The notes under the pieces are model-generated. The model worked only from the letters and a program-made list of their open reading frames with translations. It was not told where the DNA came from and ran no database searches. A stretch of 64,000 nt of DNA from Alphaproteobacteria bacterium (GTDB taxonomy: Bacteria > Pseudomonadota > Alphaproteobacteria > JAUHZY01), in assembly GCA_030425825.1 (NCBI GenBank), contig JAUHZY010000002.1, positions 1 through 64,000 on the forward strand. Reading direction: 5' to 3'. The position numbers were made by a program, and so were the translations under genes. Below, piece after piece: positions 1 to 64,000 of the stretch (positions are counted from its first letter, which is position 1; each line of letters starts with the position of its first letter).

Positions 1-122
1 CAGCTTCTGCTTCTGCTTCTGCTTCTGCTTCTGCTTCTGCTTCTGCTTCTGCTTCTGCTTCTGCTTCTGCTTCTGCTTCTGCTTCTGCTTCTGCTTCTGC
101 TTCTGCTTCTGCTTCTGCTTCT
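1..122. repeat. Hexanucleotide tandem repeat (CTTCTG)n
   Basis: About 20 uninterrupted copies of a 6-bp unit, continuing past the left edge. On the minus strand it is in frame with the GTG start at 169 and reads Glu-Ala. A change in copy number would lengthen or shorten the protein by two residues per unit without shifting frame. Confidence 0.97.
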
Positions 123-169
123 GGCTGCTTGTCTTCGGCGGGTTCTTCTTTTTTGTCTTCTTCGCTCAC
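1..169 (-). CDS. N-terminus of a type IV secretion operon protein with (Glu-Ala)n repeat, partial
   Basis: Only the first 56 codons are in the window; the gene runs off the left edge. A GTG start at 169-167 is preceded by GGAG at 180-177, which lies inside the end of the previous gene, so the two overlap in their signals and are probably translated together. The product begins with an acidic/lysine-rich stretch of 16 residues and then about 20 Glu-Ala pairs, encoded by a pure CAGAAG hexamer repeat. Placed after virB8, virB9 and a secretin gene, a VirB10/TrbI-like protein (long variable cytoplasmic N-terminus) is the natural guess, but no VirB10 domain is visible here. The CDS is likely real; its function is inferred from position only. 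Confidence 0.55.
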   Translation of the reverse strand, partial: MSEEDKKEEPAEDKQPEAEAEAEAEAEAEAEAEAEAEAEAEAEAEAEAEAEAEAEA

Positions 170-170
170 G

Positions 171-929
171 TTACCACTCCTTTACAACGCCACTACCAAC
201 GGCACCTTCAAAAACAACAATACCATGACGGTTATAAAGGCGTATATTACCGTCACGAATACGCATAAGGTAAGGCTCACTTTTTATATGGAACCACGTA
301 TTATGTTTTGGTGAAAAAATATCATTCCCAAACTTTAATAATGCTTCTTGACCATTAATGCCAAGAACTTTGAGAGGAAAGCTGTCCCGTGACTGTATAG
401 TTTTTTTGTGCTGCACTCTTTTTGGCTTTGTTTTTTTAAGCGTTTGTTTGCGTCTATATGTCCGTGATATTAAAGCTGTTTCTTTATTCGCTTTGGGCTC
501 TTCTTTGCGTGCGATCTTAGGGGGTTGCTTTTTTTGCTTTGGTTTAAGGGGTTTCTCTACATTCTTTTCAAGCGGTTTTTTTTCATGCGCCTCTTTAATA
601 GGTGGCGTTTTCAGTGTTGCTTTAACTTTTTCGGCAGGAATTGCTTCTTTTTTTACAACAGTTTTTTCTTTATGTTTCTTTTCAGGGAGATTTTTTAAAC
701 TCTTTTCAGCGTTTGGTGTAGGGGCTTTTTCTTTGACAGCTGATGCTTTTTCAGTTTTTTCCTGTTGGGGAGGCGCTTTATGAGCCTTTTCTTCGACAGC
801 TTCTTTTTCGACTTTTTTCTCGGTGGCGGGAGGTTGTTTTTTATCTGTAGGCAGAAAGGGGTTTGCCGCCATAGCATTGCTCATTGCCAGCAAGCCACAT
901 AAGCCTACGAAAAAAAACCAATTACGCAT
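171..929 (-). CDS. Secreted Lys/Glu-rich protein with PilP-like C-terminal domain, type IV secretion operon
   Basis: A 252-residue protein with an N-terminal signal peptide (residues 1-22, ending AMA) followed by the sequence NPFLPT. Residues about 30-180 are low complexity, dominated by Lys, Glu, Pro and Ala. The last 65 residues form a compact domain around FPLKVLGINGQEALLKFG and a later GIVVFEGAVG, which resembles the small beta domain of PilP-type proteins that dock an inner-membrane complex to a secretin. That resemblance is weak and I give it as inference. It directly follows the secretin gene (16 bp gap), as pilP lies near pilN in type IVb pilus clusters. It could instead be an unrelated periplasmic linker of the secretion channel. 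Confidence 0.75.
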   Translation of the reverse strand: MRNWFFFVGLCGLLAMSNAMAANPFLPTDKKQPPATEKKVEKEAVEEKAHKAPPQQEKTEKASAVKEKAPTPNAEKSLKNLPEKKHKEKTVVKKEAIPAEKVKATLKTPPIKEAHEKKPLEKNVEKPLKPKQKKQPPKIARKEEPKANKETALISRTYRRKQTLKKTKPKRVQHKKTIQSRDSFPLKVLGINGQEALLKFGNDIFSPKHNTWFHIKSEPYLMRIRDGNIRLYNRHGIVVFEGAVGSGVVKEW

Positions 930-945
930 GTTTATTCAACAACCT

Positions 946-2346
946 TTACTTAGAAACAAAGCTGACAATTCGAGGGCGAATAACAATAACAATCTCAGAC
1001 CTTGTGAAAGATTCATTTTCTGCTTTATTAAACAACAGAAGGTGATCCGATCCCGATTTGTCCTTAGATGTATCAGTTGCATGATTCATGCCAGCAAGCA
1101 GCAGGAAGTCGCCCGGGCGCACACGTGCAGAGGTGCTGACAGTTCTTTTGGAGGTTTGTGGAAGATGCAGCTCGGTCCCAAGGGCTTTAAAGTTTTGGTA
1201 TGATGTCACGTCACTTAGGTTAACGTCCATCTTTAAATAAATTGTATTATCTTGATAATCTCCGGCAAGCGAGAGTTTAAGTCCTGAATCTAGCTTCTCA
1301 GTTTCAACCGTCGTGTTAACAGAGTCACCTCTTGTTGAGGACCCAACTTTACTAACGAAAAAGTCTGACCGGCCAACGTGAAAATCACTTTTTGTTCCTG
1401 AAAGATGTGTTAAGACAGGTTTTGAAATTGTTCTTACAGATCCTTGAGATTGAAGAAAGTCATAAAGCCCAAAAAGGTCAAATTCAGCAAAGTTGTAAAC
1501 CATTGGGGAGTTTGAGCTGCCAGGTGTATAATTACTTGTATAGTTCAGGGATGCACGTTTCTTTTCGCTGTTAATAAAGTCGAACCATTTTACACCAGAA
1601 GGGTTAATGTTGTTGAGTGCCACGTCCCAAATATATGTGTCATACACAATAAGGACTTTGCTTTTTCTAATTTGTTCAAGATAGGCTTTGATGCGTAGGT
1701 AAGACTGTTTTTTTGCCTTGAAAGCAAGCATGCGACTAAACTTGTCAACTTGTATGTCTTCTGCACCTAGTGCTTCGATCATTTTTGGAACTTCTTTGAA
1801 AAGAGGGTCAACAGGAGGTAAAAGAACAACAAACCCCTCTTTAAGCTTCACATGCAAAACACCATCCTTAAAGTTATAATGAAGTCCCGTTGCGTTAGAA
1901 ATACTCTCAATGATTTCAGGCAAGAGGCCTGTGACATTAAGAATGGAAACAGGTTGATGAGAGGCATCTTCATCAATTAACAAAGCAATATTTGTGTTTT
2001 TGAGTAAAAGACGGAAAGCGTCAACAGCAGGAATGCCAATAGCAGAAAAATCATCAATGATAACATCAGGCAAGCTCTCCTGTCGTGTGACCGGGTAAGG
2101 AACCAGAACATTCTCACCGATAGGAATTTCAGTAATTGCATCATCCATTGCGCCGATAATTTCTTGTTTAACCGGCAAACCAATAGGAGAAACAGTAACA
2201 GTTGGGTTTTCTATCAAGCGACTTTGAGGGTGTGATTGAGGTGGCAGAGTTGTTGGCGGCCCTTTTTTTGAAAAAGAGAGACCATCTAGCGATATACAGG
2301 CATTTAGTAAACATAAGCTTAAAAGAAAAAACAGGCCTTTACGCAT
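946..2346 (-). CDS. Lipoprotein secretin (PilN/BfpB-like outer membrane channel)
   Basis: A 466-residue protein with a lipoprotein signal (LLNAC, Cys at about residue 16). Residues about 95-240 look like the N-domains of secretins (a short secretin/TonB-like segment around VDAFRLLLKNTNIALLID, then a ring-building fold). The C-terminal 200 residues form a secretin domain: SQGSVRTISKPVLTHLSG, a strand-rich region, RVRPGDFLLLAGM, and a final EIVIVIRPRIV, the order seen in GspD/PilQ/PilN secretins. Secretins form gated multimeric outer-membrane pores. It is flanked by virB9-like and PilP-like genes with gaps of 9 and 16 bp, so it is part of the same operon. A secretin is not part of classical VirB systems but is part of type IVb pilus systems such as R64 pilN. 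Confidence 0.85.
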   Translation of the reverse strand: MRKGLFFLLSLCLLNACISLDGLSFSKKGPPTTLPPQSHPQSRLIENPTVTVSPIGLPVKQEIIGAMDDAITEIPIGENVLVPYPVTRQESLPDVIIDDFSAIGIPAVDAFRLLLKNTNIALLIDEDASHQPVSILNVTGLLPEIIESISNATGLHYNFKDGVLHVKLKEGFVVLLPPVDPLFKEVPKMIEALGAEDIQVDKFSRMLAFKAKKQSYLRIKAYLEQIRKSKVLIVYDTYIWDVALNNINPSGVKWFDFINSEKKRASLNYTSNYTPGSSNSPMVYNFAEFDLFGLYDFLQSQGSVRTISKPVLTHLSGTKSDFHVGRSDFFVSKVGSSTRGDSVNTTVETEKLDSGLKLSLAGDYQDNTIYLKMDVNLSDVTSYQNFKALGTELHLPQTSKRTVSTSARVRPGDFLLLAGMNHATDTSKDKSGSDHLLLFNKAENESFTRSEIVIVIRPRIVSFVSK

Positions 2347-2355
2347 CAGATACCC

Positions 2356-3843
2356 TTAAAAAATTGGTCGCGGAGAAAAGCGAGGTGTGTCTTTTTCTAT
2401 TGGAAGCTGATCTACCTCAACACCGCTTCTTCCTGATCTTCCTTGCGATTTTGGTGCAAGTCTTTGAATTTTACGTGGTTCTGAACCAGGCTTTAAGGTT
2501 GTCGTGCCAATATCAATACCTTCGCCGTTGCCAGGCATTTTACTTTGTCTTTCGATACCACTTTCTTTCGAAATAATTGCGCCTCCAACGCGTGGAGCCG
2601 CATGCTGACGGATACAGACAATCTTTTGCCCATTGCGAAGTGTTAAGTCGCCAACGGCTTCAACAATAATGACATTGTTTTTGGGACCTGCTGTGCGCGT
2701 GTTGATCAATGTGTCTGATCCATCGATCACAAGGTGAACAACTGGACGACGAATGTTTTCAGCATTTTGTCCATAATCAAGATAGGTGAAAACACCATCA
2801 TGAAAAACACGTTCAGGCGCAATTTCTGCATCATCAATTGTTTCAGCATACATTTTCATATCAAACTGTAAGTTTTCAGGGCGATACGCAATTTGACGGA
2901 TATAATCAGGTGGATAAAGTGCCAACCCATCGTTTAAAGCTTGTGCGTGTGCAGGGGTTGATAGTCCTGATGGCACATAACCAGATCCATTAGGAATAGC
3001 AGGTATTGTGTTCCCAATTGCATAAGGTGTAGGAGACCCAAAAGGTGCGCCACCAGAATAAGCAAGATCAGGTCCGTATTCTTTAGGGTGGCCAAGCATG
3101 CCTGCTTTTTGTGAGCCACCTTTGCGTACGTTAATGTAAATGGTTAAGTCTGTGATTTGATTTGTATTCCATCCTTCAGAGCGCACATAGAAATTGTAAA
3201 CATTCCCACTTGTACCAATAACTGTCATGTTAGTATCAGCGCCAGGATTGGTTGATCTTAGGGCCAATAGATTCGTTTGAACTTTTTGAGCTTCAAAAAT
3301 ATGTGGGTCACCAATATAGAATGTTTTAATGTTTTCCCAGCTTGGGAAGTGAATCGTGGAGATCATATAGTCACGTGTCCGGATCGCCATGACATGATTA
3401 GGATTCCATTCAAACCAAACAACACCAGGTGAACGTTGTCCAGGAGAAGGTACAGGTCTGTCCCAGCTTTCCTGGATAGTTCCAAGTGGTAGTCCAGGAA
3501 GGCGACTAACAACGGGATAGTTACCGCGCATCTGGTCTTCAACAATTGCACGTCGCGCAGGATCAATAGGTCTCAGAGAGCTGGGTGAAACACTTGAGCT
3601 TGAAGACGGCGCAGGTTTGCGGACAGTTCTTCTAGGCTGGGGTGCTTGTGGAGGTCTTGGGGGTTGTATTGTCGAAAGCCCGCGTGTCAGTCTGCCGTCA
3701 TTCGGATCATTTGATGTGTCTCGAGACTTTTGGACATATGTTGCGCCGCTTGATCCAGGAATCGGTGGTGCGCTTTGCGCTTGTACTTCAGCAGCTGCGA
3801 TTGTAAAAAATGTTACAATAAGCAAAACAAGAAATTTTTTCAC
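2356..3843 (-). CDS. virB9: VirB9/TrbG-family type IV secretion protein, extended
   Basis: A 495-residue protein with a signal peptide (cleavage near VQAQ-SAP). VirB9 proteins are usually under 300 residues; here a Pro/Ser/Arg-rich stretch (about residues 25-130) precedes the N-terminal VirB9 domain (from VVWFEWNPNHVMAIRTRD) and a further 90-residue insertion, Gly/Pro/Ser/Tyr-rich, separates it from the C-terminal domain (ENLQFDMKMY to KIVCIRQHA). A disordered tail ends the protein. VirB9 forms the outer-membrane part of the type IV secretion core complex with VirB7 and VirB10. The gene lies 15 bp after virB8. The extended, disordered parts may serve contact with the neighbouring secretin, which is speculation. 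Confidence 0.88.
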   Translation of the reverse strand: MKKFLVLLIVTFFTIAAAEVQAQSAPPIPGSSGATYVQKSRDTSNDPNDGRLTRGLSTIQPPRPPQAPQPRRTVRKPAPSSSSSVSPSSLRPIDPARRAIVEDQMRGNYPVVSRLPGLPLGTIQESWDRPVPSPGQRSPGVVWFEWNPNHVMAIRTRDYMISTIHFPSWENIKTFYIGDPHIFEAQKVQTNLLALRSTNPGADTNMTVIGTSGNVYNFYVRSEGWNTNQITDLTIYINVRKGGSQKAGMLGHPKEYGPDLAYSGGAPFGSPTPYAIGNTIPAIPNGSGYVPSGLSTPAHAQALNDGLALYPPDYIRQIAYRPENLQFDMKMYAETIDDAEIAPERVFHDGVFTYLDYGQNAENIRRPVVHLVIDGSDTLINTRTAGPKNNVIIVEAVGDLTLRNGQKIVCIRQHAAPRVGGAIISKESGIERQSKMPGNGEGIDIGTTTLKPGSEPRKIQRLAPKSQGRSGRSGVEVDQLPIEKDTPRFSPRPIF

Positions 3844-3858
3844 AACTCTTTACCTTTA

Positions 3859-4581
3859 CTAATTTTTCTTTGGTCTGACACCAAAAGCAGTGACTGTAAA
3901 GCCAAAAGGATTTACAAGACTTCTATCATAACTCACTTCTTTTGGTAAGAAGGCGATGGTCATAGAGGCAATCCAACGCTCTGGTTCCTGCGTCAGGGGC
4001 TCACCTTGATCATCATAAACAAGGGTTTCGTAATCTATATTCCAAAATCCTGGGGCAACTTCTTCCAGAGAGTTTATCGTTACTGATCGAGACCATTCAC
4101 GCTCCAAAAACTCCTTAAGGGCAGGCATCGCACGCCCGTAAAACTTTTGATACACCCCTTGAGCTGAATGTTCAAAAACAAAGCTGTTGGGGCCCCATTT
4201 CTTACTCATGGCTGTTTTATTAGGAAAGATTTCTTCTGTCAGTGTGATATATTGTCTGATCAATCCTTCCGTCATGACCTGGAAGCCTTCCATGTTGCGA
4301 CGAATAGGCATGACTTGTACAAGTTGTTGATCTTTGTCTTTAAAAGTAACAAGAAAAGGTTCAACGCGCTTCATTGGAAAAACAGAAGCAACAGTAAATG
4401 TAAGGGCAAGGTTTAATGCCATACTTACGCCAAGCGCAACGGCAAACACGCGCAAAACCCATAAATAGCGTCTTTCACCCAGGACTGGAACATCAACATC
4501 TTTTGGATACTTTCCAAGTTTGTCTTCCGGTGGGTTGTTTTCAGCGTCCTTATCTGTTTTCTTCTTTATTTTTACCATCAA
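3859..4581 (-). CDS. virB8: VirB8-family inner membrane type IV secretion protein
   Basis: A 240-residue bitopic protein. A charged cytoplasmic N-terminus (residues 1-40) is followed by one membrane helix (about 43-70, WVLRVFAVALGVSMALNLAL) and a periplasmic domain of VirB8/TrbF type with the features VEPFLVTFKDKD, a YITLTEEIFPN helix and the late strands WIASMTIAFL and VNPFGFTVTAFGV. VirB8 nucleates the channel and binds VirB4, VirB9 and VirB10. Its start overlaps the end of the lipoprotein gene by 4 bp, so translation is likely coupled. Confidence 0.88.
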   Translation of the reverse strand: MMVKIKKKTDKDAENNPPEDKLGKYPKDVDVPVLGERRYLWVLRVFAVALGVSMALNLALTFTVASVFPMKRVEPFLVTFKDKDQQLVQVMPIRRNMEGFQVMTEGLIRQYITLTEEIFPNKTAMSKKWGPNSFVFEHSAQGVYQKFYGRAMPALKEFLEREWSRSVTINSLEEVAPGFWNIDYETLVYDDQGEPLTQEPERWIASMTIAFLPKEVSYDRSLVNPFGFTVTAFGVRPKKN

Positions 4582-4772
4582 CTATGTCTCCAGTCAGAGA
4601 AGTTCTGTGGGATTTCATTGCATGCACAAGGGCTTTTCTTGTATTCATTAACATCGCGCCCAACACCAACAGGGTCAGGGCTTTTTGTGGTTCCACATGC
4701 TGCTAAAATGACAAGAAGAAATGTCAAAAATACAGTGTTTTTATTGAAAATAGTTTTAAGCATAATTTTCAT
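4578..4772 (-). CDS. Small lipoprotein, VirB7-like by position
   Basis: The reading frame is open back to 4871 inside virB4, but the ATG at 4772 (MKIMLKTIF) gives a clean lipoprotein signal peptide with lipobox LAAC, and lies just after the virB4 stop. The mature part is about 40 residues with two more Cys (SPCACNEIP). Size, lipobox and position between virB4 and virB8 suggest the VirB7-type partner that ties VirB9 to the outer membrane by lipid and disulfide. There is no sequence family match I can recognise, so VirB7 is an inference. Confidence 0.75.
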   Translation of the reverse strand: MKIMLKTIFNKNTVFLTFLLVILAACGTTKSPDPVGVGRDVNEYKKSPCACNEIPQNFSDWRHS

Positions 4773-4788
4773 CTTAAAGCATCCCTTC

Positions 4789-7254
4789 TTACGCATCCAG
4801 ATATTCTTTGACCCATCCGTCGCCGAATTGTTTTCTAAGTGTTTCAGCCATTTTAACAGAGTCACGACCACTGTTAAATATTCTCAAATGTGGACCAAGA
4901 ACACCCAAGTCAGTATCTAGAATGACAGACTCTCCAGTTGCGCGCTTCACCAAAACAGCTCGTTGCAAGTGGATGGCCGTCTTCCCTTTGATAAAATTCC
5001 ATTCAGTATCGGTCAATGAAAAATCGTCATAATCTTTTTCTTGTGCTTGTGGATTGCGAAGAAAGAACATTGTCTGTGCTTGTCCACGAATCAACTCACT
5101 CACACCTGTTGCTTTTAAGGCTTCGGGTCTTTGGAAAGCTGATAAAACACCTGCACCTCTTTTACGATACTCTTGCAGCATTTTCAAGAACCAGTCGCGG
5201 AAAGTCGGGTGTTTTAAGAGAGGTTCGGTCTCATCCACGAAAATCAAGGCAGGTGCATTTCTCTCGGAAATTGTGGCTTGAATTCTGTGCATAAGATAGG
5301 AAAGCATTGCTTGAGTTAAGTCTTCACTGGCATAAATTCGTGTGAAATCGAATGCGATCAGTTTTTTTGTTCCTGTATCGAGTGTATCGACATCAGCGTT
5401 AAAAATGTTGCCATAAATTTGTGGGTCAATCCATCTTCTTAAAGATTTTGAAACAGGCCTGTCAGGGGCAAAGCAAACTTCATGAAGCGTTTTGAGTGAG
5501 CGTTGGTTTTTATCAAGGCCAGACTCAAAGTTTAGTTTCACAGCGCGACCAATTTCTTCCAATGATTCAGAATCATCTTGTCCCGAGATACCTTGTAGCC
5601 AGGATCTTAGGAACGCGCGGTTTTCATTTGTATCTTCACACTGGAAAGGGTTAAGAGAGCAAGATTGCCCTGTGCTTTCATCTTCACCAGCACTGTCAAT
5701 ATTAATGTAAGATCCTGCGGCAGCGTTGGTGAAAACATACGCACCTAAATAACGATCAAAAAGATAACAGCGCAGCTTGCTATGTCGCATCGCCATGCCT
5801 GTTAAGAACGAGATTAAAGTTGTTTTACCACCGCCTGTTGGACCGATAATAATGCCGTGTGCAACGGCATCTCGTTCGTCAGAGACATGAAACTGGAATT
5901 GGTAAGGTGTGCCCACATGCGTTTTAAAGATCGCAATTGGCCCTTCACCCCAATCACTTTTTTCTAGGCCGTCTGGTGCCCGGTCAAAGCTGATTAATGC
6001 AGCAATATTGCCGGAGAAGAACTTAAAAGGACGTGGCCAAAGACTGTAAGATGGCAGTTGTGCGAACCAGCTAGCTTGTGCTGCAACGCCTTCTCGGACA
6101 GGGCTGACACCATAGTTTACACAAACACGGCGTATTTCACTATCAATACGGTGCACTTCTTCAGGTGTTTTGCCGTTAACAAAGATGATCATTTGATAGG
6201 TTGCCAGCGTTTGACGGTTTTCATCAACACCTTCAATCATTTCTAGCGCCTCAACAAATTGTTGTTTGGCTGCTGAGCTAAATCGTGTGACCATTGCCAT
6301 GCGACCTTGTTGTGCGAGTAGGGCGGCAGACTTTACTTTTGACCAAGGCTCGACCATGTGCATGATAGTGATTTCACCATTTACCGAACCAAGTGCCGAG
6401 ACAAAATCTTCATCTGTGAAATCACCAAAATTACGAATGCCAATAACACCCATGTATTTATGAAAGTCACCACTTTGAAAATGGATAAGTCCGCGTTCTT
6501 CTGCAGCGAACTCAACAACATCTGCAGTAATCATTTCATTGACATCACCAACCATACCTTTTGGATAAGGGCGCGTTATCGGGCTAACAATATGGCTTAA
6601 AACGGCAAGAGGGGAGTCTTCAGCGCGTTCGGCCTTTTTTTGATTCAGTATGCGTGGTTGAAAGTCATGCAGCATCGTTTTCGTTGCCTCAGAGGCATCG
6701 ATCAATCTTTTTTCAACAGTTGTTGTGCCTTCTTCTTTTTTCTTTGGCACCATGCTTGAAAGCAAAAGGATATGTCTGTTGCTGTAGGCATCTTCAAATG
6801 TTGTGTTCCATTTTTTTGCAATATCACGCAAAACAGGGCTGTCATAATCAGTTGAGAGGTTAAATTCTTTTTCTTCGCGAATCACAAAAATACGTGTGCG
6901 AATGTTTAACTCTGCGAGTGTGTCAAACCATCTTTTGCGTTTTTGAAAAAGTTCTTCACGCTCACTGGCTGAAAGAAAGGCAATTTCTTTTCCTTTCAGT
7001 TCCATGACCATGCACGCAGACCCATCCAAACACATAATTGTTTGACCATCAGGTTTAACATGTGAAAATGGGAGATGGTCAACAAGGCGTGTTTCTTTGG
7101 GAACGGGCAGCATTAGTCTGGTGATGACAGGAATAATAAAAAAGCATAATAAAACAAGCGATACGCCAATACCCACAATTGCGATTCCTGTGGGTCCTGA
7201 TGATGTGACAGCCTGAAAAAAATGGTATGTATCGATGGACGTCGGCGAATACAT
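4789..7254 (-). CDS. virB4: VirB4/TrbE-family type IV secretion ATPase
   Basis: An 821-residue ATPase that energises pilus or substrate handling in type IV secretion. Residues about 17-47 form one or two membrane helices at the N-terminus, followed by a cytoplasmic region (CagE/TrbE N-domain, about 60-430) and the ATPase domain with Walker A GPTGGGKTT (about residues 470-479) and Walker B ALIFVDETEP (about 668). The sequence EYRKRGAGVLSAFQRPE after it fits the motif that follows Walker B in this family. It lies downstream of virB3 and is followed within 16 bp by the small lipoprotein gene. The N-terminal membrane segment is a variable feature in the family. No frameshift is seen. Confidence 0.92.
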   Translation of the reverse strand: MYSPTSIDTYHFFQAVTSSGPTGIAIVGIGVSLVLLCFFIIPVITRLMLPVPKETRLVDHLPFSHVKPDGQTIMCLDGSACMVMELKGKEIAFLSASEREELFQKRKRWFDTLAELNIRTRIFVIREEKEFNLSTDYDSPVLRDIAKKWNTTFEDAYSNRHILLLSSMVPKKKEEGTTTVEKRLIDASEATKTMLHDFQPRILNQKKAERAEDSPLAVLSHIVSPITRPYPKGMVGDVNEMITADVVEFAAEERGLIHFQSGDFHKYMGVIGIRNFGDFTDEDFVSALGSVNGEITIMHMVEPWSKVKSAALLAQQGRMAMVTRFSSAAKQQFVEALEMIEGVDENRQTLATYQMIIFVNGKTPEEVHRIDSEIRRVCVNYGVSPVREGVAAQASWFAQLPSYSLWPRPFKFFSGNIAALISFDRAPDGLEKSDWGEGPIAIFKTHVGTPYQFQFHVSDERDAVAHGIIIGPTGGGKTTLISFLTGMAMRHSKLRCYLFDRYLGAYVFTNAAAGSYINIDSAGEDESTGQSCSLNPFQCEDTNENRAFLRSWLQGISGQDDSESLEEIGRAVKLNFESGLDKNQRSLKTLHEVCFAPDRPVSKSLRRWIDPQIYGNIFNADVDTLDTGTKKLIAFDFTRIYASEDLTQAMLSYLMHRIQATISERNAPALIFVDETEPLLKHPTFRDWFLKMLQEYRKRGAGVLSAFQRPEALKATGVSELIRGQAQTMFFLRNPQAQEKDYDDFSLTDTEWNFIKGKTAIHLQRAVLVKRATGESVILDTDLGVLGPHLRIFNSGRDSVKMAETLRKQFGDGWVKEYLDA

Positions 7255-7357
7255 AATATGCTATGCCTCTTGCGTTTTATTTCCCTGAATAAAACATTTA
7301 TCGTAACTCGCCTTATGATTAAAGAGAAAAGTTAACTTTGTCAGGTTTCGAAGGCCT

Positions 7358-7648
7358 TTAAGGGATAAATTTATTTCCATTGCTGTGGTAAAAGTTAACG
7401 GTCTTGCGCTTGGACATCATGTAGGGCTCTAAAAGTGATGTAAGGTGAGGTTCTTTTTGTCCCCAGGCAATAATAGCACCGTGACCAACGGCCATAAGAA
7501 CGAAAACAATTAAAGGGTTACCGCCAACGGCTTGCACGTACAAGATACCGCCAATTGCCGCAAAAACCATATTTAAACTGGCGGGGATCATAGGTGCCCA
7601 AAATAGTTGAGCAGGATCAGCGACAGCACGAAAAACAGGAACCTTCAT
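7358..7648 (-). CDS. virB3: VirB3-family type IV secretion protein
   Basis: A 96-residue protein with the VirB3 pattern: a short N-terminus (VPVFRAVADPAQLFWAP) and two closely spaced membrane helices (about residues 20-38 and 45-62) followed by a basic/polar tail. VirB3 sits in the inner membrane and works with VirB4. A good ribosome site (AGGAGG-like, in the complement of ttaattatgcctcctt) lies just upstream. It is the first gene of the leftward operon; a 103-bp gap before virB4 holds no further gene that I can see. Confidence 0.87.
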   Translation of the reverse strand: MKVPVFRAVADPAQLFWAPMIPASLNMVFAAIGGILYVQAVGGNPLIVFVLMAVGHGAIIAWGQKEPHLTSLLEPYMMSKRKTVNFYHSNGNKFIP

Positions 7649-7762
7649 TAATTATGCCTCCTTAAGTAATTATTCATTGTATCATCTTGAAAAACTTTTT
7701 TCTATTCCCCATCTCATAATTGTGATTATAATAAACTTACCCTTAAACAAAAAAGTGACGCT

Positions 7763-10177
7763 ATGCTAAAAAAATCTTCTTACATCGTTCTTCCTGTTTT
7801 ACCGCTTAGAAATATCGTTGTTTTCCCGCATATGGTTGTCCCACTCCTTGTTGGAAGAGACAAGTCTGTAGAGGCTTTAGAAGAAGTCATGCAGGACGAT
7901 AGTCGCAATATTTTGTTGGTGACGCAAAAAGATGCAAATACAGACAATCCTGGTCCAAGTGATATTCATGAAGTTGGAACGCTAGGAACAGTTTTGCAAC
8001 TTCTGAAGCTTCCTGATGGAACGGTCAAGGTTCTAGTTGAAGCCGTTCAGCGTGTTCGTATTAATAAGTTTATGGATAATGATGCTTATTTTGAGGCTGA
8101 GGCGTCTGTTCTAGAAGAAACAGGCGAAGAAGATAGCGAGCATCAAGCTTTACTGCGTGCGGTTGTTGAGCAATTTGAACAATATGCAAAACTAAACCAA
8201 AAAATTCCAGGTGAGATTGTAGATTCGATTGCTGAGCTTGAAGAGTCGAGTAAGCTTGTTGATGCTATTGCGACCCATGTCACATTAAAGATCTCGGAAA
8301 AACAAGAGCTACTTGAAACGCTAGACATAACGGAGCGTCTTGAGAAGCTGTATGCCCATCTTGAGAGTGAAATAGATGTTTACAAGGTAGAGCGTAAAAT
8401 TAGAAATCGCGTTAAAAAACAAATGGAAAAAACGCAGCGTGATTACTATCTAAACGAACAGCTTAAAGCGATTCAGCGTGAATTAAATGACAACGAAGAT
8501 GAGGATGAGGACGATATTAAGGTTCTTGAGCGCCGCATTGAAGAAGTTAAGTTGTCAGCAGAAGCTGAGAAAAAGGCTAAATCTGAGTTGAAAAAGCTAA
8601 AAAATATGAGTCAAATGTCAGCAGAAGCAGCTGTTATTAGAGGTTATATTGAGTGGCTTTTAGATGTTCCTTGGAGCAAAAGATCTAGAACAAAAAGTGA
8701 CTTGAAAAAGGCTGAGAAAGTTTTAGATAAAGGTCATCACGGTCTAGAAAAAGTCAAAGAAAGAATGGTGGAATATCTTGCTGTTCAATCAAGACAGAAA
8801 AAGATTAAAGGACCTATTCTATGTTTTGTGGGCCCTCCTGGGGTTGGTAAGACGTCACTAGGTAAGTCGATTGCCGAAGCCGTTGGGCGCAAGTTTGTAC
8901 GCCTGTCACTAGGTGGGGTGCGTGATGAAGCCGAAATCCGTGGACACCGCAGAACTTATGTTGGCGCGATGCCTGGTAAGATTATTCAAGCGATGAAGAA
9001 GGCTGGAACAACAAATCCATTAATCATGCTTGATGAGATTGATAAGTTGGGGAATGATTGGCGTGGAGATCCATCTTCTGCATTGCTAGAAGTACTAGAT
9101 CCGGAACAAAATAATGCTTTCAATGATCATTACATGGAAGTTGATTATGACTTGTCAGATGTTTTGTTTGTCATGACATCAAATTCTTTGAATATTCCAC
9201 GACCTCTTCTTGATCGTATGGAAGTTATTCGCATCCCCGGCTACACAGAAGATGAAAAACTTCAGATTGCAAAAAAACATTTGCTTCCTAAACAAACAAA
9301 AGATCATGGCCTGAAGAAGAAAGAGTGGTCTATTTCTGATGAAACACTTAGAAATGTTGTTCAGCGATATACGAAAGAAGCAGGTGTCCGTAACCTTGAG
9401 CGTGAGCTTGCTAAGTTGGCAAGAAAATCTGTGAAGAAAATTATGATGGATGACACCGAGAAAGTCACCGTTACAAAGAAAAACCTGAAAGATTTCTTAG
9501 GTGTACCAAAATATAAGTTTGGTGAGAGCGAAAAAGAGAGTCTGGTTGGTGTGACGACGGGGCTTGCATGGACAGAGGTCGGCGGTGAATTGTTGCTGAT
9601 AGAGGCAGTTGTTGTCCCAGGAAAAGGTCAGATTACAAGCTCTGGTAAGTTAGGCGATGTGATGAAAGAGTCTATCACTGCAGCTGAAAATCTTGTGAAA
9701 TCACGTTGTACTGATTTTGGTATTAAGCCAACAATCTTTAAGAAGAAAAATATTCATGTTCACTTACCGGAGGGCGCTGTGCCAAAAGATGGTCCTTCAG
9801 CAGGGATTGGTATGGTCACAACGATTGTGTCTGTATTGACTGATATTAAGGTCAAAAAAGATGTCGCGATGACAGGTGAGGTTTCATTACGCGGTCGTGC
9901 AATGGAAATTGGCGGATTGAAAGAAAAGCTTTTGGCAGCATTGCGTGGCGGAATTAAGACTGTTCTTATACCAAAAGATAATGAAAAAGACTTGGAAGAC
10001 ATTCCTGATAATGTCAAAAAAGGTTTGAAAATTATTCCTGTGACAACGATTGATGAGGTTCTTGATCTTGCATTAGAAGAGCCTGTTAAGCCGATTGAGT
10101 GGGTTGAGCCTGATGACGACGATGTCGCTTTATCAGCAGTTGATGAAGATGATGATCCAACTTATGTAACGCATTAA
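7763..10177 (+). CDS. lon: ATP-dependent protease Lon (LonA)
   Basis: Full-length LonA (804 residues), the cytoplasmic AAA+ serine protease that degrades misfolded and regulatory proteins. The N-domain runs to about residue 200, followed by a coiled coil (about 210-290), the AAA+ module with Walker A GPPGVGKTS and Walker B LIMLDEIDK, and the protease domain with catalytic Ser679 (GPSAG) and Lys720 (GGLKEK). The C-terminus carries an Asp-rich tail. In many proteobacteria lon lies between clpX and hupB; here it stands alone next to the divergent secretion operon. Its stop overlaps the stop of the convergent membrane protein gene. The ribosome site is weak (AGTGA). Confidence 0.98.
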   Translation: MLKKSSYIVLPVLPLRNIVVFPHMVVPLLVGRDKSVEALEEVMQDDSRNILLVTQKDANTDNPGPSDIHEVGTLGTVLQLLKLPDGTVKVLVEAVQRVRINKFMDNDAYFEAEASVLEETGEEDSEHQALLRAVVEQFEQYAKLNQKIPGEIVDSIAELEESSKLVDAIATHVTLKISEKQELLETLDITERLEKLYAHLESEIDVYKVERKIRNRVKKQMEKTQRDYYLNEQLKAIQRELNDNEDEDEDDIKVLERRIEEVKLSAEAEKKAKSELKKLKNMSQMSAEAAVIRGYIEWLLDVPWSKRSRTKSDLKKAEKVLDKGHHGLEKVKERMVEYLAVQSRQKKIKGPILCFVGPPGVGKTSLGKSIAEAVGRKFVRLSLGGVRDEAEIRGHRRTYVGAMPGKIIQAMKKAGTTNPLIMLDEIDKLGNDWRGDPSSALLEVLDPEQNNAFNDHYMEVDYDLSDVLFVMTSNSLNIPRPLLDRMEVIRIPGYTEDEKLQIAKKHLLPKQTKDHGLKKKEWSISDETLRNVVQRYTKEAGVRNLERELAKLARKSVKKIMMDDTEKVTVTKKNLKDFLGVPKYKFGESEKESLVGVTTGLAWTEVGGELLLIEAVVVPGKGQITSSGKLGDVMKESITAAENLVKSRCTDFGIKPTIFKKKNIHVHLPEGAVPKDGPSAGIGMVTTIVSVLTDIKVKKDVAMTGEVSLRGRAMEIGGLKEKLLAALRGGIKTVLIPKDNEKDLEDIPDNVKKGLKIIPVTTIDEVLDLALEEPVKPIEWVEPDDDDVALSAVDEDDDPTYVTH

Positions 10178-11775
10178 CGTCGTTTATACAGCTTCGTTGT
10201 CCCGTTGGGTGATGTGAAGATGGGCGTATATTTTTCACCTAGCTGGTTTTCTAAATCTGATATATTTTGACCGTGCCATCCACCGTAGGACCAGCCTTCT
10301 GGCAGGCTTCCCATAGTGGTAATATAATCAATTTTATGCTGTGACTTTTTCTCGTAAAAACCTATATCTACAGCAGGTGCGGCACCGCCAATCAGCAGGC
10401 TTAACCTCTTGTCATTTGTCATATAAAAATAAGGATTCAGAGACGTTTTATACCCGACAGGAAGATAACCTTGGGGTGGTGGCCATAGGGAAAGGTTTAC
10501 AATGTTTTTTTCATACCCTATACGGCTAGAAAGATGTTGAAGCGGAATGGTTCTCGATCGATCATAAGTCTCTTTAAGGTTATGCCACTTATGTACCCTT
10601 AGAAGGGTGGAGTGAGGCTGAACGTGCTCAGCGATACTGAGATAATCGTCCGCATGTTTTTTGATTGTTTGTGTTTGTTCAAAGCGCAAGCCTGCAAAAA
10701 TAATCGCAAGGCATCCAAGAGAAACGTAAAAAGTTCTGAGTTGCGCTTTATTATAGTCAAATGAAGAAACGAGGAAAAAGAAAAACAGCGTTATAAAGAG
10801 CAAAAGGCGGTCTGCAAGCAGTGGGATGCCTATTCCTTCAAGGGGTGTAAGCAGATAGATTAAGCAATATAAAATAAAAGAAAAACAAAACATTTTTGAT
10901 AGCTGAGAAGGTTTTTCTGACATCTTTTTGCAAGAAACTGCCAGAAGCGTAAAGCCAAAGGCAACACTAAGAAAATGCTCAAAATGGGTTGCTATTGAAA
11001 GCGTTTGAAAGGCAAATAAATCGATAAAACGCAGAACAAGTTTATCAAAGAACCCCATATTATTTGAAAATATAAAACTATATTCTTCCATATTGAAAAA
11101 GAAATAACCGCTTAAAATAAGGCTGGGAAGAAATACCCAAAATACCGGAAGCCATTCTTTTTTAAGAAGAACGCGGAAAGGTTTTTTACGCTCAATCAAT
11201 GCGTCGTATAAAAAACTGCACCCGATCCAAAAGTATAACTGATAAAGCCCAAAAATATGCGTTGCGAAAAGGATTAAGGTGATGCAAGTCAGATAGATGC
11301 CTTGGTTAAGTTTGATTTTGTTTTTGATGCGCAGCCAATAACCAAACCCTATGAGTACAAAAATCAAGGAGAAGCTTGTGTTAAAAAGGCCAATCATGAA
11401 TGGAAAGTTAAGTGTTATAACAGGAAAAAACAGGCTAAAAACTTTTGCATTTTTTGTGATTGGCATTAGGGCATAGTATCCTGCAATAGGGAACCCAATA
11501 ACATAGATGCTCATCAAAATATGTTCAGCCGTTTCATATGAGAAAACTTGCACCAAAGGCCATAACAACCAGTAAATAAAACGATAACCACTGATTGCTG
11601 GGTGTTTATCATAAAAATGCCTGAATAAGTCTACAGACTCATAATTCATCCACATATGTATCATGTGCAGGTGTCCAGGGCCATCTGCCGTTGGAAATGG
11701 TGAAACAGACCATATAACGCAAAGATTAAGAGCGATTAACGCAATAAAGGTGATGTTTAAGTTGTCTTTATTCAT
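10174..11775 (-). CDS. Polytopic membrane protein, possible GT-C type glycosyltransferase
   Basis: A 533-residue protein with about ten hydrophobic helices over the first 370 residues and a soluble C-terminal domain (about 380-533) with many Trp, Tyr and Pro. An acidic motif in the first outer loop (FPTADGPGHLHMIHMW) is the type of Asp-bearing loop seen in GT-C membrane glycosyltransferases that use lipid-linked sugars; this is the only hint of function. It is divergent from mutY with 15 bp between starts and convergent with lon. I do not recognise a specific family. Confidence 0.85.
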   Translation of the reverse strand: MNKDNLNITFIALIALNLCVIWSVSPFPTADGPGHLHMIHMWMNYESVDLFRHFYDKHPAISGYRFIYWLLWPLVQVFSYETAEHILMSIYVIGFPIAGYYALMPITKNAKVFSLFFPVITLNFPFMIGLFNTSFSLIFVLIGFGYWLRIKNKIKLNQGIYLTCITLILFATHIFGLYQLYFWIGCSFLYDALIERKKPFRVLLKKEWLPVFWVFLPSLILSGYFFFNMEEYSFIFSNNMGFFDKLVLRFIDLFAFQTLSIATHFEHFLSVAFGFTLLAVSCKKMSEKPSQLSKMFCFSFILYCLIYLLTPLEGIGIPLLADRLLLFITLFFFFLVSSFDYNKAQLRTFYVSLGCLAIIFAGLRFEQTQTIKKHADDYLSIAEHVQPHSTLLRVHKWHNLKETYDRSRTIPLQHLSSRIGYEKNIVNLSLWPPPQGYLPVGYKTSLNPYFYMTNDKRLSLLIGGAAPAVDIGFYEKKSQHKIDYITTMGSLPEGWSYGGWHGQNISDLENQLGEKYTPIFTSPNGTTKLYKRR

Positions 11776-11790
11776 TATACTGCCGCCATT

Positions 11791-12846
11791 ATGATTAAGA
11801 GTAACTTATCGGTTGATGCCGACAAAATGCAAGAAGCATTGCTAGACTGGTACAATGACTTTGGGCGGCAGTTGCCATGGCGTCAGAGATTAGGTGTGGT
11901 TGATCCTTATAAGATATGGCTTTCTGAGATTATGCTGCAACAAACAACTGTTGCAACGGTTAAAGGGTATTTTGAGAAATTCTTACGTCTTTGGCCAACC
12001 CTTGAAAGTCTTTCAAGGGCTAGCCAAGATGATGTTTTGCACGCGTGGCAAGGTCTTGGGTATTATTCGCGCGCGCGCAATTTACACAAATGTGCAAAAG
12101 TTTTGATATCTGATTATGGGGGTGTTTTTCCTGAAAGTGAGGCGCAGCTTCTAAAACTACCAGGAATTGGTCCTTATACAGCTGCTGCGATTATGTCTAT
12201 TGCGTTTAATAAACCTGCCGTCATCGTTGATGGGAATGTTGAGCGGGTTATTTCGCGCATTTTCTGCATTGAAACATTTCTTCCTGAAGCAAAGCCAGAG
12301 ATTAAAGAGCATGCTGCAATACTTTCTAGCCAAAGCTTTCCCGCAGACTACTCTTCTGCGATTATGGATTTGGGCGCCACTGTTTGTACGCCGCGAAAAC
12401 CTAAATGTGGTCTTTGTCCTTGGTCTGATGAGTGTGCTGCATACAAAAATAATGTTGCAGAGCGTTATCCGAGAAAGCGTCGAAAATCAAAGGTGCCAAG
12501 GAAAAAAGGGATTGTTTATTGGGTTGAGAATGATGCTGGTCAGGTGTTTATCCAAAAGCGTCCAGAGAAAGGTCTTTTGGCGGGCCTTATGGAAATTCCA
12601 TGGGCAGAGCAGGAAGGTAAAGAAATATCTTTCCCATTTATCTCAGATTGGCAAAAAATACCAGGTGAAGTTGACCATGTTTTTACACATTTTCATCTTA
12701 AGTTGAAAATCTATCGTACGGTTTCTAATGAATTTTCGACAGGAGAGGGTGTTTGGTGCGCGCCAGAAAACTTTGAAAACCATGCCTTTCCAACGCTTAT
12801 GAAGAAAGTGATACAGCTGGCAGCAGTTGCGCCAGAAAAAGTATAA
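11791..12846 (+). CDS. mutY: A/G-specific adenine glycosylase MutY
   Basis: A 351-residue base-excision repair enzyme that removes adenine mispaired with 8-oxoguanine. Visible are the helix-hairpin-helix LPGIGPYTAAAI, the catalytic Asp region VDGNVERV, the iron-sulfur cluster cysteines (C-x6-C-x2-C-x5-C in CTPRKPKCGLCPWSDEC) and a C-terminal NUDIX-like domain (from about residue 235) that reads 8-oxoG. The first ATG (11791) has no clear ribosome site; an alternative start at 11827 (MQEALLDW) fits family starts equally well. Confidence 0.95.
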   Translation: MIKSNLSVDADKMQEALLDWYNDFGRQLPWRQRLGVVDPYKIWLSEIMLQQTTVATVKGYFEKFLRLWPTLESLSRASQDDVLHAWQGLGYYSRARNLHKCAKVLISDYGGVFPESEAQLLKLPGIGPYTAAAIMSIAFNKPAVIVDGNVERVISRIFCIETFLPEAKPEIKEHAAILSSQSFPADYSSAIMDLGATVCTPRKPKCGLCPWSDECAAYKNNVAERYPRKRRKSKVPRKKGIVYWVENDAGQVFIQKRPEKGLLAGLMEIPWAEQEGKEISFPFISDWQKIPGEVDHVFTHFHLKLKIYRTVSNEFSTGEGVWCAPENFENHAFPTLMKKVIQLAAVAPEKV

Positions 12847-12852
12847 GCTTTC

Positions 12853-12881
12853 TTGTGTATGCTTTAAAAAAGTGCTATAAT
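12853..12881 (+). promoter_or_regulatory. Sigma-70 type promoter for the DUF465-purE-purK genes
   Basis: TTGTGT and TATAAT are separated by 17 bp, with TGC directly before the -10 hexamer (extended -10). The next gene starts 57 bp downstream. Sequence match only. Confidence 0.6.
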
Positions 12882-12937
12882 GACGGCTCTTTTTAACAGG
12901 ATTTTTTCGAAAAACCGCTTAAATACAAAGAATTAAA

Positions 12938-13132
12938 ATGGACCAGGACGCTATCAAATCACGAGTTGCTAAAATTGATCAAGAGCATCGATCTTTGGAT
13001 GAGATGATCGAAAAGCTGTCTAAGTCTGGCTTTAATCAGTTGCAAATTCAACGTTTAAAGAAAAGAAAATTGGTCTTGAAAGACGAAGGGGAGAAGCTTA
13101 GAAGTCACCTTATTCCTGACATCATAGCTTAA
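12938..13132 (+). CDS. YdcH/DUF465-family small coiled-coil protein
   Basis: A 64-residue helical protein with the DUF465 signature: a central (L/I)DEMIEKL heptad segment, then [17 protein letters not shown]. Family members are short helical hairpins, common in alphaproteobacteria, with no settled function. It precedes purE by 5 bp and shares its promoter, although no link to purine synthesis is known. The ribosome site is weak. Confidence 0.85.
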
Positions 13133-13137
13133 AAAAT

Positions 13138-13614
13138 ATGGTAGACGTTAATATTATTATGGGAAGTCAGTCTGACTGGGACACAATGCGTGAAGCAGCT
13201 GACATTCTTGATGTGTTGAATATTTCTTATGTATCAAAAATTGTTTCTGCGCATCGCACACCAGACAGACTTGTCGCATTCTCAAAGACAGCCGAAGAAA
13301 ATGGCACAAAAGTTATTATTGCAGGTGCAGGTGGCGCAGCGCATTTGCCGGGTATGGTGGCTGCGATGACACATCTACCTGTTTTGGGGGTTCCTGTTCA
13401 AAGTAAAACATTAAGTGGTTTAGATTCACTTCTTTCCATTGCACAAATGCCTGGCGGTGTTCCTGTTGGGACTCTTGCGATTGGTAAGGCAGGTGCGAAA
13501 AATGCGGCTCTTCTTGCAGCCTCTATTCTTTCAATATCAGATTCTCAAATTGCTGATAACCTTAAAGCGTGGCGTCAAAAACAAACAGACCAAGTCGCTG
13601 ATCAACCGGTATAG
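13138..13614 (+). CDS. purE: N5-carboxyaminoimidazole ribonucleotide mutase
   Basis: Class I PurE (158 residues), which moves the carboxyl group of N5-CAIR to C4 to give CAIR in purine synthesis. Diagnostic segments are the N-terminal [12 protein letters not shown] loop that binds phosphate, VSAHRTPDR with the catalytic His, and [15 protein letters not shown]. It is followed 5 bp later by purK, the usual partner that supplies the unstable N5-CAIR. Confidence 0.97.
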
Positions 13615-13619
13615 TAAGT

Positions 13620-14696
13620 ATGACCTCACCTCTTCCCCCCGGATCAGTCATTGGCATTTTAGGTGGCGGACAGCTTGGGCGCATGACGGCCTTGGCAGCT
13701 GCGAATTTGGGATATCAAGCATATGTTTATTGTTTGAATAAAGATGATCCTGCAGCACAAGTTTGTGCACGCTCAATAGTTGGTCAATATGATGATGAAG
13801 ATGCCTTAAGATCTTTTGCTGCGATGTGCGATGTTATCACTTTAGAATTTGAAAATATACCGACTGAAACTCTTCAATTTCTAGAGAATATTATTTCTGT
13901 GCGACCTCATCACAAAGTGCTTGCAGTGACACAGTCCAGGCTGGAAGAAAAAGGGTTTGCAAAAGAAAGTGGCTTTGAAACAGCGTCATATCAAGCTGTC
14001 AGATCGATAAGTGACCTCAGACAAGCCACCAAAGAAATTGGCTGTCCGTCTATCTTGAAGACAAACCGTTTTGGGTATGATGGGAAGGGGCAAGTCAGAA
14101 TTGAAGAAGATACAGATTTAGTAGAGGCATGGGAATCCCTTCAAACAGATGAGGCTATTTTAGAAGGTTTTGTTGAGTTTGATAAAGAAGTTTCAATCAT
14201 TGTTGCAAGAAGCAGTATTGGTGAAATAAAAATGTTTCCTGTGACAGAAAATATTCATGTAAACCATGTTTTGAGTGAAAGCATTGTGCCAACCACTGTT
14301 GCGCCAGAAGTCTTAAGTGAGGTTGAGAAAAAGCTTGTTAAGCTTGTAGAAAAAATGGATCTAAATGGTTTGCTGGCAATAGAGTTTTTTGTTAGTAAGT
14401 CTGGCACTTTTCTTGTCAATGAAATGGCTCCGCGCCCTCATAATTCGGGACATTGGACAATGGATGGTTGCATGACATCGCAGTTTGAGCAATTGGTTCG
14501 GGCAGTATGTGGATTGCCACTTGGGTCTACCAAGGCATTGGGTAAAGTAAAAATGAAGAACATACTTGGCCCTGATGATAAAAACTGGGAAGCTTATATC
14601 AAAGACGCACACGCAAAGCTTCATTTATATGGTAAATCTGATTCAAAGCCTGGTCGCAAGATGGGCCACGTTACTTACTTAGAATTGGATCAATAA
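13620..14696 (+). CDS. purK: N5-carboxyaminoimidazole ribonucleotide synthase
   Basis: ATP-grasp enzyme of 358 residues that carboxylates AIR with ATP and bicarbonate. The N-terminus has the nucleotide-fold motif IGILGGGQLGRM, the ATP-grasp core shows ILKTNRFGYDGKGQV and EGFVEFDKEVSIIVAR, and the metal-binding end reads FLVNEMAPRPHNSGHWT. It is paired with purE. Its last 26 bp overlap the end of the convergent GT61 gene. Confidence 0.97.
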   Translation: MTSPLPPGSVIGILGGGQLGRMTALAAANLGYQAYVYCLNKDDPAAQVCARSIVGQYDDEDALRSFAAMCDVITLEFENIPTETLQFLENIISVRPHHKVLAVTQSRLEEKGFAKESGFETASYQAVRSISDLRQATKEIGCPSILKTNRFGYDGKGQVRIEEDTDLVEAWESLQTDEAILEGFVEFDKEVSIIVARSSIGEIKMFPVTENIHVNHVLSESIVPTTVAPEVLSEVEKKLVKLVEKMDLNGLLAIEFFVSKSGTFLVNEMAPRPHNSGHWTMDGCMTSQFEQLVRAVCGLPLGSTKALGKVKMKNILGPDDKNWEAYIKDAHAKLHLYGKSDSKPGRKMGHVTYLELDQ

Positions 14697-15876
14697 ATTT
14701 TCTAAAGCGCGTAATATCAACTTTCATTGTATCCAGCTTATCATTTGTTTCGACAATAAAACGGCCATATTTTTGATTTTTAAAATCTGTTGTTAGCCAG
14801 AATATTCTTTGGCGATATGCCTTGGGGATAAATTCAATAAGTGTTGCGCCCTCATCTGCAAAAATCATATTACTATTGCCGGCGCCGTGTGGCGCGACAA
14901 CAATGTCGACTTCACGAAAGAGTTCAATTTGTTCTTTCATTGAGAGTTCTGTCAGAATAACCTTCTCAAAACCGTATTCTTCTAGAACTTCTAAAACGTC
15001 ATCTTCGTTGCGTATTTTCCTTTTTTCGGCATCTGTACGTGAGATATAAATCTTTTTCTTGCGTGTAGGGGAGGTAGAGACTCCAAAAGATTCTGTTAGG
15101 AACTTTTCCACAAACTTGATTTGTTTTGGCGAACAGCCGCTGGATAAAGAAGGAATATAAGCACGCTTACAAGAAATAGGGCCATCTTTGCAGATATAGT
15201 ATGATCTTTCTTTACCAATAATTTTAAGGAACTCTTCCCAATAAGGTGTTTGAATGTTGTCTGGCAGAATGATTGTCATGTTTTTCATTTCAGGAAATGC
15301 ATCATTAAACCAAAAGCGTGGCAAGACATCTAACATCCAGTGAAAAAAGTTATCTGCGTGTGGGCTGGTCAAGATAATAACATCTTCATCAAAATGTTTT
15401 ATCGCTTCTTGATCATTATAAAATCTTATTTTTATAGGCTTATCTTCGCCCTCTGGTAGTTTGTAGCCATCCAGATTCAGAGCATTTTGTGGTACTTTGA
15501 TGGATTCTCGTGTTACGGCAAGATCTGAATAGAATTCATTTCCGCAAGACTCGGCCAGTGCAATGCTTTCATCAAGAAAGATATGATAAGAGTCTAAGTA
15601 AATATTTTTACGGAAAAGCTTTACATCATTAATTGCTGTTAGAAAAAGGTCACCAATTATAAACTCTTGGTCTTTGATAAGAATATTATCCTCGTAGAAT
15701 TGATTCAGGTCACCAATTTTATCGTATTTTAGAACATGCTCAGCAGGCTTCAGAGTGTATTTTTCTCTGGGTTGCGGACAATAAATAACATTATCAGGGC
15801 CAAACAGATCTTGAGGGTTGTCTGTTTTGCGGCACCATTTATGGGCCGAGGCATAATTGAAACTTTTAACGGTCAT
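14671..15876 (-). CDS. Glycosyltransferase family 61 protein
   Basis: A 401-residue protein with the DUF563/GT61 signature: HADNFFHWMLDVLPRFWF in the middle, RKKKIYISRTDAEKRKIRNE, and near the C-terminus DIVVAPHGAGNSNMIFADEG. GT61 enzymes transfer pentoses or hexoses to glycans; in bacteria they occur in surface polysaccharide loci. The N-terminal 100 residues are not conserved. It overlaps the upstream COQ9 gene by 11 bp, so the two are probably co-transcribed, although their functions have no obvious link. Confidence 0.88.
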   Translation of the reverse strand: MTVKSFNYASAHKWCRKTDNPQDLFGPDNVIYCPQPREKYTLKPAEHVLKYDKIGDLNQFYEDNILIKDQEFIIGDLFLTAINDVKLFRKNIYLDSYHIFLDESIALAESCGNEFYSDLAVTRESIKVPQNALNLDGYKLPEGEDKPIKIRFYNDQEAIKHFDEDVIILTSPHADNFFHWMLDVLPRFWFNDAFPEMKNMTIILPDNIQTPYWEEFLKIIGKERSYYICKDGPISCKRAYIPSLSSGCSPKQIKFVEKFLTESFGVSTSPTRKKKIYISRTDAEKRKIRNEDDVLEVLEEYGFEKVILTELSMKEQIELFREVDIVVAPHGAGNSNMIFADEGATLIEFIPKAYRQRIFWLTTDFKNQKYGRFIVETNDKLDTMKVDITRFRKFIDPILSK

Positions 15877-16459
15877 TTGCGAACTTCAAGAAAGATTTTA
15901 TTGTGTTTTTTAACTTCGGCACCATCATAACATTTTCGATGCGTCGGTCTAGAAAACTTTTTGTTTTGATAAAGTCAGGTGAATCATCTTGCAGCCAGTA
16001 AAGAAGAGTTGATGTATAAACGCCACTAAGTAGCATGCGTTTGGAATAGAAGTTCCAGTCTGTCGAGCGATCGCCAGCCATATACCACATATGATCAACA
16101 GTTTGATAAAGGCTTTTAAGAGAGAGCGTATGGTATGAAGGCTTTGCAAGCGTGCTGAGCGTCTTTCTCACAAGGGCTTTGTCATTTTGTTCTAGCCGTG
16201 TTGTAACGGCAAGCTTGATACGGTCGCGTATACGTAACTCATCTAGGGGCAGTTTCTCTAAGGCTTGGATTAATTTCTGATCGGCTTCTTCTAAATAGAA
16301 AGCGATCAGGTCTTTCGCCTTGTTCGGAAAGCTTGCAAGAAACTCATCTTGTGTGAAGCCAGCATCCATCGCTGCTTGGCGGCATGTCTCATCTGACCAC
16401 CCTGCTTTTTTGACGTTGGGTATAACGGCGTTTAATATATCTTGTTTCATTGTATTCAT
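15866..16459 (-). CDS. COQ9-family ubiquinone biosynthesis protein
   Basis: A 197-residue helical protein of the COQ9/RpsU family found in alphaproteobacteria and mitochondria. It has an N-terminal TetR-like helical part (SDETCRQAAMDAGFTQDEF) and the C-terminal region with VDHMWYMAGDRSTDWNFYSKR, the most conserved COQ9 motif. In mitochondria COQ9 binds lipid and helps COQ7 hydroxylate demethoxyubiquinone. Two in-frame ATGs (16459 and 16450) are possible starts, neither with a clear ribosome site. Confidence 0.9.
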   Translation of the reverse strand: MNTMKQDILNAVIPNVKKAGWSDETCRQAAMDAGFTQDEFLASFPNKAKDLIAFYLEEADQKLIQALEKLPLDELRIRDRIKLAVTTRLEQNDKALVRKTLSTLAKPSYHTLSLKSLYQTVDHMWYMAGDRSTDWNFYSKRMLLSGVYTSTLLYWLQDDSPDFIKTKSFLDRRIENVMMVPKLKNTIKSFLKFANDR

Positions 16460-16564
16460 GCTGTTGAGTATATTTTTTTCGACCTACCTCTTGCAAGTCT
16501 TTAAGTTGTAGATTACATCAGAAGAGCTCAAACAACAAAAATTTTAATCTTATAGGAGATAAAA

Positions 16565-17119
16565 ATGTTAACAGTTGGTGATAAGTTCCCAGAATTTGAA
16601 TTAGTTGGTGTTGATACAAACGATCTAAGTACAGCCTTTAAGGATATCGTTTACAAGCCTTCTGAAAAGAAAGATACATACGCAGGTAAGTGGAAGGTCG
16701 TTTTCTTCTGGCCGAAAGACTTTACTTTTGTATGTCCGACAGAGATCGTTGAATTTGGTAACTTGAATGGTGATTTTGCTGATCGTGATGTTCAGGTTCT
16801 TGGTGCGAGTATTGATTCAGAGTTTGTTCACCTTGCGTGGAGAAATGATCACGAAGATCTAGGAAAGCTTCCTTTCCCAATGCTTGCTGATGTGAAGCGC
16901 GATCTTTCTGAGGCTCTTGGTATTTTGGATCGCGATGCGGGTGTGACATTGCGCGCAACATTTGTTGTAGATCCAAATGGTGTCATTCAGCATGTTTCAG
17001 TAAACAATCTTAATGTAGGCCGTAACCCTGCAGAAACACTTCGCTTGATTGATGCACTTCAAACAGACGAGTTGTGTCCATGTAACTGGGAACAAGGTGA
17101 AGAAGTCATTAAAGTATAA
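16565..17119 (+). CDS. ahpC: Alkyl hydroperoxide reductase AhpC-type peroxiredoxin
   Basis: A 184-residue peroxiredoxin that reduces hydrogen and organic peroxides. The peroxidatic Cys is in DFTFVCPTEIVEF, and the C-terminal DELCPCNW holds one or two resolving Cys, a layout typical of the AhpC class that works with AhpD rather than AhpF. No ahpD is adjacent. A good ribosome site (TAGGAGAT) precedes the ATG and a strong terminator follows the gene, so it is probably monocistronic. Confidence 0.96.
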   Translation: MLTVGDKFPEFELVGVDTNDLSTAFKDIVYKPSEKKDTYAGKWKVVFFWPKDFTFVCPTEIVEFGNLNGDFADRDVQVLGASIDSEFVHLAWRNDHEDLGKLPFPMLADVKRDLSEALGILDRDAGVTLRATFVVDPNGVIQHVSVNNLNVGRNPAETLRLIDALQTDELCPCNWEQGEEVIKV

Positions 17120-17145
17120 AATGTCTTTACAACCTATAAGGGAGA

Positions 17146-17178
17146 GGGCAGACTTTATTGCAAGTCTGCCCTTTTTTT
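17146..17178 (+). terminator. Rho-independent terminator after ahpC
   Basis: A perfect 10-bp stem (GGGCAGACTT with AAGTCTGCCC), a 6-nt loop and seven T. It ends four bases before the rarA start, so rarA must be expressed from within this short region or by readthrough. Confidence 0.93.
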
Positions 17179-17182
17179 ATAA

Positions 17183-18478
17183 ATGAGTGAAATGAAAACA
17201 TTATTCCAGACCAAAGATATTCCGCTTGCAGAGCAAATGCGTCCAAACAAAATGTCAGACGTTGTTGGGCAGGACCATTTATTGGGACCTGAAGGGCCAA
17301 TCGGACAAATGCTGGCTGCTAAAAAGATTACCTCGTTTATTTTATGGGGGCCTCCTGGATGTGGTAAAACGACGATCGCAAAATTGATGGCTTCTGAGGT
17401 GTCATATCACTTTGAGGCAATCAGCGCTGTTTTTTCAGGCGTGTCAGAGCTTAGAAAAGTCTTTAAGGATGCAAAGCAAAAATTCGACATGGGTAAAAAA
17501 ACGGTTTTATTTGTTGATGAAATTCACCGTTTTAACAAAGCACAGCAAGATAGCTTTCTTCCTTATATAGAAGATGGAACAATTGTATTGATTGGTGCGA
17601 CGACTGAGAACCCATCTTTTGAGTTAAATTCTGCCTTGCTGTCACGCGTACAAGTTTTTACATTAAAGGCGTTGGAGCAGGATTCAATCAATATTCTTTT
17701 AGATAAGGTTGAAGAATTTATAGGGCACAAACTTCCGTTTACTGATAAAAGTCGTGATTTTATTTGTCGTATGGCGGATGGTGATGGTCGTTTCTTCTAC
17801 TCTGTTATTGAACAAATTCTTTTATCGCCGACAGTTGATATTATTGATCGAGATACATTACAAAAAATCTTGCATCGCAAGCCTGCAAATTATGATAAGT
17901 CGGGTGACCAGCATTTTAACCTTATGAGTGCGTTGCATAAGTCATTGCGTGGTTCTGATGTTGATGCATCTTTGTACTGGATGGCTCGTATGCTAAAAGG
18001 GGGTGAAGACCCGCTTTACATTTTACGTCGTTTGATTCGTTTTTCAGTCGAAGATATTGGTACGGCAGATCCAAACGCTTTAACACAAGCAACTCATGCA
18101 ACAGAAGCGTATGAAAGGCTAGGATCTCCGGAAGGAGAGCTGGCGATTGCACAATGTGTCGCATATTTAGCGACTGCACCGAAATCAAATGCTGTTTACA
18201 AGGCTTATAAAGAAGCCTTGAAGGTTGCAGCAGAAACATCTTCTCTTTCTCCGCCAAAACATATTTTGAATGCTCCAACGAAATTGATGCAAGAACAAGG
18301 TTATGGCGAAGGTTATCAATATGATCACGATGTGGAAGATGGTTTTTCAGGACAAAACTATTTCCCAGAAGAAATGGCGCGCCAGCGTTTTTATCAACCA
18401 ATTGAGCGTGGTTTTGAGCGTGATATCTTAAAAAGGCTTGCTTATTTTGATGCGTTGCGTCAAAAGAAAGCATCATGA
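17183..18478 (+). CDS. rarA: Replication-associated recombination protein A (MgsA/RarA AAA+ ATPase)
   Basis: A 431-residue clamp-loader-like AAA+ ATPase acting at stalled replication forks. Features are PLAEQMRPNKMSDVVGQDH at the N-terminus, Walker A GPPGCGKTT, Walker B VLFVDEIHRF, the sensor 1 segment IGATTENPSFELNSALLSR, and the C-terminal tetramerisation region with KSNAVYKAYKEA and GYQYDHD. Its TGA overlaps the ATG of the next gene, so the two are translationally coupled. An alternative ATG at codon 4 exists. Confidence 0.97.
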   Translation: MSEMKTLFQTKDIPLAEQMRPNKMSDVVGQDHLLGPEGPIGQMLAAKKITSFILWGPPGCGKTTIAKLMASEVSYHFEAISAVFSGVSELRKVFKDAKQKFDMGKKTVLFVDEIHRFNKAQQDSFLPYIEDGTIVLIGATTENPSFELNSALLSRVQVFTLKALEQDSINILLDKVEEFIGHKLPFTDKSRDFICRMADGDGRFFYSVIEQILLSPTVDIIDRDTLQKILHRKPANYDKSGDQHFNLMSALHKSLRGSDVDASLYWMARMLKGGEDPLYILRRLIRFSVEDIGTADPNALTQATHATEAYERLGSPEGELAIAQCVAYLATAPKSNAVYKAYKEALKVAAETSSLSPPKHILNAPTKLMQEQGYGEGYQYDHDVEDGFSGQNYFPEEMARQRFYQPIERGFERDILKRLAYFDALRQKKAS

Positions 18479-19428
18479 GTGCAGTAGAATATAAAAAAAT
18501 TAGCAATGATGAAGAGGGAATGCGTTTGGACAAGTGGTTCAAAAAGCACTATCCCGATCTTCCTCACAGTCATATAGAAAAAATTATTCGTAAAGGCGAA
18601 GTGCGCCTGGATAAAAAAAGATGTAAATCTAAAGATAGTCTTCAAGCAGGTCAGGAAGTGCGCATTCCACCAATGAAGCTGATCGAAAAAAAACCAGTAA
18701 AAGTTAAAGTGAGTCTGGCTGCTGATGAAATGGCAACGTTTAAAGCAACCATTTTGCATGAAGATGATGATATTGTGGTTTTCAACAAACCAAAAAATCT
18801 TGCTGTTCAAGGGGGCAGTAAAGTTTATGTGAGTGTTGATGACTTTCTGAAATCTTCATACTTCAAAAAACCTGCGCATATTGTTCATCGTATAGATAAA
18901 GATACGTCAGGTATTTTGTTGGCTGCAAAACATAAGCTTGCAGCGAAAAGGTTGACAGCGCAGTTTGAACAAAAAAAGGTTCAGAAAAAATATTGGGCTA
19001 TTGTTGTTGGTCCTTTGCCAACTTATGAGGGTGAAATAACATTACCGCTTTTAAATGATGGCCAGAAAGTGGTTGTTGATCAGCAAGGTCAAAAAGCAAT
19101 GACACGTTTTAGTATGAGAGAAAAGCTAGACCAACTTTATTGGTTGGAGCTTGAGCCTGTGACAGGACGAAAGCATCAGATTCGTGTACATTGTGCTGCT
19201 TCAGGTTTTCCTGTGCTGGGTGATGGTAAATATGGTGGTGCTGAGGCGCACCCTAGCATTATACCAAATGTTAAAAGTTTTGAGATGCATTTACATGCAA
19301 GACATATTGCTTTTAAGCACCCCGGCACAGGAGAGAAGGTAAGTTTCGAGGCCGCATTGCAGGGTCAAATGAAAAAGACTTGGGAATTTTTTGGTCTTAT
19401 GGCAACATCAGGGTCTTCTGAATTTTAA
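18475..19428 (+). CDS. rluC: RluC/RluD-family ribosomal large subunit pseudouridine synthase
   Basis: A 317-residue protein with an N-terminal S4 RNA-binding domain (MRLDKWFKKHYPDLPHSHIE, residues about 12-75) and a pseudouridine synthase domain with the catalytic motif VHRIDKDTSGILLAAK and the late LEPVTGRKHQIRVHCA. This family converts specific uridines of 23S rRNA. The gene overlaps rarA by 4 bp. Which rRNA sites it modifies cannot be told from the sequence; the RluC label rests on family layout. Confidence 0.9.
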   Translation: MSAVEYKKISNDEEGMRLDKWFKKHYPDLPHSHIEKIIRKGEVRLDKKRCKSKDSLQAGQEVRIPPMKLIEKKPVKVKVSLAADEMATFKATILHEDDDIVVFNKPKNLAVQGGSKVYVSVDDFLKSSYFKKPAHIVHRIDKDTSGILLAAKHKLAAKRLTAQFEQKKVQKKYWAIVVGPLPTYEGEITLPLLNDGQKVVVDQQGQKAMTRFSMREKLDQLYWLELEPVTGRKHQIRVHCAASGFPVLGDGKYGGAEAHPSIIPNVKSFEMHLHARHIAFKHPGTGEKVSFEAALQGQMKKTWEFFGLMATSGSSEF

Positions 19429-19438
19429 GAGAGACAAA

Positions 19439-20764
19439 ATGACATCTATCATATCTAAAAAATCATCCGCACTTTCTGGAGAAATTAAGGTTCCAGGTGA
19501 TAAGTCTATTTCACATAGATCACTTATTTTTGGTGCGTTGGGTGTAGGGACAAGTCGCATCACAGGTTTGTTAGAAGGTGAAGACGTTTTAAATACCAAA
19601 AAAGCGTTACAGCAACTTGGCGTAAAAATAGAAAAAGTGAGTGACGAGTACCTGGTTGAAGGACTGGGTGTTGGCGGCTTACAAAAGTCTGAAAAAACAC
19701 TTGATATGGGGAACTCTGGAACCGGCATTCGTTTAATGATGGGGCTTGTTGCCTCACATTCTTTTGAAACAACGTTTACAGGTGATGATTCTTTGCGCAA
19801 ACGACCAATGAATCGTATTATTGTTCCTCTTTCTCAAATGGGTGTCGAAATCACGGCTTCGGAAGGTGGGCGCGCGCCATTAACAGTTCACGGTGAATCT
19901 GACCCAATGCCAATTACGTATGAAAGTCCTGTGGCTTCTGCGCAAATCAAATCAGCAGTCCTGTTGGCAGGCTTGAATACACCTGGCGTGACATCTGTTG
20001 TTGAACCACGACCAAGCCGGGATCATAGTGAGAACATGTTGCGTTCTATGGGTGCGGAGATTAAAACGACATCTTTGGAAAAAGGTGCGCAGAAGATTTC
20101 TCTTAAAGGTTTTCCAGACCTTAAAGCCGCACATTTTAATGTGCCAGGCGATCCTTCATCTGCAGCCTTTATTACAGCAGCTGCGTTACTGGTGCCTGGC
20201 TCTGATGTTGTGATCAAAAACGTCTGTATGAACCCATTGCGCTCAGGTTTTTTTGAATGCGTTCAGGATATGGGGGGAGATATATCATATGCGAATGAAG
20301 CCACTCAAAATGGTGAGTTGATTGTTGATGTGCATGTAAAACACTCTCAGCTAAAAGGCATTACTGTGCCAACAAACCGTGTGCCTAATATGATTGATGA
20401 ATTTCCAATTCTTAGTGTTCTGGCGAGCTTTGCTGACGGTGCAACAGAAATGCATGATATTGGCGAGTTGCGTGTAAAAGAGAGTGATCGCATAGGTGTG
20501 ATGGCAAAAGGACTGAAAAGCTTTGGTGTTAATGTGGAAGAAGGAAAAGACTTTTTAATTGTGAAGGGTTTTGATAAAAAGTCAGTAAGCGATGTCACAA
20601 TTAACAGCTCTCACGACCATCGGATTGCAATGTCTTTTCTGGTGATGGGAGGAATGTTAGATCACTCTGTAAAGGTGACAGGTGCTGAAACAATTATGAC
20701 AAGTTTTCCGAATTTTGTTGAATTGATGAATGGTTTGGGCGCAAATTTGGAAATAACAACTTAG
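19439..20764 (+). CDS. aroA: 3-phosphoshikimate 1-carboxyvinyltransferase (EPSP synthase)
   Basis: A 441-residue enzyme of the shikimate pathway, joining PEP to shikimate 3-phosphate. Motifs are PGDKSISHRSLIFGAL, MGNSGTGIRLMMGL, RPSRDHSENML and ELRVKESDRIGVMA, followed by SSHDHRIAMSF. The Ala in the GNSGT segment region and the overall pattern fit the class II type seen in many alphaproteobacteria, though I do not assign class firmly. The frame is open back to 19391 inside rluC, but the ATG at 19439, preceded by AGAGAGAC, starts where the family does. It heads the aroA-cmk-rpsA-ihfB order typical of the group. Confidence 0.96.
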   Translation: MTSIISKKSSALSGEIKVPGDKSISHRSLIFGALGVGTSRITGLLEGEDVLNTKKALQQLGVKIEKVSDEYLVEGLGVGGLQKSEKTLDMGNSGTGIRLMMGLVASHSFETTFTGDDSLRKRPMNRIIVPLSQMGVEITASEGGRAPLTVHGESDPMPITYESPVASAQIKSAVLLAGLNTPGVTSVVEPRPSRDHSENMLRSMGAEIKTTSLEKGAQKISLKGFPDLKAAHFNVPGDPSSAAFITAAALLVPGSDVVIKNVCMNPLRSGFFECVQDMGGDISYANEATQNGELIVDVHVKHSQLKGITVPTNRVPNMIDEFPILSVLASFADGATEMHDIGELRVKESDRIGVMAKGLKSFGVNVEEGKDFLIVKGFDKKSVSDVTINSSHDHRIAMSFLVMGGMLDHSVKVTGAETIMTSFPNFVELMNGLGANLEITT

Positions 20765-20775
20765 GTGAATAAAAA

Positions 20776-21414
20776 ATGATTATTGCAATTGATGGAACGT
20801 CAGCTTCTGGTAAAGGAACTTTGGCAAGGCGGCTAGCAGCCCATTTTGACTATGCATATCTTGAGACAGGTATGCTTTATCGCGCGATTGCGTTCTTGAT
20901 GTTAGAAGAGACAGAGGGGGAGATGGATCTTTCTGTTGCCTTAGAGTTGGCAAAGACCTTCGCACCGGAAGATCTCAAAGTTCTTGAACACAACAAGCTA
21001 AGATTACCTCGTGTTTCAACAGCCGCTTCTGAGATTTCTACATCTCCTGAAATACGCGAATACTTAAAGAAATTTCAGCAGAAGTTTGCAACACGTCCGC
21101 CCGAGAAAAAGGCTGGTGCTATTCTAGATGGTCGTGATATTGGAACAGTTATTTGTCCTAATGCGCCTTTTAAATTCTTCCTTATCGCAGATTTGGATGT
21201 GCGCGCACAGAGAAGGACGCAAGAATTGGAAGAAATGGGAGATCTTGTCAAATATGGTGATGTACATGATCGCTTGAAAAGCCGTGATCAACTTGACTCT
21301 TCAAGAACAGAATCTCCATTGTTAAAAGCAGAAGGTGCGATTGAAATTGATACAACGCACTTAACGGCAGATCAAGTCTTTGAAAAAGCGTTGCAGCATA
21401 TTGAGAAAAAATAG
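20776..21414 (+). CDS. cmk: Cytidylate kinase
   Basis: A 212-residue P-loop kinase that phosphorylates CMP and dCMP. The N-terminus shows IAIDGTSASGKGTLARRLA, followed by YLETGMLYRAIAF and the DGRDIGTVICPNAPFKFFL loop. Located 11 bp after aroA and before rpsA, the common proteobacterial arrangement. Confidence 0.97.
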   Translation: MIIAIDGTSASGKGTLARRLAAHFDYAYLETGMLYRAIAFLMLEETEGEMDLSVALELAKTFAPEDLKVLEHNKLRLPRVSTAASEISTSPEIREYLKKFQQKFATRPPEKKAGAILDGRDIGTVICPNAPFKFFLIADLDVRAQRRTQELEEMGDLVKYGDVHDRLKSRDQLDSSRTESPLLKAEGAIEIDTTHLTADQVFEKALQHIEKK

Positions 21415-21432
21415 TTTTTTTAGTTTTTTCCC

Positions 21433-21460
21433 TTGCCAAATCTGTAAAAATCCTTAATCT
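21433..21460 (+). promoter_or_regulatory. Candidate promoter for rpsA
   Basis: TTGCCA and TAATCT separated by 16 bp. The predicted start of transcription falls just ahead of two adjacent hairpins in the 130-nt leader. Sequence match only, with an imperfect -10. Confidence 0.35.
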
Positions 21461-21471
21461 CGCATACCCTA

Positions 21472-21500
21472 CCGCTTTTTGCGGATGCCCGTGGTGGGCA
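21472..21500 (+). promoter_or_regulatory. Two adjacent hairpins in the rpsA leader
   Basis: CCGC-TTTTT-GCGG is followed one base later by TGCCC-GTGGT-GGGCA. They lie in the 181-bp gap between cmk and rpsA. S1 represses its own translation in E. coli through a structured leader; a similar role here is inference. Confidence 0.5.
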
Positions 21501-21595
21501 AGCCTTATCTGCATGTGTCAGGTAAGATCGAATTAACACTAACCTTAGGTTAAAACAGACCTAAGCTTATTGATTGAAAATTTAAGGATAAATTA

Positions 21596-23302
21596 ATGGC
21601 TATGACAGCAACAAAAGAAGAAACAACAGCAAAAGAAAATTTTGCACAATTATTTGAGGAATTCTCTCCAAAAGAATCTCTAGAAGGTTCAGTTTTAAAA
21701 GGCGTCATTACATCAGTTGGTAAAGAGTTTGCACTGATCGACGTTGGTCTTAAATCAGAAGGGCGTGTGCCTCTTCGAGAATTTAGAACTTCTGGTGAAG
21801 AAGTTGATCTACAAGTAGGTGATGAGGTTGACGTATATCTTGAGCGCATGGAAGATCAAGATGGTGTGGCTGTTCTTAGCCGTGAAAAAGCACGCCGTGA
21901 AGAGCGCTGGATCCAGCTGAGTATTAATCATAAGAAAAATGAACATGTAACAGGTGAAATTGTTGGTCGTGTTAAAGGTGGCTTTACAGTTGACCTTGAT
22001 GGTAGCGTTGCCTTCTTGCCAGGTAGTCAGGTCGATGTGCGTCCTATTAAAGATGCCTCTCCTCTCATTGGTAAAGAGCAGCCTTTCCTGATTTTGAAAA
22101 TGGACAGACGTCGTGGCAATATTGTTGTTTCACGTCGCGCTATTCTTGAAGAGTCTCGTTCTGAATCACGTAACGAAATCGTTGAAAACCTTAAAGAAGG
22201 TCAGGTGATTAAAGGGATTGTTAAGAATATCACTGATTACGGTGCATTTGTTGACCTTGGTGGTGTTGACGGACTTCTTCACGTAACAGATATTACATGG
22301 AAGCGTATTCAGCATCCTTCAGAAATTCTTTCAATTGGACAACAAATTGACGCACAAATTATCAAGTTCAATCCTGAGAATCAGCGTATTTCACTTGGCA
22401 TGCGCCAACTTGAAGATGATCCTTGGAAAGGTATTGAAGAGCGCTATCCTGTTAAGAAGAAAGTTACAGGCCGCGTGACAAATATTGCCGATTACGGTGC
22501 ATTTGTTGAGCTTGAAGCCGGTATCGAAGGCTTGGTTCACGTTTCTGAGATGAGCTGGACAAAGAAAAACATTCCACCTGCGAAGTTGATCTCAACATCG
22601 CAAGAGGTTGAAGTGATGATTCTTGATGTTGATGAATCACGTCGTCGTATTTCACTTGGTATGAAACAGTGTTCAGACAACCCATGGCAGCGTTTTGCGA
22701 ATGATAGCAAAATCGGTGACGTTATTGAGGGTGAAATCAAGAACATTACAGAATTCGGATTGTTCGTTGGTTTAATCGAAGATATTGATGGTATGGTTCA
22801 CTTGTCAGATCTAAGCTGGGCAAAGTCTGGTGAGGAAGCTTTGAAAGATTACGAAAAAGGCCAAATGGTGAAAGCAAAGGTTCTTGACATTGATGTTGAG
22901 AAAGAGCGCGTTAGCCTTGGTGTTAAACAGCTTGAATCTGATCCTTTTGATGACAAAATCAAGGACCTTACAAAAGGTGCGATTGTGACTTGTACAATCG
23001 ATCAAGTCCAAGATGGCGGTATCTCGGTTACACTTGCAGGTGATCTTAAAGGCTTTATTAAGAGAACAGATCTTTCTCGTGATAAGAGCGAGCAGAGAAC
23101 AGATCGTTTTGCGACAGGCGAAAAGGTAGATGCAAAAATCACATCTATTGAGAAGTCTTCTCGTAAAATTGCTCTTTCTATTAAGGCACTTGAAATTGAT
23201 GAGCAGAAGCAAGTTATGGCTGAATATGGTTCATCAGACAGTGGAGCAAGCCTGGGTGAGATTTTGGGAGAGGCTATTAAGTCTCAATCAGAAGATAAGT
23301 AA
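21596..23302 (+). CDS. rpsA: 30S ribosomal protein S1
   Basis: A 568-residue protein with six S1 (OB-fold) repeats; the repeated phrase DYGAFV(D/E)L or EFGLFVGL followed by GLVHVS(E/D) marks repeats 3 to 5. S1 binds mRNA near the start site and brings it to the 30S subunit. The ATG is preceded by AAGGAT. It lies in a typical cmk-rpsA-ihfB cluster. Confidence 0.98.
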   Translation: MAMTATKEETTAKENFAQLFEEFSPKESLEGSVLKGVITSVGKEFALIDVGLKSEGRVPLREFRTSGEEVDLQVGDEVDVYLERMEDQDGVAVLSREKARREERWIQLSINHKKNEHVTGEIVGRVKGGFTVDLDGSVAFLPGSQVDVRPIKDASPLIGKEQPFLILKMDRRRGNIVVSRRAILEESRSESRNEIVENLKEGQVIKGIVKNITDYGAFVDLGGVDGLLHVTDITWKRIQHPSEILSIGQQIDAQIIKFNPENQRISLGMRQLEDDPWKGIEERYPVKKKVTGRVTNIADYGAFVELEAGIEGLVHVSEMSWTKKNIPPAKLISTSQEVEVMILDVDESRRRISLGMKQCSDNPWQRFANDSKIGDVIEGEIKNITEFGLFVGLIEDIDGMVHLSDLSWAKSGEEALKDYEKGQMVKAKVLDIDVEKERVSLGVKQLESDPFDDKIKDLTKGAIVTCTIDQVQDGGISVTLAGDLKGFIKRTDLSRDKSEQRTDRFATGEKVDAKITSIEKSSRKIALSIKALEIDEQKQVMAEYGSSDSGASLGEILGEAIKSQSEDK

Positions 23303-23338
23303 TCCATTTATAATTTAACTCAAAAAGGGTGATTAGGT

Positions 23339-23626
23339 ATGACTAAATCAGAACTCGTATTACGTCTTATGTCCAAGTACTCACATCTTCGTAAAAAAGA
23401 TGTTGAGAAAATAGTAGAGATCGTTTTGAACGAAATTACTGATGCTTTATCAAAAGGCGACCGTGTTGAATTAAGAGGATTTGGTTCTTTTGTAACGAAA
23501 AAAAGAGAAGCTAGACAAGGACGTAATCCAAGAACTGGTGAATCTGTTGCAGTACAAGAGAAATATGTTCCTTTCTTTAAGGCTGGAAAAGAAATGAGAG
23601 AAAGACTGAATAAGAAAGTCTCTTAA
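23339..23626 (+). CDS. ihfB: Integration host factor subunit beta
   Basis: A 95-residue DNA-bending protein of the HU/IHF family with [17 protein letters not shown] and the arm [12 protein letters not shown]. The beta-subunit assignment follows from the initial [10 protein letters not shown] and from its position directly after rpsA. IHF bends DNA sharply and is the usual partner of sigma-54 promoters, one of which may drive the flagellin genes further on. Confidence 0.96.
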
Positions 23627-23653
23627 TCTTTGTTGGCAAAAGAACAAGTTTTG

Positions 23654-23685
23654 AAAATCCTCATGTCTTTGGCATGGGGATTTTT
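23654..23685 (+). terminator. Rho-independent terminator after ihfB
   Basis: A 12-bp stem (AAAATCCTCATG with CATGGGGATTTT, one G-U pair), a 7-nt loop and a T-run that overlaps the right arm. Confidence 0.85.
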
Positions 23686-23745
23686 CTTGCGCAAATATTG
23701 AAAGCTTCTTAGGCTTAGGCTTGCAAATGACGCTGGGAAAAAGCT

Positions 23746-24078
23746 GTGGACCTTAAAAAACTTTTCAGATTTACATATAAATATTTGCCGAAGGTTTTTA
23801 TCCTTCTGTATCTTTTAAACTTTATCGTTAATAACCTTCAAACGGTATATCTGGTTTTCTGGCCTTTTAACGATTATCCCATTTATGTACCATTATCACT
23901 TCTTTTATCAATAACGGCAACGCTCGGTATTATGGTCGGAGGATTTGTCATGTGGCGTGAAGGGAAAACAGCACGCCAGCTTGCCGATATTCGCAAGCAG
24001 CAAGTTGCTTTACTTGAGAAAGAAAATGCAGATTTATATGACCAGCTTCAACGAGAAAAAGCCTTGAATAAAAAATAA
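23746..24078 (+). CDS. LapA-domain (DUF1049) inner membrane protein
   Basis: A 110-residue protein starting at GTG. Two membrane helices (about residues 15-38 and 47-70) are followed by MWREGKTARQLADIRKQQ and a C-terminal coiled coil rich in Glu, Lys and Gln. This is the layout of LapA/YciS proteins, which in E. coli lie beside pyrF and help tune LPS synthesis with LapB. Here too pyrF follows, 10 bp downstream. No lapB is visible in the window. Confidence 0.8.
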   Translation: MDLKKLFRFTYKYLPKVFILLYLLNFIVNNLQTVYLVFWPFNDYPIYVPLSLLLSITATLGIMVGGFVMWREGKTARQLADIRKQQVALLEKENADLYDQLQREKALNKK

Positions 24079-24088
24079 AGGAATAAAA

Positions 24089-24778
24089 ATGAAAAACCCC
24101 ATTTTTTGCGCGATCGATATGCCTAACTTGTCCGACGCTTTTGACATTTGTTCAAGTATTAAAGATCATATTGGCGGTATCAAGCTGGGGTTAGAGTTTT
24201 TATCCGCGAATGGACCTGCTGGTGTTGAAAAAATAAACACATTAGGTGTGCCTGTTTTTTTGGATACAAAATTTCACGACATACCAAATACAGTTTCTAA
24301 AGCGATTAAGTCTTTGGTTCCTCTTCATCCATTTATGGTTAATATTCACGCGTGTGGTGGTCAAGAGATGATGAAGAAATCTGTCGAAGCTTTGGATCAT
24401 TTTGATAAACGCCCTTTACTTCTGGCGGTAACAGTTCTGACAAGCCTTGATGCGCAAGACATGCAAGACGTAGGCGTAAAGCTCTCACCTCGCGACCAAG
24501 TGCGTCGTTTGGCGGCACTTGCCAAAGAAAGCGGTCTGGATGGCGTTGTTTGCTCTGCACAAGAAATAGATGTTTTACGTGCAGACTTAGGGGATGATTT
24601 TAAGTTGCTAACACCCGGCATTCGTCCTCAGGGAAGTGACTCTGGTGATCAAAAAAGAATTATGACGCCTCGTGAAGCGATTGAAAAAGGATCAAACTAT
24701 TTGGTGATTGGTCGTCCGATTACACAAGCACCAAACCCTGTTCAAGCTATTCAACAAATTTTAGATTCGATAAAGTGA
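24089..24778 (+). CDS. pyrF: Orotidine 5'-phosphate decarboxylase
   Basis: A 229-residue TIM-barrel enzyme for the last step of UMP synthesis. It shows AIDMPNLSDAFD at the N-terminus, the catalytic Asp-Lys-Asp array in FLDTKFHDIPNTV, and the phosphate-binding ends TPGIRPQGSDSGDQKR and LVIGRPITQAPNP. A ribosome site (AAAGGAAT) precedes the ATG. Confidence 0.97.
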   Translation: MKNPIFCAIDMPNLSDAFDICSSIKDHIGGIKLGLEFLSANGPAGVEKINTLGVPVFLDTKFHDIPNTVSKAIKSLVPLHPFMVNIHACGGQEMMKKSVEALDHFDKRPLLLAVTVLTSLDAQDMQDVGVKLSPRDQVRRLAALAKESGLDGVVCSAQEIDVLRADLGDDFKLLTPGIRPQGSDSGDQKRIMTPREAIEKGSNYLVIGRPITQAPNPVQAIQQILDSIK

Positions 24779-24852
24779 AAAAGGATTTTCTTGGTAAGAA
24801 ATACCTTCATCTGTTAAAAGAAGTAAATTAAAACAAATGAAAAGGCGAATTT

Positions 24853-25941
24853 ATGCTGTATAACTTTCTTTATCCACTGGCTCAAGACATCAGTTTTTTA
24901 AATATTTTTAAGTATTTAACTTTTCGTACAGGTGGTGCGCTTTTAACGTCACTGATCATTACCTTTCTATTTGGTGGAAAATTCATCCGCTTCTTAAGAA
25001 CCTTCCAAGAGGAAGGGCAGCCAATACGCGAAGATGGCCCGGAAGGTCATTTGTTAACGAAAAAAAGCACACCAACCATGGGAGGGCTTTTGATCTTGTT
25101 GGCGATGACGGTCAGCACGCTGTTGTGGGCAGATATTAATAATCTTTATATCTGGGTTGTGACATTGATTACGCTTGGATTTGGTTTGCTTGGGTTCTTG
25201 GATGATTATCTGAAATTGTCTAAGCGCAGCAGTAAGGGGTTGCCAGGTCGCTTAAAACTGTTGGGACAAATTGTTCTCAGTTTGATTGCGGCTGTGATTG
25301 TTGTGGACTCGTTACCTGTTTATATGTCGACACATTTAGCTGTCCCATTTTTTAAAAATGTTTTACTGAACTTAGGTCTTTTTTATATTCCTTTTGCTAT
25401 GTTTGTGATGGTAGGGGCTTCTAACGCTGTTAACTTAACAGATGGGTTAGATGGGTTAGCTATCGGTCCTGTTCTAATTGCTGCAGGCTGTTTCGCGCTT
25501 ATTTCTTATCTTACTGGAAATACAGTTTTTTCGTATTACTTACAAATTCATCATGTGCCAGGTGCAGGTGAACTTGCTGTATTTTGTGGCGCTGTTATTG
25601 GTGCGGGTCTTGGGTTTTTGTGGTACAATGCTCCACCTGCACAGGTTTTCATGGGTGACACAGGGTCATTGGCGCTTGGTGGTGCTTTGGGGACAATTAG
25701 CGTGATTGTAAAGCATGAGCTTGTTCTGGCGATTATTGGAGGGCTTTTTGTCTTAGAGACAGTTTCTGTCATTATTCAAGTCGCAAGTTTCAAGTTAACA
25801 GGGAAGCGTGTTTTTAGAATGGCGCCTATTCATCACCATTTTGAGAAACTTGGTTGGAGCGAGCCAACAATTGTGATCCGTTTTTGGATTATTGCAATGA
25901 TACTGGCTCTCATTGGTCTTTCTACGCTGAAGTTGCGCTAG
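24853..25941 (+). CDS. mraY: Phospho-N-acetylmuramoyl-pentapeptide-transferase
   Basis: A 362-residue inner membrane enzyme with about ten helices that moves phospho-MurNAc-pentapeptide to undecaprenyl phosphate, giving lipid I. Motifs are [37 protein letters not shown] and the final [16 protein letters not shown]. It is followed directly by murD, but the rest of the division/cell-wall cluster that normally surrounds these two genes (murF, ftsW, murG) is not in the window. Confidence 0.98.
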
Positions 25942-25942
25942 T

Positions 25943-27259
25943 ATGAGATTGATTGGTCTTGAAAATAAGAAGTTTGCTGTTTTCGGACTGGGAAGATCAG
26001 GCTTGTCTTCGGCAATTCTTTTGCAGAGCAGTGATGCTAATGTTGTTTGTTTTGATGATGATTTGCACTCACGAAAAAAAGCACAAGAAAGCGGGCTTTA
26101 TGTTGAAGAGATTAATCTAGATAATAGTTTTGACTTTCTTCTTCTTTCCCCTGGTGTACCGTTGCGCTCTCAAAATCCACATCCTCTTGTTGCGCAAGCT
26201 CTCAATTTAGGTATTCCCATTATTGGGGATGTTGAGTTGCTTTATTACCTTCCCAAGCGCCCGACATGTATTGGCATTACGGGGACAAACGGTAAATCAA
26301 CAACAACAGCATTGTTGACGCATATTCTGACTTCGGCAGGCAAGGAATGTGCAATGGGGGGGAACATTGGTATACCCGTCGCTGATATGCCATCTATTGG
26401 TAAAGATGGATATTATGTTTTAGAGCTTTCATCTTATCAGCTAGATTTGCTAGACAAGTTTTTTGTTGATATTGGGGTTCTTATAAATATTACACCAGAC
26501 CATTTAGATCGCTATCTTTCATTTATGGATTATGCCCAATCAAAAATGCGCATTTTCCAAGATGCATCGACAAAGCTAATAGGGGTTGATGAGGACATCA
26601 CAAAAGAACTGGCAAACTCTTTAGACGCAATGACTGCTGTCTCTGTCCAAACCTCTTTTTCAGAAGGAATATTTGTGACTGATCAAGGATTGCTATATCA
26701 CGGCAAGCAAAAAGTCATGAATCTTTCAGGGTTTGAAAGGTTAGCAGGAAAGCATAATTGGCAGAATATTGCTTTTTGTTGGGGTGTTGCTCAGAAAATA
26801 GGTATTGATCAAGCCTCTTTTGAGAATGCTTTGCACAGCTTTAAAGGGTTGGTGCATCGACAAGAGTTTGTTAGGAAGATTGATAAAGTGTCTTACATTA
26901 ATGATTCAAAGGCGACCAATCCTGAGTCGACAGAAAAAGCTTTGGAGACATATGAAGATATTTACTGGCTTGCTGGTGGTCGGTCAAAAGCTGCAGGATA
27001 TGACATTTTAAAGCCGCACTTAGGTAACATTAAGAAAGCATATGTTTATGGTGAAGCGGCTGATGAGATTGCTGATTTTTGTCGTGAGAATAAAATTGAT
27101 TTTGTCATATGCGAGGCGTTAAGAGATGCTCTTCTCATGGCACACAAAGAGGTCAAAGAAGGGAATGTATTATTGTCCCCGGCATGTTCTTCTTTTGATC
27201 AATTTGAGAGTTTTGAGCATCGTGGAGATGTCTTTAGGTCGTTAGTGATGGCTTTGTAG
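25943..27259 (+). CDS. murD: UDP-N-acetylmuramoylalanine-D-glutamate ligase
   Basis: A 438-residue Mur ligase that adds D-Glu to UDP-MurNAc-Ala. The N-domain shows FGLGRSGLSSA, the ATP-binding loop is GITGTNGKSTTTALL, and the late domain has NDSKATNPESTEKAL and LLSPACSSFDQF. The gene starts one base after the mraY stop. Its last 18 bp overlap the convergent Sel1 lipoprotein gene. Confidence 0.97.
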   Translation: MRLIGLENKKFAVFGLGRSGLSSAILLQSSDANVVCFDDDLHSRKKAQESGLYVEEINLDNSFDFLLLSPGVPLRSQNPHPLVAQALNLGIPIIGDVELLYYLPKRPTCIGITGTNGKSTTTALLTHILTSAGKECAMGGNIGIPVADMPSIGKDGYYVLELSSYQLDLLDKFFVDIGVLINITPDHLDRYLSFMDYAQSKMRIFQDASTKLIGVDEDITKELANSLDAMTAVSVQTSFSEGIFVTDQGLLYHGKQKVMNLSGFERLAGKHNWQNIAFCWGVAQKIGIDQASFENALHSFKGLVHRQEFVRKIDKVSYINDSKATNPESTEKALETYEDIYWLAGGRSKAAGYDILKPHLGNIKKAYVYGEAADEIADFCRENKIDFVICEALRDALLMAHKEVKEGNVLLSPACSSFDQFESFEHRGDVFRSLVMAL

Positions 27260-27778
27260 TAATTCCTTGCGGCGATTCATTTTATAAATCATATCTATTG
27301 TTTCTTCTCCTTTATCTGCATATGAAAATTCAACGAGACCTTGCTTAACAGCTTTTATATAATATGTTTTTGCCTTTTCTTTTCTCCCTTCTTCCTCATA
27401 ATAATCTGCTAAATCACGTGAAGCGTATCCATCTCCCCAGTCGCTCGCTTTTTTAAGCCAAGCGATGCTTTCCTTTGATTTAGACATCAAAGAATAGAGT
27501 TCTGAAAGTGCAAAAGCAGCATCCTTATCATAATGGCTTGCTGCTTGTTTTAGCCATTTTGCTGCTTTTACATAGTTGGGAATCATATCTGGGCATCCAT
27601 TTAAATACATGACTCCTAAATAATAGGATGCGTTTTGCTGTCCTTTTTCTGCCAGTGGTTCCCAAAGACGGCGGGCTTTTGAGCAGTTGCCCTTGTCAAA
27701 AGCGTAAAGTCCAGACTGGAAGTCTCCGCAAGCGCAAAGTGTAAAAATAACCAAAAGAAAAGAAAAATAAGGTTTCAT
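27242..27778 (-). CDS. Sel1-repeat lipoprotein
   Basis: A 178-residue protein starting at the ATG at 27778, which places a lipoprotein signal (LCAC lipobox, Cys at about residue 18) at the N-terminus; the frame stays open a little further upstream but without a signal. At least three TPR-like Sel1 repeats follow, for example ASYYLGVMYLNG, AAFALSELYSL and ASRDLADYYEEEG. Sel1 proteins are scaffolds for protein contacts; no specific partner can be inferred. It is convergent with murD. Confidence 0.82.
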   Translation of the reverse strand: MKPYFSFLLVIFTLCACGDFQSGLYAFDKGNCSKARRLWEPLAEKGQQNASYYLGVMYLNGCPDMIPNYVKAAKWLKQAASHYDKDAAFALSELYSLMSKSKESIAWLKKASDWGDGYASRDLADYYEEEGRKEKAKTYYIKAVKQGLVEFSYADKGEETIDMIYKMNRRKELLQSHH

Positions 27779-27779
27779 A

Positions 27780-27809
27780 TTGATATTTGTAGGCTGAAAA
27801 GGGCATAAT
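27780..27809 (+). promoter_or_regulatory. Candidate promoter for the tRNA gene
   Basis: TTGATA and CATAAT separated by 18 bp, with the tRNA starting 37 bp further on. It lies in the short divergent gap between the lipoprotein gene and the tRNA. Confidence 0.35.
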
Positions 27810-27846
27810 ATCCAGATCAAATAACCAAAAACTAATGAAAAGCGTC

Positions 27847-27923
27847 GGGCCCGTAGTTCAGTTGGTTAGAACGCACCGCTCATAACGGTGTTGTCGGGGG
27901 TTCGAGTCCCTCCGGGCCCACCA
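27847..27923 (+). tRNA. tRNA with CAU anticodon (tRNA-Ile2 favoured over elongator tRNA-Met)
   Basis: A 77-nt tRNA folds cleanly: acceptor GGGCCCG with CGGGCCC, anticodon stem CACCG/CGGTG with loop CTCATAA, T-arm GGGGGTTCGAGTCCCTC, discriminator A and an encoded CCA. The D-stem reads GTTC/GAAC instead of the usual GCTC/GAGC, a paired change. The anticodon CAU is shared by Met and by the lysidine-modified Ile2 tRNA. C at positions 4 and 5 of the acceptor, paired with G, matches the TilS recognition set of Ile2 known from E. coli, so Ile2 is favoured. The initiator is ruled out because the first pair G-C is matched. Confidence 0.93.
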
Positions 27924-28153
27924 TAAAAAGTCAACTTTGTGCTTTATAGAGAGTATGCTTTCACAAGTTTTTGTGATCATCCCGACAAAGTCATTCCCTA
28001 TTAAAATCATGTAGCCGTCTTTATAACCTACATTGCTTCTTACAAATAACTGTTATTCCATAATCATCCATTTTTCTTTTTCGTTACCTTGTGGCAACAA
28101 GCGATTAGTTTGTTGTTGAATTTTCTCGTGTTTCTTTCTGTATAAACTTTCTT

Positions 28154-28169
28154 CGGCACGTATTTGGCA
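28154..28169 (+). promoter_or_regulatory. Candidate sigma-54 promoter for the flagellin genes
   Basis: CGGCACG-TATT-TGGCA matches the -24/-12 consensus TGGCACG-N4-TTGCW at the essential GG and GC with the right spacing. It lies 220 bp before the first flagellin. Flagellin genes of other alphaproteobacteria are often sigma-54 dependent. The rest of the 280-bp region between the tRNA and this leader holds no gene that I can see. Confidence 0.5.
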
Positions 28170-28215
28170 TCCAAAGCTCTATGAGCTTTGAAGTTCAAAT
28201 TATATGGAGAATAAC

Positions 28216-28392
28216 GTGCTGAAGATGTGCGCAAGACAGTTTGGAAGGAAAGAGAACATGGCAGATGTCATGGGCTTGCTCCTGCGTGCTGTTTTGTGTC
28301 TGCACACTGCCCCCATAGCCGAAGTGCGTAGCGCGTGGCACATTATCATCTCATCGCGAGATGTTGGGACAACATATGGAGGTGAGTCATGA
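28216..28392 (+). other. Possible leader reading frame ahead of flagellin 1
   Basis: A frame open from ATG 28204; GTG 28216 has GGAG at the right distance. It would encode about 58 residues and its TGA overlaps the flagellin ATG (ATGA). The last 25 residues are similar to the product of the short frame before flagellin 2, but the nucleotide changes between the two copies preserve RNA stems, so this may be an untranslated leader rather than a gene. Confidence 0.3.
28314..28388 (+). repeat. Flagellin leader repeat, copy 1
   Basis: A 75-bp segment directly before the first flagellin start, identical to copy 2 (29806-29880) at 69 of 75 positions. It holds a GTGC/GCAC stem (28324-28341), a CATCTC/GAGATG hairpin (28347-28363) and the ribosome site GGAGGT (28378-28383). 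Differences between copies mostly fall in the stems and keep pairing. Confidence 0.9.
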
Positions 28393-29777
28393 TCAATGAC
28401 ATTAAGCTCACCTCTGCGATGAAAAACAGTTTGTTGAACCATCAACAGATCAAGGATCTGACAGCGACTGTTGAGAAGCGCCTGGCGACAGGTAAGAAGG
28501 TTAATGACATTCTGGACGGTCCTGTTGAGTACTTTAAAGCGAAGGGCCTTTATGACAAAGCAGATGGATTGTTGAGGCGTAAAGACGATATTGATCAGGC
28601 GATTAGCACGTTGAAGGCGACACAGCATGGTATCACAAATGGTCGGATGATCATTGAGCAGGTCAAGGGCCTGGCCGAAGAAGCACGCACTGCATCTGCC
28701 GCACAGAGAGCTATTTTAGCGATGCAGGCTAATAAACTGCTGGCGGAATACGATGACCTTATTTATGACACAAACAAAGACGGTGTGAACCTGCTTATCA
28801 ACGAAAGCCTCTATGTAAACTTTGATAACTCAGGAACGGACTACTATTTACTTAACAACTCGTTCCGCGTTGATACGATGAGTTATGCGCAGTTTGAAGT
28901 TGTCGAATATTCCGATGCTGGACAAAGCGCGATTATTGGAAACTATAATGGTAGTGATAATTATTGGATCGGATTAAATGGTAACGAACCTGTCTTTAGA
29001 TGGGCAAGTGGCCCCGCATTCGCGCCAACAGGGCTCAACCTGACGACGCTTAGTAATTTCACATTACGCTTTGACGTTGTAGGTCCTAATGTCACAGCAA
29101 CGATTACAGCATCCGATGGCACGCAGCTATACCAAGACACACAAGCACATGGTGGATTGCAAAACACAGTTGCAGATATGTTTGGTGGGACGGCCCAGTT
29201 CACATCAGTCGCGCGCGCTTTTAATGGTGTTCTATCAGAAATTGATATTGATGGTGATGTTTGGGAGATGAACCCTCTACCAACAACGCTGACATCAAGT
29301 AATGGAAATACTGCCAACCAAATCAGTCCTAATCCTGCAGATATGATCTATAACGGGAATGCTACAAGCGACTTTGCAACCTCCCTTAATATTGAGCTGT
29401 CTGATGATACATCTCATACAATTGACTCTGTTGATATACGTACACAACAAATAGGGTTGTTCGGATACACATTCTCAAGCACAGGTGCGATTGAACAAAG
29501 TATCGCAGACCTTGACGCTGCCCTGAATAGGATAGACACGACTGCTGCCAGCTTTGCAACAGACTTTGCATTATTACAAACCCGCCTAGAGTTGACAGAA
29601 GATCTGATCAACACGCATGAAGAAGCCGGCGACAAACTGACACTGGCAGATTTAGAAGAAGAATCTGCTAACAGATTGGCCCTTGAGACACGTGAGCAAT
29701 TGAGCATTTTCTCAATGACGAACTCAAACCGATCAATACAGAACTTGATTGATATCTTGTTTGGAGGTGGGTCATGA
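28389..29777 (+). CDS. Flagellin with variable central domain (possible concanavalin-A-like fold)
   Basis: A 462-residue flagellin. Residues 1-138 are the N-terminal filament region of alphaproteobacterial flagellins (SAMKNSLLNHQQIKDLTATV, RLATGKKVNDILDGP) and residues about 335-462 the C-terminal one, ending SIQNLIDILFGG. Between them, residues about 140-330 form a strand-rich insert (DNYWIGLNGNEPVFRW, FNGVLSEIDIDGDVWEM) that reads like a divergent LamG/concanavalin-A-like jellyroll. In the filament this part would be exposed on the surface. The terminal regions are nearly identical to flagellin 2, while the inserts are not alike. The start has a strong GGAGGT site. Its TGA overlaps the ATG of the following short frame. 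Confidence 0.92.
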   Translation: MINDIKLTSAMKNSLLNHQQIKDLTATVEKRLATGKKVNDILDGPVEYFKAKGLYDKADGLLRRKDDIDQAISTLKATQHGITNGRMIIEQVKGLAEEARTASAAQRAILAMQANKLLAEYDDLIYDTNKDGVNLLINESLYVNFDNSGTDYYLLNNSFRVDTMSYAQFEVVEYSDAGQSAIIGNYNGSDNYWIGLNGNEPVFRWASGPAFAPTGLNLTTLSNFTLRFDVVGPNVTATITASDGTQLYQDTQAHGGLQNTVADMFGGTAQFTSVARAFNGVLSEIDIDGDVWEMNPLPTTLTSSNGNTANQISPNPADMIYNGNATSDFATSLNIELSDDTSHTIDSVDIRTQQIGLFGYTFSSTGAIEQSIADLDAALNRIDTTAASFATDFALLQTRLELTEDLINTHEEAGDKLTLADLEEESANRLALETREQLSIFSMTNSNRSIQNLIDILFGGGS

Positions 29778-29884
29778 TCAATGACATTAAGCTCACTTCC
29801 GCCCTCATAGCCGAAGCGCGTAGCGCGTGGCGTATCATCATCTTATCGCGAGATGTTGGGACAACATATGGAGGTGGGTCATGA
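29774..29884 (+). pseudogene. Remnant of a third flagellin start fused to the leader of flagellin 2
   Basis: A 36-codon frame. It starts with MINDIKLTSA exactly like a flagellin, with GGAGGT ahead of it, then jumps after ten codons into the 75-bp leader repeat, read in frame, and ends at a TGA that overlaps the ATG of flagellin 2. The simplest reading is that a flagellin gene between the two present ones was removed, leaving its first 30 bases. It could still act as a short coupling frame. Confidence 0.7.
29806..29880 (+). repeat. Flagellin leader repeat, copy 2
   Basis: Second copy of the 75-bp leader (see 28314-28388), with hairpins at 29816-29833 and 29839-29855 and GGAGGT at 29870-29875. 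Confidence 0.9.
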
Positions 29885-31314
29885 TCAATGACATTAAGCT
29901 CACCTCTGCGATGAGAAACAGTTTGTTGAACCATCAGCAGATCAAGGATCTGACAGCGACTGTTGAGAAGCGCCTGGCGACAGGTAAGAAGGTCAACGAC
30001 ATTCTGGATGGTCCTGTTGAGTACTTCAAAGCGAAGGGCCTTTATGACAAGGCGGATAGCCTACTGAAACGCAAAGACGATATTGATCAGGCGATCAGCA
30101 CGTTGAAGGCAACACAGCATGGTTTGACCAGTGGTCGTGTTATCATTGAGCAGGTCAAGGGCCTGGCCGAAGAGGCACGCACTGCAAGTGCGGCGCAAAG
30201 AACAGTTCTAGAAGCGCAGGCTAATAAACTGCTGGGTGAGTATAACAACCTTATTACTGATACGCACAAAGATGGGACAAACTTGCTTGTTGAAGAGGGT
30301 ATTGTTGCGACACTTGACGGTGTTGGCGACCAGGTGTTTTTACCACCGACAGGCGATATTGCAGAGACGACAGTGTCTGCGTGGGTTAGAACAACAAAAT
30401 CATCCTCAGAACAAATTTTATTTGTTGGAACAGTTCCTGCAGGAGAACAGCTTAGAATCACCACTGGCGGCGTTCTTCGAGGTCCTGATTCAACATATGG
30501 AAGTATAGTTATTAACGATGGGCAGTGGCATCATGTTGCAATGACCTTTGACAATGCAACCACACCTGGATCGCCAGAAGTACGACTTTACGTTGACGGT
30601 GTGCTGGATGGGCAAAAATCTATCAACCCAGCACTTGCAACAGCAAATGTTTCTTGGTTTGCCAGAAACAGTAGTGTCAATTATGAAGGAAGCGTGAGTG
30701 ACGCGACCGTGCATACAAGAGCTTTCTCAGACGCAGAGGTTCTTAACCTTAAGAATGGTGCCATTCCTGCATTAAATCTGCATGGCCATTGGCCGTTTGA
30801 TGATGGTGCAGGAACGACAGTAAATGATGTCTCTGGGAATGGTAATCACGGAACAATTCAAAATGCGAGTATTCCAAGCCCATTTTGGGATGAGGTGGGT
30901 GCGCCTGGTATTAATAACGCGAGTGAAGATCTGGATGTTGCTTTCTCTGATGACAGCATACATACGATTGAATCTGTTGATATCAGAACACGAAGTCTTG
31001 GTATCAGTACAATTGATTTTTCTTCTACAGGTTTAGACGCCACAATATCAAGCTTTGACGCTGCCCTGAACAGGATAGACACGACTGCTGCCAGCTTTGC
31101 GACGGACTTTGCATTATTACAAACCCGCCTAGAGCTGACAGAAGATTTGATCAACACGCATGAAGAAGCAGGCGATAAACTGACACTGGCAGATTTAGAA
31201 GAAGAATCTGCAAACAGATTGGCCCTTGAGACACGCGAGCAATTGAGCATTTTCTCAATGACGAACTCGCACCAGTCGATACAGAACTTGATTGATATTT
31301 TGTTTGGGGGATAA
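29881..31314 (+). CDS. Flagellin with central LamG/concanavalin-A-like lectin domain
   Basis: A 477-residue flagellin from the ATG at 29881; the frame is open a little upstream but this start matches flagellin 1 and has GGAGGT at 5 bp. Conserved N-terminal (1-138) and C-terminal (about 355-477) filament regions flank an insert at about 140-345 with clear Laminin_G_3/LamGL marks: VSAWVRTTKSSSEQILF, INDGQWHHVAMTFD, VRLYVDGVLDGQ, RAFSDAEVLNL and FDDGAGTTVNDVSGNGNHG. Such domains bind glycans or proteins, so the filament surface would carry a lectin-like module. It is probably co-transcribed with flagellin 1. No terminator is evident after it. Confidence 0.94.
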   Translation: MINDIKLTSAMRNSLLNHQQIKDLTATVEKRLATGKKVNDILDGPVEYFKAKGLYDKADSLLKRKDDIDQAISTLKATQHGLTSGRVIIEQVKGLAEEARTASAAQRTVLEAQANKLLGEYNNLITDTHKDGTNLLVEEGIVATLDGVGDQVFLPPTGDIAETTVSAWVRTTKSSSEQILFVGTVPAGEQLRITTGGVLRGPDSTYGSIVINDGQWHHVAMTFDNATTPGSPEVRLYVDGVLDGQKSINPALATANVSWFARNSSVNYEGSVSDATVHTRAFSDAEVLNLKNGAIPALNLHGHWPFDDGAGTTVNDVSGNGNHGTIQNASIPSPFWDEVGAPGINNASEDLDVAFSDDSIHTIESVDIRTRSLGISTIDFSSTGLDATISSFDAALNRIDTTAASFATDFALLQTRLELTEDLINTHEEAGDKLTLADLEEESANRLALETREQLSIFSMTNSHQSIQNLIDILFGG

Positions 31315-31453
31315 ACTCGTATCTTTTCTGCGTCTTTCCTATCACATGAGGCAGTCTTACATATTGATATTTTTTCTAATTTCTTGATTGATGTTGCGTT
31401 GCAATAGATAAAAAAGTAATCTTTTTAGTAGGAGAAATTTTTAGGAGGGTATA

Positions 31454-33004
31454 ATGGCTGCCGCAAAGAAGACAACATCAAAGTCTAAGAAGACACCAAC
31501 AAAAAAGAAAGTAACAGCAAAGAAAAAGGTGCCAGTGAAAAAGACTGCTCCTAAAAAAGCTGTAACAGCAAAGAAAAAAACGCCCATCAAAAAGAAAGTA
31601 GTAGCACCTAAAAAGGTTGCTGTTAAGAAGCCAGCGGCGAAAAAGCCTGTGGTTAAAAAATCTTTACCAACACCAACAGGGCAAGACAGCTTTACACTCA
31701 TTGATAATTCAAACGGCAAATCTTACACATATCCTGTTCTTCATGGAACGCAGGGGCCACGGGCTGTTGATGTGCGAAAATTTTACGGTGATACAGATGC
31801 TTTTCTTTACGATCCAAGCTTTACCTCTACGGCAAGTTGTGATTCGAAGATAACTTTTATTGATGGCGATAAGGGAGTTTTGCAGCATCGTGGGTACCCC
31901 ATTAATGAGCTAGCAGAAAAAGCATCGTTTTTAGAAGTTTCTTTTCTTTTGCTTTATGGCGAGTTACCGAATAAATCAGAGTTAGAGCAGTTTGAGCATG
32001 AGGTGACAATGCATACGCTTGTGCATGAGCGTTTGAAAGAGTTCTATCAAGGCTTTCCAAGAAATGCCCACCCAATGGCTATTATGTGTGGGACAGTTGG
32101 CGCGCTTTCAGCATTTTACCATGACAGCGTTGATTTTCACGATCCCTATCAACGTGAGCTAACAGCTATACGCTTGATGGCGAAAATGCCAACAATTGCC
32201 GCGATGTCTTATAAATACGCGATTGGGCAGCCATTTATTTATCCAGACAATACGTTGGATTATTCTTCGAACTTCTTGAAAATGATGTTTGCTGTACCTT
32301 GTGAAGAGTACAAAGTTGACCCTGTTGTTGCGAAGGCAATGGATAAAATATTTATTCTTCATGCTGATCATGAGCAAAATGCATCTACGTCAACTGTTCG
32401 TTTAGCAGGCTCTTCGAATGCGAATCCCTTTGCCTGTATTTCGGCGGGTATTGCTTCTCTTTGGGGTCCATCACATGGCGGCGCGAATGAAGCAGTTATT
32501 CATATGCTGGAAGAAATTGGTGATAAGAAAAATATCTCTGCTTTCATTAAGAAAGTGAAAAACCGCGAAACACGCCTTATGGGCTTTGGTCATCGTGTAT
32601 ATAAGAACTATGACCCACGTGCAGCTGTTATGCAAAAAGCTTGTAAAGATGTTCTGAAATCTTTGAAGATTAAAGATCCACATCTTGAGATTGCAATGGA
32701 GCTTGAAAGAATTGCATTATCTGATGATTTCTTTGTCGAGAAGAAACTTTATCCAAATGTTGACTTCTACTCAGGAATTATTTTGCGTGCTATTGGTTTT
32801 CCAACATCTATGTTTACAGTTCTTTTTGCACTAGCAAGAACGGTTGGATGGATTTCTCAGTGGAAAGAAATGGATGAAGATCCTGCGAAAAGAATTGGTC
32901 GCCCAAGACAACTTTATGTCGGTGAGAAACAGCGTAAAGTGACACCAATCAAGAAGCGTTCCAGGGATGTAATTCACCGCCAGATCTTGACTGATCGACG
33001 TTAG
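31454..33004 (+). CDS. gltA: Citrate synthase with histone-H1-like N-terminal extension
   Basis: A 516-residue protein. Residues from about 76 on are a complete type II (hexameric, NADH-sensitive class) citrate synthase, starting [19 protein letters not shown] and including [11 protein letters not shown], the active-site His regions [14 protein letters not shown] and [11 protein letters not shown], and [15 protein letters not shown]. It condenses acetyl-CoA with oxaloacetate. Residues 1-72 are almost only Lys, Ala, Pro, Val and Thr (runs such as [17 protein letters not shown]). An AGGAGG site 6 bp before the ATG supports this start, and no internal start exists near the enzyme domain. The last 56 bp overlap the convergent anmK. 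Confidence 0.97.
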
Positions 33005-34037
33005 TTGTCGACGGAAATGTAATAGGCTCATTCAAAATACTGCGGACGGCGAGGTATCCAAATGCCTGTGCTTCGAGTGCGTCGCCGTCTAGCCCTATGT
33101 CTTCAGCAGAAATGACGTTGGTGATTTCTTGCTCTAGATTCTTTTGCAATGTGAGGTTTTTCCGTCCGCCGCCACACAATACCCATAAAGCAGGCATCTT
33201 TGGCAAGTGTTGACAGCCCTTGACAATAGATTGTGTAGTCATTTGATTTAATGTTGCCATCGCATCTTCTGTTTCTAGATTTTCAACACTTTCTAAGGCT
33301 TTATAGAAATGATTGCGGTCTAAGGATTTTGGTGTAGGTTTATCAAAATAAGGGTCTGCCAAGAATTGACTTATTTTACTTTGTAGCGCCTTTCCTTGAG
33401 CAGCGCACCGACCGTTTTTGTCAAAAGCTTTTCCTGTGCGTGAGAAAAGAAAATCATCCATTAATGCATTTCCTGGCCCCATATCAAAAGCAATAAGTTG
33501 TTGGTCAGTGTCTACGTAAGTGATATTTGAAACACCACCTATATTGAGAAAGGCAATAGGGAGAGTCGCTTGAAGTGTGTTTGTTATAGCAGCTAGAAAA
33601 ACAGGGACAAGCGGTGCGCCCTGACCTCCATGCTTTATATCTTCTTGTCTTAAGTTGAAGATAACATCTATCCTTGTTTCTTGGGCCAGTAAGTCTGGAT
33701 CACCTATTTGTATTGAGCATTTTTCTTGTGGGTTGTGGTAAATTGTTTGTCCATGAAATCCGATCAAATCAATCTCTTTGGAGGTTAAATTTTCTTGGTT
33801 GAGCAACTCTTTGATTGCTGTGATGTGAGCGTGTGTTATTTCATGAGAAATATTCTGAGGAACAGATTTTTTTCCAAGATACTTACGTAATGTTTTCCGA
33901 AAGCCAGCAGAATAAGGAATAGTAAGTGCCCCGTGTGTCTTGATTACTTCCTTGCCGTCAGTGGTAATAAGCGCTGCATCAACACCATCCATTGATGTGC
34001 CACTCATCAGTCCAATCGTTTTATATAGTTTTGTCAT
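32949..34037 (-). CDS. anmK: Anhydro-N-acetylmuramic acid kinase
   Basis: A 362-residue kinase that phosphorylates 1,6-anhydroMurNAc during recycling of cell-wall material. It opens with [18 protein letters not shown], and has [36 protein letters not shown] and VLCGGGRKN. The start overlaps the stop of the upstream gene (ATGA type), so it is the last gene of a three-gene operon with the AsnB-like and GT4 genes. Confidence 0.95.
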
Positions 34038-35056
34038 GTAACCTCTTGAAGCGTTTTGAAAATACTGTCATGCATTTTGCTTTTGATAACAAAGTTATGA
34101 TACCACAAAGCATAAAGTAAGAGACGCCATTTTATAAGTACATTGTTGGGTGTGTTTTTTCTGTAAAATATATGTTGAATGCTTTGTGCATAAAAGAACT
34201 CTAGCAATCCAGGGTGAAGGTATAAAATATCAGACAATTCTTTTTGGTGTTTCTCGAAGAATATTTTTAGGATAGATGTGTTCGTTTGTTCTGGAGGTGC
34301 TTTGGCGTAATCTTGGGTTTGCAAAAAAGGTAAAGTGATATCATAACCCTCCAGGTTCGCACATGTGTCATGAATCATGCAAAGCTGCCGTGTTTTGTTG
34401 TATTCTTGATCAAAGTAAAAGTTCTGATTCCATGCGTAAGGTGGTTTTCTAAAAATCTTTTTGTTGTTCAAGATACCTTTTATGTACTGGCTTTTGGGGA
34501 GCCACCTATGCCCATGCCCACAAAGCATTGGCGGTTGCCCTTGAAAGCTCAAGAAATCAATGAAGTTTTTAAAATGCCCATTAAGAACAAAAGATTTTTT
34601 AATATATGTGGGAAGATTTTTTTCAATGTCAGTGATGTTGATTGATAGGGGGGTAACACAGCGGTGCTTAGGAAAAAGTTCTTTTAGCCGCTTGCTTCCA
34701 GCTGTTTTATCATCATAAATAAACGGTGTTTTTTTTGCATATTCCTCTAAAATAGATTTGAGTGTTTTTGGTTTCTCTTGTAGTTGCGAGATTTCTATTT
34801 TTGTTGTTACTTTGATGTGATCTTGTGGGTATAGGCGCCTCACATTTTGTAGAAACGTGAGATTAGAAGGGATAAAACCTATTTGCAGAAAACTATCAAA
34901 TGCAGATTGTCGTATTTTGTTTGAAGGGCACCTTTGTAAGGTTTTGTTGATATCGTCACTGGCAAAGCAACCGCTTTCTTTTTCTATAAAAAAGATGGGT
35001 TTTAGGCTGTGAAATGATTTTTGAAAAGAAATGTCTACGCAGTTTTTTCTTGGCAT
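34034..35056 (-). CDS. Divergent asparagine-synthase-like protein, function unknown
   Basis: A 340-residue protein that I cannot place firmly. One stretch (SAFDSFLQIGFIPSNLTFLQNVRRLYPQDHIKV, quoted in parts: SFLQIGFIPSN and FLQNVRRLYPQDH) looks like the linker that joins the two halves of AsnB-type asparagine synthetases, and GYDITLPFLQTQDYA resembles their VRVPFLD motif. The ATP-pyrophosphatase loop SGGxDS is missing, so catalysis as in AsnB is unlikely. It overlaps the GT4 gene by 22 bp and anmK by 4 bp. Genes of this sort occur in glycan and capsule clusters. Confidence 0.7.
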   Translation of the reverse strand: MPRKNCVDISFQKSFHSLKPIFFIEKESGCFASDDINKTLQRCPSNKIRQSAFDSFLQIGFIPSNLTFLQNVRRLYPQDHIKVTTKIEISQLQEKPKTLKSILEEYAKKTPFIYDDKTAGSKRLKELFPKHRCVTPLSINITDIEKNLPTYIKKSFVLNGHFKNFIDFLSFQGQPPMLCGHGHRWLPKSQYIKGILNNKKIFRKPPYAWNQNFYFDQEYNKTRQLCMIHDTCANLEGYDITLPFLQTQDYAKAPPEQTNTSILKIFFEKHQKELSDILYLHPGLLEFFYAQSIQHIFYRKNTPNNVLIKWRLLLYALWYHNFVIKSKMHDSIFKTLQEVT

Positions 35057-36069
35057 AAGCGTTCAAAAAGCTCCAAATATTGAGAGATAATTTTTTCTTC
35101 ACTAAAGCTTTTTTTATATTCCTTTTTACCTGCGGCAGCCATTTTTTTCATTGCTTTAAGGTCGTCTAGAGCTTTTTGAATATTCTTACTGCACCCTTGT
35201 ACGTCATCTATTTCAAATAAAAGACCATTTTTTTCGTGTGTGATCAGCTCGCATGGCCCTTGTGATTTTGCAGCAATGATGGGTGTTTCATGATGCCATG
35301 CCTCTAGAATCACATTCCCTAAAGGCTCATGACGTGATGGGCACAAAAACAAATCAGCTGTTTTGATAAGGTTTGCTGTGTCTTCTCGCCACCCTAAGAA
35401 ACGTATCCGTTCCTTTAAGCCAAGTTCCACGGTCATTTTTTTCAAGCTTTCTTCTTCGGGGCCAGTGCCTGCGATCCACAGATGACAATGCGGTGTTGTC
35501 GCAAGAGCTTGGATGGCCGTGTCAAAGGCTTTGTTTTCATGTAACCTACCTAAGCAAAGCAAAACAGGCATGTCGCTTGGTGTGTCGAAGTCTGTTTTTT
35601 CTAAGGCATGGCCTTCGTCATGTTCGTTGGTAAAGTTTGAGATATAGCTTGATCTGTTCTGATCCCAGCCCTGCTCACCAAGCCACTTTACAATGTCTTT
35701 GGTATTCCCGATTAGGTGATGGCAGTTTTGATAGTATTTTAAATTATAATATCCGCCCAGCCTTGCTGCGTGAATAAAATCTCCTTTAGGAAGCTTTGAT
35801 GTTGCGCGATTCATCCATGTCAGAACGATGTCTGGTTTAAATTCTTCAACAAGCTTCTTAAGTTCTTTTGATGTCTTGAAATCAAAAACGCCTCCGAAGG
35901 GAAGTTGTATAGGTTCAACACCAGACTTTCTAAGTCGCTCATAGCGGCCAAAGTCATTGCGAATGACGACTTTTTGATTCATTTTTTCATGCAAAGATAC
36001 ACAAAGCTTTTCAAAGAAATTCTCTGCACCACCATGCGGTGCGCCTGCCATAACCTGCATGAGTCTCAT
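35035..36069 (-). CDS. Glycosyltransferase family 4 protein
   Basis: A 344-residue GT-B glycosyltransferase. The N-domain opens with MQVMAGAPHGGAENFFEKL, and the C-domain has VLLCLGRLHENKAFDTAI, IRFLGWREDTANLIKTADLFLCPSRHEPLGNVILEAWHHETP in parts (FLCPSRHEPLGNVILEAW with the E-x7-E element), as in GT4 enzymes of LPS and polysaccharide synthesis. The sugar and acceptor cannot be told. It heads the operon GT4, AsnB-like, anmK. Confidence 0.9.
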   Translation of the reverse strand: MRLMQVMAGAPHGGAENFFEKLCVSLHEKMNQKVVIRNDFGRYERLRKSGVEPIQLPFGGVFDFKTSKELKKLVEEFKPDIVLTWMNRATSKLPKGDFIHAARLGGYYNLKYYQNCHHLIGNTKDIVKWLGEQGWDQNRSSYISNFTNEHDEGHALEKTDFDTPSDMPVLLCLGRLHENKAFDTAIQALATTPHCHLWIAGTGPEEESLKKMTVELGLKERIRFLGWREDTANLIKTADLFLCPSRHEPLGNVILEAWHHETPIIAAKSQGPCELITHEKNGLLFEIDDVQGCSKNIQKALDDLKAMKKMAAAGKKEYKKSFSEEKIISQYLELFERLCQEKTA

Positions 36070-36100
36070 TTTGATTTGATCCTTCTCTTCTTTTTAGTAA

Positions 36101-36115
36101 TTTGCCATAGGCAAA
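36101..36115. promoter_or_regulatory. Inverted repeat TTTGCC-ATA-GGCAAA upstream of aroG
   Basis: A perfect 6-bp dyad with a 3-bp centre in the 104-bp divergent gap between the GT4 gene and DAHP synthase. It could be an operator; no regulator is identified. Confidence 0.35.
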
Positions 36116-36173
36116 ACGCTTTGATCAAGTTATCATAGGTGTTCGTGTTAAAAAACATACAAGGAAATATGAG

Positions 36174-37544
36174 ATGGCAACACTGGCTTGGGATAAAAAG
36201 ACATGGCGAGGGAAAAAGGTACAACAAGTTCCTGTTTATCAAGATGAAAATGCTTTGAAAGCTGTAGAGTCTAAGTTGGATACTTTTCCGCCACTTGTTT
36301 TTGCGGGCGAGGTTCGCCGTTTAAAGCGCCGTTTGGCGAAAGTATCTGCAGGACAAGCGTTCCTATTGCAGGGTGGTGATTGTGCAGAAAGCTTTGCGGA
36401 ATTTAATGCCAGAAATATTCGCGATACTTTTCGTGTTCTTTTACAGATGGCAATTGTGATGACTTTTTCTGGTGGCGTTCCTGTTGTAAAGGTGGGGCGT
36501 ATTGCGGGCCAGTTTGCAAAACCAAGATCTTCCGACATTGAGACGCAAGGTGATGTGACGCTGCCAAGTTATCGCGGTGATATGGTGAATGGAATGGACT
36601 TCTCTGATGCTGCACGCCTTCCTGATCCCGCACGCATGGTCGACGTTTATCATCAATCTGCCTCAACGCTAAACCTGTTGCGCGCCTTCGCGACGGGTGG
36701 CTACGCTGATTTGCATCGTCTTCACCGTTGGGTGTTGGACTTTGTTGATGACTCTCCGCAAGCAGAAAAATATAGTGAGCTTTCAGCTCGGATTACGCAG
36801 TGCCTTCAATTTATGGAGGCATGTGGTTTGACGTCTGAAACAATACCACAGCTGCGTGAAACTGAATTTTATACATCACACGAAGCGCTTCTTTTGCAGT
36901 ATGAAGAAGGCTTGACGCGTAATGACAGTACAACAGGTGACTGGTACGATTGCTCGGCACATATGCTTTGGATTGGGAATCGTACACGCAATCCTGACGA
37001 GGCACATGTTGAGTTTTTGCGTGGCGTAAAAAACCCTATAGGTATTAAAGTTGGCCCTGGGATGCCAACAGATGACTTGAAAAAACTTCTCGCGACACTA
37101 AACCCAGAAAATGAAGCAGGACGAATTACCCTTATTTCACGCATGGGTGCTGGTAATGTTGAAAAAAACCTTCCAGATCTTGTGCGCGCAGTTGAATCAG
37201 AAGGTGCTAAAGTTGTTTGGAGTTGTGACCCAATGCATGGGAACACAATTAAGTCTGATAATGGTTATAAGACACGACCTGTTGATCGTATCCTCACAGA
37301 GATAGAGGAATTTTTCGCTGTGCATGCAGCTGAAGGGACCTATGCAGGCGGTATCCATGTCGAAATGACAGGGCAAGATGTGACAGAGTGCTTGGGCGGC
37401 TCACATAATATTACCGAAGAAGACCTCTCTAGTCGTTATCACACACATTGTGACCCACGCTTGAATGCGAACCAAGCTCTAGAGGTCGCATTCTTGATTG
37501 CTGACAGCTTGAAAAAACAACGTGAGAAATGGTCAGATAAGTAA
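36174..37544 (+). CDS. aroG: Class II 3-deoxy-7-phosphoheptulonate (DAHP) synthase
   Basis: A 456-residue enzyme for the first step of the shikimate pathway. It belongs to class II (AroAII, plant/Mycobacterium type): [63 protein letters not shown] and [15 protein letters not shown]. The Cys in GGDCAE and the late His and Glu are the expected metal ligands. Transcribed alone on the plus strand; the next gene is convergent. Confidence 0.96.
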
Positions 37545-37556
37545 AGTCGTGTCATC

Positions 37557-39773
37557 TTAACGATTATTGAATAATCCTTCACGGATTCTTAGCATAGAGG
37601 GATCAATTTGGCCCTGACTGTCCTGTTCTGGAGAGGCGTTGTTTTGCAGCGTCTCTTGTAAGCTTTGTGTGTTTGACCAGTTTTCAACGGTTTTTCTCAG
37701 TATCTCAATGAGTTCTGTGCTTACTTCTTCAAATCTGTTTATGTAACGTTGAACGAACCTCAGTTGGTCTTCTGAGTACTTTATTGTTGGCTCTATATCC
37801 TTCGCAAAGTCATTGATTGTCCTGCCAAGCTTTGTCGGAAACCCCCTTTTATCAACGTCTTTCAGTTTCGTTTTTTGTTCTTCGGAAAGACTGTCATAGA
37901 ATTTTTGGAAGTCGCCCTGTAATTCTTTCAAATTATCAATATATTCTTGTGATAACTCTGGGGAAACATTTCTGACTTTTTCTGCGAAGGCTTGTAAGGC
38001 TTCTGTTTGTTCCTGGGTCAGAATTTTAGATGACTTATCACCTAATGCTTCTTCAATCCGATCGGGAAAAAAGCTGACATAGTAAAAGTGATGGCTTTCA
38101 TTTCTGTATGTAAGGTAATCAATTTCATCATCTAGTTTCTCCTTTGCGTTCCAGAAAACTTGTGTTTTCTGGTCAAGACGCGCCATGTCTTTAAGTGTTT
38201 GTAAGTCCCACGAATTAGTGATGACAGATCCGTTTCTTAAAATAATATCACTTTTTAGCACATCAGAAGAAATTTGTGAAAAAACAGCAGTGATGGATCT
38301 AAAAATATCTTGGTTCTCTTCATTTAATCCTTCTATTTTGGGCTCGTTTTCTACATTCATGAGAATATATTCAGAGGCTTTTTCCATTTTTTCGGCAATC
38401 GTTAGCCCTTCCATAGATGAGCATTTATCGTATATCTCTCCGTAGACCTTCATATCCAGTTCCAGCAGCTCAAGATCTTCTGAACCCAGTTCACCATATT
38501 CTATGAAGTGGTCTTTGAGAAACTGCAGACGATCCTCTCTGGTGCTTTTACCTATGAATTCTTTGAAAATATTTATGGAGCCAAGCGTTTTGAAAAAAAC
38601 AGCGTACTCAATGTGGTCTGCCAGATAGGCCTGACCCTCTAGTGTTTCTTGACATTGTTGTGCAGTGCTGGAGCTGATTTGATCTGTCAGTTTTGAGGTT
38701 GCTTTGAACGTTGTAAAAAATTCTAGATTCTCATCCGCAGCATTTTTCGCATTTTTTTCTATAAAATTATTTCTGTATCCAAAATCAGTTTGGACTGTGA
38801 TATCTCGCAGAATCTCTTCTTGTAACCCGTCTCGGCTATAATCGCTGAAATACTGCCTGTTGTTCCAGAATATATCTTTGTTGAAGAGGTATTTATTTCT
38901 ACTTTCTTCCAGAAGGGCAGCTGCGTAGAGCTTTGTTTTTTCTTCTTCGCTTAAATTCTCATTTTCTGCATGTTGTTTGCCCCACTGAATAAGTTGGAAT
39001 TGCGAGGCATGTTCGGCTTCTTCAAAAGCTGTTGCAAAGAAATAATTTGTATCTTGAGTTGCAATGAGTTCTCTGGAAAAAACAATTTGCTGCCTTGTAA
39101 TATCATAATATGCCATTGCTGTTGACAGCTTACCTTTTCCAATCGCCAAGAGAGGGTCAAGCAAGACAGGGATCGTTGCATCAGGGTTTACATGTCCGAT
39201 CCTTATGTTTGCATAGCTTTGTGCGATATTAAAACGAAGCGGCGCAGGAAGGCTTTCAAAGTTTGGGACAAGTTCTTTCAACAAAGGATCATTTTGAATG
39301 TCTGCATTAATCTTTTGTTGTGTTTTTGATTTCCAGTCATTGTAACCTTCAGGGGGCTCGATACTGTTAATCAGGGCGTTGTATAAATCAAGATAGTCAG
39401 GATAAATAGATCGGCCTCTTTTTCCTTCAATGGCCACCATTTGTTTTTTTTCCTTATCCCATTTAAAGAGATCTTCAGGGTTTGGAAATTCCTGTAATAA
39501 TTTTAATTTCTCCAGATAGGGCATCGTCTCAAGTGTTTTTTTGAGGCCTTCTCTTTTGATGTCTCGCTCGGCTTGCAGGACTTTTTGGTCGTAAGCTTTC
39601 TCAATGGAGATGCCTTCTTTTTTTTGTTTAGGGGTGTCGATATTGTCGTATATGCCCTTAACATAGTAATAGGCTTGTTCCGAAGTCGTCTTGCCGTATT
39701 TCTTTTTGTGCCAGGAGAATTCTGTGATGGATGCCTTTTCAAGCAGGATGTCGAGGATTTTTTTATCAGTCAT
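37557..39773 (-). CDS. Orphan 738-residue protein with a degenerate metallopeptidase-like motif
   Basis: A large, soluble, Glu/Lys-rich, mostly helical protein without signal peptide or membrane helices. Around residues 245-260 it reads FFATAFEEAEHASQFQ, which resembles the zinc-binding helix of putative metallopeptidases (HExxH) with the first His replaced by Glu; 35 residues on, LLEESRNKYL follows. That likeness is weak. The C-terminal 250 residues look like coiled coils, with a Gln/Asn-rich end. Context gives no help: it lies between aroG and the ribosomal str operon and is transcribed alone. A role as a substrate of the secretion system is possible but unsupported. Confidence 0.8.
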   Translation of the reverse strand: MTDKKILDILLEKASITEFSWHKKKYGKTTSEQAYYYVKGIYDNIDTPKQKKEGISIEKAYDQKVLQAERDIKREGLKKTLETMPYLEKLKLLQEFPNPEDLFKWDKEKKQMVAIEGKRGRSIYPDYLDLYNALINSIEPPEGYNDWKSKTQQKINADIQNDPLLKELVPNFESLPAPLRFNIAQSYANIRIGHVNPDATIPVLLDPLLAIGKGKLSTAMAYYDITRQQIVFSRELIATQDTNYFFATAFEEAEHASQFQLIQWGKQHAENENLSEEEKTKLYAAALLEESRNKYLFNKDIFWNNRQYFSDYSRDGLQEEILRDITVQTDFGYRNNFIEKNAKNAADENLEFFTTFKATSKLTDQISSSTAQQCQETLEGQAYLADHIEYAVFFKTLGSINIFKEFIGKSTREDRLQFLKDHFIEYGELGSEDLELLELDMKVYGEIYDKCSSMEGLTIAEKMEKASEYILMNVENEPKIEGLNEENQDIFRSITAVFSQISSDVLKSDIILRNGSVITNSWDLQTLKDMARLDQKTQVFWNAKEKLDDEIDYLTYRNESHHFYYVSFFPDRIEEALGDKSSKILTQEQTEALQAFAEKVRNVSPELSQEYIDNLKELQGDFQKFYDSLSEEQKTKLKDVDKRGFPTKLGRTINDFAKDIEPTIKYSEDQLRFVQRYINRFEEVSTELIEILRKTVENWSNTQSLQETLQNNASPEQDSQGQIDPSMLRIREGLFNNR

Positions 39774-40098
39774 TCATCTTACTTTTCATTCATTTCTAGA
39801 TCTTGATTATAAATGATTTCTTGGGTGATGACAAGTTGTGCAAGTGATCGACTTATATCCTGCCTACAAATAGTCATTCGGCAGAAATTACCTACTAGAT
39901 CGTGAAATCGGAAAAAAAATGCATCTTTGCGCTTGACAGGGGGGTATGAAAACACTAGTATCCGCCTTCCCAATTGGGGTTTGTGAGGTGTAAAAGCCTT
40001 GCTAAGATTTAGTTTTTTGAAATCTATTGATTTAAATTTGCTTGGCTTTCGGTTTATCCGGTCAGGCATTTTGTTGCTTAAAATTTAAGGAATGTTTG
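39774..40098. other. Intergenic region before the str operon
   Basis: A 325-bp gap between the divergent 738-residue gene and rpsL. Apart from the sigma-70 promoter at 39933-39961 and the rpsL leader I see no gene or repeat in it. Confidence 0.7.
39933..39961 (+). promoter_or_regulatory. Strong sigma-70 promoter for the str operon
   Basis: TTGACA and TAGTAT separated by exactly 17 bp, 137 bp before rpsL. Confidence 0.8.
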
Positions 40099-40470
40099 AT
40101 GCCAACAATTAACCAACTTGTCCGTAAGGGTAGAAAAGTCCCTGCTAAAAGAAATAAAGTGCCCGCGCTTAAAGCTTGTCCACAGCGTCGTGGTGTTTGT
40201 ACACGTGTTTATACAACAACGCCAAAGAAGCCAAACTCGGCCTTGCGTAAGGTTGCACGTATTCGTTTAACAAGTGGTTTTGAGGTGACTGGATATATTC
40301 CAGGTGAGGGGCATAACCTTCAGGAGCACTCTGTCGTGATGATTCGCGGTGGTCGTGTGAAGGATTTGCCTGGTGTTCGTTATCATATTATTCGTGGTAC
40401 TTTGGATACGCAAGGCGTGGGCGATCGTCGTCAGCGTCGTTCAAAGTATGGTGCGAAAAGACCTAAATAG
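40099..40470 (+). CDS. rpsL: 30S ribosomal protein S12
   Basis: A 123-residue protein of the decoding centre. [25 protein letters not shown] and the late [13 protein letters not shown] are diagnostic. The frame runs 19 codons further upstream, but the ATG at 40099 has AAGGA at 7 bp and matches the family start. Lys at the streptomycin-related position in [10 protein letters not shown] is the sensitive wild-type form. Confidence 0.98.
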
Positions 40471-40483
40471 GTGGAGTTGAGAG

Positions 40484-40951
40484 ATGCGTCGTAGAAGACC
40501 TAAAAAATTACCCATTTTGCCTGATGCAAAATATAGCGATAAAAAGCTAGCTATGTTCATCAACAAAGTCATGTTGGATGGCAAAAAGTCTGTTTCTGAG
40601 AAAATCGTTTATGGTGCTTTTGATGAGATAGCAAAACAAACAAAGGAAGAGCCTTTGGCTTACTTCCACCAAGCTTTGGAAAACATTATGCCAACTGTTG
40701 AGGTTCGTTCTCGTCGTGTTGGTGGTGCAACATATCAGGTGCCTGTTGAGGTGCGTGCGACACGTGCGACAGCATTGGCAATGAAATGGATTATTGGCTT
40801 TGCGCGCAAGCGTGGCGAAAAAACAATGACTGAGCGTATGGCGAAAGAGCTTATGGATGCTTTCAACAAGCGCGGCGGTGCATTTAAAAAGCGTGAAGAC
40901 ACACACAAAATGGCTGAAGCAAACCGTGCGTTTGCTCACTATAAGTTTTAA
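40484..40951 (+). CDS. rpsG: 30S ribosomal protein S7
   Basis: A 155-residue protein that nucleates folding of the 16S rRNA 3' domain. Starts MRRRRPKKL; contains [19 protein letters not shown] and [19 protein letters not shown]. Second gene of the str operon, with AGTTGAGAG ahead of the ATG. Confidence 0.98.
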
Positions 40952-40964
40952 GGGATAGGAAAAA

Positions 40965-43040
40965 ATGAGTCGTAAAACACCATTAGATAGATATCGTAAT
41001 ATTGGAATTATGGCGCACATTGATGCTGGTAAAACAACAACGACTGAGCGTATTCTTTATTACACAGGTCGTTCGCATAAAATCGGTGAAGTGCATGATG
41101 GTGCTGCAACGATGGATTGGATGGAGCAAGAGCAAGAACGTGGTATTACAATTACGTCTGCTGCAACAACTTGTTTTTGGAATGATCACCGCATTAACAT
41201 TATTGATACGCCTGGTCACGTTGACTTCACGATTGAGGTTGAGCGTTCTTTGCGTGTTCTAGATGGTGCGGTTGCTGTTTTTGATTCTGTTGCGGGTGTT
41301 GAGCCTCAGTCTGAAACTGTTTGGCGTCAGGCTGATAAGTATGGTGTTCCACGTATGTGTTTCGTGAACAAGATGGATCGTATGGGTGCAGACTTTTATC
41401 GTTGTGTTGATATGATTATTGATCGCTTGGGTGCGACGCCTTTGGTGTTGCAGTTGCCTGTCGGTGCTGAAGCAGAGTATACGGGCTTGATTGATCTTGT
41501 TGAGATGAAAGAGGTTAAGTGGCTTGAAGAGTCTTTGGGCGCAAAATTTGAAGTGAATGATATTCCTGCTGATTTACAAGAAAAAGCTGCTGAATATCGT
41601 GAGCGTCTTGTTGAGGCGGCTGTCGAAATGGATGACGCTGCGATGGAAGCATATCTTGGTGGTGAAGAGCCAAGTGTTGAAGTGCTTAAAAAATGCATCC
41701 GCAAAGGTACAATTGGCAACATGTTTGTGCCTGTTCTTTGTGGGACTGCTTTCAAGAACAAGGGTGTTCAGCCTCTTCTTGATGCGGTTGTTGATTACAT
41801 GCCTTCACCTCTTGATATTGAGGATGTTAAGGGTGTCAAGATGAATAGCGAAGAAGAAGATACGCGTCCGACATCTGATGACGCGCCTTTCTCTGCGTTG
41901 GCCTTTAAAATTATGACAGATCCGTTTGTTGGTTCTTTGACTTTTGCGCGTGTTTATTCAGGCGTATTAGAGGCTGGATCATATGTGATGAATTCTGTTG
42001 CTGATAATAAAGAGCGTGTTGGTCGTATGTTGGAAATGCATGCAAACAGCCGTGAGGATATTAAAACAGCGCGTGCCGGTGACATTATTGCGATTGCGGG
42101 CCTTAAGAATACAAGAACAGGTGATACGCTTTGTGATTCAATCAAGCCAATTATTCTGGAGCGTATGGAATTTCCTGATCCTGTTATTGAAGTTGCTGTT
42201 GAGCCTAAAACAAAAGCTGACCAAGAGAAAATGGGGATTGCTTTGGGTCGTTTGGCAGCCGAAGATCCTTCTTTCCGTGTAACATCTGATCCTGAGAGTG
42301 GGCAGACTGTTATTAAGGGTATGGGTGAGCTTCACCTTGAAATCCTTGTTGATCGTATGAAGCGTGAGTTTGGTGTTGATGCAAATGTTGGTGCGCCACA
42401 AGTTGCTTACCGTGAAACAATTACACAAGCTGCTGAAATTGATTACACACACAAAAAGCAGTCTGGTGGTTCTGGTCAGTTTGCGCGTGTTAAGATTGAG
42501 TTCGAGCCGCATGTTTCTGAAACTGGTTTTGAGTTTGAAAGCAAGATTGTTGGTGGTAATGTTCCGCGTGAATATATCCCAGGTGTTGAAAAAGGTCTGA
42601 AGACAGCTGCTGAAAACGGTATTATTGCTGGCTTCCCGTTGATTAACTTTAAAGCAACTTTGGTCGATGGTGCTTATCATGATGTTGATTCATCTGTGAT
42701 GGCTTTTGAAATTGCTGGCCGTGCTGCTTTTAGAGAAGGCGCAAGAAAGTCAGGCCCTGTTCTTCTTGAGCCAATCATGAAGGTTGAAGTGGTGACACCA
42801 GAAGATTACACAGGCGATATTATTGGTGATTTGAACTCTCGTCGTGGTCAAGTGTCAGATATGGACACACGTGGAAATGCAAAAGTTATTTCTGCGGAAG
42901 TGCCGCTTGCGAATATGTTTGGTTATGTGAACAATTTGCGTTCTCTTTCTCAAGGGCGCGCGCAGTACACAATGGTTTTTGAAAAATATGCACAAGTCCC
43001 TCAGAACGTAGCGGACGAGATTGCTGAAAAAGTAGCTTAA
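40965..43040 (+). CDS. fusA: Elongation factor G
   Basis: A 691-residue GTPase that drives translocation. The G1 motif [16 protein letters not shown]3 DTPGHVDF and G4 NKMDR are present; domains II-V follow to the end, with [12 protein letters not shown] in domain V. Third gene of the str operon. Confidence 0.98.
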
Positions 43041-43052
43041 AGGAGTTAAAAG

Positions 43053-44243
43053 ATGTCTAAAGAGAAGTTTGAGCGTAATAAGCCACATGTGAATGTTGGG
43101 ACGATTGGTCACGTTGATCACGGTAAGACGACTTTGACGGCTGCGATTAGTCGTGTATTGAGTGATGCTGGTTTGGCTGCGAAGGTTGATTTTGATGGTA
43201 TTGATAAGGCTCCTGAGGAGAAGGAGCGTGGTATTACGATTAGTGCTGCTCATATTGAGTATGAGACTGCGAATCGTCACTATGCGCACGTTGATTGTCC
43301 TGGTCACGCTGATTATGTGAAGAACATGATTACTGGTGCTGCTCAGATGGATGGTGCGATTTTGGTTGTGAACGCTGCTGATGGTCCTATGCCACAGACA
43401 CGTGAGCATATTTTGTTGGCGCGTCAGGTTGGTGTTCCTGCTTTGGTTGTCTTTTTGAACAAAGTTGACATGGTTGATGATGCTGAGTTGTTAGAGTTGG
43501 TTGAGCTTGAAGTTCGTGAGCTTTTAAGTTCTTATGATTTTCCTGGCGACGATATTCCGATTATTGCTGGTTCAGCTTTGGCTGCCCTTGAGGGTCGTGA
43601 TGAGGAGATTGGTTCGAAGAAGATTATGGAATTGATGGATGCTGTTGATACTTATATTCCTGAGCCTAATCGTCCGAAGGACAAGCCATTTTTGATGCCG
43701 ATTGAGGATGTGTTTAGTATTTCTGGTCGTGGTACAGTGACGACGGGTCGTATTGAGCAGGGTGTTGTGAACGTTGGTGACGAGATTGAGATTGTTGGTA
43801 TTCGTGATACACAGAAGACGACGATTACAGGTGTTGAGATGTTCCGTAAGCTTCTTGATAGTGGTGAGGCTGGCGATAATGTAGGTGCTTTGCTTCGTGG
43901 TTTGAAGCGTGAGGATGTTGAGCGTGGTCAGGTGTTGTGTGCGCCTGGTTCGATTAAGCCTCATACGAAGTTTGAAGCTGAGGCTTATATTTTGACGAAA
44001 GAAGAAGGTGGTCGTCATACACCATTTTTTAGTGGTTATCGTCCACAGTTTTACTTCCGTACGACGGATGTGACGGGTGATGTTGTGTTGCCTGATGGTG
44101 TTGAGATGGTTATGCCTGGTGATAACATTAAGATGTCTGTGACATTGGGTGCGCCGATTGCGATGGATGAAGGTTTACGCTTTGCGATTCGTGAAGGTGG
44201 CCGTACCGTCGGTGCAGGGGTCGTCTCTAAAATTATTGAATAG
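43053..44243 (+). CDS. tuf: Elongation factor Tu
   Basis: A 396-residue GTPase that delivers aminoacyl-tRNA. [18 protein letters not shown] and NKVDM are the GTP-binding motifs. Codon use differs from the neighbours: Glu is mostly GAG, Lys mostly AAG and Leu often TTG over most of the gene, but the last 25 codons or so change to GAA and mixed codons. A second tuf copy elsewhere is common in this group and could explain this by gene conversion. Confidence 0.98.
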
Positions 44244-44279
44244 TTAAATTTGAGTTGATGAAGGTAAAGGTTTAAAAAT

Positions 44280-44606
44280 ATGGAAAACCAAAATATAAGA
44301 ATCCGATTGAAAGCTTTTGATCACCGTGTTCTCGACCAGTCTACGAATGAGATTGTCAGTACTGCGAAAAGAACTGGTGCGAAAGTAAAGGGCCCAATCC
44401 CTTTGCCAACGAGATTCGAAAGATTCACAGTTCTTCGTTCACCTCATGTGAATAAGAAGTCTCGTGAGCAGTTCGAAATTAGAACGCATAAGAGATTATT
44501 GGATATCGTTGAGCCAACGCCTCAGACAGTTGACGCGTTGATGAAGTTAGACTTGGCGGCTGGTGTTGATGTTGAAATCAAGCTGATGACAGCAGCGGTT
44601 GCATAA
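44280..44606 (+). CDS. rpsJ: 30S ribosomal protein S10
   Basis: A 108-residue protein (usual length about 103) that also serves as NusE in antitermination. It shows [43 protein letters not shown] in parts ([17 protein letters not shown]) and [12 protein letters not shown]. First gene of the S10 operon, 36 bp after tuf. Confidence 0.98.
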
Positions 44607-44624
44607 GAGATTTAGGTGGAGAAA

Positions 44625-45365
44625 ATGATGCGTACGGGATTAATTGCTGAAAAACTTGGAATGACACGCGTTTTTGATCAAGCGGGTCGCCATATTCCTG
44701 TGACTGTTTTGCATGTCGATGGCTGTCAGGTTGTTGATGTAAAGACAGAAGAAAAAAACGGCTATACAGCTGTTCAGGTTGGTGTTGGCAAGGCAAAAAC
44801 AAAAAATATTTCTAAAGCTGTGCGTGGAAGTTATGCAAAAGCGAAGGTTGAGCCAAAGAAAAAAACAGTTGAGTTTCGCGTAAGTGCAGACGCTCTTGTT
44901 ACTGTTGGTGAAGAAATTACAGTTGATCACTTTGTTGATGGTCAGTTCGTTGATGTTGTTGGTACGTCAATTGGTAAAGGTTTTGCGGGTGCAATGAAGC
45001 GTCACAACTTTGCTGGTCTTGAGGCGTCACATGGTGTTTCTATTTCACACAGAGCACATGGTTCAACGGGTCAATGTCAAGATCCTGGTAAGGTTTTTAA
45101 GGGTAAGAAAATGGCTGGTCACATGGGCGCAAAGCGCGTGACTGTTCAAAACCTTCAGGTTGTTAAGACAGATACAGATAAGGGTCTTGTTTTTGTAAAG
45201 GGTGCTGTGCCTGGATCAAGAGGCGGTTATGTGTTGATAAAAGATGCGATTAAGAAAATGATGCCTGAAGGGCTTCCTTTTCCTGCAGCGCTAAAATCGG
45301 CAGCGAAAGCTGATGCGCCAAAAGAAGAAGTTTCTTCTGAGGCTGCTGAACAAACACAAGAATAA
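44625..45365 (+). CDS. rplC: 50S ribosomal protein L3
   Basis: A 246-residue protein at the peptidyl transferase side of the 50S subunit; [16 protein letters not shown] starts it and [17 protein letters not shown] with [17 protein letters not shown] follow. Two adjacent ATGs (44625, 44628) are possible starts after AGGTGG; a GTG at 44616 lies inside the ribosome site and is unlikely. The C-terminus carries a 30-residue Ala/Glu-rich tail beyond the usual end. Confidence 0.97.
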
Positions 45366-45377
45366 TTAGAGGTTAAA

Positions 45378-46010
45378 ATGCAAGTAACAGTTAAAACACT
45401 TGAGAATAAAGAAGCTGGTAAGGTTGATCTAAAAGATTCAATCTTTGCTGTTGAGCCGCGTGCTGATATTTTGCACCGTGTCGTGAATTGGCAGCTGGCA
45501 AAAAGACAGGCTGGAACGCATAGTACAAAGCGTATTCAGGATATTCGTGGAACATCTGCGAAGCCGCATAAGCAAAAAGGAACAGGTAAGGCCCGTCAAG
45601 GTAGCTTGCGTTCCCCGCAAATGCGTGGTGGTGCGACAATGCACGGCCCTTTACCAAGGTCTCATGCGTATAGTTTACCTAAAAAGGTTCGCGTTCTAGG
45701 ATTGAAGATGGCGCTTTCAGAAAAGCAAAAATCAGGTGATTTGATTGTTGTTGACAGTTTAGATGTTAAGGGTTCAAAAACAAAATCACTCACTAATACT
45801 TTGAACGCTTCTGGTATTACTTCCCTTTTGGTTATTGATGGCTCAGAGGTAACACAGTCTTTCGCAAAGGCTGCATCGAACATTGCTAATATTGATGTTT
45901 TGCCAATTCAAGGTGCAAATGTTTATGACATTATGAGACGTGAAAAATTAATGCTGACAAAAGAGGCTTTGGCTGCTTTGGAAGCAAGATTCAGCGAGGA
46001 TAAGAAATAA
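45378..46010 (+). CDS. rplD: 50S ribosomal protein L4
   Basis: A 210-residue protein lining the exit tunnel with its extended loop ([29 protein letters not shown], in parts [18 protein letters not shown]). In E. coli it also represses the S10 operon. Next gene starts 2 bp later. Confidence 0.98.
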
Positions 46011-46012
46011 AG

Positions 46013-46324
46013 ATGGCAGCAAAAAAAGACGCAGTTAAAGAAGCACTTTATAACGTTGTTCGTTCTCCGTTGGTAACAGAGAAATCAACGCGTGGCTCTG
46101 AACATAATCAAGTCACCTTTAAGGTTGACAAGTCTTCAACAAAGCCTGAGATCAAGGCTGCTGTTGAGGGTATTTTTGGTGTGAAAGTGAAGTCTGTGAA
46201 TACATTGATTCTTAAAGGTAAGAGTAAAGTATTCCGTGGCATTCGTGGTCGTCGTAGTGACTTGAAAAAAGCGATCGTTACGCTTGAAGAAGGTCAAACA
46301 ATTGATATGACGTCGCAAGTATAA
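46013..46324 (+). CDS. rplW: 50S ribosomal protein L23
   Basis: A 103-residue protein at the tunnel exit, docking site for trigger factor and [42 protein letters not shown] in parts ([16 protein letters not shown]) and [12 protein letters not shown] are typical. The N-terminus is extended by a short Lys/Ala-rich stretch ([10 protein letters not shown]). Confidence 0.98.
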
Positions 46325-46348
46325 AAAAGATTTTGAGGTATTAAGAAA

Positions 46349-47173
46349 ATGGCTTTAAAGAAATATAAACCGATTACACCGGCCCAAAGACAGCTAGTTC
46401 TTGTTGATAAGAGTGAGCTTTGGAAGGGTGGTCCTGAGAAATCTTTGGTGTTTGGCCTAAGTAAGTCAGGTGGTCGTAATAATAATGGGCGTATAACATC
46501 TCGTCATCGTGGTGGTGGGCATAAGCGTCGTTATCGTATTATTGATTTTAAGCGTAATAAGTTTGACGCTGTTGGAGTGGTTGAGCGTATTGAGTACGAT
46601 CCTAATCGTACTTCTTTCATTGCTTTAATTAAATATGAAGATGGTGAGTTGTCTTACATCTTGGCACCTCAGCGCTTGAAGGTCGGCGATAAAGTTATTG
46701 CTGCAGAGAAGGCTGATGTTAAGCCTGGAAATGCGATGCCTTTGAAGAACATTCCTATTGGTACGATTGTACACAATGTTGAAATGAAGCCTGCAAAAGG
46801 TGGTCAGATGGCAAGGTCTGCTGGTGCTTATATCCAGTTGGTTGGTCGTGATGGTCCAAATGCACAGCTTAAGTTGAGTTCTGGTGAACTTCGTGTTGTG
46901 TCGGCTGAGTGCATGGCAACTGTTGGTGCTGTTTCAAATGCAGATCATCAAAATGTTGTGATTGGTAAGGCTGGTCGTAGCAGGTGGTTAGGTAAGCGTC
47001 CGAAGGTTCGTGGTGTAGCGATGAACCCAGTTGATCATCCAATGGGTGGTGGTGAAGGGAAGACTTCCGGTGGTCGTCATCCTTGTACACCTTGGGGTAA
47101 GCCAACAAAGGGTGCGCGTACAAGAAGTAACAGAAGAACGGATAAATATATTATTCGTCGTCGTAAACCGTAA
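46349..47173 (+). CDS. rplB: 50S ribosomal protein L2
   Basis: A 274-residue protein at the subunit interface and peptidyl transferase centre. It shows [35 protein letters not shown], and the active-site loop [17 protein letters not shown]. Confidence 0.98.
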
Positions 47174-47188
47174 TTTAGGAGAAGATAA

Positions 47189-47467
47189 GTGACTCGTTCA
47201 GTTTGGAAAGGACCTTTTGTTGATGGCTATTTGCTTAAGAAGGCAGATAAGCTCGTTGAATCAGGTCGTAAGGAAATCGTTAAAACTTGGTCACGTCGTT
47301 CGACGATTATGCCGCAGTTTGTTAACGTAACATTTGGCGTACATAACGGTCATAAATTTATACCGGTTCTTGTGACGGAGCATATGATTGGGCATAAGTT
47401 TGGTGAGTTTTCGCCAACACGCACATATCACGGTCATGGTGCTGATAAAAAAGCAAAAAGAGGATAG
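47189..47467 (+). CDS. rpsS: 30S ribosomal protein S19
   Basis: A 92-residue protein of the 30S head; [37 protein letters not shown] and [14 protein letters not shown]. It starts with GTG after TAGGAGA. Confidence 0.98.
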
Positions 47468-47473
47468 TGAGAA

Positions 47474-47881
47474 ATGGGTAAGAAATCTAATCCTAGAAGA
47501 GTTGCGGATAACGAGGCCTTTGCTGTTTTAAAGCAGCATCGCGGTTCTCCTCAAAAGTTAAATCTTTTGGCGCAGTTGATTCGTGGTAAGTCTGTTGGCC
47601 ATGCTTTGGCTGAATTGACCTTTTCAACGAAGCGTCCTGCGAAAGATGTTAAAAAGCTTCTTGAGTCTGCAATTGCAAATGCAGAAAATAATCACGGTCT
47701 TGATATTGACCGCCTGTATATTAAAGAGGCGACTGTTGGTAAGGGTTTGGTGATGAAGCGTTTTCGTGCACGTGCACGTGGTCGTGGAGCACGTATTTTG
47801 AAGCCTTTTTCTCAAATGCGTATTGTTGTGAAAGAGTATGAAGAAGTTGTTGAAGCTGATGCAAAAGAAGGGAATGCATAA
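47474..47881 (+). CDS. rplV: 50S ribosomal protein L22
   Basis: A 135-residue protein lining the exit tunnel; [34 protein letters not shown] and the [11 protein letters not shown] tip. The last 10 residues ([10 protein letters not shown]) extend past the usual end. Stop overlaps the rpsC start. Confidence 0.97.
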
Positions 47882-48585
47882 TGGGTCAAAAAGTTAATCC
47901 AATTGGTCTTCGTCTGGGAATTAACAGAAATTGGGATTCTCGCTGGTACGCGGGCAAAAATTATGCTAATCTTCTCGCCCAAGATTTGGAATTGCGTGAA
48001 TTCTTGAAGAAAAGACTTAAAGGTGCTGGCGTAAGTCGTATCATTATTGAGCGCCCTGCAAAGCGTGCAAAGGTCACAATTCACACAGCGCGTCCAGGTG
48101 TTGTTATTGGTAAAAAAGGTGCTGATATTGAGGGTTTGAAAAAAGAATTAGAAAAGAAAACAAACTCTGAAGTTCACCTTAATATTGTTGAGATTCGTAA
48201 GCCAGAGATCGATGCAACTTTAATTGCCGCAGGTATTGCGCAGCAATTAGAGCGTCGCGTTGGATTCCGTCGTGCGATGAAAAGAGCTGTTCAGTCTGCA
48301 ATGCGTACGGGCGCTGAAGGTGTTCGTATTAATTGTGCTGGTCGTTTGGGTGGCGCAGAAATCGCACGTACTGAATGGTATCGTGAAGGTCGTGTGCCAT
48401 TGCACACATTGCGTGCTGATGTTGATTACGGTATCGCTGAAGCTGCAACGACGTATGGTATTGTTGGCATTAAGGTTTGGGTCTTTAAGGGCGAAATTTT
48501 GGCTCATGATCCAATGGCTCAAGAAAAAAGAATTATTGAGCAACAAGGTGGTCGTAGTGTGAATACACAGGTGCCAGCAAATTAA
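47881..48585 (+). CDS. rpsC: 30S ribosomal protein S3
   Basis: A 234-residue protein at the mRNA entry; [20 protein letters not shown], the KH-domain loop [16 protein letters not shown] and [20 protein letters not shown]. Start overlaps rplV by one base. Confidence 0.98.
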
Positions 48586-48620
48586 GCGTTGGCAAGTTAA
48601 TAAATTGAGGTTTTTTAAAA

Positions 48621-49043
48621 ATGTTAAGTCCGAAGAAAACAAAATTTAGAAAAGCATTTAAAGGTCGTATCCACGGTAATGCAAAAGGTGGGACAAGCCT
48701 TAACTTTGGTGCTTTTGGCATGAAAGCTTTGTCTCCAGAGCGTATCACGGCACGTCAGATTGAATCTGCAAGGCGCGCAATGACACGTTACTTGAAGCGT
48801 GAAGGTCGTATTTGGATCCGCATCTTTCCAGATGTTCCTGTTTCTCAAAAGCCTGCTGAGGTTCGCCAAGGTAAAGGTAAAGGGTCCCCGGAATATTGGG
48901 CATGTCGCGTGAAGCCAGGTCGTATTATGTTTGAAATTGGTGGCGTTTCGCGTGAAAAAGCAGAAAAAGCGGTTGAGCTTGCTGCTGCGAAGCTTCCGAA
49001 CAAGGTTAAATTCGTAAGCCGTATTGGTGAGGGAGATAGTTAA
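48621..49043 (+). CDS. rplP: 50S ribosomal protein L16
   Basis: A 140-residue protein near the A-site t[41 protein letters not shown] and [26 protein letters not shown] lies ahead of the ATG. Confidence 0.98.
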
Positions 49044-49044
49044 A

Positions 49045-49395
49045 ATGAAAGCCGTTGATTTAAGATTAAAAACGGAAGACGAGTTGCAGGCTGAGTTGCT
49101 TTCTTTGAAAAAAGAACAATTCAATCTTCGCTTCCAAATGGCAAGTGGTCAACTTGAGAATACATCTCGTACGCGTCAAGTGCGTCGTGCGATTGCGTCT
49201 ATCAAAACAATTTTGACTGAAAAGAAAAAAGGCATTGTTGTTCCAAAAGCCGCTCCTAAGAAGAAGCCCGTTAAAAAGGCTGCTCCTAAAAAAGCTGCGG
49301 CAGAAGAAAAAACAGCTGCAAAGAAAGCAACAACGAAGAAGGCGCCTGCGAAAAAAGCAGCCCCTAAGAAAAAATCCGATGAGGGAGATAAGTAA
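49045..49395 (+). CDS. rpmC: 50S ribosomal protein L29 with Lys/Ala-rich C-terminal tail
   Basis: Residues 1-65 are a normal L29 ([40 protein letters not shown]), which sits near the exit tunnel. About 50 further residues of Lys, Ala, Pro and Thr follow (for example [20 protein letters not shown]), so the protein is 116 residues instead of about 65. The ATG at 49045 follows the rplP stop by one base; an upstream in-frame GTG is inside rplP. Its stop overlaps the rpsQ start (TAATG). Confidence 0.96.
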
Positions 49396-49628
49396 TGCCA
49401 AAACGTATTTTGCAAGGTGATGTCGTAAGTGATAGCGGGGACAAAACAGTTGTTGTTCTTGTTGAGCGTCGTGTGATGCACCCTAAATATAAAAAGTTTG
49501 TTAAGAAGTCTAAAAAATTTACTGCTCATGATGAAAAAAATGAGATCAAAAAGGGAGACATTGTGCGTATTCAAGAGTGTCGTCCGATCTCAAAAAGAAA
49601 GACATGGACAGTTATAGAAAAAGTTTAA
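49395..49628 (+). CDS. rpsQ: 30S ribosomal protein S17
   Basis: A 77-residue OB-fold protein binding 16S r[23 protein letters not shown] and [15 protein letters not shown]. The start overlaps the end of rpmC. Confidence 0.97.
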
Positions 49629-49645
49629 GTCAAAGGATTTGAGAA

Positions 49646-50014
49646 ATGATTATAGCAGAAACAAGACTCGGTGTCGCAGATAACTCAGGTGCACAAGAAG
49701 TTCAGTGTATCAAGGTTTTGGGTGGTTCAAAAAGACGTTCCGCTAATATCGGTGACGTTATCGTTGTCTCTATTAAAAAAGCAATGCCACGCGGCAAGGT
49801 GAAAAAAGGTGATGTGCGTCGCGCTGTGATCGTTCGTACGGCATATGGTGTGAAGCGTCCAGACGGAAGCGCGATTCGATTCGATAAGAATGCCGTTGTT
49901 TTGTTAGGTAATAATAATGAGCCTGTGGGTACACGTGTTTTTGGTCCGGTTGCGAGAGAGCTTCGTGGACAAGGATTCATGAAAATCGTATCTCTAGCTC
50001 CTGAAGTATTGTAA
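49646..50014 (+). CDS. rplN: 50S ribosomal protein L14
   Basis: A 122-residue protein; [38 protein letters not shown] and [25 protein letters not shown] in parts ([18 protein letters not shown]). First gene of the spc part of the cluster. Confidence 0.98.
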
Positions 50015-50030
50015 GAGAGGTTTTAAGAAA

Positions 50031-50360
50031 ATGGCTGCAAAATTTAGAAAAGGTGACGAAGTCATCATTCTTACTGGTAAAGATAAAGGTAAGAAGGGCG
50101 CGATCTTAAAAATGCTTGATAAAGGTGAGCGTGCTCTTGTACAGGGTGTTAATATGGTTAAGCGCCATATGCGTCCATCACAAATGCAGGCTGGTGGAAT
50201 TGTAAACAAAGAAGCTGCGCTTCACGTTTCAAACCTTTCTCACGTTGACCCAAAGTCTGGCGATGCAACACGTATCGGATTTAAGTCTTTGGAAGACGGC
50301 ACAAAGGTAAGATTCGCTAAGAAGTCTGGTGAAATCATTAAGGCAGTAGGAGATAACTAA
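50031..50360 (+). CDS. rplX: 50S ribosomal protein L24
   Basis: A 109-residue KOW-domain protein that starts 50S assembly; [20 protein letters not shown] and [19 protein letters not shown]. Confidence 0.98.
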
Positions 50361-50362
50361 AA

Positions 50363-50905
50363 ATGACGCGTTTAGCTGAATTATATAACAAAGAAATTAA
50401 GCACGCTTTGATGAAAGAGCTTGGCTACAAAAATATTATGGAAGTGCCAAAGCTTGAGAAGATCGTCATCAATATGGGTGTTGGTGAGGGCTCTAAAGAT
50501 AAGAAAAAAGTTGAGTCTGCTGTTAAAGATATGACACTTATTTCGGGCCAAAAGCCTGTCGTAACAAAAGCAAAAAAGGCGATTGCTGGATTTAAGATTC
50601 GTGAAGAAATGCCGATTGGATGTAAGGTTACATTGCGTCGTCAGCGTATGTACGAATTTTTGGATCGTTTGGTTAATGTTGCGATGCCACGTATTCGTGA
50701 CTTCCGAGGTATTTCAGGTAAAAGCTTTGATGGTAACGGTAACTATGCAATGGGTATTAAAGAGCAGTTGATCTTCCCAGAAATTAGTTATGACCAAGTG
50801 GATTCAATTCGTGGAATGGACATTATCTTTGTCACAACTGCGAAAACAGATGAGGAAGCAAAAGCGTTGCTTTCTAAATTTAACATGCCTTTTAAGAAGA
50901 GCTAG
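50363..50905 (+). CDS. rplE: 50S ribosomal protein L5
   Basis: A 180-residue 5S rRNA-binding protein; [40 protein letters not shown] and [20 protein letters not shown]. Confidence 0.98.
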
Positions 50906-50915
50906 AGAGGGTCAA

Positions 50916-51227
50916 ATGGCTAAAAAAAGTTCAATCAAAAAGAATCTAAAGCGTAAAGCAATGTCTGATTTGCCAAGTGGTATGGCAAAAAGACAAGAGA
51001 TTAAGAAACTGTTGAAAAACAAAGACCTTTCTTGGGCTGAAAGACAAGAGTTGCAAGACAAGCTTACAAAGATGCCGCGCGATACAGCAGCATCTCGTGT
51101 GCGCAATCGTTGTTTCTTGACAGGACGTTCAAGAGGTAACATTAGAAGATTTGGTATTTCACGTATTATGTTGCGTGAATTAGGTTCTCAGGGATTGGTC
51201 CCTGGTTTAAAGAAATCAAGCTGGTAA
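50916..51227 (+). CDS. rpsN: 30S ribosomal protein S14
   Basis: A 103-residue protein of the long, zinc-free type (no CxxC pairs): LPRDT-like stretch [20 protein letters not shown] and [20 protein letters not shown]. The frame is open back to 50790 inside rplE; the ATG at 50916 after GAGAGGGT is the family start. Confidence 0.98.
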
Positions 51228-51243
51228 TAAGGAGAATAAAGCC

Positions 51244-51639
51244 ATGATGACAGATCCTATTGCGGATATGTTGACGAGAATTAGAAACGGTCAAAGAGCA
51301 GGTAAAAAAACTGTCTCTGTGCCAGCGTCTAAGAGACATGCTAACATTTTAGATGTTCTTCAAAGAGAAGGATATATTGTTGGTCACAAAACAGAGGAAG
51401 TCCGTAAGGGTATTTCTAATCTGGTTGTTGAACTGAAGTATTTTGAAGGTGATGCGGTTATTCAAGAGATTGATCGTGTGTCAAAGCCTGGTCGTCGCGT
51501 ATACTCAAATGTTTCAGATATGCCACGTGTTCACAATGGTTTAGGTATCTCTATTCTTTCGACATCGAAAGGTGTGATGTCTGATTTTGAAGCGCGCCAG
51601 TCAAAAGTTGGTGGTGAGGTTATTTGTACTGTCTTCTAA
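51244..51639 (+). CDS. rpsH: 30S ribosomal protein S8
   Basis: A 131-residue protein that binds 16S rRNA helix 21 and in E. coli represses the spc operon; [30 protein letters not shown] and [23 protein letters not shown] site; a second ATG follows the first. Confidence 0.98.
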
Positions 51640-51677
51640 TAAGTAGAAGATAATTGTAAAGTAAAAAGGATAAAAAA

Positions 51678-52211
51678 ATGTCTCGTATTGGTAAGAAACC
51701 TGCTCAGATTCCAGAAGGTGTTGATGTCGCCGTTGCTAATGGTGCCGTAACAGTTAAAGGTAAGCAGGGTGAACTTTCAATGCCTTTGACAAATCTTGTT
51801 GAAGTTAAAGTTCAAGAGAGTCTTTTGTCTGTAACGCCGAATGATAATTCGCGTGAAGCAAAGCTTATGTGGGGAACAACACAAAGAAACATCATGAACA
51901 TGATGACGGGTGTGTCTGAAGGTTTTTCACGCAGATTGAAGCTTATTGGTGTTGGTTATCGCGCTAATGTTCAGGGTAAAACACTGGTTTTGCAGCTGGG
52001 CTATAGCCACGATATTAACCATGAAATTCCAGACGGCATTAAAATTACTTGTGAAGACCAAACAACTGTTGTTGTTAGCGGTATTGATAAGCAGCTTGTC
52101 GGAGCTGTTGCTGCTAAAATTCGTTCATACCGTAAGCCAGAGCCTTATAAAGGTAAGGGTGTTCGTTATGAAGATGAGTATGTAGAACGTAAAGAAGGAA
52201 AGAAGAAATAA
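51678..52211 (+). CDS. rplF: 50S ribosomal protein L6
   Basis: A 177-residue protein near the factor-binding site; [33 protein letters not shown] and the end [24 protein letters not shown] ahead of the ATG. Confidence 0.98.
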
Positions 52212-52212
52212 A

Positions 52213-52575
52213 ATGGCTGTTTCATCTAGAGATAAATTTACAAGACGCAAAAGAAGAGCACGTTACGCATTACGTCAACGTTCAAAAGGTAAACTTCGTT
52301 TGTCAGTTTTTCGTTCTGGTCAAAACATTTATGCGCAGGTCATTAATGATGCTGAAGGTGTAACTATTACGCAGGCTTCAACACTTGATAAAGAACTGAA
52401 GTCTTTGAAATCTAAAAGCAACAAGGATGCTGCTGCTGAAGTTGGAAAACTTATTGGTAAGCGCGCAGTTGCTGCAGGTGTCGATCAAGTTGTATTTGAT
52501 CGCGGTGGTTATTTGTTCCATGGTCGTGTGAAGGCTGTTGCCGATGGTGCACGCGAAGCTGGACTTAAGTTTTAA
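52213..52575 (+). CDS. rplR: 50S ribosomal protein L18
   Basis: A 120-residue 5S rRNA-binding protein; [25 protein letters not shown] in parts ([19 protein letters not shown]) and [19 protein letters not shown]. It starts one base after rplF. Confidence 0.98.
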
Positions 52576-52591
52576 TCGTAGAGGATAAAAA

Positions 52592-53170
52592 ATGTCAAAA
52601 AACGCTCGTGCAAAAAAAGAACAAACGGAACAAGAATACATTGATAAGCTTGTCCACATTAATCGCGTTGCTAAAGTTGTAAAAGGGGGTCGTCGTTTCG
52701 GCTTTGCAGCTTTGGTTGTTGTTGGTGATGGTAAGGGACGTGTTGGTTTCGGTTCTGGTAAAGCAAAAGAAGTGCCAGAAGCTGTGAGAAAAGCTTCAGA
52801 GCAAGCAAAGAAAAAGATGATTCGTGTTCCTTTACGTGAAGGCCGTACGCTTCATCATGATATTGAGAAGTCGTTTGGCGCAGGCCACGTTGTTATTCGA
52901 TCAGCACCAGTTGGTACAGGGATTATCGCCGGTGGTCCGACGCGTGCAATTTTTGAAGCACTTGGTGTACATGATGTTGTTGCTAAATCGATTGGTTCTT
53001 CAAACCCTTACAACATGGTTAAGGCAACTTTTGAAGCATTGAAGGCAATTAACTCACCAAAGCTTGTGGCATCGCGCCGTGGTAAAAAAGTAAGTGATAT
53101 TGTTGTGCGTCGTGGAGATGTTGCTGTTGAAACATCCTCTACTGACCAAGCAAAAAAAGATGAGGCTTAA
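52592..53170 (+). CDS. rpsE: 30S ribosomal protein S5
   Basis: A 192-residue protein at the mRNA entry and decoding side; [37 protein letters not shown] and [19 protein letters not shown]. The C-terminal 20 residues are a polar tail past the usual end. Confidence 0.98.
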
Positions 53171-53175
53171 GAAAA

Positions 53176-53400
53176 ATGATTAAGGTTACTCAAACAGGAA
53201 GTCCAATTGGACGTAAAGCAGATCAAAGAGCGACATTGGTTGGTCTTGGTTTAAATAAGATGAATCGTTCCCGCATTTTGGAAGATACGCCAGCTGTTCG
53301 CGGTATGATCAAGAAGGTAGGCCATCTTATTACGGTTGAAGAAGGTGTTGCAGCACCTAAGGCTGCTGCCCCAAAGAAAAAAACTGCTGCAAAGAAATAG
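53176..53400 (+). CDS. rpmD: 50S ribosomal protein L30 with Lys/Ala-rich tail
   Basis: Residues 1-57 are a normal short L30 ([40 protein letters not shown]). The last 15 or so are an Ala/Pro/Lys tail ([17 protein letters not shown]), like those of L29 and of citrate synthase in this window. Total 74 residues against about 60. Confidence 0.96.
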
Positions 53401-53444
53401 GTTGCAGTAAAGATTAATTGAGCATCCAAGTAGGGGATATAAAA

Positions 53445-53915
53445 ATGAAATTAAATGAACTAAAAGATAATCAAGGCGCCCGCCAGGCGAAAAAACGTCT
53501 TGGTCAAGGTATTGGGTCTGGTAAGGGTAAAACTGCTGGTCGCGGTCATAAGGGACAGAAAGCACGTTCAGGCGTTTCATTGAACGGTTTTGAAGGTGGT
53601 CAAATGCCTTTATACCAACGTCTTCCAAAGCGTGGGTTCAACAGCCGTAATCGTGTTGAAAATCGCGTTATCAATCTGGGTCGTCTTCAGGCTGCTATTG
53701 AAAAAGGTACATTGAAAAAAGGAAGTGACTTGACAGAAGAAACACTTTCAACGCTTGGTCTAGTGGGTAAAGGCTCAACGCCAGTTCGCTTGCTTGCAAA
53801 GGGCGATTTGAAGGATCCTTTGAACATTACAGTGACATCAGCTTCTGAGGCAGCAATTAAAGCTGTTGAAAAAATTGGTGGAAAGGTTACACTAACCGCT
53901 TCTAAGGCATCTTAA
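53445..53915 (+). CDS. rplO: 50S ribosomal protein L15
   Basis: A 156-residue protein of late 50S assembly; KLNELKDNQGARQAKKRLGQG in parts, GIGSGKGKTAGRGHKGQKAR and GFEGGQMPLYQRLPKRGF. The ATG at 53445 after TAGGGGAT is preferred to the in-frame GTG/TTG codons upstream. Confidence 0.98.
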   Translation: MKLNELKDNQGARQAKKRLGQGIGSGKGKTAGRGHKGQKARSGVSLNGFEGGQMPLYQRLPKRGFNSRNRVENRVINLGRLQAAIEKGTLKKGSDLTEETLSTLGLVGKGSTPVRLLAKGDLKDPLNITVTSASEAAIKAVEKIGGKVTLTASKAS

Positions 53916-53957
53916 TTCGCCTTAATAGTCTTCTGATCTGTTCAAGAGGGGGTTACA

Positions 53958-55298
53958 GTGTCATCTGCCGATCGGCTAGCAAGCCAATTTAGTGCGTCAG
54001 CTTTTTCAAAAGCTGTTGAGCTTAAAAAAAGAATACTTTTTACATTAGGAGCTTTAATTGTCTACCGTTTGGGGACATACGTTCCTCTTCCTGGTATTGA
54101 TGCTACGATTTTATCTCAAGTCTTCCAACAAAATGCAGGTGGTATTCTGGGCATGTTTGACATGCTTGCAGGTGGTGCCTTAAGCCGGATGACAATCTTT
54201 GCACTTAATATTATGCCCTATATTTCAGCTTCTATCATTGTTCAGTTGATGGCTGTGGTTTCACCGCATATTGATCAACTGAAAAAAGAAGGCGAAGCAG
54301 GTCGTCGTACATTAAACCAATACACACGTTACGGAACTGTTTTTCTCGCGGCGATTCAAGGATATGGTATTGCGGTTGGCTTGGAAGGTATGACAGGTGG
54401 TGCCGGTGCATCAGCCGTTATTGATCCTGGGTTTATGTTTAGACTGACAACAGTGATAACGCTGGTTGGCGGAACTGTTTTTCTCATGTGGTTAGGTGAA
54501 CAAATTACGGACCGCGGAATTGGTAATGGAATTTCTTTGATTATCTTTGCGGGGATTGTTGCCAATCTTCCATTGGGTGTGGCTCAGACATTTGAGTTGG
54601 CAAGAACAGGCTCTATCTCATCAGGGTTTTTGTTGTTTATAGGTATTATGGTTGTTGCAGTGATTGCCTTCATTGTTTATATGGAGCGTGCGCAGCGACG
54701 TGTTATCGTCCAATATCCTAAAAGACAAGTGAGTGGGAATAAAATGGCTGGTGGGAACAGTTCTCATATGCCTTTAAAATTAAATACGGCTGGTGTTATT
54801 CCACCAATTTTTGCAAGTTCATTGTTGCTGCTTCCTGTGACGTTGGCTAATTTTACAGCGGGTCAAGGGCCTGCATGGCTTGAACAAACAACACAAATGT
54901 TGGCGCATGGTAAGCCTCTTTATATCGCTGTTTATACATTTATGATTATTTTCTTCTGTTTCTTTTACACGGCTGTTGTTTTTAATCCAAAAGATACAGC
55001 TGATAACCTAAGAAAATATGGTGGATTCGTTCCTGGCATCAGGCCTGGTAAAAATACAGCAGATTATTTTGATCATGTTTTAACTCGTTTAACAGCAGTT
55101 GGTGCGCTTTATCTTGCCGCGATCTGTGTCTTGCCGGAATTATTGATTGCAAAAACAGCTGTGCCGTTTTACTTTGGAGGGACAAGTCTTCTTATTGTTG
55201 TGACAGTTACAATGGATACAGTGACACAAGTTCAGTCTCACCTTCTAGCGCATCAATATGAGGGTTTAATCAAGAAATCCAAATTGCGAGGACGTTAA
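53958..55298 (+). CDS. secY: Protein translocase subunit SecY
   Basis: A 446-residue channel protein with ten membrane helices through which secreted proteins pass. RLGTYVPLPGID, MPYISASIIVQLM, LTDRGIGNG-like EQITDRGIGNGISLIIFAG, and the C-terminal MDTVTQVQSHLLAHQYEGL mark it. It starts at GTG after GAGGGGG and is followed by adk two bases later. Confidence 0.98.
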   Translation: MSSADRLASQFSASAFSKAVELKKRILFTLGALIVYRLGTYVPLPGIDATILSQVFQQNAGGILGMFDMLAGGALSRMTIFALNIMPYISASIIVQLMAVVSPHIDQLKKEGEAGRRTLNQYTRYGTVFLAAIQGYGIAVGLEGMTGGAGASAVIDPGFMFRLTTVITLVGGTVFLMWLGEQITDRGIGNGISLIIFAGIVANLPLGVAQTFELARTGSISSGFLLFIGIMVVAVIAFIVYMERAQRRVIVQYPKRQVSGNKMAGGNSSHMPLKLNTAGVIPPIFASSLLLLPVTLANFTAGQGPAWLEQTTQMLAHGKPLYIAVYTFMIIFFCFFYTAVVFNPKDTADNLRKYGGFVPGIRPGKNTADYFDHVLTRLTAVGALYLAAICVLPELLIAKTAVPFYFGGTSLLIVVTVTMDTVTQVQSHLLAHQYEGLIKKSKLRGR

Positions 55299-55300
55299 TA

Positions 55301-55945
55301 ATGAATATTATTCTTCTGGGTCCACCAGGTGCTGGAAAAGGAACACAAGCAAAACGACTAGAAAAAAAGTTCGAGCTTGTTCATCTTTCGACAGGTGATA
55401 TGTTGCGTGCTGTTGTAGCGTCTGGATCTGACTTTGGTACCAAGCTTAAGGGTATCATGGAAGCTGGTCAGTTAATCTCAGATGATATTATGATTCAGAT
55501 GATCGAAGAAAGAATCGGTCAACCAGATTGTGAAAAAGGCTTTATTCTAGACGGCTTCCCAAGAACAATACCTCAAGCAGAAGCGTTAGATGAAATGCTT
55601 TCTAGCAACCAAATCTCTTTAGACTATGTTGTGAAGATGGATGTTGATGAGGAAGACCTTGTTAGACGTATTGTTGGTCGCTTTTCTTGCGCAAAATGTG
55701 GTGCAGGTTATCATGATAAATTTAGCCCTCCTGTAAAGGAAGGTGTTTGTGATTCATGTGGTAACGTAGAGTTTGTACGTCGTCCAGATGATAATGAAGA
55801 GACAGTTCGTGCGCGTTTTGATGCTTATCGCAAGCAAACAGAGCCTATCTTACCGTACTATAAATCGAAAAATATTTTGAAAACGATTGACGGTATGGGG
55901 TCGATTGACGATGTGACTGCACAAATCCAACAAATCATTGTATAA
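55301..55945 (+). CDS. adk: Adenylate kinase, zinc-type
   Basis: A 214-residue kinase interconverting ATP, AMP and ADP. P-loop [14 protein letters not shown], the LSTGDMLRA segment and [11 protein letters not shown] are visible. The LID carries four Cys (CAKC and CDSCG), the zinc-binding form. The secY-adk pairing is usual in alphaproteobacteria. Confidence 0.98.
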
Positions 55946-55972
55946 TTTTTGAAAAAATATACGCAAGACTTG

Positions 55973-56030
55973 TTGACAGTGTTGAATTATACTGTATAAT
56001 CCGTCGCCCTGGCCCTTTTTTTGGGCACAG
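55973..56030 (+). promoter_or_regulatory. Strong promoter and leader hairpin of the alpha operon
   Basis: TTGACA (55973-55978) and TATAAT (55995-56000) separated by 16 bp. Close to the predicted transcript start is a hairpin CTG-GCCC, seven T, GGGC-A-CAG (56009-56030). It separates rpsM-rpsK-rpoA-rplQ from the spc operon. Confidence 0.85.
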
Positions 56031-56079
56031 AAAGACAAATATATTGCTTGAAAAAAGCTTTAAAATTAGGAGTAAGATC

Positions 56080-56448
56080 GTGCCACGTATTGCGGGTGTA
56101 AACATTAGAGATAGTAAGAGAGCCGTTATCGCTTTGACTGATATTTACGGCATTGGACCAAAGTTCGCGAAAGACATTTGTGAAAAAGCAAATATTTCGC
56201 TGACGTGTCGTGCAAACGAGCTGACTGAAGATGAAGTTGTTCGTATTCGTGAAATTATTGATGCAGATTACAAAGTTGAAGGTGATCTTCGTCGTGAAAT
56301 TTCTATGAATATTAAAAGATTGACAGATTTAGGTTGCTATCGCGGTCTTCGTCACAGAAAAGGTCTTCCTGTTAGAGGGCAAAGAACCCATACAAATGCA
56401 AGAACGCGTAAGGGTAAAGCTGTACCGATTGCTGGTAAGAAAAAATAA
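56080..56448 (+). CDS. rpsM: 30S ribosomal protein S13
   Basis: A 122-residue protein of the 30S head; [35 protein letters not shown] and [20 protein letters not shown]. It starts at GTG 56080 after TTAGGAGT; the frame runs a few codons further upstream without a ribosome site. Confidence 0.98.
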
Positions 56449-56467
56449 GAAATAAGGAATCATATAA

Positions 56468-56857
56468 ATGGCAAAACCTCAGACACGATCACGTAAAAAA
56501 ACGTCTAAGAACATTACAGAGGGCGTTGTACACATTAACTCAACGTTCAATAATACGACGATCAATATTACAGATGAGCAAGGTAACACAGTTTGCTGGT
56601 GTACCGCAGGTGCTAAAGGCTTTAAAGGGTCTCGTAAGTCAACACCTTTTGCTGCACAGATTGCTGCTGAAGATGTGGCTGCTAAGGCAGTTGAGAATGG
56701 TCTTAAGTCTGTAAAGGTCCACGTAAAAGGCCCTGGTTCAGGTCGTGAGTCTGCTATCCGCGCGATACAGGCTGCTGGTATTGTTATCACAGAAATTCGT
56801 GACGTTACACCTGTTCCTCATAACGGTTGTCGCCCACCAAAGCGTCGTCGCGTATAA
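56468..56857 (+). CDS. rpsK: 30S ribosomal protein S11
   Basis: A 129-residue protein of the platform; [38 protein letters not shown] and [13 protein letters not shown] at the end. Confidence 0.98.
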
Positions 56858-56908
56858 GTTTATTTTAGTATATTTTTGTATATAACCTTCAAAATAGGGG
56901 ATTGTTAA

Positions 56909-57925
56909 GTGATTCAGGAAAATTGGAATAGTTTGATTAAACCAAACAAATTAGAAATCGTTCCCGGTTCTGATCCTAAGAGATTCGCGTCATTAGTTGC
57001 AGAGCCTTTGGAATGTGGTTTTGGTATGACGCTTGGTAATGGTTTGCGTCGTATTTTGTTGTCATCTATCCAAGGTGCAGCAATTACAGCTATCCAGGTT
57101 GACAATGTTCTTCATGAGTTCTCTTCTATTCCAGGTGTTCGTGAAGATGTGACAAATATTATTTTGAATATTAAATCAATCGCTTTGCGTGTTGGTACTG
57201 AAGGTTCTAAGCGTCTGACGCTGAAAGCAAAAGGTCCATGTGAAGTAACTGCAGGTATGATTGATCTGACTCATGATGTTGAAATCATTAACCCTGATCT
57301 TGTGATTTGTACACTGGATAAAGATGAAGAGCTTTCTATGGTCTTCACTGTTGATACAGGTAAGGGTTATGTTCCTGCAAATCAAAACCGTCCCGATGAT
57401 GCGCCAATTGGTTATATTCCAATTGATGCAATTTTCTCGCCTGTTCGTAAGGTAACTTACAATGTTGAGAATGCACGTGTTGGACAGGTGACGGATTATG
57501 ACAAGCTGACTGTAAAGGTTGAGACAGATGGATCTGTTACACCTGAAGATGCGATTGCTTTTGCTGCACGCATTATGCAAGATCAGCTAAGATTGTTCAT
57601 TAACTTTGATGAGCCTGAAGAGGATACATCAAAAGATAAAGCAGATGAGCTTCCATTTGATCGCAATCTTCTTCGTAAGGTTGAGGAGCTTGAGCTTTCT
57701 GTTCGTTCTGCGAACTGCTTGAAAAATGATAATATCGTTTATATTGGTGACCTTGTGCAAAAAACAGAAGCAGAAATGCTGCGCACACCAAACTTTGGTC
57801 GTAAATCTTTGAATGAAATCAAAGAAATATTAGCTGCGATGGGTCTTCGTTTTGGGATGGATGTCGATGGATGGCCGCCTGAGAATATCGAAGAGCTTTC
57901 CAGACAAATCGAAGATCCTTTTTAA
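56909..57925 (+). CDS. rpoA: DNA-directed RNA polymerase subunit alpha
   Basis: A 338-residue subunit. The N-domain ([20 protein letters not shown]) dimerises and binds beta and beta-prime; the C-domain ([30 protein letters not shown]) contacts UP elements and activators. It starts at GTG after TAGGGGAT. Confidence 0.98.
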
Positions 57926-57949
57926 GGATTAGTTTTAGGAGTTAACACA

Positions 57950-58396
57950 ATGCGTCATAGAAGAGCACATAGAAAATTAAATAGAACAAGTTCTCACCGT
58001 AAAGCGATGTTTATGAACATGGCTAATGCGCTTGTGAAGCATGAGCAAATTAAAACAACTTTGCCAAAAGCAAAAGAGCTTCGTCCTTACACAGAAAAGC
58101 TTGTAACAATTGCAAAGAAGGGTGATCTTGCGGCGCGTCGTCAGCTAATTTCAATTCTTCAAGACAATAAGATGGCTGAAAAGCTTATGGCTGTTCTGGC
58201 GCCACGCTATAAAGAGCGTAAAGGTGGCTATACACGCATTATTAAAGCAGGTTTTCGTCACGGCGATGCTGCACCAGTAGCATTTATCGAGTTTGTTGAC
58301 CGTGATGTAGACGCAAAAGGCCAAGACTCTGGTCCTGTTCAAAACTTTGTTGAAGATGAAGTTGTTGAGCAAGAAGAAGCTGCGGCAACTGCATAA
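57950..58396 (+). CDS. rplQ: 50S ribosomal protein L17
   Basis: A 148-residue protein near the exit; [40 protein letters not shown] and [18 protein letters not shown]. The last 30 residues are an acidic tail. End of the alpha operon. Confidence 0.98.
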
Positions 58397-58411
58397 CAAG
58401 AGGCCTGGTAA

Positions 58412-59293
58412 GTGGCTAGGATAGGGTTTGTCACGACTGATAAAATCCTTCAACATGCCTGCTCTGATCAAAATTCTTATTTCACTTCTGATGACCAACT
58501 TGTGGTGAATGTTTTATCTGCCAGAGGACACTTAGTAGAACCTATTCTTTGGAAAGGTTTTGAACAATTCCACGAGTATGACCTGTTTGTTTTAAGGTCA
58601 CCTTGGGATTATACGGAACATGCCTCCGACTTTTTTAATTGGTTAAAAAAAGCCTAAGCATCAGGTGCTCGCATCCAAAATAACTTTGATATTATCAGGT
58701 GGAATATAGATAAACATTATCTCTTTGATCTCAAAAAATTTGGAGTAGAGATAATTCCAACAAAAATCGTACATCAAAATGATTGTTTAGATTTAACATC
58801 GCACTGTCAGCAATGCAATTATGACGCCTTGGTAATTAAGCCAACTGTCGCTGCAGGAGCTTATGAAACTTATAAGGTAGATGCTCATAACATTGCCGAA
58901 ATGCAGAAAAAAATAGATGTTCTTCTGACAAGGCATGACATGATTATTCAGCCCTTTTTCAAAGAGGTGTTGGACGGAGAGTGGTCATTAATATTTTTTG
59001 GAGATGAGTATTCCCATAGTGTCTTCAAAAAACCTAAAAAAGGTGACTATCGTGTCCAAGATGATCATGGTGGTACGGTACACTTTAAAGACCCTGATGC
59101 GAAAATATTAGAAACTGCTTTAGGTGTCATACGTTACTTTGAAGTGCCTCCTCTTTATACGCGTGTTGATGGCCTCATTAGAGAAGGTGTTTTTTATGTG
59201 ATGGAGGTTGAAGCTTTCGAGCCAGAGCTTTTTTTGCGGGCACATCCTTATGCAGCTAAAAGATTTGCAGATAAGATTGAGTCAATTCTTTAG
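58412..59293 (+). pseudogene. ATP-grasp domain gene interrupted by one stop codon (DcsG-like)
   Basis: One open frame of 293 codons with a single in-frame TAA at 58655-58657. The first part (ARIGFVTTDKILQHACSDQ, YDLFVLRSPWDYTEHASDFF) and the second (NNFDIIRWNIDKHYLFDLKK, LVIKPTVAAGAYETYKV, EWSLIFFGDEYSHSVFK, FYVMEVEAFEPELFLRAHPY) together make a full ATP-grasp protein of the kind related to DcsG and RimK ligases. One base change, such as GAA to TAA, would explain the break. Start GTG 58412. It follows rplQ by 15 bp. Either a recent pseudogene, an error, or readthrough; the rest of the frame shows no further damage. Confidence 0.85.
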
Positions 59294-60595
59294 ACTTTTT
59301 TGCCTTTTATCAACTTTCTTAGAATCAAACCCTTCAATTAATGCTTCAAACATTTGATGCCAATTTAGTTCTGCTTGCAGGCGCAAAAATGCTGAGCCTA
59401 AACCAACAGCAGCACGGTCAACAAAGACAAACTCTTGAGGAGGCTGTATACCACCATTTTTCTGGAGTTGTTTATAAGTTGCAAGGGCGACTTCTTTCCC
59501 ATGTTCTGGGCCGCCATGTTCTTGTATTTTTCGCACACGATCTTCAAGTAAGGGGTCATAAACATAGCGTGCCCAGTTTTCCAGCGCGTCAATAAGGTCA
59601 TTGTTTAGGTCTTTAAATCCCCATGTTTCATAAGCATGTACCATCATTTCCTTGTCATTTTTGAGCAAGGCCTTATAAAGATCGATAATACCTTGAACAA
59701 AAGCGCCTGGAAATATACGTATGCACCCAAAATCCAATAGGTTTAATGTGTTGTCCTGACGTACAGTATAATTGCCAAGATGAGGATCTCCATGAATAAC
59801 ACCATAATGGTAAAGGGGCATATACCAGGCGTGAAAGAGCTTCTGAGCGAGATCATTGCGTTGCTCTAGTGAGGTATCAAAAAAATCCTTGATTGAGCAG
59901 CCATCAAGCCACTGCATGGTTAGAAGTTTTGATGTTGAAAGCTTTTCTATCGCTTCAGGAATATAGATAAATTCTGTTTTCTTAAAGATCTTTTGGAAGA
60001 GCTTCATGTTGTCAAGCTCTTGCGTATAGTCAAGCTCTTCGCGTAGTCGTTCTGAAACTTCGGTGTAAATATTTTTTGTATTAATACCAGAACGGGTTTC
60101 GAAGATTTTAAAGAATAGTTTTAATTGTTTGAGATCTGCTTCAATAGCAGAAGACATATCTGGATATTGTAGTTTGCAAGCAAGCTTTTCTTTTGATGTT
60201 TCAGCGATGTGGACTTGCCCAAGAGAAGCTGCGAAAGAAGCATTTAGATTAAATGTTTGGAAGTTTTCTTGCCAGCCGTCTCCAAGCTCTCCACGCATAC
60301 GGCGTTTTACAAAGAGTTTACCCATAGGGGGTGCATTAGACTGCAGCTCTGCAAGCTCTTTTTCATAAGCTTCAGGCAGAATGCCTGGAATTGTTGAAAG
60401 AATTTGTGCAATCTTCATCAATGGGCCGCGTAGATTACTAAGCATCTTTTTTATATCTTCTGCATGCATTTCTTCGTCGATTTTGATGCCAAGATACTTG
60501 CTTGCCAACAGTCTAAATGTTGTTGAGCTTGCGTTCTTTGTGACGCTTGCATAACGTTTTGCACGTTTTGAGAAGGTGTTTGTTTCTTCGGTCAC
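59282..60595 (-). CDS. ABC1/AarF/UbiB-family atypical kinase
   Basis: A 437-residue protein with the ABC1 family marks: LMKIAQILSTIPGILPE (the KxGQ motif reads KIAQ), ASLGQVHIAETSKEKLACKLQYP with the Ala-rich nucleotide loop, and VIHGDPHLGNYTV with LLDFGCIRIF for catalysis and metal binding. It lacks the C-terminal membrane helices of UbiB. Members act in ubiquinone synthesis or lipid homeostasis; here a link with the COQ9 gene at 15866 is possible but not shown. It follows the ELM1-family gene by 6 bp and is the last gene of the flgI operon. Confidence 0.9.
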   Translation of the reverse strand: MTEETNTFSKRAKRYASVTKNASSTTFRLLASKYLGIKIDEEMHAEDIKKMLSNLRGPLMKIAQILSTIPGILPEAYEKELAELQSNAPPMGKLFVKRRMRGELGDGWQENFQTFNLNASFAASLGQVHIAETSKEKLACKLQYPDMSSAIEADLKQLKLFFKIFETRSGINTKNIYTEVSERLREELDYTQELDNMKLFQKIFKKTEFIYIPEAIEKLSTSKLLTMQWLDGCSIKDFFDTSLEQRNDLAQKLFHAWYMPLYHYGVIHGDPHLGNYTVRQDNTLNLLDFGCIRIFPGAFVQGIIDLYKALLKNDKEMMVHAYETWGFKDLNNDLIDALENWARYVYDPLLEDRVRKIQEHGGPEHGKEVALATYKQLQKNGGIQPPQEFVFVDRAAVGLGSAFLRLQAELNWHQMFEALIEGFDSKKVDKRQKSLKN

Positions 60596-60601
60596 TATTT
60601 T

Positions 60602-61585
60602 CTACTTTAAAAAACGTTTTTTAATTTCTGCAGCAATTTCTTGAGATGCATCAGGCGCCTTGTAGGACCATAGATCGAAGTTATCATCTTTCAAAGGTCT
60701 TGCTACAGACTTTTCATATAATGATGAATGTAAACGTTGATGTGATTTCGAACAACTCCCTTGTGGAGCATATATGAAAATAGGTTTGCCTGTCATGGAG
60801 GCTTCTGAAATCATCGAGACAGAATCACCTGTGATAACAAACATATCTGCAAAGGCTAACAGTCCCATATACGGGTTTTCATGGGCATCTTGATTCCAGA
60901 GATGTGCATAGTGAGGAATATCTGTTTTTTCTAAGAATGACTTGATAAGACGGGTTGATTGATTATTTGTGCGTCGGCTAGAGGTAACAAGCAGAGAAGC
61001 ATTATGTTGTTTTGCCAGTTTTTCAGTGAGAGTCAGCAGGTCAGATATTTGGTTTTGGGTAAAGTCATTTGATTTGTTTTTTCCGCCGATTAATATCACC
61101 AAGCGAGGAGAGGGAAGAAAATCTAAAGACTCTTTCCATTCAGAACGTGCAAGTTTTAGAAGTTTTTTAGACACCTTGTGTGGTGCTGTTAATGTTTCAA
61201 TAATATTGCCTTGCTGCGTGGCATTGTCATGCTGGGGGACGGCGACAAGATCAAATTTTTTAGCAAGGCCACCTGGATGCATAATTTGCACAAGCTTAGG
61301 GGCTTTCTTGCCTGCATGAATTGCTTTCTTCTTAACGCTTAAGGCGACAGGTGCTGTTCGTCTGCCTGCGCCAATGATAATGTCGGGGTAAGGTGGAAGC
61401 AAAGCTTCTTGTGCATCTTTTTCGATACCCATATCTGATGTGTTGAGAATAAAATTAGGAAGGGAGCCCAATCTATTATAGGAGATTTTTTTTATTTCGA
61501 AGGGTATTCCCAAAGCTTCCGCGACCCCAACAACTTGAGTCACATTACCAGGTCGATGATCTGCCAGAACCCATGCTTTGGCCAT
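60602..61585 (-). CDS. ELM1-family (mitochondrial fission ELM1-like) protein
   Basis: A 327-residue protein of the DUF1022/ELM1 family of alphaproteobacteria and plants: WVLADHRPGNVTQVVGVAEAL at the N-terminus (in parts ADHRPGNVTQVVGVAEAL), IIGAGRRTAPVAL, VAVPQHDNATQQGNII and VITGDSVSMISEASMTGKPIF at the end. The fold resembles GT-B glycosyltransferases. In plants ELM1 localises a dynamin to mitochondria; the bacterial role is unknown. Starts one base after the FlgN-like stop. Confidence 0.88.
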   Translation of the reverse strand: MAKAWVLADHRPGNVTQVVGVAEALGIPFEIKKISYNRLGSLPNFILNTSDMGIEKDAQEALLPPYPDIIIGAGRRTAPVALSVKKKAIHAGKKAPKLVQIMHPGGLAKKFDLVAVPQHDNATQQGNIIETLTAPHKVSKKLLKLARSEWKESLDFLPSPRLVILIGGKNKSNDFTQNQISDLLTLTEKLAKQHNASLLVTSSRRTNNQSTRLIKSFLEKTDIPHYAHLWNQDAHENPYMGLLAFADMFVITGDSVSMISEASMTGKPIFIYAPQGSCSKSHQRLHSSLYEKSVARPLKDDNFDLWSYKAPDASQEIAAEIKKRFLK

Positions 61586-61586
61586 C

Positions 61587-62057
61587 TTATATTTCTGTAT
61601 TCAATGTATAGCTTTGAGACCCTAATGCGCCAGGAGCTTGGTTTTGTGCATCAGAATATGTTGCACCTTTCGCAGTTTCACGTCGAATTGCTGTAATAAT
61701 GGTATTCGCAACTCTTTCACTTGTTTTCTTTGTGATGTCCAGCAGCCTTGCATTCTCTTTAACCAGTTCGGCAAATTCTTTTGATGCTATTTTTAGTTTT
61801 TCTTTTGACTCAGGTGCTATATTTCTAAAAAAGTCAGGGTTTTCACGTAAGAACTCAATATGTCCTTCGTAAATACGCGAAAGACCAGTTTTCTTTTGTT
61901 GAATCAGTGCAATTTCTTCTGCTAGCCCTTCAGGCCTTGCGTTTAAAAGGTCTATTTCTTCGCTTAAAACATCACTGAGTTGATCAGTTATGCGTAAAAG
62001 CTCGTTTAAACGCACGCTTTGGGGGGTAGACTTTTCAGTATTTTGTACATGTTCCAT
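61587..62057 (-). CDS. FlgN-like flagellar chaperone
   Basis: A 156-residue helical protein (LNELLRITDQLSDVLSEEIDLLN, in parts ITDQLSDVLSEEIDLLNA, then LIQQKKTGLSRIYEGHIEFL) with the length and helix pattern of FlgN-type chaperones that hold hook-associated proteins FlgK and FlgL. Its place after flgI and flgJ supports this. Identity is by pattern and context. Confidence 0.7.
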   Translation of the reverse strand: MEHVQNTEKSTPQSVRLNELLRITDQLSDVLSEEIDLLNARPEGLAEEIALIQQKKTGLSRIYEGHIEFLRENPDFFRNIAPESKEKLKIASKEFAELVKENARLLDITKKTSERVANTIITAIRRETAKGATYSDAQNQAPGALGSQSYTLNTEI

Positions 62058-62365
62058 TAAATTACCTCCTGATATCTTCTAAGGGATTGTTCAATTTGAT
62101 CGCTTAAAGGGGATGTTTTTGAAAGACTAACAGCATATTCTTGCGTAGCCATAGACCTAAAAATATCTTGGCCATTAGAGTTGCCATAAAAACTATCTTC
62201 ATTCACACTTTCAAACATTTTCTCAACCATCTGAGAGAGAAAAACAGCAGCAAATCCTTCAGAAGCCTCGCGAATTTTTGAAGCAGATGATTGTATTTTA
62301 GGTAGTGCTGCTTTGGGTTGGGTTGCTTGCTGTAGATGAAAGTTTGCACCAGAAATATCGTTCAT
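62057..62365 (-). CDS. flgJ: FlgJ-type rod-binding protein (N-terminal domain only)
   Basis: A 102-residue protein matching the rod-capping domain of FlgJ (FAAVFLSQMVEKMFESV, FRSMATQEYAVSLSK). The peptidoglycan hydrolase half found in enterobacterial FlgJ is missing, as is normal in alphaproteobacteria. It overlaps its two neighbours by one base each. Confidence 0.87.
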   Translation of the reverse strand: MNDISGANFHLQQATQPKAALPKIQSSASKIREASEGFAAVFLSQMVEKMFESVNEDSFYGNSNGQDIFRSMATQEYAVSLSKTSPLSDQIEQSLRRYQEVI

Positions 62366-63429
62366 TACATCACCTCAATATCTGCTTGTAATGCGCCAGC
62401 TGCACGAATGCCTTGTAAAATTGAGATCAAATCTCTTGGCGAGATCCCCAAGGCATTTAATCCTTCTACAAGCTCACTTAGGTTTACGCCTGTTTCAAGG
62501 ATAGATATTTTCTTTTCAGGCCCTGCAGGCGCTGCGATTTCTTCTGGTTGTGGCGCTGCTTCGTTGACGGGTTGTTCGTTTCCTTTAACATTGACGGTTA
62601 GGTTTCCATGGGCAATAGCAACTTCGTCAATGCGGACAGCTTGCCCCATAACAACCATCCCTGTTTGGTCATCCACTAAGACCCTGGCGGCTTGATCAGG
62701 CTGAACAGTGAGTTGCTCTACCATTGTTATAAAGCTAACAGGATTAGAATGGAACATATAGGGCAGTGTAAGTTCCACAGTTCCTGGGTCAATAGATCTT
62801 GCCGTATCAATCCCAGTGGATGAGTTTATGACATCAGCCATGCGCTTTGATGTCGTGAAATCAGGGTTTTTGAGTGCTAGCTTAATAGACTTTAAGTTTG
62901 AAAAGTCAAAGGCAATTTCTTTTTCAATCAGTGCGCCATTAGAAATACGTGCAGCTGTTGGTACGGCCTTACCTTCACCTTCTATTCCTTCAACTTTCAG
63001 GGATCCTTGTGCAATCGCGTAAACTTCCCCATCTGCGCCTAAAAGAGGCGTTACAAGCAATGTTCCGCCTTGTAATGATCCAGCATCTCCAATTGTTGAA
63101 ACGGTAACGTCTATTTTAGACCCCTGTCGTGAAAAGGCAGGAAGCGTTGCTGTTACAACCACGGCAGCGACATTTTTTGTTTTCAAGGTGTCATCTCTTG
63201 CGTTGACGCCAAGTCTATCTAGCATGCCAATCAGGCTTTCGCGCGTGAAAATAGATTTTGTGAGAGAGTCTCCACTACCATTCAAACCAACAACAAGCCC
63301 ATAACCGATGAGCATATTGTCTCGAACACCTTCTATATCAGCGATATCTTTGATCCGTGAAGAAGCATGAGTGTCTGCAGAAAATAAAATAAAGAGCAAG
63401 GAAAAAGAAAGGGTAAAAAAGGACTTCAT
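62365..63429 (-). CDS. flgI: Flagellar P-ring protein FlgI
   Basis: A 354-residue periplasmic protein forming the P-ring around the flagellar rod. It has a signal peptide (cleavage near THAS) and the family motifs RIKDIADIEGVRDNMLIGYGLVVGLNGSGDSL in parts (LIGYGLVVGLNGSGDSL), AAVVVTATLPAFSRQGSKIDV and VTPLLGADGEVYAIAQG. An insert with Glu, Ala and Pro lies near residue 285. It heads the operon flgI-flgJ-flgN-like-ELM1-aarF. Confidence 0.96.
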   Translation of the reverse strand: MKSFFTLSFSLLFILFSADTHASSRIKDIADIEGVRDNMLIGYGLVVGLNGSGDSLTKSIFTRESLIGMLDRLGVNARDDTLKTKNVAAVVVTATLPAFSRQGSKIDVTVSTIGDAGSLQGGTLLVTPLLGADGEVYAIAQGSLKVEGIEGEGKAVPTAARISNGALIEKEIAFDFSNLKSIKLALKNPDFTTSKRMADVINSSTGIDTARSIDPGTVELTLPYMFHSNPVSFITMVEQLTVQPDQAARVLVDDQTGMVVMGQAVRIDEVAIAHGNLTVNVKGNEQPVNEAAPQPEEIAAPAGPEKKISILETGVNLSELVEGLNALGISPRDLISILQGIRAAGALQADIEVM

Positions 63430-63478
63430 GAAAGGACACTCCAGTATTTGAAAAACGTCCTAAGAATATGCATGAAGT
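63423..63478 (-). promoter_or_regulatory. Predicted stem-loop over the flgI start
   Basis: In the transcript, ACTTCATG (63478-63471) can pair with CATGAAGT (63430-63423), which holds the flgI AUG; an inner AGGAC/GTCCT stem leaves the GGAG ribosome site in the loop. Confidence 0.4.
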
Positions 63479-63623
63479 ATGCCAATATTCATAATTCTGG
63501 CATTATTGAAGAAATAAATTTAAAAACCCTCATTATCAACGCACCCTAGGCGGCGATCAATCTTATATAAGGAAGAGGTGGAGAAATATTCTTCATGTGA
63601 GGTTAAAATGTGACAGTTATTTT

Positions 63624-64000
63624 TTATGTGCACCAGCTTTGTCTTTTGCCGCCATTATATTTTTGTGCAAGGCCACTTTTTATCATGACCTCAGAAACGT
63701 CGCTGGGGCCAACATGCGCATTTGCAATAATACGATTGCCGTATTTACCAAAGCTAATATTCGTCAGGACCAAGGATTGTCCTTTTGTTAGCTTTTCCAT
63801 TGTTTCTTTTGCCCGTTCAGCCAAGTCAATTTCACTTTGGCACTTTCCTTTGATTTCAGGTGTGTCAATATTTCTAAGGCGAACGCGTGTCACAACATCT
63901 TGCCCAAGCCAAACTTTTATCTTTGCCTCAAACGTATCGCCATCAATAACTTGTTTGACTGTCGCAATATAAGGACCAGGGAGATATTCTTTTGCAAAGG
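63624..64000 (-). CDS. Thermonuclease (SNase-like) family protein, partial
   Basis: The C-terminal part of a staphylococcal-nuclease-fold protein; the 5' end lies past the right edge. The frame reads through from 64000 (FAKEYLPGPYIATVKQVIDG) so the GTG at 63893 is only an internal codon. Calcium and catalytic residues are in place: Asp in VIDGDTFEA, Arg and Asp-x-x-Glu in RLRNIDTPE, and the later Arg in GKYGNRII. Family members cleave nucleic acids and are often secreted or periplasmic. It ends 194 bp before the flgI start in the same direction; that gap holds only inverted repeats. Confidence 0.85.
   Translation of the reverse strand, partial: FAKEYLPGPYIATVKQVIDGDTFEAKIKVWLGQDVVTRVRLRNIDTPEIKGKCQSEIDLAERAKETMEKLTKGQSLVLTNISFGKYGNRIIANAHVGPSDVSEVMIKSGLAQKYNGGKRQSWCT

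Follow-up and report, generated by a model that had tools for sequence, protein, structure and literature searches.

Secretins, which serve type II and type III secretion systems, type IV pili and filamentous phage, and the VirB7/9/10 core of type IV secretion systems (T4SSs) have been treated as separate routes across the outer membrane. At the start of one alphaproteobacterial contig, a gene for a lipoprotein secretin shares an operon with virB3, virB4, virB8 and virB9, which raises the question of whether the two routes are combined here, or whether the secretin belongs to, or is left over from, some other machine. The initial annotation of this DNA noted that VirB systems have no secretin, which is right for the canonical ones, and offered two readings: a hybrid in which a VirB inner complex is coupled to a secretin pore, or a pilus driven by a VirB4 motor. 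The stretch analysed here (the window) comprises 64,000 nucleotides from base 1 onward of contig C5 of the source genome (G000; 1.95 Mb, 99% complete, 11 contigs).

A secretin gene in a virB operon

The operon is read on the minus strand with intergenic gaps of about 1–16 bases, and lon, at 7763, is divergent from its first gene, virB3. Its features within the window are the following:

7358..7648, minus strand: virB3, first gene of the operon
4789..7254, minus strand: virB4 ATPase
4578..4772, minus strand: virB7-like lipoprotein, with lipobox ILAAC and a KKSPCAC motif
3859..4581, minus strand: virB8
2356..3843, minus strand: virB9 (CagX family, 495 aa)
946..2346, minus strand: lipoprotein secretin
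171..929, minus strand: periplasmic protein in the pilP position
1..169, minus strand: start part of an ORF330-family gene
1..121, minus strand: (GAAGCA)n repeat at the contig end, encoding a (Glu-Ala)n tract

Profile searches place the genes from virB3 to the secretin where they had been annotated, on one strand and in one operon: virB4 matches TIGR00929 (1.3e-115) and shares 45–51% identity with its clade relatives, virB8 matches PF04335 (1.8e-20) and virB9 PF03524 (8.1e-26). The call is weaker for virB3, whose PF05101 match (0.0027) falls short of the cut-off; an iterated profile of clade VirB3 proteins identifies it as homologous. The small lipoprotein likely starts at the ATG at 4772 and has 64 aa, the open reading frame (4578–4871) running further, to 4871. 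Its family is found in plasmid and chromosomal relatives, and its KKSPCAC motif is of the VirB7/ComB7 type, a [KI]KSP motif being reported for Rickettsia VirB7 and ComB7 (PMC2653234). VirB9 is 41–43% identical to the VirB9 proteins of relatives that likewise sit ahead of a secretin.

The secretin, a call that profile searches could have overturned, proved real (PF00263, 2.8e-16; 60 bits against a curated cut-off of 27.5). It carries a signal peptide with the lipobox LLNAC, periplasmic N domains and a C-terminal secretin domain (aa 298–461). By type it is closest to MshL and PilN/BfpB: the nearest NCBIfam models are MshL (2.8e-20) and PilN (5.4e-12), both well under their curated cut-offs, and among solved structures its best relatives, whether sought by sequence or with a low-confidence fold model, are BfpB and further secretins.

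A PilP-like protein had also been counted as part of the operon. Such a gene is present at 171–929, just outside the annotated interval, and encodes a signal peptide, a long Lys/Pro linker and a small C-terminal beta domain; it is 23–27% identical to its positional counterpart in two relatives (G119 and G019). However, a profile search gave no significant match, and PilP by homology was rejected when profile comparisons (hhalign) came back empty, so the label is positional only.

The remainder of the locus and the missing pilus motor

The (GAAGCA)n repeat occurs at the left end of C5 and at the right end of contig C2 and nowhere else in the genome, and orientation and reading frame fit; the two contigs were joined on this basis. 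Across the join, the gene that begins with a GTG at 169 and an acidic (EA)n N-terminus continues at 14365–13085 of the C2 locus (L012). It belongs to the ORF330 family and is followed by a member of the ORF165 family, so that the join adds two genes to the operon. ORF330 was also considered as PilO by homology and rejected, since profile comparisons gave no match, and hhalign found no PilO or PilP partner among the accessory genes of G000. On C2, virD4, virB11 and virB10 converge on ORF330 and ORF165. Of the genes sought to the left of the window, virB10 and virB11 are there, with virD4, whereas no virB6 was found with the system and no pilin in L012.

Over the two joined contigs, virB4, virB8, virB9, virB10, virB11 and virD4 occur together, the set of a P-type (VirB) T4SS with a core of VirB9 (CagX) and VirB10 (TrbI). 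VirB10 carries an N-terminal signal peptide, the lipobox VAAC and an extra Ig-like domain, and has no cytoplasmic tail or membrane anchor; it is not the inner-membrane-anchored VirB10 of the P-type class. VirD4 (L012 9854–12580) is 908 aa long, against 640–708 aa in relatives, and ends in a DnaQ-like exonuclease domain (TIGR01406, 2.7e-12). From its gene set, the system appears to be built like, and would probably work like, a P-type T4SS with a variant VirB10.

The nearest systems of other kinds are plasmid-borne P-type (MPF_T) T4SSs of Microvirga, Erythrobacter and Sphingosinicella, which share the set virB3-B4-B7-B8-B9-B10-B11-D4 but have virB10 directly after virB9, no secretin, and a VirB10 with an inner-membrane anchor. 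A lipoprotein VirB10 is common to the members of the G000 clade that were read. More distant systems whose virB9 has no neighbouring secretin (L079, L080 and L086) share this trait, so it fits an altered outer complex but does not prove one. The long, disordered VirB9, which the initial annotation had taken as a sign of such a complex, loses that meaning, because VirB9 of the secretin-less plasmid relatives has 430–550 aa. Outside the clade, five genomes (G021, G344, G047, G171 and G267; L093, L098, L100, L101 and L102) encode very large VirB10 proteins of 1044–2831 aa, several with repeated LIGKVIPDG-like motifs and often two per system.

Genome-wide profile searches returned 946–2346 as the sole secretin of G000 and no T2SSF platform protein; the only T2SSE ATPases above the cut-off are two VirB11 proteins, one of them this system's. 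Because the defining motor of a type IVb pilus (a T2SSE assembly ATPase with a T2SSF platform) was sought and is absent, we class the system as a P-type T4SS and not as a type IVb pilus. A wrong joining of contigs that hides pilQ and pilR was rejected on the unique repeat and the genome-wide searches. Searches of the window and L012 with profiles of relatives found no pilin and no prepilin peptidase, and neither region contains VirB2- or VirB5-like genes. VirB6 (PF04610) was found in G000 only on contig C11, where it belongs to another system, of the conjugation type, and the VirB machine, seen without VirB2, VirB5-like and VirB6 alongside, may be incomplete. The C11 system (L013 6489–19343) is of the VirB/Trb type, and two further VirB10/TraB genes with near-equal scores lie on contigs C6 and C8, so the genome holds several T4SSs.

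The position after virB9 in related systems

Relatives were collected by a class-wide VirB4 search and a search of named genomes; an order-level search found none within G000's own order. In the VirB4 tree, a clade of 15 rows (support 99/98) unites G000 with Telmatospirillum siberiense and its relatives and several small alphaproteobacterial genomes. All 13 members that are readable at this point carry a secretin-family lipoprotein gene within 3 kb downstream of virB9 on the same strand. In G032 the gene is truncated by the contig end, and L122 is consistent with the pairing. The secretin of G150 (L146) was left out of the tally, since its surrounding gene order differs and it lies apart in the tree.

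The gene content of this position varies. In Telmatospirillum types, virB9 is followed by tcpQ-pilN-pilO-pilP-pilQ-pilR, with tcpQ (PF10671) and pilO (PF06864) of T. siberiense confirmed by Pfam. In G119 and G019 it is followed by the secretin, a gene in the PilP position, pilQ, pilR, ORF330 and ORF165, and G119 has three prepilin-like genes ahead of virB10. Between virB11 and virD4, the G119 hybrid locus also has an oppositely oriented gene for a PilT/PilB-like ATPase (L089 6579–7739). The initial annotation had proposed a search for the same gene order elsewhere, and the closest match is G019, in which virB8-virB9-secretin-pilP-like-pilQ-pilR-ORF330-ORF165 converges on virD4-virB11; G000 has the same order and the same convergent arrangement, and hence equals G019 minus pilQ and pilR. 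G000 has lost the pilus ATPase and platform and has kept, in its VirB operon, a pilus secretin and three partners from its module. We found this gene order in no known conjugation system. A further set of small alphaproteobacterial genomes (L060–L069, L094, L099 and L104) has a type IVb pilus cluster of tcpQ, pilN, pilO, pilP, pilQ and pilR divergent beside virB3-virB4.

The operon is free of pilus genes in four genomes (G010, G143, G242 and G323), and the lipoprotein encoded between their virB9 and virB10 is a shortened secretin relative that keeps the N domains. The PF00263 search found no match in these virB9-adjacent lipoproteins, whereas hhalign aligns the barrel-less lipoprotein to the secretin N domains with a probability of 97.6 (E 4e-12), the alignment stopping at the expected start of the barrel. 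The window secretin and the G010 protein were modelled with AlphaFold, but too poorly for interpretation (mean pLDDT 50 and 40). Between G143 and G242 the barrel-less protein has a dN/dS of 0.18, compared with 0.03–0.09 for neighbouring genes; it is under purifying selection, weaker than that on its neighbours yet clearly constrained. A secretin relative is thus kept under selection elsewhere in the clade with no pilus genes beside it. The only T2SSF and PF00263 matches in the four genomes look Tad-like (paired T2SSF genes of about 320–336 aa). G010 is the one genome in which the whole Tad cluster was read, and its other secretin was set aside because it belongs to the Tad pilus. Outside the clade, G171 and G267 each encode a pilus secretin plus another, shortened one beside virB11.

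The module with ORF330 and ORF165 also exists by itself. The plasmid secretin closest to that of G000 is from Rhodoferax ferrireducens (34.6% identity, E 1e-70), where a stand-alone module comprises the secretin, a gene without assignment, an ATPase, a platform, an ORF330 homologue, a gene in the ORF165 position and prepilin-like genes; a Methylibium petroleiphilum plasmid carries the same module. Profiles match ORF330 in Rhodoferax (5.9e-30) and Methylibium (4.4e-24) and ORF165 in Methylibium (4.7e-10). In gene set and order these betaproteobacterial plasmid modules match that of G119 and G019, and G000 likewise has the ORF330 and ORF165 families beside its secretin; they differ from G000 in having the motor and no virB genes within 15 kb. 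Because the plasmids carry ORF330 and ORF165 beside a secretin, we take the parts kept in G000 to come from a defined pilus module.

The phylogenies of VirB4 and the secretin place G000 differently. In the secretin tree, G000 groups with G119 and G019 (100/99), on a long branch and apart from Telmatospirillum, whereas in the VirB4 tree it falls outside both. Since the two trees conflict, the pilus modules of the clade are possibly of more than one origin: either a module was replaced in the same position, or two were captured there.

Possible roles of the retained secretin

The gene content and the recurrence of the pairing suggest a mixed machine in G000, a VirB engine working with a secretin pore. 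Of the two readings offered initially, the hybrid is the best fit, resting on a secretin that is the only one in the genome, the absence of a pilus ATPase and platform, and a virB9-secretin pairing that spans the clade, including genomes without pilus genes beside it; the pilus driven by VirB4 is the weaker, as no pilin was found in the locus. We envision that a chromosomal P-type operon acquired a type IV pilus module right after virB9, with a secretin, a PilP-position protein, a PilQ-type ATPase, a PilR-type platform, ORF330, ORF165 and prepilins. G000 would then have lost the ATPase, the platform and, so far as the regions searched show, the pilins, while the envelope parts stayed: the secretin, the PilP-position protein, ORF330 and ORF165. 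Its own lipid anchor would bring the secretin to the outer membrane, where it would join VirB7, VirB9 and VirB10 in a gated ring or pore, VirB10 being here a lipoprotein and not an inner-membrane-anchored bridge. The ORF330 and ORF165 membrane proteins and the PilP-position protein may in turn link this ring to the inner-membrane VirB3/B4/B8/B11/D4 complex, which would power the export of substrates recruited by VirD4. That the T4SS captured a pilus secretin with its periplasmic partners and retained them in its outer-membrane complex, where the secretin acts, is an account whose chances we judge to be evenly balanced. More tentatively, and with a probability somewhat short of even, we propose a class of secretin-containing VirB systems in which a ring acquired from a type IV pilus, either a secretin or derived from one, forms or gates the outer-membrane portal, with pilus alignment proteins bridging in place of an inner-membrane-anchored VirB10.

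It is unlikely, though worth serious thought, that the four retained genes are a decaying remnant of a pilus lost so recently that they are intact merely for lack of time. The ATPase and platform are missing from exactly the position they hold in G019, the secretin branch is long, and the lack of VirB2, VirB5-like and VirB6 with the system could mean that the whole locus is shrinking. However, all four genes are open and keep the residues conserved across their families at 20–42% identity, and the persistence of a secretin relative in the four genomes without pilus genes, with purifying selection in G143 and G242, speaks against such decay. Another reading, which we consider improbable, has two machines share one operon, the secretin serving a separate fibre or pilus whose motor role falls to VirB11 or VirB4, or some of whose components were missed. 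PilQ-type ATPases are homologues of VirB11, Telmatospirillum, G119 and G019 have a full pilus module in the operon, and plasmid pili of such a kind aid conjugation as separate devices (PMC9045228); against this, the genome has no platform protein and the locus no pilin, and a secretin relative without a recognisable barrel, as in four relatives, should not let a pilus through. Very improbable is a pore that works on its own in the outer membrane, releasing filamentous phage or some other product, for instance, and is co-transcribed with virB by chance: the secretin does match the profile of the phage pIV group (phrog_1012, 7.6e-18), but many families of the class have it in this place behind virB9 and G000 retains three more genes common to pilus modules.

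Several known systems have features in common with this locus. With type IVb pili (R64 thin pilus, TCP, BFP) it shares a secretin of the PilN/BfpB type, and the Telmatospirillum insert has their tcpQ, pilN, pilO, pilP, pilQ and pilR; in G000, by contrast, the secretin stands within a virB operon, the ATPase and platform are missing, and no pilins were found in the window or L012. The rvh T4SS of Rickettsiales is likewise an alphaproteobacterial chromosomal VirB system, and type IV pili together with rvh are reported in basal Rickettsiales (PMC9352585), but the available parts of PMC2653234 and PMC9352585 describe no secretin as part of rvh. Type IV pili beside a T4SS are known from plasmids, where the pili are a separate mating aid (TP114, PMC9045228; pYR4, PMC6232867). 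The nearest published parallels that we found are DotD of Dot/Icm (PMC2951367) and Xanthomonas VirB7 (PMC3093366), T4SS outer-membrane lipoproteins with a secretin-type domain, comparable in idea to the barrel-less proteins of the four relatives; these have the N0 fold only, recognised from structure, whereas G000 has a complete secretin with its barrel domain. The literature searched, which included few subscription papers, held no description of a complete secretin inside a virB operon and kept after loss of the pilus motor. The stages in this lineage, a full pilus module, a lone secretin and a barrel-less relative, all beside virB9, would show the absorption of one outer-membrane route into the other, and purified complexes could then serve to test the notion that the N0 domains of DotD and Xanthomonas VirB7 first prompted.

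Two further features of the window, away from the operon, deserve mention. Two flagellin-like genes stand in tandem at 29827–31314 and 28389–29777, and the variable region of the second contains a concanavalin A-like lectin domain (Laminin_G_3, 1.5e-17). A citrate synthase gene at 31454–33004 (PF00285, 1.7e-140) encodes, if its start codon is right, an extension of about 110 residues at the N-terminus that is histone-like and rich in Lys, Ala and Pro.
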